Assembly: GCA_027063505.1 (NCBI GenBank)
Contig: JAMORO010000035.1
Location: forward strand, 1-32,420
Direction of reading: 5' to 3'
Length of the DNA stretch: 32,420 bases
DNA from: Sulfurimonas sp.
Lineage (GTDB): Bacteria > Campylobacterota > Campylobacteria > Campylobacterales > Sulfurimonadaceae
Part shown: positions 1 through 32,420 of the stretch, piece after piece
Layout of the letters: every line of letters starts with the position of its first letter
Numbering within the stretch: position 1 is the first letter of the stretch
The notes under the pieces: model-generated
Database searches by the model: none
Told to the model about the DNA's origin: nothing
Seen by the model: the letters and a program-made list of their open reading frames with translations, nothing else
Made by a program: the position numbers and the translations under genes

Positions 1-199
1 TTGAGCAGTAGTATTTTGATCCACTTAAGATTGTTTCATTGAGTGCTACATAAACTCCACATGTCTCACAGGCAACCATCTCATCAGCCTCTGTTTTCTC
101 TTCTGATTTTGTGTGATTACTCACTTTTGGCTTTTTCTTTATAAATAAGAAATAGACTATGCCTATTACTGCTGCTATAAGTAGGACTTTAAGTATCAT
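1..199 (-). CDS. PP0621-like small membrane protein with Cys-rich tail (partial, 3' end outside window)
   Basis: The reading frame starts with ATG at 199 and stays open to the window edge (about 66 codons seen). The N-terminus is one hydrophobic helix ([20 protein letters not shown]) followed by a KKK stop-transfer, so it is probably a single-pass inner-membrane protein with its tail in the cytoplasm. After a charged linker comes [14 protein letters not shown] and then KYYCS, a Cys-X2-Cys plus later Cys pattern resembling the small metal-binding tail of PP0621-family proteins. Its ATG overlaps the rsmG stop as ATGA, which implies translational coupling. The family is uncharacterised; the assignment rests on motif recognition only. 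Confidence 0.7.
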
Positions 200-786
200 A
201 TATTTTCTCCTAAGAGTAGATAGTGTCTATTGTCTGTTTCAATAATTTTGTGTTGCATATCTTTTACTCCATCTTCTACTTCATCAAAAACTTTTTCACC
301 CTTATAAAAGAGAAACTTTGTTTTTTCATCTCGAAAGTTTTCACTCAACTTAAGAAGCATTTTTGTCTCTGTAACAGCACGTGATGTAATCATATCAAAG
401 ATTTTTGGTTCCATCTGTTCTACTCGTTTTTTGACAACTGTGACATTTTTAAGTTTTAAATCGGCTTTTATAAACTGTAAAAAACTTGCTCTTTTCATAA
501 GTGGCTCAACTAAAGTGACATGAGTGTTAGGAAGACCAAACGCGAGAATCATTCCTGGAAATCCAGCTCCTGTTCCTATATCCATAAGTGAGTTGAGAGA
601 TGGTAAAAAAGAGAGTGGAAAGATCGCATCATAGATAAAGGAATCAAGAGTCTCATTGTCTTTAGCACCTGTTAGATTATGGATTTTATTCCATTTATAA
701 AGGTGCTCTTTATATTTTTGCACATTATAAAAAAAGTCGTCTGGTAGATCTATATTATCTTGTGCGAGTGTTGCTTTTAAGTCCAA
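196..786 (-). CDS. rsmG: 16S rRNA (guanine-527-N7)-methyltransferase RsmG (GidB)
   Basis: RsmG uses S-adenosylmethionine to methylate N7 of G527 in 16S rRNA. The 196-residue protein has the Rossmann SAM-binding loop [10 protein letters not shown] at residues 69-78, preceded by the family's NLTG (37-40), and a later SRAV segment; the length is normal for the family. The start is TTG at 786, supported by AAAGGA on the minus strand 8 bases upstream. It lies 17 bases after the PAS-protein gene and overlaps the next gene by ATGA, so the three genes probably form one transcript. Nothing looks degraded. Confidence 0.95.
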
Positions 787-803
787 TAAAATATCCTTTG
801 AAT

Positions 804-1367
804 TTACTTGAAGAGTTTTTTCATCATAGTGAAAAAGATTTTAAAAAGACCACTATTTCCTACTAGACTATTAATTAAGTCATCGTAAGATATATTTTGT
901 TCTTCTAAGTAACCACGAAGATATTTTTCACTCGCTTCCATACCACCATCTTTCTCAATCTCTATAAGTTTTTGATAAATAGGCTCCATAGCATCTATTG
1001 CTTTTTGAGGGGCAGCTTTTCTAAATGCAGTATGAGAGATAATCTCATTTGTAATTGGATCTACTTTTGGCTCAAACTCTGTAACAACCCAGTAGTAACT
1101 TCCATCTTTAGCAAGATTTTTTACAACAGCCATAATGTTTTGTGCACGGTTGATTCTGTCCCACATCATTTTAAAAACAACTCTTGGCATATCTGGATGG
1201 CGAACAATAGAGTGAGGCTTTCCAATAAGTTCTGATTCTGTGTATCCTGAAATCTCTACAAAATAATCATTACCATACTCAATAATACCATTAGCATCAG
1301 TCTTAGAAACGATATAGCGTTTAGGATTGAGTTTTATCTCGTTATCTGTTGGTTTTAGGTGTTTCAT
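804..1367 (-). CDS. Aer/CetB-type PAS domain protein
   Basis: Soluble protein of 187 residues. The first 120 residues form an Aer-like PAS domain: [13 protein letters not shown], then [13 protein letters not shown] and KDGSYYWV, the signature of FAD-binding PAS domains in Aer and CetB energy-taxis proteins. The Trp usually found just before VKN in this family is absent (NIMAVVKN here), so flavin binding is not certain. A helical tail of about 65 residues follows, which CetB lacks. Two ATGs are in frame at 1373 and 1367; AAGGAG directly abuts the first and is 6 bases from the second, so the second is chosen. A TATAAT on the minus strand at 1402-1397 could be its -10. Inferred role: redox input to a chemoreceptor encoded elsewhere. 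Confidence 0.8.
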
Positions 1368-1396
1368 TCTCATCTCCTTATAAATAATTTTAGTAA

Positions 1397-1402
1397 ATTA
1401 TA
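1397..1402 (-). promoter_or_regulatory. Candidate -10 element for the PAS/rsmG operon
   Basis: TATAAT on the minus strand, placing the start of transcription near 1390 and giving a leader of about 23 bases that carries AAGGAG. It lacks the TGN extension and I see no clear -35. Confidence 0.4.
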
Positions 1403-1463
1403 TAGTTTTTATTATTAATCTTATGTAATAATACCTATAAGTTATATAGAAAGGTTCATAAAG

Positions 1464-1907
1464 ATGACGAAACTTGAAATGTTAGAAGCAATAGAAAATG
1501 CTAAACAAGTACACCTTGCACAGATGGATAAAATCAAAGCTGTAATCGCTGGTAAAGAGATTAAACACCCTACAGCCCTTGGTAAGATGGAGTGTGCGTG
1601 TGGTATATGGTTCTACTCTAATGCACAACAGATAAAGAGTGTTCTAGGTTTACAGTTTTTTGAACGATTAGATAGAAGTCATGAAAACTGGCATCGTGAT
1701 TATGTAAGTATTTATGAAATTTATTTTAAAGAGGAGAAAAAAGGTTTTTTTGCAAAATTTTTAGGTGCAAATAAAGTCGATGATCTTCAAAAAGATAAGG
1801 CAAAACTTTACTTTTTAGAACTACAAAAAGATACTGAAGAGTTACTCTTAGTATCAGATGCAGCAAAGCGAAGAATCTCAGCACTGAATGATTCTAAGTT
1901 TGTTTAG
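1464..1907 (+). CDS. Stand-alone CZB (chemoreceptor zinc-binding) domain protein
   Basis: The 147-residue protein has the CZB pattern with all four expected zinc ligands: His17 (VHLAQ), Cys44 in CACGIW, and His73 and His77 in HENWH. CZB domains normally sit at the end of chemoreceptors (TlpD, McpA) or at the N-terminus of the diguanylate cyclase DgcZ and sense zinc or, in TlpD-like proteins, oxidants. Here the domain is a gene of its own, with a helical tail of about 60 residues and no signal peptide. AAAGG lies upstream of the ATG. It is divergent from an Aer-type PAS gene and its 3' end overlaps a c-di-GMP enzyme gene by 14 bases, tail to tail. Its partner is unknown. Confidence 0.85.
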   Translation: MTKLEMLEAIENAKQVHLAQMDKIKAVIAGKEIKHPTALGKMECACGIWFYSNAQQIKSVLGLQFFERLDRSHENWHRDYVSIYEIYFKEEKKGFFAKFLGANKVDDLQKDKAKLYFLELQKDTEELLLVSDAAKRRISALNDSKFV

Positions 1908-4365
1908 ACTCTAAAAGTATCTCTATCTCTTTTTCTGGAAGTGGCACAGAGTAGAGATATCCTTGAATTAAATCACAATCATTCTCGATTAAAAAGTCAC
2001 GTTGCTCTTCTGTTTCTACACCCTCTGCAATAAGAATAAGATTTAAACTCTTTCCAAGTGCAATAATAGCACGAGTAATAGCCATATCATCCTCATTATC
2101 AGGAATATCCTTTACAAATGATTGATCGATTTTAAGTTTATCAAGGGGAAATTTTTTAAGATATGAGAGAGAAGAGTAACCTGTCCCAAAATCATCAATC
2201 GCAATCTCAATTCCCATATTGTTAATCTGTTTGAGTTTTTCAATAGAGAGCTCAGGACTACTCATTACCTGTCCCTCTGTTATCTCAAGCTCAAGCCAGT
2301 GTGGCTGAAAGTTTAGTTCATTCATAATCTGGACTAAATGTGCTAAAAAGTCATTTTTATAGAGCTGTTTCATTGCAAGGTTGAGTGAAAGTATTCCTGG
2401 GTTTAATCCTTTTTCATACCATTTTACAAAAAGTTTCATCGCTTTATACATCACTACTCTATCAATGTCGACTATAAGTCCACTCTCCTCAGCAATAGAG
2501 ATAAATTTAATAGGAGAAACAAGTCCTAACGATGGGTGTCTCCATCGAATCAGTGCTTCCATCCCAACAATTTTATATGATTGTGCTTTAAATTGAGGTT
2601 GAAAATAGACTTCAAATTGATCCTCTTGAAGTGCAACTCGAAGGCTTGACTCCATAATTACTCTCTCAAAAGCGAAGGCTGTCATATCTCTTGAGTAAAA
2701 CTGGTAGTTATCTCGCCCTTCATCTTTTGCTTTATACATAGCAGCATCAGCATATTTTATTAAATTATCATCATTTGTTGTATCATCAGGGTAGATACTG
2801 ATTCCAATACTTGAAGTCACATAAAGATTATGGTTAATGACTGTGATAGGCTCTTTCATAATATTAATTATATCTTGAGCAATATGTGATGCATTCTGAA
2901 TACTTTTTAAATCTTTTAAAATAATAGTAAATTCATCCCCTCCAAGTCTAGCCAGTGTATCCTCTTCGCGTATTGTTGATTGTATTCTCAGTGCAGCTTC
3001 AATAAGAACCTTATCTCCAATATGATGTCCAAGAGAGTCATTAATCTTTTTAAATTGATCAAGATCTATAAAAAGGAGGGCAAATTTTTCTTTATTTCGT
3101 CGTGCATTTACTATTGCTTGAGAGAGTCTATCTTTAAAAAGTGTTCTATTTGGAAGGTCTGTAAGTGTATCATGATGTGCTTGGTACTGGAGTTCTAAAG
3201 TCTGTTTTTTAAGTAGTTCTTCGATCTTTTTCTGGGTAGTGATATCTTGAATGTATCCTACATAACCATCAATTGTACCATCTTCATCTTTTGATACACT
3301 CAGTGAAATATCACATAAAACACGATGACTATCTTTTTTAAGCATATATGCTTCTATATTGAGACTCTCTTGAACATTAAGGATAGAAAATAGTTCTTTA
3401 ATTGCGTAGCTGTTTTTTTTATCATAAGTTGTCAGAATATGTTTGCCCATCATCTCCTGTGCTAGATAACCAAATAGGTTTACACTTCCTCTATTCCAAC
3501 TTGTTATATTTCCTTCTGTATCTGTTGCTATGATTGAATCATGAATATAGTCTAAAATTTTTGCTTGTTTCTTATAGTCTTTTTGGAGTTGAAGCTCTTG
3601 AGAAATATCTGTATCAAAGAGAACATAGGCGGGCTTTTCATGATAAGTAATGGTATGAATATAAGACTGAACTATATATGTAGAACCATCTTTACGTCTA
3701 TGTCGTGTTTGATTTAAGATATGATCATGCTGTTTGAGATACTCTTGCATTTTTGAGATCTCTTTTTGTGTGAGATCTGGATTGATATCAAAAACAGACA
3801 TATTTAAAAGCTCTTTAGCACTGTAGCCTAGTGCAGCACAAGCTCCTTGATTTACATAGAGGTATTTGTAGTCTTCCCTCGTTATTATATAAATCTCATT
3901 TGAAGAGTGTTCCAGGAGTTCAGAGAGCTCTTTTGTTCTGTTTTTTATTGAAACATACTCTGTCACATCTTGTGTTGTACCTATTAGTTTTAAAGGAGTC
4001 TGCTGTGTGTCATAGATTACTTGTGCATTAATGAGAACTTCTATAGTATGACCATGAGTATGAGTTACCTTACACTGGAGTGTTTGGCGTTCTCCTGTTG
4101 TAATTGCTTGTTGGAGTGCTTTTTGTGCACTCTTTAGATATTCAGGTGTTACAATTGAAAAGAATGTATCAAATCCTATTTCTGTCTCTTTTTCAATACC
4201 ATAAATCTCATAACTTCTTTCAGACCAAATGGCTTTTTTTGTCTGTAGATCTATTTCCCAACTTCCTAGTTTAGAGATACTTTCAAGGGTTTGCAGGTTC
4301 TCTTCTCTAGCTTTGAGCTTTTTAATGGCAGTGTCTAGATTATCATTCTCTATGTCAATTGGCAT
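1894..4365 (-). CDS. PAS-PAS-PAS-GGDEF-EAL cyclic-di-GMP enzyme
   Basis: Cytoplasmic 823-residue protein without membrane segments. Three PAS modules occupy roughly residues 20-140, 145-265 and 268-388. The diguanylate cyclase domain has an intact GGDEF at 475-479 and a product-inhibition site RxxD (REED, 466-469) exactly five residues before it. The phosphodiesterase domain has EAL at 603-605, then EITEG, DDFGTGYSS and AEGVE, the residues of an active EAL domain. Both activities therefore look intact, and net synthesis or hydrolysis cannot be told from sequence. Minus-strand AGGA precedes the ATG. It lies 28 bases after ribA and its end overlaps the convergent CZB gene. Likely output: PAS-sensed control of motility or attachment. 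Confidence 0.93.
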   Translation of the reverse strand: MPIDIENDNLDTAIKKLKAREENLQTLESISKLGSWEIDLQTKKAIWSERSYEIYGIEKETEIGFDTFFSIVTPEYLKSAQKALQQAITTGERQTLQCKVTHTHGHTIEVLINAQVIYDTQQTPLKLIGTTQDVTEYVSIKNRTKELSELLEHSSNEIYIITREDYKYLYVNQGACAALGYSAKELLNMSVFDINPDLTQKEISKMQEYLKQHDHILNQTRHRRKDGSTYIVQSYIHTITYHEKPAYVLFDTDISQELQLQKDYKKQAKILDYIHDSIIATDTEGNITSWNRGSVNLFGYLAQEMMGKHILTTYDKKNSYAIKELFSILNVQESLNIEAYMLKKDSHRVLCDISLSVSKDEDGTIDGYVGYIQDITTQKKIEELLKKQTLELQYQAHHDTLTDLPNRTLFKDRLSQAIVNARRNKEKFALLFIDLDQFKKINDSLGHHIGDKVLIEAALRIQSTIREEDTLARLGGDEFTIILKDLKSIQNASHIAQDIINIMKEPITVINHNLYVTSSIGISIYPDDTTNDDNLIKYADAAMYKAKDEGRDNYQFYSRDMTAFAFERVIMESSLRVALQEDQFEVYFQPQFKAQSYKIVGMEALIRWRHPSLGLVSPIKFISIAEESGLIVDIDRVVMYKAMKLFVKWYEKGLNPGILSLNLAMKQLYKNDFLAHLVQIMNELNFQPHWLELEITEGQVMSSPELSIEKLKQINNMGIEIAIDDFGTGYSSLSYLKKFPLDKLKIDQSFVKDIPDNEDDMAITRAIIALGKSLNLILIAEGVETEEQRDFLIENDCDLIQGYLYSVPLPEKEIEILLESKQT

Positions 4366-4393
4366 ATATCTATTTTCCTACTTTTTAAATAAT

Positions 4394-4957
4394 CTAAAGA
4401 AAATGTCCCATTTCATCACGTTTTACACCTAAGTAATCTTTATTAAACTCATTAGGTTCCATTATAATTGGTACTCTCTGTATTATTTCAATTCCATTAA
4501 TAGAGTTGATTTTATTAGGGTTGTTAGTAAGAAGTTTAATCTTCTGTATGTTGAAATATTCAAGAATAAAGGTGACTACTTCATAGCTGCGTTCATCAGC
4601 AGCAAAACCGAGTTGATGGTTAGCCTCTATAGTATTGAGCCCTTTATCTTGTAGAGCATAAGCATTTATCTTATTTAAAAGCCCAATATTTCGACCCTCT
4701 TGACGGAGGTAGATAACCATACCTCCCTCTTTATGAACAAGATCAAGTGCATACTCGAGTTGATCACGACAGTCACACTTAAGACTACCAAGTGCATCTC
4801 CTGTAAGACATTCTGAGTGGACACGAACGATCGGTTCACTCTCAAGCTTTTTAGCATAGATGACTAGGTGTTCTTTTTCACCTTCTTTAAAGGCTTTTAC
4901 ATTGAAATTACCAAAACGTGATGGTAAATTTGCTACTTCGGATATAATTATATTCAT
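4394..4957 (-). CDS. ribA: GTP cyclohydrolase II RibA
   Basis: RibA converts GTP to diamino-hydroxy-ribosylaminopyrimidine phosphate, formate and pyrophosphate, the first step of riboflavin synthesis. The 187-residue monofunctional protein has the zinc ligands Cys50, Cys61 and Cys63 (CLTGDALGSLKCDC) and the substrate-binding segment YLRQEGRNIGL, with no fused RibB (DHBP synthase) domain. It is divergent from hemB and followed after 28 bases by the GGDEF-EAL gene. A perfect extended -10 lies upstream on its strand. RibH, a later enzyme of the pathway, is also in this window. The product feeds FMN/FAD, used by the flavin-type PAS proteins nearby. Confidence 0.95.
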   Translation of the reverse strand: MNIIISEVANLPSRFGNFNVKAFKEGEKEHLVIYAKKLESEPIVRVHSECLTGDALGSLKCDCRDQLEYALDLVHKEGGMVIYLRQEGRNIGLLNKINAYALQDKGLNTIEANHQLGFAADERSYEVVTFILEYFNIQKIKLLTNNPNKINSINGIEIIQRVPIIMEPNEFNKDYLGVKRDEMGHFL

Positions 4958-4999
4958 TTAGTTTAATCTTTAAAAGGGTAAAATATTTTTCTTAAAATA

Positions 5000-5008
5000 A
5001 TTATAGCA
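5000..5008 (-). promoter_or_regulatory. Extended -10 promoter of ribA (divergent with hemB)
   Basis: TGCTATAAT on the minus strand, a perfect TGN-TATAAT. Counting seven bases from the hexamer gives a start near 4993 and a leader of about 36 bases. A plus-strand TAAAAT at 4993-4998 could be the hemB -10, so the two promoters may be nearly back to back; that one is only a weak candidate. Confidence 0.6.
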
Positions 5009-5024
5009 AAAAAAAGGTTTAACA

Positions 5025-5999
5025 ATGTTTCAAAGATTTCGCCGTACTCGTTTAAATAAGCATCTTCGCTCTTTAGTAAGAGAGACAGAGGTGAGAGCTG
5101 ATGATTTTATCTATCCATTATTCATTCGTAGTGGTGAAGGGATTAAAACAGAAGTTGCATCAATGCCTGGTGTTTATCAGATGAGTATAGATGTTGTAAT
5201 AAAAGAGTGTGAAGAGTTGAAATCTCTTGGTATCTACTCTATTATACTATTTGGTATTCCTGATACTAAAGACTCTATAGGGAGTGATGCTCTTTGTGAT
5301 CATGGAATTATTGCTTCGTCCATTCGTGCTATCAAAGCAGAGCATCCTGATATGTTTGTTGTGACTGATTTGTGTTTTTGTGAGTATACTGACCATGGGC
5401 ACTGTGGGATTATAGATGAAGCTAAAGAGACTGTCAATAATGATGCAACTTTAGAAATTTCTGGAGAACAAGCACTTATTCATGCAAGAGCAGGTGCTGA
5501 TATGATAGCACCAAGTGGTATGATGGATGGAATTATAGAGACACTGCGAACCTCTTTAGATGCAAATGGTTTTGAAAATCTTCCTATTATGGCATACTCT
5601 ACAAAATTTGCTTCGGGTTATTATGGACCATTTCGTGATGTGGCAGAATCAACTCCTAGTTTTGGTGATCGTGCTTCGTATCAGATGGATCCTGCAAATC
5701 GTCGTGAAGCTATAGCGGAATCAGTAAGTGATGAGATGCAAGGAGCAGATATACTAATGGTAAAACCTGCACTTGCCTATCTTGATTTAGTTCGTGAGAT
5801 AAAAGATGCCACTTCTCTTCCAATGGCAGTTTATAATGTAAGTGGTGAGTATGCAATGATAAAACATGCAGGACTTGCAAACTTAATAGACTATGATAGA
5901 GTTGTAATGGAGACTATGATAGCGTTTAAGCGAGCGGGAGCGAACATAATCATCTCATATCATGCCAAAGAGGTAGCAAAAATGCTACAAAACAGTTAG
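5025..5999 (+). CDS. hemB: Delta-aminolevulinic acid dehydratase (porphobilinogen synthase) HemB
   Basis: HemB condenses two 5-aminolevulinate molecules into porphobilinogen for haem synthesis in the cytoplasm. The 324-residue protein shows the zinc-type Cys cluster Cys117, Cys119 and Cys127 ([11 protein letters not shown]) and the two active-site lysines, Lys194 in YSTKFAS and Lys247 in MVKPA, the latter forming the Schiff base. The Cys-rich cluster marks the zinc-dependent class, not the Asp-rich magnesium class. AAGG precedes the ATG. It is followed 55 bases later by argF. Together with hemJ in this window it serves the haem demand of the multihaem cytochromes. Confidence 0.97.
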
Positions 6000-6054
6000 A
6001 TTAAAGAAAAGTATAAGTAGAATATATATTAAACAATAAAATTAGGATGAAAAA

Positions 6055-6978
6055 TTGAGACATTTTTTAACACTTAAAGATTTTACAAAAGAAGAGATTT
6101 TAGAAATTATTGATACTGGTTTAGAGATAAAAAAGAATCTTCGTGATGGTATTTACAAGAAAGAGCTTGAGATGCAAACTCTTGGAATGATTTTTGAGAA
6201 GAGTTCTACTCGTACTCGTGTTAGCTTTGAAGCAGGTATGTTTCAGCTAGGGGGTCATGCACTTTTTCTCTCTAATCGTGATATTCATTTAGGTCGTGGG
6301 GAACCAGTACAAGATACAGCACGTGTGATATCTTCTATGTGTGATATGGTAATGATTCGAACATTTGAACATAGCATGATAGAAGAGTTTGCAGCGAACT
6401 CTAAAGTTCCTGTGATAAATGGACTTACAGACTCTTTTCATCCGGTGCAACTTTTAGCAGATTATATGACTATGGTTGAGCATGGTGTTGAAAAAGATGC
6501 CGTGGTTGCATATATAGGTGATGGAAATAATATGACTCATTCATGGATGATGCTTGCGGCAAAACTTGGTTTTGAGCTTCGTATTGCAACACCAAAGGGA
6601 TATGAAGTTGATGCAACTATTTTAGAAGAGGCACTTTTATTTGCAAAAGAGAGTGGTGCTAAAATAAGTATGATGAATGATCCTAAAGAGGCTGTTCATG
6701 GTGCAACTATTGTGACTACAGATACTTGGACTTCAATGGGTCAAGAGGATGAAAAAGAGCAGAGAGTTAAGGACTTTAAAGGTTTTATGGTCGATAGTCT
6801 TATGATGTGCTTAGCTCAAAAAAATGCAAAATTTTTACACTGTCTTCCTGCTTATCGAGGGTATGAAGTTTCCGAAGAGATTATGGACTCTCACTCTAAA
6901 ATAATTTTTGATGAAGCTGAAAATAGACTTCATGCACAAAAAGGTCTTATGGTCTGGTTAAATAAACAAAGAGGATAG
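6055..6978 (+). CDS. argF: Ornithine carbamoyltransferase ArgF
   Basis: ArgF makes citrulline from ornithine and carbamoyl phosphate in arginine synthesis. The 307-residue protein has the carbamoyl-phosphate loop STRTR at 51-55, HPVQ (usually HPTQ), the ornithine-loop SMGQE, and HCLP at 262-265. The start is TTG at 6055, seven bases after AGGA. An ATG at 6047 lies inside the ribosome-binding site and opens only a three-codon frame ending on the TTG, so it is not the start. The stop is four bases before the pentahaem cytochrome ATG, so the genes are probably co-transcribed. Confidence 0.96.
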
Positions 6979-6982
6979 TTTG

Positions 6983-8200
6983 ATGCGATTTTTTTCAATA
7001 GTTCTACTTATCGTTTCAATAAATTTATCCCTTTTTGCGACTGCAGAAGTTGTAAAGGTTGATGAACGGTTTCAAGATTCTCAAAGTTGTAAAGCATGTC
7101 ATTTACGTATAGTAAGTGAGTGGGAAAATTCATGGCACTCTAAGAGTCATTTTGAAAAAGATGAGTATTTTAGAGAGAGTTTAAAATACTATTCGAGAAA
7201 GACTAGAAAAAGTGTAAATGCTGTAAAAGTGGAATGTGCTACATGTCATAATCCTCGTATTTCAGTAACTAGCACAGATGAAGATTATGAAATCGCTGCT
7301 GTAATGGGACTAGATAAGGGAAGTGAAGTTGATAATGCTGTTAATGATACAGCTATAAGTGAAGGAATCAACTGTGTTGTCTGTCATAATATAGATAAAA
7401 TTCATGATTCATACGATGCATCTAAACGTGGTATAAATAGAGTAAAATGGACTGAGTCTGGTACTATGACAGGACCTTATAAAGATGCAAAATCACCATA
7501 TCATAAAGTAGTACATCATGCATTTATGGATAAAAACCCAAATAAGCTCTGTTTTGTTTGTCATGCTAATGATAGAAGTGCTAAAGGCATTATTTTTACA
7601 GATATGGAAAGTGAATACAATAGAGGGAAGAAAAAGGGAATAAAAAATTGTGTAGAGTGTCATATGGGAGCAAAACGAAAGGATGTTGCATCAACATATA
7701 AAATGTATAATGGCAAAGCAAAAATTCGTAAAGTACGTGACCATGGTTTTAAGGGTGCACATATTTCTTCTATGTGGAAAGATGCTTTAAAATTAAAACT
7801 ATCACAAAAAGGTAGCAATGTCGTTGTTAAAATTATAAATCCACAACCTCACAATATTCCTAGTGGTTTTGGCTCTCGTGAGATAGAAGTAAATGTTGTA
7901 TACAAAAAAAGAGATAAAATTCTTAAAGAACAGACACTCTCTTTAACAAATCACTATGTAAGAAAGAGAAATAAGCCAACTATCCCACATTTAGCAATAA
8001 AGAAAGCAAAAGATATGTCTATCCCAGCAGAAGGGAAAAAAGTTCTTAGAGTTCCTGTATTTGAAGGTGCCACTTCTGTTACTGTTACACTTAACTATAT
8101 TTTAGTAAATGAAGAAGTTCGTAGTATTTTAAAACTTAAAAGTGATAACTGGGCGAAAAAGAATTATATTACAAAAGAGAGTTTAGGGTTAAAATTTTAA
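6983..8200 (+). CDS. Periplasmic pentaheme c-type cytochrome
   Basis: Secreted 405-residue protein: signal peptide at residues 1-19 or so (FFSIVLLIVSINLSLFA), then five CXXCH haem sites with Cys at 36, 85, 131, 190 and 223. The first lies in CKACH followed by EWENSWHSKSH, the opening seen in cytochrome c-554-like multihaem families. Residues from about 245 to the end carry no haem motif and look like a beta-rich domain (HNIPSGFGSREIEV). An in-frame TTG at 6980 exists, but GAGGA is better spaced to the ATG at 6983. It directly follows argF and is convergent with a NIT-like sensor gene. Substrate and partner cannot be read from the sequence; an electron-transfer or reductase role is inferred from the haems. 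Confidence 0.9.
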   Translation: MRFFSIVLLIVSINLSLFATAEVVKVDERFQDSQSCKACHLRIVSEWENSWHSKSHFEKDEYFRESLKYYSRKTRKSVNAVKVECATCHNPRISVTSTDEDYEIAAVMGLDKGSEVDNAVNDTAISEGINCVVCHNIDKIHDSYDASKRGINRVKWTESGTMTGPYKDAKSPYHKVVHHAFMDKNPNKLCFVCHANDRSAKGIIFTDMESEYNRGKKKGIKNCVECHMGAKRKDVASTYKMYNGKAKIRKVRDHGFKGAHISSMWKDALKLKLSQKGSNVVVKIINPQPHNIPSGFGSREIEVNVVYKKRDKILKEQTLSLTNHYVRKRNKPTIPHLAIKKAKDMSIPAEGKKVLRVPVFEGATSVTVTLNYILVNEEVRSILKLKSDNWAKKNYITKESLGLKF

Positions 8201-8212
8201 ATCTTAAGAGTA

Positions 8213-8229
8213 AGACCCGAAGAGGGTCT
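8213..8229 (+). terminator. Hairpin after the pentaheme cytochrome gene
   Basis: Stem AGACCC/GGGTCT with loop GAAGA, followed eight bases later by TTTTTT. It lies between two convergent genes. The T-run is displaced, so it is only a probable terminator. Confidence 0.5.
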
Positions 8230-8241
8230 AATGGCAGTTTT

Positions 8242-9093
8242 TTATAACCATCCTTTAGAATCTTCTAAGATTGCTCTATTACATGTATTGTATGCTTTTA
8301 CTATATCTTCAATTAACTCTGTTCCTTGTTCAAAGTAGAGATCAGAGTCTACTTTTGTAGGTGTTTTTAAAAGAGTTTTACTAGCAAGAAATTGGTACTT
8401 CTTCACTGCTTTGTTTATAGTAGATATTTCTGTTTTAATTGATGATGGTAATTTAGCTGGGTATTTAGCGATAAGGCCACTCATCTGTTCTTGTAGAGTA
8501 CTATTGAGAGTTGTTACTTCATTTACAAGTAGGTATATCTGCTCTATATCACTTCTGACAACAACACCTCTAGCTGCGACTCCTGCACCAAAACCTCTGA
8601 GTTGCCCAACATATTCCGTAAGAGGTAGCATGTTTTCCATCATAATAACAGAAGCTTCTCTTCCAAAAGGATTGAGATCTTTAGTATTTCTTTGACTAAT
8701 TGTTTGTGCTAACATTAAAATCTGTTCGATTTGTTCTGTATAGTCACTAAAGGTCTTTTTTGGATCCTGTTTAAAAGCGATAGAATTAAGTTTAATTAGT
8801 GCTTTAGATATATCCGAAGCTCTTGTATTAATTACTATATCAGTTGCTAAGGTTGTTGATTCCATTTTACCAATTGCTTTTTTAATATTACTTCTACTGT
8901 TATATATAAGAAGAAGAGAGGCTGTATTACCATTAAGGTAAGCATTCGTAAGGCCCCTAGTTGTTTGTGTCGCTAAAATCAGTTCTTTTAGATTACTGAT
9001 ATAAATACTACTCTCTTTTTGTGCATCATTACTAAAAAGTGATTTTGCCTGTAGATTAAAGAGCAAGAGCCCTAAGATTAAGAACAACTTCAT
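8242..9093 (-). CDS. Secreted nitrate/nitrite-sensing (NIT)-like domain protein
   Basis: A signal peptide (MKLFLILGLLLFNLQAKS) is followed by an all-helical protein of 283 residues in total. The segment TQTTRGLTNAYLNGN (about 42-56) matches the start of NIT domains, which sense nitrate and nitrite in receptor kinases and transcription factors. No histidine kinase, chemoreceptor or DNA-binding domain and no second membrane helix follow, so the domain appears free in the periplasm. AAGGA precedes the ATG on the minus strand. It lies tail to tail with a pentahaem cytochrome gene. A periplasmic sensor or accessory protein is a reasonable guess, but nitrate binding is unproven. Confidence 0.72.
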   Translation of the reverse strand: MKLFLILGLLLFNLQAKSLFSNDAQKESSIYISNLKELILATQTTRGLTNAYLNGNTASLLLIYNSRSNIKKAIGKMESTTLATDIVINTRASDISKALIKLNSIAFKQDPKKTFSDYTEQIEQILMLAQTISQRNTKDLNPFGREASVIMMENMLPLTEYVGQLRGFGAGVAARGVVVRSDIEQIYLLVNEVTTLNSTLQEQMSGLIAKYPAKLPSSIKTEISTINKAVKKYQFLASKTLLKTPTKVDSDLYFEQGTELIEDIVKAYNTCNRAILEDSKGWL

Positions 9094-9151
9094 ATAAAAT
9101 CCTTATTTTTGATATAAGCTAAAAGTATATCTTAGTTCTCTTAAATATTTT

Positions 9152-10120
9152 TTAATAGAGTATACCCGTAGCTTGTCTAATTACTTCCATTTTAGGCTGT
9201 GCTATATTGGATGCTTTTTGTGCTCCTGCTCGTAAAATATCTCTAACCTCATGCTGGTTATTCAAATAATAGTCTCGTTTTTCACGATACTCTCTAAAGT
9301 ATTCCCACATAACATCTGCAAGATAGAGTTTAAAGTGACCATGCCCCTCTCCCCCTTTTTTATAACGTTCTTGAAGTTCTAAAAGTTCATTAGCATTTAA
9401 AAAGAGTTTTGCCATATTATAAACATTACACTCTTCATACTCTTTTGGCTCTTCCATTGGCACATTTTCAGTAATGATCTTTTTAATAGTTTTGAGTTGT
9501 TTTTTCTCTTCACCAAAAATATTTACTGTATTTTTATAGCTTTTAGACATCTTTTGGCCATCAGTTCCAGGAACAGTCTGTACACTCTCTTCAACTTTAA
9601 ACTCTGGAAGTTTTAAGATGTCACCATATTCGTTATTAAATTTTGTAGCAATATCTCGAGCAATTTCAACATGTTGAATTTGATCTTTTCCAACAGGAAC
9701 AATATCTGGAGAGTAGAGAAGAATATCTGCTGCCATAAGAACAGGGTAAGAGAAAAGTGAGTGATTCGCACTAATACCCTTTGCTGTTTTATCTTTATAA
9801 CTGTGTGCACGTTCAAGTAGACCCATTGGTGTAAATGCTGAAAGAATCCAGTAGAGTTCTAAAACCTCTTTAACATCTGACTGCACCCAAAAGGTTGATT
9901 TATTTGGATCGATACCTAGACTTAAAAAGTCTGTTGCAGTTTGCATAGTAAGTTTTGCTAACTTCTCCCCACCATTACCACTACTCATAGCATGGTAGTT
10001 AGCTATAAAAGCAAATGTATCGCCTTTGACTTGTGCATCGACCATCTGCTTAATAGAGCCAAAATAGTTTCCAATATGTAAGTCACCTGAGGGCTGAATT
10101 CCTGTTAATACTCTCATCAC
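9152..10120 (-). CDS. trpS: Tryptophanyl-tRNA synthetase TrpS
   Basis: TrpS charges tRNA-Trp. The 322-residue protein has both class I synthetase signatures: HIGN at 15-18 (PSGDLHIGNYFG) and KMSKS at 190-194. The start could be GTG at 10120 or the adjacent ATG at 10117; AGGA is seven or ten bases away respectively, so neither is excluded. A perfect extended -10 on the minus strand at 10148-10156 gives a leader of about 20 bases. It is divergent from the short hpf gene. Confidence 0.96.
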   Translation of the reverse strand: MMRVLTGIQPSGDLHIGNYFGSIKQMVDAQVKGDTFAFIANYHAMSSGNGGEKLAKLTMQTATDFLSLGIDPNKSTFWVQSDVKEVLELYWILSAFTPMGLLERAHSYKDKTAKGISANHSLFSYPVLMAADILLYSPDIVPVGKDQIQHVEIARDIATKFNNEYGDILKLPEFKVEESVQTVPGTDGQKMSKSYKNTVNIFGEEKKQLKTIKKIITENVPMEEPKEYEECNVYNMAKLFLNANELLELQERYKKGGEGHGHFKLYLADVMWEYFREYREKRDYYLNNQHEVRDILRAGAQKASNIAQPKMEVIRQATGILY

Positions 10121-10147
10121 AAATAAATCCTAAATTTTTTTAATCGT

Positions 10148-10156
10148 ATTATACCA
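10148..10156 (-). promoter_or_regulatory. Extended -10 promoter of trpS
   Basis: TGGTATAAT on the minus strand, predicting a transcript start near 10141, 21-24 bases before the start codon. No convincing -35 is visible. Confidence 0.6.
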
Positions 10157-10201
10157 ATCTCAGCTTTATTTAGTTACACTTTGAGTATTAAAGAAGAGTT
10201 G

Positions 10202-10207
10202 TATAAC
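10202..10207 (+). promoter_or_regulatory. Candidate -10 of the short hpf gene
   Basis: TATAAC, preceded by TTG, 20 bases before the ATG at 10228, with AAAGGA in the short leader. It is a one-mismatch hexamer without a clear -35, so the call is tentative. Confidence 0.35.
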
Positions 10208-10227
10208 TCTCAATAAAAGGATTTATT

Positions 10228-10557
10228 ATGAACTTACAAATTCGTTCAAAAGATATTACATTAACTGACGCTACAAAAGCACATATTGAAGGTGCTGTTG
10301 AAGCATTTAGAAAATATTCATTAGATATTACAAGTATTAACTGTGTTGTTGCAGCTGAGAAAAAAGGTGTTATGGTTGAGTTTGATATTAAAATCGCACA
10401 TGCGCAACCTATAATCATTACTCAAAAAGATGATGTTTTAGATGCTGCTATTGACCTGGCAATTGACAAAGGTACAAAAGCTCTTCGTCGCCTTCATGAT
10501 AAAGTAGTTGATCACAAGAATGGATCGGTTAAAGATTTAGAAACTATCGACGCTTAG
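10228..10557 (+). CDS. hpf: Short-form ribosome hibernation factor (HPF/YfiA family)
   Basis: The 109-residue protein is a single S30AE domain: it starts IRSKDITLTDATKAHIE and ends AIDLAIDKGTKALRRLHDK, matching proteins that bind the 30S decoding centre in non-growing cells. It lacks the C-terminal dimerisation domain of long HPF, so by family rule it would act like HPF-short or YfiA. A second, long family member lies at 26539-27072 and its N-terminal half is clearly paralogous (shared LTDA.KAH and AAIDLAI...RRMHDK/RRLHDK). AAAAGGA precedes the ATG. It is divergent from trpS. Confidence 0.9.
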   Translation: MNLQIRSKDITLTDATKAHIEGAVEAFRKYSLDITSINCVVAAEKKGVMVEFDIKIAHAQPIIITQKDDVLDAAIDLAIDKGTKALRRLHDKVVDHKNGSVKDLETIDA

Positions 10558-10576
10558 TATAAGCTTTACTTCTCTA

Positions 10577-10594
10577 TGTCCCTTTTCTGGGGCA
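10577..10594 (+). terminator. Possible hairpin terminator after short hpf
   Basis: Stem TGTCCC/GGGGCA (one G-T pair) with loop TTTTCT, located in the 73-base gap before the outer-membrane protein gene. Only a pyrimidine-rich stretch follows, no T-run. Confidence 0.3.
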
Positions 10595-10630
10595 TACTTC
10601 TCTCTCAAATCATTTCAAGGACCTTAGCAT

Positions 10631-11242
10631 TTGAAGCATACTCTCGTGTTTATTTTACTTTTAAACTTCTCTCTCTTCGCTATGGATACTTCAGAGCAAG
10701 ATTATTCACTTCGTGTAGGTTATGGTATAGCGAGTGAAAATGATTTAGGAGAGATTTTAGCAGGAGATTTTGGCTCACATCCTAGAGACTTAACTTCTTA
10801 CTCGTTAGATGCTGGTTATCTATTACAAAAAGAGCTTTTAACACTCCCTTTAGATCTTTATGTAAAGTCCGGTATATCTTATTTTGATGAAGATGAATTT
10901 GCTAATACTTTAGAGGTTACACTTTATGTAAAACTCTACTGGAATATAGATTTTTTTGATAGACGTATAAGGGTAGGTTTTGGAGAGGGTCTCTCTTATA
11001 CAAAAGATGTACTAGAAACAGAGTATTTTGAAGCAATTGCTGATGGTGAACCTTATGCAAAATTTTTGAACTATTTAGATATTAGTTTAGATTTTGATTT
11101 AGGAAAGTTTATCTCTTACAAACCTTTGCATAATACTTATCTTGGATATGCTTTAAAACACCGTTCTGGTGTATTTGGTACTTTTAGTGGTGTTCATGGT
11201 GGTTCAAACTATAACACTTTTTATTTAGAAAAAAACTTTTAA
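10631..11242 (+). CDS. Outer-membrane beta-barrel protein, PagL-like (lipid A deacylase family candidate)
   Basis: Signal peptide (TLVFILLLNFSLFA) followed by alternating amphipathic strands and a final Phe, as in small outer-membrane barrels; 203 residues. Near the end KHRSGVFG (His177-X-Ser179) and GGSNY resemble the acyloxyacyl hydrolase PagL, whose active site contains a His-X-Ser pair. The Glu that completes the PagL triad about 12 residues later is not seen: GGS is there instead. Enzyme activity is therefore doubtful and a structural barrel is possible. The start is TTG at 10631, nine bases after AAGGA. hemJ follows after nine bases. Confidence 0.7.
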   Translation: MKHTLVFILLLNFSLFAMDTSEQDYSLRVGYGIASENDLGEILAGDFGSHPRDLTSYSLDAGYLLQKELLTLPLDLYVKSGISYFDEDEFANTLEVTLYVKLYWNIDFFDRRIRVGFGEGLSYTKDVLETEYFEAIADGEPYAKFLNYLDISLDFDLGKFISYKPLHNTYLGYALKHRSGVFGTFSGVHGGSNYNTFYLEKNF

Positions 11243-11251
11243 GGATTTAGT

Positions 11252-11674
11252 ATGTATGAATGGGTTCTCTGGTTTCATGTAGTCTCTTTTATCTCTTGGT
11301 TTGCGGTACTGTTTTATCTACCACGTTTATATGTTTACCATGCAGAGAATATCAATAACAAGGGCTTTGTTTCAGTTGTTAAGATTCAAGAGTATAAGCT
11401 CTTTAAGTATATAGGTGTACCCTCTATGTGGACAACTCTGCTTAGTGGCTCTTATCTTGTATATGTGATTGGCTTTGAGGGTAATGCATGGTTACATGTA
11501 AAACTACTATTTGTAGCATTTTTGATTATCTATTTCTACTCATTAGAAAAACTTCGTAAAGAGTTTGCTGAAGATAGATGCGAGAGAAGTGGTAAATTTT
11601 TTAGAATGTATAACGAAGTACCAACATTAATTATGTTGGTAATAGTAGCAATGGTTGTTGTAAAACCATTTTAA
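11252..11674 (+). CDS. hemJ: Protoporphyrinogen IX oxidase HemJ
   Basis: HemJ is the membrane protein that oxidises protoporphyrinogen IX to protoporphyrin IX where HemY and HemG are absent. The 140-residue protein has four hydrophobic segments and the family pattern: His9 in WFHVVSFISWFA, YLPRLYVYH, NEVPT, and a C-terminal VVKPF. The conserved His and Lys belong to the family's haem-binding and active-site residues. AAGGA lies upstream of the ATG. It shares a strand and probably a transcript with the PagL-like gene, and pairs functionally with hemB. It ends in a hairpin shared with der. Confidence 0.92.
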   Translation: MYEWVLWFHVVSFISWFAVLFYLPRLYVYHAENINNKGFVSVVKIQEYKLFKYIGVPSMWTTLLSGSYLVYVIGFEGNAWLHVKLLFVAFLIIYFYSLEKLRKEFAEDRCERSGKFFRMYNEVPTLIMLVIVAMVVVKPF

Positions 11675-11695
11675 GTAGAGAAGATTTCTCTACTT
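11673..11695. terminator. Symmetric hairpin between convergent hemJ and der
   Basis: Perfect 10-bp stem AAGTAGAGAA/TTCTCTACTT with loop GAT. It overlaps the stop codons of both genes, so it could end transcripts from either side, though no long T-run follows. Confidence 0.55.
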
Positions 11696-13177
11696 CTCCC
11701 CTTTCTTTTTCGCTTTAAAGAGAAGTGGTGTCCCTGTAAAGTTAAAGGCTTCACGCATTTTGTTTGTTAAGTAGCGTCTATATGTAAAGTGAAGACCACT
11801 TGGTTTATTCATAATAATAGCTATTTTAGGTGGTCTTGTCTCATACTGTGTTGCATAGTAGATACGGATAACTTGACCACTCACACTTGGAAGTGTATGG
11901 CGACGAAGTGCACGTTCAATGACTTCATTTACCTTACTTGTTGAAATTCTTTGTGAGTAGTTTGCATTAATCTCTAAAATCATATCGTGGAGTTTATCAA
12001 CACGCTGATGAGTAAGTGCAGAGAGTGTTAAAATAGGAGCATACGAAAGAAATTTAAATCTATCACGAATCTCTTTAATTATTTTATCATGCTCTTCTCT
12101 TTTAGAAATATCCCATTTATTAAGTACGATAATACAAGATAAACGGTTACTATCAACAAGTCCAGCAATTTTTTCATCAAGGTCTAAAAATGGCTGACTT
12201 GCATCTAAAACAACAAGTGCCATATTTGCATTTTCAAGCATCTCTGTTGTGCGCATTAGTGCATACTTTTCGATGCCTAAAATTCTACCACGGCGTCTTA
12301 AACCAGCTGTATCTACAAATGTTATCTGCTTATCTTTGTACTGTACAGTCTCATCAATAGGATCTATCGTAGTACCCGCTACACTACTTACAACTGAGCG
12401 TTCTTCTCCAAGTAGAGCATTTAGAAGTGAAGATTTTCCAACATTTGTACGGCCAATAATTGCGATTTTAATATGGTTTATATCCTCTTCATCAAACTCT
12501 TTGATACGGTCATTATTTCCAAAGATAGAATCATCAGTGATAATACCATCCATCTCATCTTCATCCCAGTATGTATAGCCATCATCCTCTTCATCATGAG
12601 TGTTAGTAAAGAACTCTTCATCGTCTATCTCTTGAGTCTCTTCTTCAACAACTTGAACAGCATTCTCTTCCTCTTCTTTAATTCTATCTTCTTCAGGAAT
12701 TTTATCAGCAATCCACTCTAGAAGTTCTACAGTATTACGGTTATGAGAAACAGATATTCCGAAAATATCTCCTGTTCCGAACTCATAAAATTCCCAAAGA
12801 TTCTCTTTCATCTTGTCATTATCAATTTTATTTACAACTAAAGCAATCTGTTTTCCCATCGCTTGAAGTTCATAAAAAAACTTTTTATCTTCATCTTCAG
12901 GTATACTTTTCCCATCAACCATATAGAGAATAATATCAGCAGCATAAGCAGCTTTAAGTGACATCTCTTTAATCTTGTCAAAAAGTTCACATCCTTTGTC
13001 TAATCCGCCTGTATCAAGTAAAAGTGCCTCTTTTTGGTTAACAATAACATGACGGCGTTTAACATCCCGAGTTGTACCTGCAAGATCAGATGTAATAGCA
13101 TCACGGTTTTTTACTAAACGATTAAAGAGAGAACTTTTTCCAACATTTGGACGACCAACTATGGCGATTTTTTTCAT
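11690..13177 (-). CDS. der: Ribosome-assembly GTPase Der (EngA)
   Basis: Der has two tandem GTPase domains and a KH-like domain and helps mature the 50S subunit. Visible in the 495 residues are G1 GRPNVGKSS (7-15), DTGG and NKID of the first domain; GRTNVGKSS, DTAG and NKWD of the second; and a basic C-terminus ending FKAKKKGEK. The two GTPase domains are joined by a strongly acidic linker of about 65 residues rich in Glu and Asp. AAGG lies before the ATG on the minus strand, and a TATAAT at 13228-13223 could be its -10. Confidence 0.97.
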   Translation of the reverse strand: MKKIAIVGRPNVGKSSLFNRLVKNRDAITSDLAGTTRDVKRRHVIVNQKEALLLDTGGLDKGCELFDKIKEMSLKAAYAADIILYMVDGKSIPEDEDKKFFYELQAMGKQIALVVNKIDNDKMKENLWEFYEFGTGDIFGISVSHNRNTVELLEWIADKIPEEDRIKEEEENAVQVVEEETQEIDDEEFFTNTHDEEDDGYTYWDEDEMDGIITDDSIFGNNDRIKEFDEEDINHIKIAIIGRTNVGKSSLLNALLGEERSVVSSVAGTTIDPIDETVQYKDKQITFVDTAGLRRRGRILGIEKYALMRTTEMLENANMALVVLDASQPFLDLDEKIAGLVDSNRLSCIIVLNKWDISKREEHDKIIKEIRDRFKFLSYAPILTLSALTHQRVDKLHDMILEINANYSQRISTSKVNEVIERALRRHTLPSVSGQVIRIYYATQYETRPPKIAIIMNKPSGLHFTYRRYLTNKMREAFNFTGTPLLFKAKKKGEK

Positions 13178-13222
13178 GGGGTAACCTTGTGTAACTTATG
13201 AAGAGTTGTTTATATTTTTGTG

Positions 13223-13228
13223 ATTATA
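13223..13228 (-). promoter_or_regulatory. Candidate -10 of der
   Basis: TATAAT on the minus strand in the 103-base gap upstream of der, giving a leader of about 38 bases with AAGG. It is not an extended -10. Confidence 0.4.
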
Positions 13229-13252
13229 TCTAAATTATGATGAAGAAGAGGT

Positions 13253-13272
13253 TGAGAGGCATTAGCCTCTCA
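13253..13272 (-). terminator. Hairpin after the LPP20-like lipoprotein gene
   Basis: Perfect 8-bp stem TGAGAGGC/GCCTCTCA with loop TAAT on the minus strand, nine bases beyond the stop codon. The tail is CCTCTTCTTC, pyrimidine-rich but not a T-run. Confidence 0.55.
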
Positions 13273-13280
13273 TGTTGGTT

Positions 13281-13859
13281 CTAGTTAAATTCTTTTTCTA
13301 ACTCTTTGAAAGCTTCTGAACCTTGGAACTGTTGCCATCTAGCATCGTCATTGTTAAAGCTTGTTTTTGCAGCTTTCTTAACAACACCATTAACCACATC
13401 TTCAGGTACAGTTACTAGCATATAGATAGCACCACTTGGTGCTGTCCACATATCCATTGCTTTTGAACCTTTTAGGTTGATTTTCGCTACTTGACTTGTG
13501 ATAGATTTACTTACTGAGTCAACTGTACCAGCATCACCAGTACCTGTTGCTTGTGTAAAACCTGCCATTTTATCTTTTACAGTAGTTTGAATCTGTTGTG
13601 CTAAATCAGAACGACCATTCATTACCGCAACTTTTCTCATATGTGCAACACCTGCTGGGTGTTTATCTGCGATACCAACACCTGCATAGTAACCAGGTAC
13701 ATCAGGGATACAAGTCCATTTTGGCGCAAGTACATTCTCTTGTTTACAAGCAAAAGATGGAGCGGCAGGAGCTACTGGCTTAGGAGCTTCTCCTCCACAT
13801 CCTGTGATTACAGCTGCTGTTAAACCTATTAAAGTGATCTTTGAAATTGTTTTTATCAT
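13281..13859 (-). CDS. LPP20-family lipoprotein
   Basis: Lipoprotein of 192 residues. The signal sequence MIKTISKITLIGLTAAVITGC ends in a lipobox (VITGC), so the mature protein starts with a lipidated Cys and a Pro/Ala linker. The body has PKWTCIPDVPGYYAGVGIA and VAVMNGRSDLAQQI, the pattern of LPP20-type proteins known from Helicobacter. An open frame extends 28 codons further upstream, but AAAAGGA sits correctly before the ATG at 13859 and only that start gives a proper lipoprotein signal. It lies divergent from a phosphoribosyltransferase gene. Function is unknown; membrane-associated. Confidence 0.85.
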   Translation of the reverse strand: MIKTISKITLIGLTAAVITGCGGEAPKPVAPAAPSFACKQENVLAPKWTCIPDVPGYYAGVGIADKHPAGVAHMRKVAVMNGRSDLAQQIQTTVKDKMAGFTQATGTGDAGTVDSVSKSITSQVAKINLKGSKAMDMWTAPSGAIYMLVTVPEDVVNGVVKKAAKTSFNNDDARWQQFQGSEAFKELEKEFN

Positions 13860-13954
13860 ATTGTTAGTCCTTTTGTTTTTCTTAGTTAAGTATACTACCA
13901 TAAATATTTTGTAAGTACGATTAAAAATAATTAAATTTAACATGAAGGAATTTT

Positions 13955-14404
13955 ATGAAGCAGTATTATTCATATGACAATTTTAGAGATGATACAAACT
14001 CTCTGATAAAAGAAGTAAAAAGGTTTGAACCAGAAGCACTTGTAGGGATTGCAAGAGGGGGATTGACACTTGCACATGCTGTTGCAGAGGGATTAAGCAT
14101 TAGAGAAGTACAAACTCTAAGAACAGAACTTTATGATGTAGCATGTAAGCGTGAGAAAATCACTCTTTTTGGGAACTGTAGTTTTACAAATTTAAAGAGG
14201 GTATTAGTTTTAGATGATATTGCAGATAGTGGAGAGACACTTAAAGAGATTATGAATTACTTAGAGCATGAGTTTAGTGAGATAGAGTTTATATCTGCAA
14301 CACTTTTTTATAAAACAACTTCAGTTTATAAACCTCATGTTTGGATAAATGAGGCTCATAATTGGATAGAGTTTTTTTGGGAAAAAGATTTTTTACAAGA
14401 TTAA
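13955..14404 (+). CDS. Phosphoribosyltransferase (Gpt-like, type I)
   Basis: The 149-residue cytoplasmic protein has the PRPP-binding loop VLVLDDIADSGET (83-95) and VGIARGGLTLAHAVAE nearer the N-terminus, as in type I phosphoribosyltransferases. The short length and the Trp-rich tail (NWIEFFWEKD) resemble xanthine-guanine type enzymes, in which an aromatic residue stacks on the purine. The exact base cannot be fixed from sequence, so hypoxanthine, guanine or xanthine salvage is inferred. AAGGA precedes the ATG. It stands alone between a divergent lipoprotein gene and a convergent DnaJ-type gene. Confidence 0.85.
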   Translation: MKQYYSYDNFRDDTNSLIKEVKRFEPEALVGIARGGLTLAHAVAEGLSIREVQTLRTELYDVACKREKITLFGNCSFTNLKRVLVLDDIADSGETLKEIMNYLEHEFSEIEFISATLFYKTTSVYKPHVWINEAHNWIEFFWEKDFLQD

Positions 14405-14420
14405 AATATAGAAGTAGTAA

Positions 14421-15173
14421 CTATTTACGAGCCTCTTCTATCATCTCGTAGGCTTGATTTATCTCTTGTGTTTTTTCCGTTGCTTCCTTCATATAAGATT
14501 CACTTTTTCCTTGAGAAGCGATAATATCAGGATGATACTGCCGAATGAGCTTCTTATAGGCCTTTTTGATGGTTTTCATATCATCATTAGCACTAACACC
14601 AAGGAGTCTGTAGGCATCTTCAATATTTGCTTTTGGCTGTCTATTTTGCATCATTTTTTCAAACTGATCAAAGATAGCATGGTATGCATTTGGATCAAAC
14701 TCTAAAGCTTCAGCAATAAGTGAAAGAATCTCCTCTTCACCGCTACTTACCTCTCCATCAATAAATGCCAGTTGGATTAAAAATCCCATAAACTGCTGTT
14801 GCTGTGCTTTGTTCCTTTTTATAGTATTTGCTAATGTATGCGCGATATGTTCTATGTTATCTGTTCTGTCTTTCTCTTCATTAAATATATCTTTGAGAAT
14901 TTGCTTTGTTTTTTCGGGTTCTGGAAAAACAGCACTGATGTCATCAAACATAATACCGATGAGTTGTGCTTCAAATGCATCAACTTTTCCATCTGCTTTA
15001 GCAACTTTAGCTACAAGTGCAACAAAGAGACCAAGTTCACTATTTTTAAGTGATGCATGAGAAACTGAAAAGTCTTTAAATGCTTTTTTTGAGTAAGATT
15101 CATACTGTCCATAACTTTTAAAAACAGTGTAAAAAATATAGCCAAGAACGACTAAAATAATGAGGTTTAACAT
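14421..15173 (-). CDS. DjlA-like membrane J-domain protein (TM-TerB-DnaJ)
   Basis: The 250 residues are arranged as in DjlA: an N-terminal membrane helix (NLIILVVLGYIFYTVF), a helical TerB-like region (about 45-165, with KADGKVDAFEAQL and IDGEVSSGEEEIL) and a C-terminal J domain with HPD at 214-216 (RQYHPDI). The J domain stimulates DnaK, so this is an inner-membrane co-chaperone with its J domain in the cytoplasm. AAAGGA precedes the ATG and a TATAAT lies upstream on the minus strand. It follows cetA on the same strand after 54 bases. Confidence 0.88.
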   Translation of the reverse strand: MLNLIILVVLGYIFYTVFKSYGQYESYSKKAFKDFSVSHASLKNSELGLFVALVAKVAKADGKVDAFEAQLIGIMFDDISAVFPEPEKTKQILKDIFNEEKDRTDNIEHIAHTLANTIKRNKAQQQQFMGFLIQLAFIDGEVSSGEEEILSLIAEALEFDPNAYHAIFDQFEKMMQNRQPKANIEDAYRLLGVSANDDMKTIKKAYKKLIRQYHPDIIASQGKSESYMKEATEKTQEINQAYEMIEEARK

Positions 15174-15201
15174 CTGTATAATCCTTTTATAATATTAAAG
15201 A

Positions 15202-15207
15202 ATTATA
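15202..15207 (-). promoter_or_regulatory. Candidate -10 of the DjlA-like gene
   Basis: TATAAT on the minus strand, preceded by CAG (not TGN), about 29 bases from the ATG. It would allow transcription independent of cetBA. Confidence 0.4.
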
Positions 15208-15227
15208 CTGACAAGAAGTTAACAGGT

Positions 15228-16340
15228 TTACTCACTTACTAATGTGTTAAGTCTGTTTATAATTTCATCTACTTTTGCACTTATTAGTGTGACATTTTCT
15301 GAAATATCATTGACCTCTACTGCATTTGTATTAAGAGCATCAGAAGATTCAGAAATAGATTGAATCAGTACATTGGTAGTTGCTGTAGACTCTGCTAAAC
15401 TTTTTTGCGTGCGTTCAGCAAGTTTACGAACTTCATCAGCAACAACAGCAAAGCCACGGCCATGTTCTCCCGCACGAGCTGCTTCAATTGCAGCATTGAG
15501 GGCAAGAAGATTCGTCTGCTCTGCAATCTCTCCTATCGTAGAGAGAATAGCTTTTGTTTCATTTGCATTTGAAACTAGTGTTTGAAGATTATCCACCATT
15601 TCATTTTCTCTTTCAGCAATATAATGAATTCTATCTACAGCTGAACTAATCATACTCTTAAGCTCAATGATGGTATTACTTGAGATGTTTTCAATAGTCT
15701 CATTTAGTTTTTTTGATGAATTTAATATAGTATGCTTTGAAGACTCATCTCTCTCTTTCATATCTTGAAGAGATTCACCAAGTGAATTGATATTTGTAAG
15801 AAGTTCAGCCATTTTTGCTTCAACTTTTACATCACTTCTTGCATTAAATGTACCCACTGAAAAATCTTGTAGTGTACTTATGGCATTATCAAGATTTTTT
15901 TCAGATGAATCAATCATATTATTGATACTATTTTTTAAAATATGAACATAAGGAGTTTTTGTATCTGCTTCTACCCTACATGAATAATGGCCTTTAGCAA
16001 CTTTATCTGAAAGTAGTACCATCTCTCCTGCAACTAAAGTATCAGCTTGAACAGCTTTTTGATATATTGAAATAATATTATTTAAACTTTTTTCAATAGG
16101 ATCTGTAGTAGTAATATCATAATTAATTTTATTTCTTTTAAATTCCATTAACTCTTTTAACTCTTCAAGTAATGTCATATTAGGATTATTATTTAAACCA
16201 ATATTTTGTAATATAATAATAGCTATAAAAACAATAATAGAAATTCCTACTTGAATGATAGAAGAAGTACTCAGAAGAAGAGTAGCAATTAAAAGGGAAA
16301 AAAGAGCTGCAGTTGCGATATTTTTTTGTAAAGTATTCAT
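15228..16340 (-). CDS. cetA: CetA-like membrane chemoreceptor signalling protein
   Basis: The 370 residues begin with two closely spaced membrane helices (about 8-27 and 29-48) and almost no periplasmic loop, so it cannot bind an outside ligand. After a HAMP-like and coiled-coil stretch comes the chemoreceptor signalling hairpin [19 protein letters not shown] with its tip near residue 290, then [18 protein letters not shown]. Only about 78 residues follow the tip. This is the architecture of CetA of Campylobacter jejuni, which receives redox signals from a separate PAS protein, CetB. The gene starts eight bases after the cetB-like gene, so they form one operon. Inferred role: energy taxis through CheA/CheW, which are not in this window. 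Confidence 0.85.
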
Positions 16341-16348
16341 AATATAAC

Positions 16349-16732
16349 CTAGTGTAAAGTTTTGTAAAGTTTTGTTGCTTCTTCTATTTCTTTAATAGAA
16401 GGTTTTCTTCGACATGAGATGTAAGTAGTTTCATCTGTTTTAGCATCGTATCTTGGAAAAACTGTTGCATAAACCCAATAAAATCCACTGTCCTTGGTTG
16501 CATTTTTTACATAACTACTCCAAACTTCTCCTTTTTTTACTGTACTCCAAAGGTCTTTGAATGCAGCTTTAGGCATATCTCTATGTCTAACAATATTATG
16601 AGGTTTTCCTACTAATTCTTCAAGAGAGTAACCTGCTATTTTACAAAAATCAGCATTTGCAAAAAGAATAATACCTTTAGAATCAGTCTGCGAAACTAAA
16701 AAATCATCATTTTTTAAAACATATTCATTCAT
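16349..16732 (-). CDS. cetB: CetB-like PAS redox sensor
   Basis: Soluble 127-residue protein consisting of one Aer-type PAS domain: [44 protein letters not shown] and [12 protein letters not shown]. The RHxDMP motif and the Trp before VKN, characteristic of FAD-binding Aer/CetB domains, are both kept, unlike in the PAS protein at 804-1367. It lies just upstream of cetA. By family knowledge it binds FAD and passes redox state to CetA. AGGA precedes the ATG at good spacing, and an extended -10 lies 24 bases further up. Confidence 0.88.
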
Positions 16733-16762
16733 TATTATTTGTCCTAGTGTAATTGTCTGTCA

Positions 16763-16771
16763 ATTATACCA
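16763..16771 (-). promoter_or_regulatory. Extended -10 promoter of cetBA
   Basis: TGGTATAAT on the minus strand, a perfect TGN-TATAAT. The predicted start near 16756 leaves a leader of 24 bases containing AGGA. Confidence 0.65.
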
Positions 16772-16798
16772 TATAATATGTTTTAAAAAATTAATGCA

Positions 16799-16807
16799 TG
16801 GTATAAT
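16799..16807 (+). promoter_or_regulatory. Extended -10 promoter of the DMT permease, predicting a leaderless mRNA
   Basis: TGGTATAAT ends at 16807. Seven bases downstream is 16814, the A of the permease ATG. No purine-rich ribosome-binding site precedes that ATG. Confidence 0.6.
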
Positions 16808-16813
16808 TTTATT

Positions 16814-17701
16814 ATGAATTTATTAAATAAACTAAATGCCGGTGTAAAGTATATGCTTATCGCCTCTTTTACCTTTGCAATTATGGGTGCTTTTGCAAAA
16901 CTCGCTAGTGAGAGTATGAGCTCTTTAGAAGTTGTATTTTTTAGAAATATAGCAGGAGTTTTTATTATTGGTTTAGCAATTTTAAAAAAGCCAATGGCTC
17001 ATATAGGTGGGAAACCGTGGTTGCTCTTTTTTCGTGGATTTATGGGCTTTGTAGCACTACTCGCTTTTTTTTATAATATTGCTCATATCTCTTTAGGGGA
17101 TGCTATGACTTACTCTAAAACAAGTCCTATCTTTACTGCTATCTTTGCATATTTATTTTTAAGTGAGAAGTTGCCTTTTAAAGGATGGTTCGCTGTTTTT
17201 GTTGGGTTTATAGGAATTGTTTTTATAACACAACCGAGTGGATTAGGTTTTAGTAAGTATGATATTTTAGGGATTTTTAGTGGAATAGGTGCAGCCCTTG
17301 CATATACCTCAGTGAGAGAGTTAAAACGCTATTACGATACACGTGCAATAGTGCTCTCTTTCATGCTGACTGGAACAGTTGGACCCCTTTTACTTTTTTT
17401 CATCTCCCCCTATATAAACATGCCAGAACTCGATTTTATGTTTGCAGAGTTTATAATGCCAACTGGAATAGTATGGGTTTATGTTATTGCAATGGGACTC
17501 TTTGCTACACTCTCCCAAGTCCTTATGACAAAAGCATATGGAGAAACAAAGGCTGGGATAGTAGGGGCTGTTAGTTATACAAATATACTTTTTTCTATTA
17601 TGGTTGGAGTGCTACTTGGAGATGCTTTACCATCGATAACAACGACCTTTGGAATAGTTTTAATTGTTCTGGCTGGAGTAATGGTAGCTAGAGTCAAGTA
17701 G
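16814..17701 (+). CDS. DMT-superfamily permease (two EamA domains)
   Basis: Polytopic inner-membrane protein of 295 residues with about ten hydrophobic helices in two EamA repeats (roughly 13-140 and 150-293). The N-terminal repeat begins MLIASFTFAIMGAFAKLASE, and SEKLPFKGW at the repeat end is typical of the family. DMT permeases export or import metabolites; the substrate here cannot be told. The start is the ATG at 16814, for which no Shine-Dalgarno is visible, while a perfect extended -10 is placed for transcription to begin on the start codon itself. It is divergent from cetBA and followed by a long hairpin and kdsA. Confidence 0.88.
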   Translation: MNLLNKLNAGVKYMLIASFTFAIMGAFAKLASESMSSLEVVFFRNIAGVFIIGLAILKKPMAHIGGKPWLLFFRGFMGFVALLAFFYNIAHISLGDAMTYSKTSPIFTAIFAYLFLSEKLPFKGWFAVFVGFIGIVFITQPSGLGFSKYDILGIFSGIGAALAYTSVRELKRYYDTRAIVLSFMLTGTVGPLLLFFISPYINMPELDFMFAEFIMPTGIVWVYVIAMGLFATLSQVLMTKAYGETKAGIVGAVSYTNILFSIMVGVLLGDALPSITTTFGIVLIVLAGVMVARVK

Positions 17702-17702
17702 T

Positions 17703-17752
17703 GAAATAAGTAGAGATTAAAAGCATTATGCTATAATCTCCTACTTTATTTC
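17703..17752 (+). terminator. Long imperfect hairpin after the DMT gene, containing the kdsA -10
   Basis: Arms 17703-17719 and 17734-17752 pair over 17 bases with two single-base bulges, and the inner AGCA/TGCT adds four pairs. It starts one base after the DMT stop codon. A terminator role is inferred; the downstream arm also holds the kdsA -10. Confidence 0.5.
17729..17737 (+). promoter_or_regulatory. Extended -10 promoter of kdsA-ribH-nusB
   Basis: TGCTATAAT, with a predicted start at 17744 and a leader of 35 bases. The leader has a small GGCA/TGCC hairpin at 17753-17766 immediately before the AGAGGA ribosome-binding site. Confidence 0.6.
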
Positions 17753-17778
17753 GGCACTATAATGCCAGAGGAATATAT

Positions 17779-18570
17779 ATGAAACTACTAGCAGGACCTT
17801 GTGTCATTGAGAGTGAAGAGAATATTTTTAAGATAGCAAAAGAGTTAGAGAAGTATCATAATGATGATACTATTGACTTCTATTTTAAATCGAGTTTTGA
17901 TAAAGCAAATAGAACATCACTAAATAGCTTTCGTGGTCTAGGTATTGATGAAGGGCTTCGAATCCTTCAAAAAGTAAAAGATGACTTTGGCTACAAGATA
18001 GTAACTGATGTACATGAGTCTACTCAGGTAGAACAAGTCGCAGCTGTGGTAGATATGCTACAGATTCCAGCATTTTTGTGTCGTCAAACGGATCTGCTTG
18101 TAGCCTGTGCAAAAACAGACAGAGAAGTAAACATTAAAAAAGGGCAGTTTCTCTCAGCAGATGCGATGAAATACCCACTTTTAAAAGTCTTAGAGACTCG
18201 AGGATGTTTAGAACCAACATATGAAAATGCACAAAAACATGGTGTTTACCTCTGTGAACGTGGGAACTCTTTTGGTTATGGCAATATGGTTGTGGATATG
18301 AGAAACTTAGTAATTATGAGAGAGTTTGCACCAGTTATTTTCGATGCAACACACTCAGTTCAGATGCCAACTGCACAAGATGGTAAAACGGGTGGCGATA
18401 GCTCGATGGTACCTCACTTGGCAAAAGCTGCAGCGGCTATTGGAGTGGATGGTTTCTTTTTTGAAACGCATTTTGACCCAAGTATAGCACTCAGTGATGG
18501 ACCAAATATGTTAAAACTGCAAGACTTAGACAAATTAATAAAAAAAATAAAACTTATACAGGAGATATAG
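17779..18570 (+). CDS. kdsA: 3-deoxy-D-manno-octulosonate 8-phosphate synthase KdsA
   Basis: KdsA condenses phosphoenolpyruvate with arabinose 5-phosphate to make KDO 8-phosphate for lipopolysaccharide core. The 263 residues show GPCVIESE near the start, [24 protein letters not shown] and [11 protein letters not shown]. Cys8 in GPC, where E. coli has Asn, marks the metal-dependent class known from Aquifex and Helicobacter. AGAGGA is six bases before the ATG. It is the first gene of a tight operon with ribH (three-base gap) and nusB. Confidence 0.96.
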
Positions 18571-18573
18571 AGA

Positions 18574-19038
18574 ATGAATTTAGTTGAAGGTAAATTAAAA
18601 GTAATTAACGGGAAAAAAGTAGCGATAGTAAGTACAAGATGGAATCACTTTATAGTTGATAGACTTGTTGAGGGTGCAGAAGATGCATTTAAACGCCATG
18701 GTGGAGAAGATGATGACTTAACTCACATCTTAATTCCTGGTGCATTTGAACTTCCTATGGTTGTTGATCAACTTTTAGCATCTGGAAAATATGATGCAGT
18801 ATGTGCTTTAGGTGCAGTTATCCGTGGGGCGACTCCTCACTTTGATTATGTTTCTGCTGAAGCAACTAAGGGTATCTCTTCTATGAGTCTAAAGTATCAA
18901 AAACCTGTAAGTTTTGGACTTTTAACGACTGATACAATTGAGCAAGCGATTGAGCGTGCTGGAACAAAAGCTGGAAACAAAGGTTTTGAAGCGATGACAG
19001 TTGTCATCGAAATGCTTGATCTTTACGAGGTGATATAA
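18574..19038 (+). CDS. ribH: 6,7-dimethyl-8-ribityllumazine synthase RibH
   Basis: RibH joins aminoribitylaminouracil with dihydroxybutanone phosphate to give lumazine, the penultimate step of riboflavin synthesis; the family forms hollow capsids or pentamers. The 154-residue protein has PGAFELPM at 55-62 and [10 protein letters not shown] with the catalytic His89. GGAG lies in the kdsA end, and the gap to kdsA is three bases. Its stop directly touches the nusB ATG. RibA is encoded at 4394-4957. Confidence 0.97.
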
Positions 19039-19437
19039 ATGGCAACTAGACATCACGCACGTATGGCTGTTGTAAGCCTACTTTATGCATTTGACTTAGG
19101 GAATGGAAATACTGCTGAGCATACAGATGAGATTTTAGAAGAGAAAAAGATTCGTAATAAACAGAAAGATTTTGCACTTGACCTTTATGAAGGTGTTATG
19201 AAAAATCTTCCTGCTTGTGATAAGCAGATAGTTGAGCATTTAAAAGAGTGGGATTTTGAGCGTTTAGGAGCCATAGAGAGAGCTACTTTGCGTTTAGCTA
19301 CTTTTGAGATTCTTTTTGGGGAACTTGATTCTGCTGTTGTTATTAATGAGGCAGTTGAGATTACAAAAGCTTTTGGAACGGAACAGTCTCCAAAATTTAT
19401 TAATGGTGTTTTAGATGCGATTAGTAAAGATAAGTAA
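19039..19437 (+). CDS. nusB: Transcription antitermination factor NusB
   Basis: NusB binds boxA RNA with S10 (NusE) and supports antitermination in rRNA operons. The helical 132-residue protein shows ARMAVVSLLYAFD at the start, then AIERATLRLATFEILF, AVVINEAVEITKAFG and KFINGVLDAI, the standard NusB signatures. The ATG follows the ribH stop without a gap, and GAGGTG inside ribH serves as ribosome-binding site. The multihaem cytochrome gene begins nine bases later and may be read from the same transcript. Confidence 0.96.
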   Translation: MATRHHARMAVVSLLYAFDLGNGNTAEHTDEILEEKKIRNKQKDFALDLYEGVMKNLPACDKQIVEHLKEWDFERLGAIERATLRLATFEILFGELDSAVVINEAVEITKAFGTEQSPKFINGVLDAISKDK

Positions 19438-19446
19438 AGTTACTCG

Positions 19447-21873
19447 ATGATAAAAATACTATTTTTAGTTCTTATCTCTTCTATAACACTTTTTGGTGCT
19501 ATAGATTATACAAAGAAAAATAACTGTCTTAATTGTCATAGCGGAATTGAGCATATTCGAGAAGAAAATTCTGGGATGAGTAAAGCAATCGCTAAAATGG
19601 CAGATGAGGCAGGGTATCCTGAAAATAGTTGTATTATCTGTCACGGGGGGAACCCTGCAACAAAACATAAGAAAAAAGCACACCGTGGAACTTTAGAGTA
19701 TTTTAAAACGCATAAAGGCCCTAAAGAGTACTATCCTGCACCCGCTAGCTCATGGATAAATGAGAATACATGTGGCGTTTGTCATCCTGTGCAAGTGAAA
19801 AATCAGATGAATTCTTTAATGATGACAGAACAGGGTAAAATTCAAGGGGCGATGTGGTCTTTTGGTGCAAAAGAAGGCTACCAACATGTAAATGGTAACT
19901 ACAAAACACATAATCCAAGAGACCCAATGAGCCGTTCAGGGACAGAGGCTTATAACGAGTATATGCATAAACTATCAAAGATGGAACCACAAGCTTTTCC
20001 TAGTGAGATGAAAGAGCTTCCAAAAGCTCCAACATTAGAAGAGGTTACTAAAGATCCATCTCTCGCAGTTTATACCTATCTTCGTCAAGAGTGTCTTCGT
20101 TGTCATACGGGTTCTAAAGGACGCTCAAAACGGGGTGACTTTCGAGGTATAGGGTGTGCTTCGTGTCATGTCCCTTATTCAAATGAGGGATTTTATGAGG
20201 GTGATGATAAGAGTATAGATAAAAAACATCCCGGGCATATGCTTTCTCACCAAATCCAATCTTCTCGTAAAGTAAAAGTTAACATCCATGATGTAGAGTA
20301 CTCAGGTGTTCCTGTTGAGACATGTTCTACTTGTCATAACCGTGGAAAGCGAATAGGTGTTTCATATCAAGGACTTATGGAGACTGAGTATCAGTCAACT
20401 TTTGATAGTGATGGTAATGGCCAGCCCAAACTTCATACAAAACGCTACTTACATATGAAAGAGGATATTCACTATAAAAAAGGGATGTTGTGCCAGGATT
20501 GTCATACATCAAATGACCTTCATGGTGATGGTTTCTTAGGTGGTGCAAACTTAGCGGCTGTTGAGGTGGAGTGTCAAGATTGTCACGGTACTACAAAAGC
20601 TTATCCTTGGGAGTTGCCACTTGGGTACAGTGATGAGTTTAACACTACTGTTGCTACTGGAAAAGCTCGTGGTGTTACACAGGAGTTAGCTAAGTACCTT
20701 AAACAAGGTTATGTGCCAGAAAAAGAGGATGGTTTTATCTTAACGGCTAGAGGAAATCCACTCCCTAAAGCGGTGAAAAAGGGTAATAAAATTCTTATGC
20801 ACCTTGCTTCAGGAAAAGATATAGAACTTAAACCACTCAAACTTTTAAAAGAAGAGGAAAGACTCTCTAAAAAAGCACTTATTGCGATGGATGTTGTAAA
20901 TGCACATACCGATGAGTTAGAGTGTTACACATGTCATGCCACTTGGGCTCCACAATGTTATGGTTGTCATGTGAAGATAGATTATAGTGGTGGAAAGAAA
21001 AATGTTGATTATGTTCAAGCTTCACATGATCAAGATATACATGGAACTACTGGTGGGATGCGTGATTTGAAAAAGTATCTTGTACCGGGAAAAGTAACAG
21101 AGACTCGTTCATACTTACGATGGGAAGATCCTGCACTAGCACAAAATGGAGAGGGAAGAATTACTCCGGTCATTCCAGGATGTCAGACGACTATAACTGT
21201 GATAGGTAAAGATGGAAAAGCACTACTTCAAAACCATATATTTAAAGTAAAAAATGTAGAGGGTGCAGGAGAAGAGGGTCAAAACACTATAGATATGGCA
21301 CCTGTACAACCACACACTATACAAAAAGAGTCTCGTTCATGTGAGTCATGTCATACTTCAGATAAAGCTCTTGGTTTAGGAGTAGCAGGCGGGAAACTAA
21401 ACGCTGATCCTAGCAAAACTACTATTATTGATTTAATGACTCCAGATAGAAAGATCTTACCAACAAGAACAGATGAGCAGATTCCTGCCATTCCTAACTT
21501 AAAACACGATTACTCTCAGTTTATAGATGAAAACGGTACACAGCTTATGACCGTAGGGCATCACTTTAAACTCTCAGCTCCTCTTAATAAAGAGCAGAGA
21601 AGTAAGTTAGATCGTCGTGGAGTATGTCTCTCTTGTCATACTGATATTCCAGAAGGAAATTTAGCTATTAGTGCTATGGCTCATGTTGCTGAGATGGCAG
21701 AAATAGAGATAGATAACAAGGAACACCAAAGTATTTTAAATAAGATTGTAAATTTAAGTGCCTGGGTGCAGATAGTTGGAATTATAGTTGTTTTACTAAT
21801 ATTTATCTATCTTATATATACTCTATTTATTAAGAAAAAACCAATAAATCCAAGAAACAGAGGATGGAAATAA
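19447..21873 (+). CDS. Membrane-anchored dodecaheme c-type cytochrome
   Basis: An 808-residue protein with a signal peptide (KILFLVLISSITLFG), twelve CXXCH haem sites spread from Cys27 to Cys727, and one C-terminal membrane helix (about 773-795) followed by KKKP. The topology is therefore a large periplasmic haem domain tied to the inner membrane. The sites are CLNCH, CIICH, CGVCH, CLRCH, CASCH, CSTCH, CQDCH twice, CYTCH, CYGCH, CESCH and CLSCH; CYTCH and CYGCH are close together. A gap without haem lies at about 385-495. I do not recognise it as NrfA, Hao, octahaem tetrathionate reductase or NapC/NirT. No clear ribosome-binding site precedes the ATG. A DUF302 gene follows after one base, then mqnC. 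Confidence 0.9.
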   Translation: MIKILFLVLISSITLFGAIDYTKKNNCLNCHSGIEHIREENSGMSKAIAKMADEAGYPENSCIICHGGNPATKHKKKAHRGTLEYFKTHKGPKEYYPAPASSWINENTCGVCHPVQVKNQMNSLMMTEQGKIQGAMWSFGAKEGYQHVNGNYKTHNPRDPMSRSGTEAYNEYMHKLSKMEPQAFPSEMKELPKAPTLEEVTKDPSLAVYTYLRQECLRCHTGSKGRSKRGDFRGIGCASCHVPYSNEGFYEGDDKSIDKKHPGHMLSHQIQSSRKVKVNIHDVEYSGVPVETCSTCHNRGKRIGVSYQGLMETEYQSTFDSDGNGQPKLHTKRYLHMKEDIHYKKGMLCQDCHTSNDLHGDGFLGGANLAAVEVECQDCHGTTKAYPWELPLGYSDEFNTTVATGKARGVTQELAKYLKQGYVPEKEDGFILTARGNPLPKAVKKGNKILMHLASGKDIELKPLKLLKEEERLSKKALIAMDVVNAHTDELECYTCHATWAPQCYGCHVKIDYSGGKKNVDYVQASHDQDIHGTTGGMRDLKKYLVPGKVTETRSYLRWEDPALAQNGEGRITPVIPGCQTTITVIGKDGKALLQNHIFKVKNVEGAGEEGQNTIDMAPVQPHTIQKESRSCESCHTSDKALGLGVAGGKLNADPSKTTIIDLMTPDRKILPTRTDEQIPAIPNLKHDYSQFIDENGTQLMTVGHHFKLSAPLNKEQRSKLDRRGVCLSCHTDIPEGNLAISAMAHVAEMAEIEIDNKEHQSILNKIVNLSAWVQIVGIIVVLLIFIYLIYTLFIKKKPINPRNRGWK

Positions 21874-21874
21874 G

Positions 21875-22318
21875 ATGAGAAAAATTGGAATAATTTTAAG
21901 TTTAACATTAAGCCTTATGGCAAATGATATTATTATAAAAAAAAGTTGTGTAGATGTGAGAACTACAGCAAATAATATTAAAAATATTGTAACAGAAAAA
22001 GGCCTTAATGTTTTTGCACTGATAAATCATAGTGGTAATGCAAAAATGGTGGATATGAAGCTTAATGAATCTAAGATGGTTATCTTTGGAAATGCTAAGC
22101 TAGGAACTGCGCTTATGCAACAAGATATGACAGTGGGATTAGATCTTCCTCTTCGTATACTAGTCTATAAAGATACCGATGGTGAAGTTAAAATGGCATA
22201 TAGAGATGGCTCTTGGTTAGCTAGTAAACATATTTTAAATGCACCAAAAAAAGAAAAAAAAATAAATAATGCAATGGCAATGTTTGTAAGAAAAGCGGGA
22301 CAATGTTTAAAAGATTAA
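21875..22318 (+). CDS. Secreted DUF302-family protein
   Basis: 147 residues with a short signal peptide (KIGIILSLTLSLMA). The fold signature of DUF302 is visible: VFALINHSGNAKMV, VIFGNAKLGTALMQ and GLDLPLRILVYKDTDGEV. The family's function is not known, though members are often secreted and lie near redox genes. GAGGATGG inside the end of the cytochrome gene supplies the ribosome-binding site, and the gap is one base. Its 3' end overlaps mqnC by 16 bases. Translational coupling to both neighbours suggests an accessory role for the 12-haem cytochrome; this is inference. Confidence 0.85.
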   Translation: MRKIGIILSLTLSLMANDIIIKKSCVDVRTTANNIKNIVTEKGLNVFALINHSGNAKMVDMKLNESKMVIFGNAKLGTALMQQDMTVGLDLPLRILVYKDTDGEVKMAYRDGSWLASKHILNAPKKEKKINNAMAMFVRKAGQCLKD

Positions 22319-23355
22319 CAAAAGAAGAGGCTCTTGACCTCATAAAAAATGCTGACTTAAAAGAGTTAGGCCGTATGGCAAGTGCTCGTAAAAAAGAGTT
22401 ACATCCCAAAGGCATTACAACATTTGTAATAGATAGAAATATTAACTATACAAATATCTGTTGGGTAGATTGTAAGTTTTGTGCTTTTTATAGACATGAA
22501 AAAGATGCGGATGCTTATGTATTAACATTTGATGAGATAGATGTTAAGATAGATGAACTTTTAGAGATTGGTGGAACACAGATCCTTTTTCAGGGTGGTG
22601 TACATCCAAAGCTAAAAATAGAGTGGTATGAGGACTTAGTAGAGCATATTCATACGAAGTATCCTACTATTACTATTCATGGTTTTAGTTCTATAGAACT
22701 TGATTTTATTGCTAAAGTCTCTCGTATAACTATACAAGAAGTACTATTGCGTTTAAAAGCGAAAGGTTTAGCTTCTATTCCTGGGGCAGGGGCTGAAATA
22801 CTCTCTGATAAAGTACGTGATATCATAGCTCCTAAAAAGATAGATTCTGAGGTTTGGGTTGATGTACATCGCCAAGCACATAAACTAGATATTTTAAGTA
22901 CCGCTACTATGATGTATGGTACAGTAGAAACAGATGAGGACATCATCGATCATTTTGAGATGGTACGTAAGCTTCAAGATGAAACTGGTGGTTTTCGTGC
23001 TTTTATAATGTGGAGTTTTCAAGGGAAAAACACTGAACTTCTAGCTCAAATTCCAGATATGGAAAAACCATCTTCAAACCGTTATCTACGTCTACTTGCT
23101 GTGGCACGTCTTTACTTAGATAATGTACCAAATATTCAGAGTTCTTGGGTGACACAAGGACCATACATCGGGCAGATGGCCTTACGTTTTGGAGCAAATG
23201 ACTTAGGTTCTACTATGATGGAAGAGAATGTTGTAAGTTCAGCCGGTGCTGCATATGCAATGGCTAAAGAGGAGATGGTACAGCTTATCACAGACATTGG
23301 TGAGATACCAGCGGTAAGAAATACCGCTTACGAAACTTTAGAAATTTTTGAGTAA
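22303..23355 (+). CDS. mqnC: Cyclic dehypoxanthinyl futalosine synthase MqnC
   Basis: Radical SAM enzyme of the futalosine pathway that cyclises dehypoxanthine futalosine on the way to menaquinone. The 350-residue protein has the CX3CX2C cluster motif Cys53, Cys57, Cys60 (CWVDCKFCAFYR), then GGVHPKLKIEWYEDLV and IHGFSSIELDF, which fit MqnC better than the related MqnE. GAGAEILSD and MYGTVET follow. The ATG lies inside the end of the DUF302 gene. An insulinase-like gene starts three bases after its stop. Menaquinone is the likely quinol donor for the periplasmic cytochromes of this operon. Confidence 0.93.
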   Translation: MFKRLTKEEALDLIKNADLKELGRMASARKKELHPKGITTFVIDRNINYTNICWVDCKFCAFYRHEKDADAYVLTFDEIDVKIDELLEIGGTQILFQGGVHPKLKIEWYEDLVEHIHTKYPTITIHGFSSIELDFIAKVSRITIQEVLLRLKAKGLASIPGAGAEILSDKVRDIIAPKKIDSEVWVDVHRQAHKLDILSTATMMYGTVETDEDIIDHFEMVRKLQDETGGFRAFIMWSFQGKNTELLAQIPDMEKPSSNRYLRLLAVARLYLDNVPNIQSSWVTQGPYIGQMALRFGANDLGSTMMEENVVSSAGAAYAMAKEEMVQLITDIGEIPAVRNTAYETLEIFE

Positions 23356-23358
23356 ATA

Positions 23359-24642
23359 ATGAAAATATTTTTAGTATTTTTTATAATAGGACAGATTTTA
23401 ATGGCAGCAAAAATAGATAGTATAGAGATAAATGGAGTTCAAATTCCTCTCATATATGAAGAGGAGTCACGACTTCCTATCGTAACAACACAGATAGTTT
23501 TTACAAATAGTGGAACGATAACAGATGTAAAAAAAGCAGGTCTTGCGAAGTTTAGTGCAAAGATTTTAAATGAAGGTACAAAAACAGAGGGGAGTAATGC
23601 TTTTGCAGAAGATTTAGAGTCTAAGGCAATTCATATCTCTGCATCAAGTGGAACAGAGACTTTTGTACTTGAAGTGAGTTCACTTACAGAGCAGTATATA
23701 AACTCTTTAAAATATTTAGAGAAACTCTTAAAAGATCCCAATTACTCAAAAAATAGTATGACAAAAATTCAGACTATGACACTTGGTAGTCTTTCAAGAA
23801 AAGAGAATGATTTTGACTATATAGCAGGAAATGAACTTAAAAAAGTAATGTTTGCTGGTACTGTTTTAGCAGAGCCATCAAGTGGCACTATAGAGAGTGT
23901 GAAAAGTATCACTTTAAATGATGTTAAAAGTTTTCTCAAAGAACATCTTGTACTCTCTCGTGCTATAGTTGTTGTAGGTGGAGATATCTCTATAGATGAA
24001 GTAAAAAAGAGTATGAGCAAAGTTTTAAAAAATTTACCACTTGGTGAAAATAGTACTGTAACTCATTATGATGTAAGAAAAGATGCAAAAACTTCTATAA
24101 TCGAAAAAGAGACAGAGCAGGCTTATGTATACTTTGGTTCACCCTATAATATGAAGGTTGATGATGCTGAATATTATAAAGCTAGAGTTGCGACTTTTAT
24201 CTTAGGTACAGGTGGTTTTGGATCACGTTTAATGGAAGAGATTCGTGTAAAACGTGGTCTCGCATACTCAGCTTATGCAAGAGTACATGTAAGTAAATCA
24301 AGTTCATATATGAGTGGGTATCTACAAACTAAACTAGAATCTATGGATGAAGCAAAAGCAACTGTAAGTGAAGTGATAGAAAACTTTGTAAAAAATGGGG
24401 TAACGAAAGAGGAGTTAGAGCAGACTAAAAAGTTTTTACTCGGAAGTGAACCACTCCGTGTAGAGACTATGAGTCAGCGTTTAAACCGTACTTTTATGGA
24501 GTACTATAAAGGTTTTGAACTAGGGCACTCTGTTACAGAGTTAGAGAAAATTAAAAAACTAAAGTTAAAAGATTTAAATAGATATATTAAATCTCATAGA
24601 GAGATTTTAGATATAAGTTTTGCAATCGTTACAAAAAAATAA
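23359..24642 (+). CDS. M16 (insulinase-like) family protein lacking the zinc site
   Basis: Secreted 427-residue protein with a signal peptide (FLVFFIIGQILMAA). It is recognisable as M16: GLAKFSAKILNEGT (61-74) stands where active members have GLAHFLEHMLFKGT, and RVKRGLAYSAYA marks the second half. All three expected residues of the HXXEH motif are replaced (Lys64, Ala67, Lys68), so it cannot bind zinc in the usual way. In two-subunit M16 systems one partner is also inactive, but no active M16 gene is present in this window. It is translated three bases after mqnC and ends at a strong terminator. Confidence 0.87.
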   Translation: MKIFLVFFIIGQILMAAKIDSIEINGVQIPLIYEEESRLPIVTTQIVFTNSGTITDVKKAGLAKFSAKILNEGTKTEGSNAFAEDLESKAIHISASSGTETFVLEVSSLTEQYINSLKYLEKLLKDPNYSKNSMTKIQTMTLGSLSRKENDFDYIAGNELKKVMFAGTVLAEPSSGTIESVKSITLNDVKSFLKEHLVLSRAIVVVGGDISIDEVKKSMSKVLKNLPLGENSTVTHYDVRKDAKTSIIEKETEQAYVYFGSPYNMKVDDAEYYKARVATFILGTGGFGSRLMEEIRVKRGLAYSAYARVHVSKSSSYMSGYLQTKLESMDEAKATVSEVIENFVKNGVTKEELEQTKKFLLGSEPLRVETMSQRLNRTFMEYYKGFELGHSVTELEKIKKLKLKDLNRYIKSHREILDISFAIVTKK

Positions 24643-24648
24643 ACTTAT

Positions 24649-24677
24649 AAAAAACATGACATTATGTCATGTTTTTT
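24649..24677 (+). terminator. Strong rho-independent terminator
   Basis: Perfect 13-bp stem AAAAAACATGACA/TGTCATGTTTTTT with loop TTA, beginning six bases after the M16 stop. The six Ts on the plus strand make it a classic terminator closing the cytochrome-DUF302-mqnC-M16 operon. Confidence 0.88.
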
Positions 24678-24724
24678 GAAAGATATCTGATTTTTACTTA
24701 CAATGCAAAGTAGAAAGGAAAATC

Positions 24725-26533
24725 ATGAAACTCTCAAAAGATGTAATCACTAAGTTTGGAAAATTAAATATTAGTAGTTTTTCTGAGCTCTCCCTCCTTA
24801 TTCCCCACTCTTATGAAGATTTACGACTTCATGAAAAGCTTGTTGCACATACAAATCAACTCATCGATGCTACAGTAGAGTCTATTTTTCGTGCTCCTAA
24901 TTCTATTCAAATAACTTTTTTTGTACATAATTTTGGACACACTATAACAGGTGTACTCTTTCGACCTAAGCCCTATATGATGCATCAGTTTAATGTAGGA
25001 AATCGTGACTACTACTATGGAATGATAGAGTGCAAAGGGGGGCAGTGTAGTATGAGTATGCCAAAGAAAGTAACCAATATTGGTACTATTATGCCAAAGT
25101 ATAAGTGTAACCTACGTAGTGATGTAATGTGGCGTTTAGTACAAAAAGAGTTGAGAGTTGAGAGATTAATAGAGGAGGGGATTCCTGAATCTATAGCAAA
25201 AGAGATACTACATTTTCATTTTGCAGAAGCTTCCTTTATGGATAAAGAGGAGATGAGTGAAGAATCGCTCCATGCTTTAAAGTTTATAGAGCTATATGTT
25301 TATATGAAATTATTAGCAAGTAAACGCCGCTATTTTAAGCCTCTTGTGAGTCAAGAGAGTCATTATGACACTTGGACTCGGACACTTCCCTTTACACTTA
25401 CTGATGAGCAGCTAAGTACCATACAAGAGATACAAAAAGATTTTAGTAAAAATGTTGCATCAAAGAGAATGATAGTTGGGGATGTTGGAAGTGGAAAAAC
25501 TATGGTCATTCTAGCCTCTGCTTTTATGACATTACCACATCGTTCAATTTTAATGGCCCCCACCACAATACTGGCAAACCAGCTTTTTGAAGAGGCCCAG
25601 AAATTTTTGCCAGATGTAAAGTCTGTTTTAGTAACAAACAAAAGTAAAAAAGTAAATTTAGAAGAGTATGATTTTATCATAGGAACTCATGCAGTTTTAT
25701 ATAGGGAACTTCCAAGTGCAGCACTTGTGATGGTAGATGAACAGCATCGTTTTGGAACACTACAGAGAAATATGTTAGAAAAATTAACAAGTGAGGGGAG
25801 TAGAAAACCACACTACTTACAGTTTTCAGCAACTCCAATTCCTCGTACATTAGCGATGATAGAGTCTTCACATATTGATGTTAGCCTGATTACATCTACT
25901 CCATTTATAAAAGATATAGACTCTAAAGTTATTCATAAGAGTGATTTTAAAGAATTAGTAGAACATATAAAAGAGGAGATAGGAAAAGATAATCAAGTCC
26001 TTATCGTTTATCCTTTAGTAGAGCAGAGCGAGGTTTTGGAGTATCAGAGTATAGAAGAAGCAAGAGGATACTGGGAGAAAAACTTTGATGATGTTTATGT
26101 GACACATGGAAAAGATAAAGAGAAGGAGCAGGTACTTCTCTCTTTTAGAGAAAAAGGGAAGATACTTATCAGTACAACTGTAGTTGAAGTAGGTATCTCT
26201 CTACCTAGGCTTACGACAGTAGTTATAGTCGGAGCAGAGAGGCTTGGACTATCAACTTTACATCAACTAAGAGGAAGAGTAAGTAGAACAGGCTTGAAAG
26301 GGTACTGTTATCTCTATACTAACCAGAACAAATCTAAACGTTTAGATGAGTTTGTAAATACAGAGAGTGGTTTTGATATAGCAAATTTGGATTTAAAGTT
26401 TAGAAAAAGTGGAGATCTATTAAAAGGGACAAATCAGAGTGGCAATCAATTTAAGTGGTTTGATTTTGCGGAGGATGTAGAAGTTGTAAAAGAAGTTAAA
26501 GAGAGTTTGGCATTAATAACCAATACTCTCTAG
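24725..26533 (+). CDS. recG: ATP-dependent DNA helicase RecG
   Basis: RecG reverses stalled replication forks and remodels branched DNA. The 602-residue protein has Walker A GDVGSGKT (about 252-259), the Walker B variant DEQHRFG (about 337), SATPIPRTLA, STTVVEVGISLP and LHQLRGRVSR, all RecG hallmarks. It is shorter than the roughly 690-residue E. coli enzyme, with a reduced N-terminal wedge region. AAAGGA precedes the ATG and TACAAT at about 24696 may be a -10. Its end is five bases from the convergent long hpf gene. Confidence 0.95.
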   Translation: MKLSKDVITKFGKLNISSFSELSLLIPHSYEDLRLHEKLVAHTNQLIDATVESIFRAPNSIQITFFVHNFGHTITGVLFRPKPYMMHQFNVGNRDYYYGMIECKGGQCSMSMPKKVTNIGTIMPKYKCNLRSDVMWRLVQKELRVERLIEEGIPESIAKEILHFHFAEASFMDKEEMSEESLHALKFIELYVYMKLLASKRRYFKPLVSQESHYDTWTRTLPFTLTDEQLSTIQEIQKDFSKNVASKRMIVGDVGSGKTMVILASAFMTLPHRSILMAPTTILANQLFEEAQKFLPDVKSVLVTNKSKKVNLEEYDFIIGTHAVLYRELPSAALVMVDEQHRFGTLQRNMLEKLTSEGSRKPHYLQFSATPIPRTLAMIESSHIDVSLITSTPFIKDIDSKVIHKSDFKELVEHIKEEIGKDNQVLIVYPLVEQSEVLEYQSIEEARGYWEKNFDDVYVTHGKDKEKEQVLLSFREKGKILISTTVVEVGISLPRLTTVVIVGAERLGLSTLHQLRGRVSRTGLKGYCYLYTNQNKSKRLDEFVNTESGFDIANLDLKFRKSGDLLKGTNQSGNQFKWFDFAEDVEVVKEVKESLALITNTL

Positions 26534-26538
26534 TTGGT

Positions 26539-27072
26539 CTAATATAGACCGAATTTACTATCATTTCTTTTATATAAAACACGAGTTTTCCCATCATTGT
26601 CGATGAAAATTTCGAATATTTTATCACTCTCTTTTAGATCATTTAAAACATCTTCAACTTCACGAGGTTTATAAAGTTCAAGTTCAACTGGAACTATTTC
26701 ATCCTCTTGTGCCTCAGCACTCTCTTTTACATCAACGACTTCTGCTTTAACAGCATTTAGGCCAACTTTATGGTGTCCAATTTCTTTATCATGCATACGG
26801 CGCATAGCTTTTTGAGCACGTGAAATTGCAAGATCAATAGCTGCATAAAGGTCACCATCATTTTGCTTAATGATGATAGAGTTTTTATGTGCAAGATTAA
26901 TAACAAACTCAACAACAGAGTGCTCTTTGCCTTTTTTTGTTTGTGTAGAAGCTACTACATTCACAGAGATAATATCCATGTTAAATTTATTAAGTGTTTC
27001 TATGGAAGTTGTCATGTGCGCTTTGATTGCGTCAGTAAGTTCAAGTTGTCTACCAGTTAATGAAATATTCAT
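26539..27072 (-). CDS. hpf: Long-form ribosome hibernation promoting factor HPF
   Basis: 177 residues: an N-terminal S30AE domain (ISLTGRQLELTDAIKAHM to AMRRMHDKE, about 1-100), a linker, and a C-terminal dimerisation domain (ELELYKPREVEDVLNDLK, FEIFIDNDGKTRVLYKR). Long HPF pairs two 70S ribosomes into 100S dimers in resting cells. It is the usual form outside gammaproteobacteria, so the additional short paralogue at 10228-10557 is notable. AAAAGGA lies before the ATG, and a perfect extended -10 lies 22 bases further upstream. It is tail to tail with recG. Confidence 0.95.
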   Translation of the reverse strand: MNISLTGRQLELTDAIKAHMTTSIETLNKFNMDIISVNVVASTQTKKGKEHSVVEFVINLAHKNSIIIKQNDGDLYAAIDLAISRAQKAMRRMHDKEIGHHKVGLNAVKAEVVDVKESAEAQEDEIVPVELELYKPREVEDVLNDLKESDKIFEIFIDNDGKTRVLYKRNDSKFGLY

Positions 27073-27100
27073 AATTTATCCTTTTTTTGTACTTGAATAA

Positions 27101-27109
27101 ATTATAGCA
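27101..27109 (-). promoter_or_regulatory. Extended -10 promoter of long hpf
   Basis: TGCTATAAT on the minus strand. The predicted start is 27094 and the leader 22 bases including AAAAGGA. Confidence 0.6.
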
Positions 27110-27135
27110 TTAAATGGTTTACAAAAATTAATAAT

Positions 27136-27594
27136 TTATAATTTTTGTATAGTTCTTCTAAAATATCGTATAGGCTCTGATGTGACAGAGGAGTCTGTAA
27201 CACTCACTGTTACATCAATTAATGCTGAACCATCTTGTGAGGGTGTAGTTACTGTGGTAAAGAGTGTACCACCATTAGTTAAGCAGTCTGCATTAGTATT
27301 ATAGATATATGAAACACCAATATCTATAGTGTATATACTATCTTGCACAAAACTCGTATTTATATCACTACATGGAGGATTCTGCGCTATGAGGAGGAGG
27401 GTGTACTCAGTAGCACTCTTAGATAAAAGTACTGACTGTTCATAAAGATAGAGATTTGTTGTCTGTTTAGAAGTTTGTGCTGTTAGGGCTAGGCTTAAAG
27501 CCATAATAGTAGCGACAACTACTATTACAGAAATAGCCATAATCATAGCAATACCATTACGAGAAGTTTTTAAAATATTGTTTTTTCTTTGCAT
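27136..27594 (-). CDS. Pilin-like protein, PilX/MshP-like
   Basis: 152 residues, with a basic leader ending in Gly (KTSRNG) and then the hydrophobic helix IAMIMAISVIVVVATIMALSL. The Glu at position +5 of ordinary pilins is missing (IAMIM), as in PilX/GspK/MshP-type members. A soluble domain with two Cys (PPCSD, NADCL) follows. It is the last gene of the cluster and overlaps the preceding pseudopilin gene by 25 bases. Only the N-terminal region supports the assignment; the role as a minor pilin or tip component is inferred from context. Confidence 0.7.
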   Translation of the reverse strand: MQRKNNILKTSRNGIAMIMAISVIVVVATIMALSLALTAQTSKQTTNLYLYEQSVLLSKSATEYTLLLIAQNPPCSDINTSFVQDSIYTIDIGVSYIYNTNADCLTNGGTLFTTVTTPSQDGSALIDVTVSVTDSSVTSEPIRYFRRTIQKL

Positions 27595-28460
27595 AATGAG
27601 TACTCCTCTACTACATCTGATTTTACACAGATTTGAATTTTTACTACTGAGCCTAAAGAGACAAATCTAAATGTACTTACATTCTCCATAAGAATAGCAC
27701 TCTTAGTATTAGCATCAGTAAGAGTCTCTCCTAACCATGGTTGATAGTTATAATAAAAAGTGAGCGTTCCCTTACCATTTGTACCTGGTGTATATACAAG
27801 AGCATTTGCTGTCCATGCTAGTTTAAAGTACTCATATACATCTATATTTGAAAAATCTACTCCTGCTATACTTGATACAGCTTGTGTTGTTGCTCCTGAA
27901 CTTGTGTCAATAGGATGCATGGCCCCTTGTTGATCTGTAATTGGAAAAGCTGGATCCCAGCCGTAGCCAGTTTGTATATCACTATTCGCTCCTATAAAAA
28001 AGAGTGCAGGGTTATCAACAGTTGTACTTCCTGTTAAGTCTTGGATCATAGAATCAACAGCAGTTAAATCAGAAGCAGGTAGTTCAAGTGCTGCTTTTGA
28101 TCCAGCATCAAGATCTATGATTCCTCCCCATGTAGGTGCAGTAGTTCCCCTTAATCCATCTATATCTTCAGCTACCCACTCTAAAACTTTTATATCACTT
28201 CCTGTCGCACTACCAATAGCTATAGGTGCTGATCCTGTAGAGACTCTTGCTATTGTTGAGTCTTTTATTCTGTATTGTAGTCTTGCTCCAATAAACTCTA
28301 AGGCATTGGCACTATTTTGTTGGAGTTCATTATTGACAGAAGTAAAAATAAAACTTTTATATGCCTGTGCTAAAAACTCTACACCAAACTTCCCAATTAT
28401 TCCCATTACTACAATTACAAAAATGAGTTCTATCATACTAAAGGCATTACGGAGTTTCAT
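27570..28460 (-). CDS. Prepilin-type protein, PilW/MshO-like
   Basis: 296 residues. A class III signal with a six-residue leader and Ala-Phe cleavage site (MKLRNA/FSMIEL) is followed by the hydrophobic helix IFVIVVMGIIGKFGVEF; Glu at +5 is present. The Ala in place of Gly at -1 also occurs in the neighbouring pseudopilin. The large soluble domain is rich in Gly, Ser, Thr and Asp, as in minor pilins. It overlaps the upstream gene by four bases and the downstream one by 25, so the three are translationally coupled. Position and length match MshO or PilW; sequence alone cannot decide. Confidence 0.75.
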   Translation of the reverse strand: MKLRNAFSMIELIFVIVVMGIIGKFGVEFLAQAYKSFIFTSVNNELQQNSANALEFIGARLQYRIKDSTIARVSTGSAPIAIGSATGSDIKVLEWVAEDIDGLRGTTAPTWGGIIDLDAGSKAALELPASDLTAVDSMIQDLTGSTTVDNPALFFIGANSDIQTGYGWDPAFPITDQQGAMHPIDTSSGATTQAVSSIAGVDFSNIDVYEYFKLAWTANALVYTPGTNGKGTLTFYYNYQPWLGETLTDANTKSAILMENVSTFRFVSLGSVVKIQICVKSDVVEEYSLCKEKTIF

Positions 28461-29071
28461 TGGTAAGTCCTCTTATCATAGTCAATCTCTCCAATATTTG
28501 CACTATAAGTAATGAGAGAAGTAATGATGTCACCAGTACTGTCTTTTATAGTAATCGTAAGTTTTTTCATATTAGAGTTTACTGCTCCACCAAAGTTAAC
28601 ATTTGCTCTTGTCACTGCAACTTTTGAAGTATATGATTTTTTATATCCTTCTGCTGAAGGCGTATTATTGACAAAAATCGCTGTGTAATCATGAGCCATA
28701 TCATCAAGTGCATCAACAGTTGTAGCACTACTATCTGATGGAGTAGTATTATTGTTTTCTAAGCATTTTCTATGTAAGTTTTCACCTATATGGCCTGGCA
28801 TAAGATGGGTTATAGTATTACAGTTTCCACTCACATTAATAACTCTAGCGTAAGCATTATTAAGTGTTGGTTCTATAGAATTTTCATCCCAGTTTACAGT
28901 AATTGCTTCATTTAGTTCTGTTGCAGCTGCAAAAATTGCTTCTTGAACAAGGTTTGAATCAACTCCCTTTGCAATGGCTTGATTCATCATAGGAAGTGAA
29001 ATTACAGAGATAGCGATAATAACAATGGCAAAGATTAGCTCAATGAGCGTAAACGCCGTTCTTCTTACCAC
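28457..29071 (-). CDS. Prepilin-type protein, PilV/MshD-like
   Basis: 204 residues with leader MVRRTA and the pilin helix FTLIELIFAIVIIAISVISL, including Glu at +5. The start is GTG at 29071: AGGAG lies six bases before it, and the codon overlaps the last codons of the giant upstream gene (ATGTGGTAA). The soluble part has two Cys (GNCNT, HRKCL). The order giant protein, PilV-like, PilW-like, PilX-like resembles the end of Vibrio MSHA clusters, except that the large gene comes first here. Confidence 0.75.
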   Translation of the reverse strand: MVRRTAFTLIELIFAIVIIAISVISLPMMNQAIAKGVDSNLVQEAIFAAATELNEAITVNWDENSIEPTLNNAYARVINVSGNCNTITHLMPGHIGENLHRKCLENNNTTPSDSSATTVDALDDMAHDYTAIFVNNTPSAEGYKKSYTSKVAVTRANVNFGGAVNSNMKKLTITIKDSTGDIITSLITYSANIGEIDYDKRTYQ

Positions 29072-32000
29072 ATGCTTCTCCTATTTGTTATACTAGCCGC
29101 AGTATTGTTTGTTGAAGAGTTTGTTTCTGTCTGTCCAGCCCAGTTACTAGAAGCATTTAAAAATTCAATTTGAAACTCATTTGTTGCTGCTGCAGGATTA
29201 TATTTGTTATATATTAACCATGTTGAAGCACTATTTTGCATAGTAGTTTTATAAGGAAATCCTTTTGTCTCATCATAAGAGAGTTGCACACTGGCTGTGG
29301 AAACTCCTGTGGCAGGTAAAGCAGTTATCACATTATCACCTTTTTGTGAAACGACACCAACATTTCCAGAACTTGCAATATGTGATGCATTAATAAACCA
29401 TCTTGGATCATCACTATTACTTAAATTGGGACTATTTGGAAGGAGTGTTGTATCACAAACATTTCCTAAAACTGTTCCTGAACAGTATATTTCATAGTAT
29501 ATGCTTACTGTAGCATTTGAGTCATTAAATCTATATCTAGGAGCATGTGTACGAGCATAAAGAAAAGTTGCTTCTTCATCTGGATTTACACTTCCTATAA
29601 TAGTTTTTGTAAGAGTTGGTAGTGTAGTATTTGTATATAAAGAGGATGCATTAATTGTTACTGTGTCACCTCTAACTTTAAATGGGTTAACAACACTGTT
29701 ATTACTTCGATTATAGTTAAAAATGAGATTTGTTGAACTATTAATGTCAGCTGCAGTTATACTTTTTACTCCATTTGTAAAATTAAGAAGAGTTGAATTA
29801 TTTATATCACTTCTATTCTCAGTCATACCTGTAATACTAGGAAGCACAAGTGCTATATCTACTGGGTTTTCCCAAGCACCTTGTGTAAAGTTGATTGTTG
29901 CTGTATTTTGAAAGTTTTCAGCTCTAACATTAAGATCAATACCTGCTGAGATATTAAGATCATTTGATAAGTATGTATATGTACTAGCAGCGAAGTTTTT
30001 AAGATGAGCATTTGTAAGTGCAAAATGATCTGGAATAAATGTAGCATTAATATCACCACATGTATAAGCACCTGTGGCACTACAATCAAGAGGGGTGTCT
30101 CCATTATCGATATCTACCTGTGCCCATACTGTATCTACAAGAAGAATATTTACTTTACCTACATCACTAAAACTTAAACCAACAGCATTTGCAGCACTAC
30201 CATCAGTGATGTCAAAATTAGTTGGAGAAAACACTAAGTTTCCAGCTAATGTTGCTGTAGCATCACTTCCATCTTTGTTGTAAATAGTTTTATTATTATC
30301 TAAATTTGTAAAAAGAGTTTGGGCATTATTTACCGTATACCCTTGTGTTTGTGTATTATTCCCAAATTGTTCTGCTATGAGAGATAGATTATAGTTCTTT
30401 CCTGCTGATAAGAGATCTATATCTTCCCCTGCTGGGGCAGTTAGTGTTAGCTTGTCCGGTCTTATTGCAAAAGAATCTCTAGAACATGTGAATTGATTAT
30501 CCTCTCCATACTCTATTTTAAAAGAGACATTTTGATAGGCATTAGTACTGTTTGTTAAGGTAATATCTTTTCTATCTTGATTATTTAGGCTTATCTTCTC
30601 TGGTGTTGTTAAAGAGACAGCATTATCACATAGTGCTTGGTTGTAGGCCTCATCTCTATTCTCATCATAATTTGGTGTAGCAATTATTGAGATATTTACA
30701 TCACCTGTATACTCTTTAAGTGTTATATTATCATTGTCTAATGCTAAAAGGCGTAATGCAATCTGTTTGTTAGCTACTTGTGTTGGAATAGCATTTAGAG
30801 CTCTCTCAACTGCTGTGGATGTACTAGTAATGATAGGATCAATATTTCCTACAAAACTTTGATTTACAATGTTAAATGCACCTGATGGAACAGTACCAAC
30901 TGTACCTGATGAGTTTAAATCTTGACACTGTGTAATAAGTTGTGCATTTTCACTCTCTATAGTAACTAAGTCTGTTTTAAATGAGGCACGAAGTTCAAGA
31001 TAATCAACAAGATTTATCTCCTCAGAGTCCTCATTGATCGTGAGGTATCCATTAAACTGTACATAGGCTATTTTAGAAGTATCTCCAAAACTTTCCGCGG
31101 GAACTAGTGTTCCACCTTGAGTCCCATTTGCACCAGTACCTATTCTCCATGTACTTGTATTCGTTTCGTCATTGTATTCTGCAATATCATTATCATCAAT
31201 ATCTGTTTTTTTATTATAATCTGATTCATTTAGGTTTCTAATGTAAGTTTCATTTTGAGTATAAGTAAAGTTATGTGTAGTGAGATATATTTGAACCAAT
31301 TCAGCAGTCTCTAAATCGGTATCGTTAACATCTTTTTTCATATTTGAAATCCAAATATTATAAGTATATGGTTCATTTGGCAAGATGTCACCAACAAAGG
31401 CTGCATCTTCAAAGATATTATCACCAGCACTATCTTTAATAGTATCTATGTAGTAACAGACTCTAGGTTCATATAGTTCTGTTGTAAAGACAGCTACACT
31501 TGGAAAATAAGTATCTTGAGAAGAGGTAAGGGTAATAGTTGCACTGCTCTGTCTATTTCCTATAATCTGTTCATGAGTATTATCTCCATCTTGTCCAATT
31601 GCATGGTTCTGTATATCTATACCTTGGTTATTTGTATAGCTTGGATTTGCTAAAAATCCACTTGTTCCGGAGTAAAAAGCATTTGTCTCATTGATACCTG
31701 TGCCATCAACATAGAGTTTATCTCCACCAATATTTTTATCTCCTTCTCCTGCAAAAATAGAGAGAGTTGATTTGACAGCACCATTAGTAGGGGTTAAAAA
31801 TCCATCAATATCGATGTCAACACTTTTAAATCCACTGCTATTTGCAACTCTACGGTATCCATCAAAGACAGAGATATTTTTGAGAGATTCTGATTGATCC
31901 TCATAGACAACAACGAGTGTCCATGCTCCAAAGTTTCCTAGTCCACTACTATCTGTTCCTGTGTAAGATTTAATATTTGCACCTGTAACCCAACCATTAA

Positions 32001-32420
32001 TATCTTCAGCTTTTACACCTGCAAGAGTAGGGAGTGGAGTATATGTACTATATGTGTAACCATTATTTCCATTTGCATATAAATCTATGAGCATTGGTGT
32101 GACAGAGAGATCTCCAACTGATGGAAGAGAGATAATAGTTGATTTTTTAGCCTCTGTTTTACTTTGAGTTAAGTTTTTTCCATTGAGATAACCTTGAGTA
32201 TAGAGGGCCGCCCATTTTACAGTGGCACTATTTGGCATTTGCAGTTTGGCCTGTGAAGAGTTATATGTGACAGGGTTATTATCTAAGTCTATGTATTGTA
32301 AATTAAGCTGTGCATTACTTGATCCACCTTGATAATCATAACAATTACCACCACTTTTTACACAAAGTACTGTATTACCAATTACGGCTATATTTCCTTT
32401 TATATTACGTGTATTACTAG
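29065..32420 (-). CDS. Very large secreted surface protein, MshQ/DUF6701-like (partial, N-terminus outside window)
   Basis: The frame is open from the stop at 29065 to the window edge without interruption, at least 1,117 codons; an internal Met at 32238 is not a credible start because coding sequence continues above it. The protein is rich in Asn, Asp, Thr and Ser, beta-like, with few Cys and no membrane helix in the visible part. AWTLVVVYEDQSESLKNIS and SVFDGYRR resemble conserved segments of large surface proteins with DUF11-like repeats. The C-terminal third (FIPDHFALTNAHLKN, then NFQNTATINFTQG) recalls DUF6701 of MshQ. Its stop overlaps the first pseudopilin start. Inferred role: pilus-associated adhesin or tip protein. 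Confidence 0.7.
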   Translation of the reverse strand, partial: SNTRNIKGNIAVIGNTVLCVKSGGNCYDYQGGSSNAQLNLQYIDLDNNPVTYNSSQAKLQMPNSATVKWAALYTQGYLNGKNLTQSKTEAKKSTIISLPSVGDLSVTPMLIDLYANGNNGYTYSTYTPLPTLAGVKAEDINGWVTGANIKSYTGTDSSGLGNFGAWTLVVVYEDQSESLKNISVFDGYRRVANSSGFKSVDIDIDGFLTPTNGAVKSTLSIFAGEGDKNIGGDKLYVDGTGINETNAFYSGTSGFLANPSYTNNQGIDIQNHAIGQDGDNTHEQIIGNRQSSATITLTSSQDTYFPSVAVFTTELYEPRVCYYIDTIKDSAGDNIFEDAAFVGDILPNEPYTYNIWISNMKKDVNDTDLETAELVQIYLTTHNFTYTQNETYIRNLNESDYNKKTDIDDNDIAEYNDETNTSTWRIGTGANGTQGGTLVPAESFGDTSKIAYVQFNGYLTINEDSEEINLVDYLELRASFKTDLVTIESENAQLITQCQDLNSSGTVGTVPSGAFNIVNQSFVGNIDPIITSTSTAVERALNAIPTQVANKQIALRLLALDNDNITLKEYTGDVNISIIATPNYDENRDEAYNQALCDNAVSLTTPEKISLNNQDRKDITLTNSTNAYQNVSFKIEYGEDNQFTCSRDSFAIRPDKLTLTAPAGEDIDLLSAGKNYNLSLIAEQFGNNTQTQGYTVNNAQTLFTNLDNNKTIYNKDGSDATATLAGNLVFSPTNFDITDGSAANAVGLSFSDVGKVNILLVDTVWAQVDIDNGDTPLDCSATGAYTCGDINATFIPDHFALTNAHLKNFAASTYTYLSNDLNISAGIDLNVRAENFQNTATINFTQGAWENPVDIALVLPSITGMTENRSDINNSTLLNFTNGVKSITAADINSSTNLIFNYNRSNNSVVNPFKVRGDTVTINASSLYTNTTLPTLTKTIIGSVNPDEEATFLYARTHAPRYRFNDSNATVSIYYEIYCSGTVLGNVCDTTLLPNSPNLSNSDDPRWFINASHIASSGNVGVVSQKGDNVITALPATGVSTASVQLSYDETKGFPYKTTMQNSASTWLIYNKYNPAAATNEFQIEFLNASSNWAGQTETNSSTNNTAASITNRRSMW

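Follow-up and report, generated by a model that had tools for sequence, protein, structure and literature searches.

A giant modular protein coupled to three minor pilins in Sulfurimonas and its relatives: a candidate MshQ-like pilus tip adhesin

Why would the gene of a very large surface protein run directly into three genes for minor pilins? The question is raised by a contig of a draft Sulfurimonas genome (2.10 Mb, 93% complete, 4.8% contamination), which among named organisms stands closest to Sulfurimonas and other Campylobacterota. The window analysed here is this whole contig (C35), 32,420 bases long. Near its end lies a giant frame, open at the 5′ side and followed by the genes V, W and X (Table 1). 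The original prediction was that the giant is assembled together with the pilins, as a tip adhesin or secreted cargo. Of these two, a tip adhesin carried by a pilus is the better supported. The giant is probably an MshQ-like adhesin, displayed on a Cts/MSHA-type pilus that MshD/O/P-like minor pilins prime.

Table 1. Features of the giant-pilin locus in the window
Feature	Coordinates	Strand	Remarks
Giant modular surface protein (MshQ-like)	29065..32418	-	1117 codons visible; 5′ end past contig edge
Visible N-terminal module, residues 1-315	31474..32418	-	all-beta, jelly-roll-like sandwich (AF2 model)
Ig-like domain, residues 316-497	30928..31473	-	VIA Z 8-9 to Gram-positive pilin/MSCRAMM/integrin domains
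Tandem Ig/FN3-like rod, residues 540-1093	29140..30801	-	family-wide conservation; DUF6701-related
C-terminal tail ending TNRRSMW	29068..29142	-	conserved; predicted disordered
AGGAG, ribosome-binding site of V	29078..29082	-	inside RR codons of the giant's tail
V, PilV/MshD-like minor pilin	28457..29071	-	204 aa; GTG start; 7-nt overlap with giant
W, PilW/MshO-like minor pilin	27570..28460	-	296 aa; conserved C-terminus LCKEKTIF; 4-nt overlap
X, PilX/MshP/GspK-like minor pilin	27136..27594	-	152 aa; 25-nt overlap
Presumed RaiA/HPF-type ribosome hibernation gene	26539..27072	-	downstream neighbour, kept in relatives

Conservation of the gene chain

The window frames reproduce exactly the chain of overlaps (7, 4 and 25 nt) on which the original prediction was built. 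Profile searches recognize the prepilin signatures N_methyl/TIGR02532 in V and W; the N-terminus of X is GspK/PilX-like, at a level below profile reach. Giant homologues are found in 43 of the 60 relatives searched. A GTDB-wide scan returned 180 relatives of the giant, 80 of which were kept, nearly all labelled Campylobacterota. One family member is carried by a contig labelled Bacteroidia (L171, RZYM01000064.1), which is probably mis-binned.

The chain goes well beyond chance: among 67 relative loci with at least 2.6 kb of downstream sequence, 61 carry all three coupled pilin genes. Of these full-chain loci, from Campylobacterota relatives, 54 of the 61 have a giant-V overlap of exactly 7 nt, 52 a V-W overlap of 1 or 4 nt, and 50 a W-X overlap of 25 nt. 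The W-X overlap (27570-27594 in the window) is dual-coding, as the LCKEKTIF end of W, read in the +1 frame, gives the MQRKNxIL start of X. The conserved start of X is thus largely a +1 reading of the conserved end of W, and in some relatives X probably starts further in. The next gene, of RaiA/HPF type to judge by its sequence, follows the pilin genes in 51 of 57 loci and is not thought to be part of the pilus.

The partners are separated at a few loci. L049 and L058 have a giant without pilins directly behind it, and L190 and L191 have the pilins without an adjacent giant, so V, W and X do not need the giant everywhere. These loci could suggest that the giant is an independent surface protein whose place in the operon is only a regulatory convenience. 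This is highly improbable, however, given that the overlap sizes, the gene order and the tail of the giant are kept across several families, and that pilus gene clusters elsewhere begin with these same four genes.

Variants of the giant gene itself also occur. At L025 (5130-9782) it is broken into two frames of 698 and 848 aa, possibly a pseudogene or an assembly error. Two giants lie close together in some genomes (L161, L162, G130), suggesting duplication or alternative tips. At L058 (genome G059), frames of 159 and 161 aa precede the giant and share a near-identical signal peptide start (MKNFIRVI...), as if start cassettes had been duplicated.

Architecture of the giant protein and its tail

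Residue 2 of the window protein aligns to residue 277 of a 1386-residue relative (L104), so about 275 aa of the window giant, signal peptide included, are missing. The length of complete giants runs from 654 to 2706 aa, with a median of 1392; the L058 giant measures 2721 aa. Most complete giants have a signal-peptide-like start, with a strong hydrophobic stretch in 53 of 64, and the protein would be exported by Sec.

For the N-terminal half that the window shows, AF2 gives a model (pLDDT 86) with a jelly-roll-like domain and an Ig-like domain. The former resembles accessory domains of carbohydrate enzymes in Foldseek and VIA comparisons (BuGH86: VIA Z 9.9, 119 aligned, rmsd 3.2), and is a putative ligand-binding module. 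The C-terminal 578 residues are common to the family and are modelled as a row of Ig-like domains (pLDDT 92.3, pTM 0.83). Their folds resemble the adhesins FdeC, invasin and InvE, together with many unrelated Ig rods (Foldseek, VIA). Complement C3/C5, the top Foldseek match, was rejected as a relationship because it reflects generic Ig-like beads, and the VIA match list for the rod was likewise set aside as common folds. A viral fold library gave only generic matches to the giant.

Searches with the window giant brought no assignment in Pfam, NCBIfam or PHROGs and no sequence match in the PDB. Among relatives the N-terminal modules vary, and include DUF11, Big_9, Calx-beta, cadherin-like, He_PIG, LamG and pentaxin-like domains. 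DUF11, one of two families that the original prediction had proposed to look for, is absent from the visible window protein and present in 5 of 31 relatives. An autotransporter or type I secretion domain of its own, held beforehand to be incompatible with assembly on a pilus, was found in no relative scanned: the window protein and the families listed for 31 relatives contain no autotransporter beta-barrel and no RTX/T1SS C-terminal domain, and the C-terminus consists of the Ig-like rod and the tail. The giant is a modular secreted protein with adhesin-like N-terminal folds. It would fold into a long rod, in which variable adhesin-like modules are followed by a conserved Ig-like section of DUF6701 type and a flexible tail.

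The final 25 residues are predicted to be disordered, yet they close with a conserved NRRxxW end. Among 78 tails ending in W, position -4 is R in 72 and position -5 is R or K in 76. The same stretch of DNA serves V, since the AGGAG at 29082-29078 lies six bases ahead of its GTG start. AGG-AGA encodes the RR position in 51 of the 78 tails although AGG makes up only 8.5% of Arg codons in the body of the giant, so the ribosome-binding signal is real. That the tail RR is a mere artefact of this signal was considered and rejected: the basic residues and the W persist at loci without the overlap (L116, L167, L168), so the tail is constrained as protein too. Translational coupling links the giant to the pilins through these RR codons. 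We infer that the tail acts as a pilin-binding peptide or hook. V, W and X would form a pilus priming complex that holds the giant by its C-terminal region, probably by the tail.

Kinship with MSHA components and the pilus machinery

The set had been predicted to be MshDOPQ-like with the giant gene first, and a search for DUF6701 had been proposed along with that for DUF11. DUF6701 (PF20419) has no match in the window protein or elsewhere in the window genome, an absence attributed to divergence; relatives do match above the Pfam cut-off. The trimmed C-terminal region of the L049 giant (genome G051) scores 81.8 bits against a cut-off of 27; over the N-terminal part, identity between this giant and the window protein is 39%. 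In full-length L049 the domain is missed by hmmscan, so whole-protein scans of giants are unreliable. The DUF6701 cut-off is passed in 8 of 200 Campylobacterota genomes. Comparison of the giant family with DUF6701 of Aeromonas and Vibrio by hhalign gave E 1.2e-5 and a probability of 81% over 188 colinear columns.

The pilins were compared with the shared pilin helix removed and with single sequences on the Msh and Gsp sides. V then matches MshD weakly (E 6e-4); the matches of W to MshO and of X to MshP were confined to the common N-terminal part. Together with the DUF6701 matches of relatives and with paralogous sets at the head of MSHA-type clusters, this supports the predicted likeness.

As in the mshD-mshO-mshP-mshQ genes of Vibrio and Aeromonas, three minor pilins are coupled to one large DUF6701-related protein. 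The pilins are of similar size (204/296/152 aa in the window, 226/309/157 aa in the Aeromonas msh operon L088), and the machine type, with an MshL secretin and an MshE-type ATPase, is shared. Unlike in Aeromonas L088, where the three pilins precede an mshQ broken by insertion sequences, they follow the giant in the window. The giant family also differs in a far diverged DUF6701 part, in very large and variable N-terminal modules and in the NRRxxW tail. The window set lies apart from its machine, whereas the set of a second locus heads a cluster. MshQ of Vibrio has its function listed as 'none' (PMC4624765). Through a giant family that is genetically tied to three minor pilins, a tip-adhesin role of DUF6701 proteins becomes directly testable.

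The second locus is found in nine genomes, where a paralogous giant-V-W-X set heads an MSHA-type pilus gene cluster. Its V, W and X match the window family, helix removed, with E values of 1.6e-22, 7e-42 and 2e-27, respectively. The set is followed by a fourth pilin, MshI-, MshJ/PilO- and MshK-like proteins, a secretin and then an ATPase part, consisting of an AAA ATPase, a TPR protein, a PilB/MshE-type ATPase with a c-di-GMP motif, and PilC; two divergent pilins are also present. Individual loci depart from this order: two unrelated genes separate giant and V in L205, the segment running from MshK through the TPR protein is out of line in L211, and single frames are unclear in L204 and L207. 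Linkage to an MSHA-type machine is thus displayed by paralogous sets in other genomes and not within the window.

The original prediction would also have been overturned by a genome devoid of pilus machinery. Such machinery is present outside the window: four secretins, three ATPases of PilB/GspE type and two of PilT/PilU type, these last two above cut-off. Contig C4 encodes a full type II secretion system (T2SS), and contig C8 an MSHA/Cts-type machine with PilC, a PilB-type ATPase of the CtsE class and a secretin that exceeds the MshL cut-off (266 vs 250 bits). A further MSHA-like set, split between contigs C26 and C37, comprises pilins, a secretin resembling MshL and an ATPase of MshE type that bears a c-di-GMP motif. 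On C4, a further very large frame (L081:3-4244; at least 1413 codons, 5′ open) lies just upstream of the T2SS genes.

With three PilB/GspE-type machines in one genome, the assignment of the giant to the C8 machine rests on other genomes. The giant is present in 47 of 80 genomes compared, and a CtsE-class ATPase in 46 of these 47 versus 7 of the 33 without a giant (Fisher p 1.3e-13, with genomes counted as independent despite shared descent). In the sole exception, G054, the CtsE-class ATPase is split between contigs. In fourteen giant-bearing genomes a CtsE-class enzyme is the only PilB/GspE-type ATPase, and a genome of the same genus without a CtsE-class ATPase (G010) is also without a giant. 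The C26/C37 machine, with its secretin, ATPase and pilins, is a rival candidate, but its ATPase class occurs in only 4 of the 80 genomes, 3 of them giant-bearing, and cannot serve the family generally. That it, instead of the C8 machine, serves the set here is distinctly unlikely.

The full T2SS on C4 also bears on the second half of the original alternative, in which a T2SS-like pseudopilus would release the giant into the medium as cargo. Minor pseudopilins of T2SSs are thought to contact cargo. The T2SS of the window genome, however, has pseudopilins of its own, and these (GspH/I/J/K, as single sequences) give no signal against V, W and X once the helix is removed. Furthermore, the fourteen single-ATPase genomes have no second PilB/GspE-class enzyme beside CtsE, and the coupling of a single large protein to three pilins, within a cluster of MSHA type, is better suited to a tip. 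Release as cargo is accordingly very unlikely. In the preferred reading, the CtsE-class MSHA-type machine on C8 would extrude the giant-pilin complex as a pilus tip through the MshL-type secretin, and PilT/PilU-type ATPases could retract it. The fourteen genomes also have one or two PilT-sized ATPases.

A comparable arrangement is offered by PilY1 and FimU-PilVWXE of Pseudomonas and Myxococcus, in which a large putative adhesin and a minor-pilin priming complex are proposed to sit at the pilus tip (PMC7541494, PMC5979040). The PilC/PilY1 beta-propeller family is not among the matches of the window protein at E<=1, and unlike PilY1 the giant has an Ig-like rod as its conserved part (AF2 model). 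There is precedent for pairing a large tip protein with minor pilins, in PilY1 and, judged by gene order, in MSHA. What the present set adds is a group of diverged DUF6701-related giants whose adhesin modules can be swapped, the dual coding of their tail, a permuted gene order and a connection between ctsT and a tip set of MSHA type; no description of the giant family was found in the literature collection searched.

The ctsT slot and Campylobacter

Many relatives have the giant behind bamD/lon and fliW, and proC is present at some of these loci and missing from others. For the window genome the upstream part of this slot falls outside the contig, and the position is read from relatives. We take lon-bamD-fliW to be the order at the ctsT locus of Campylobacter jejuni, and this presumed order, the position, the entries for cj1076 and cj1077 and a length of 100 aa together identify the slot. 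In C. jejuni, ctsT is cj1077, encodes 100 aa, adjoins proC (cj1076) and is counted among the transformation genes (PMC8308473).

In Campylobacter-type genomes the slot lon-bamD-fliW-proC holds a pilin of 98-100 aa (V), W and X, and no giant (L183, L184, L186); L185 has the same slot without a listed proC frame. Further genomes of that family have the slot occupied by a giant, 798-1239 aa long (L187-L189). The Campylobacter-type X and W match those of the window (E 1.8e-7 and 3.6e-4), and the CtsT-sized V resembles the window V in the helix only. The locus in Campylobacter therefore has the look of a reduced giant locus. The Cts system of C. jejuni (ctsT locus, ctsRDPXEF) thus shares with the giant system the slot seen in relatives, the V-W-X order and the CtsE-class ATPase; it differs in lacking a giant and in its shortened V. 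No PilT/PilU-type ATPase was found in the two Campylobacter-type genomes tested, both without a giant (G142, G150).

Occupation of a transformation locus, with X and W homologous to those of the window, raises the question of whether this is a competence pilus whose giant mainly binds DNA at the tip instead of acting as an adhesin. A precedent exists in Thermus, where the large protein ComZ is linked to minor pilins (PilA1-3) and described as a DNA receptor associated with the tip of a competence pilus (PMC6561018). ComZ, however, is described as a pilin, whereas the giant begins with what looks like a signal peptide and lacks the pilin helix. ComEC is present, in line with a competence role, but was discarded as a marker of competence: it occurs in 28 of 28 genomes tested, including those without giant or machine, and does not discriminate. 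Campylobacter-type ctsT loci manage without any giant, so transformation there does not require one. Among the variable modules, which are lectin- or adhesin-like, there is no DNA-binding family. A mainly DNA-binding giant is thus unlikely.

Tentatively, the Cts pseudopilus may be a stripped MSHA-type pilus, with the ancestral giant and the retraction ATPases lost in the C. jejuni lineage and a shortened V-W-X set kept; we regard this as possible, though somewhat less than an even chance. If so, the ancestral machine of Campylobacterota bore a giant modular protein at its tip, with V-W-X as primer and the NRRxxW tail as hook, and the shortened V-W-X set remaining at the ctsT locus of the C. 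jejuni lineage serves DNA uptake. The giant would then be the swappable, fast-changing tip of a dual-purpose pilus. Such a tie between an adhesive-type pilus and the ctsT locus would explain why a transformation gene shares its operon with two little-studied pilin-like genes. Type IV pilus genes whose affinities are a mixture of T4a, T4b and MSH have been reported for Thiovulum (PMC9938260).
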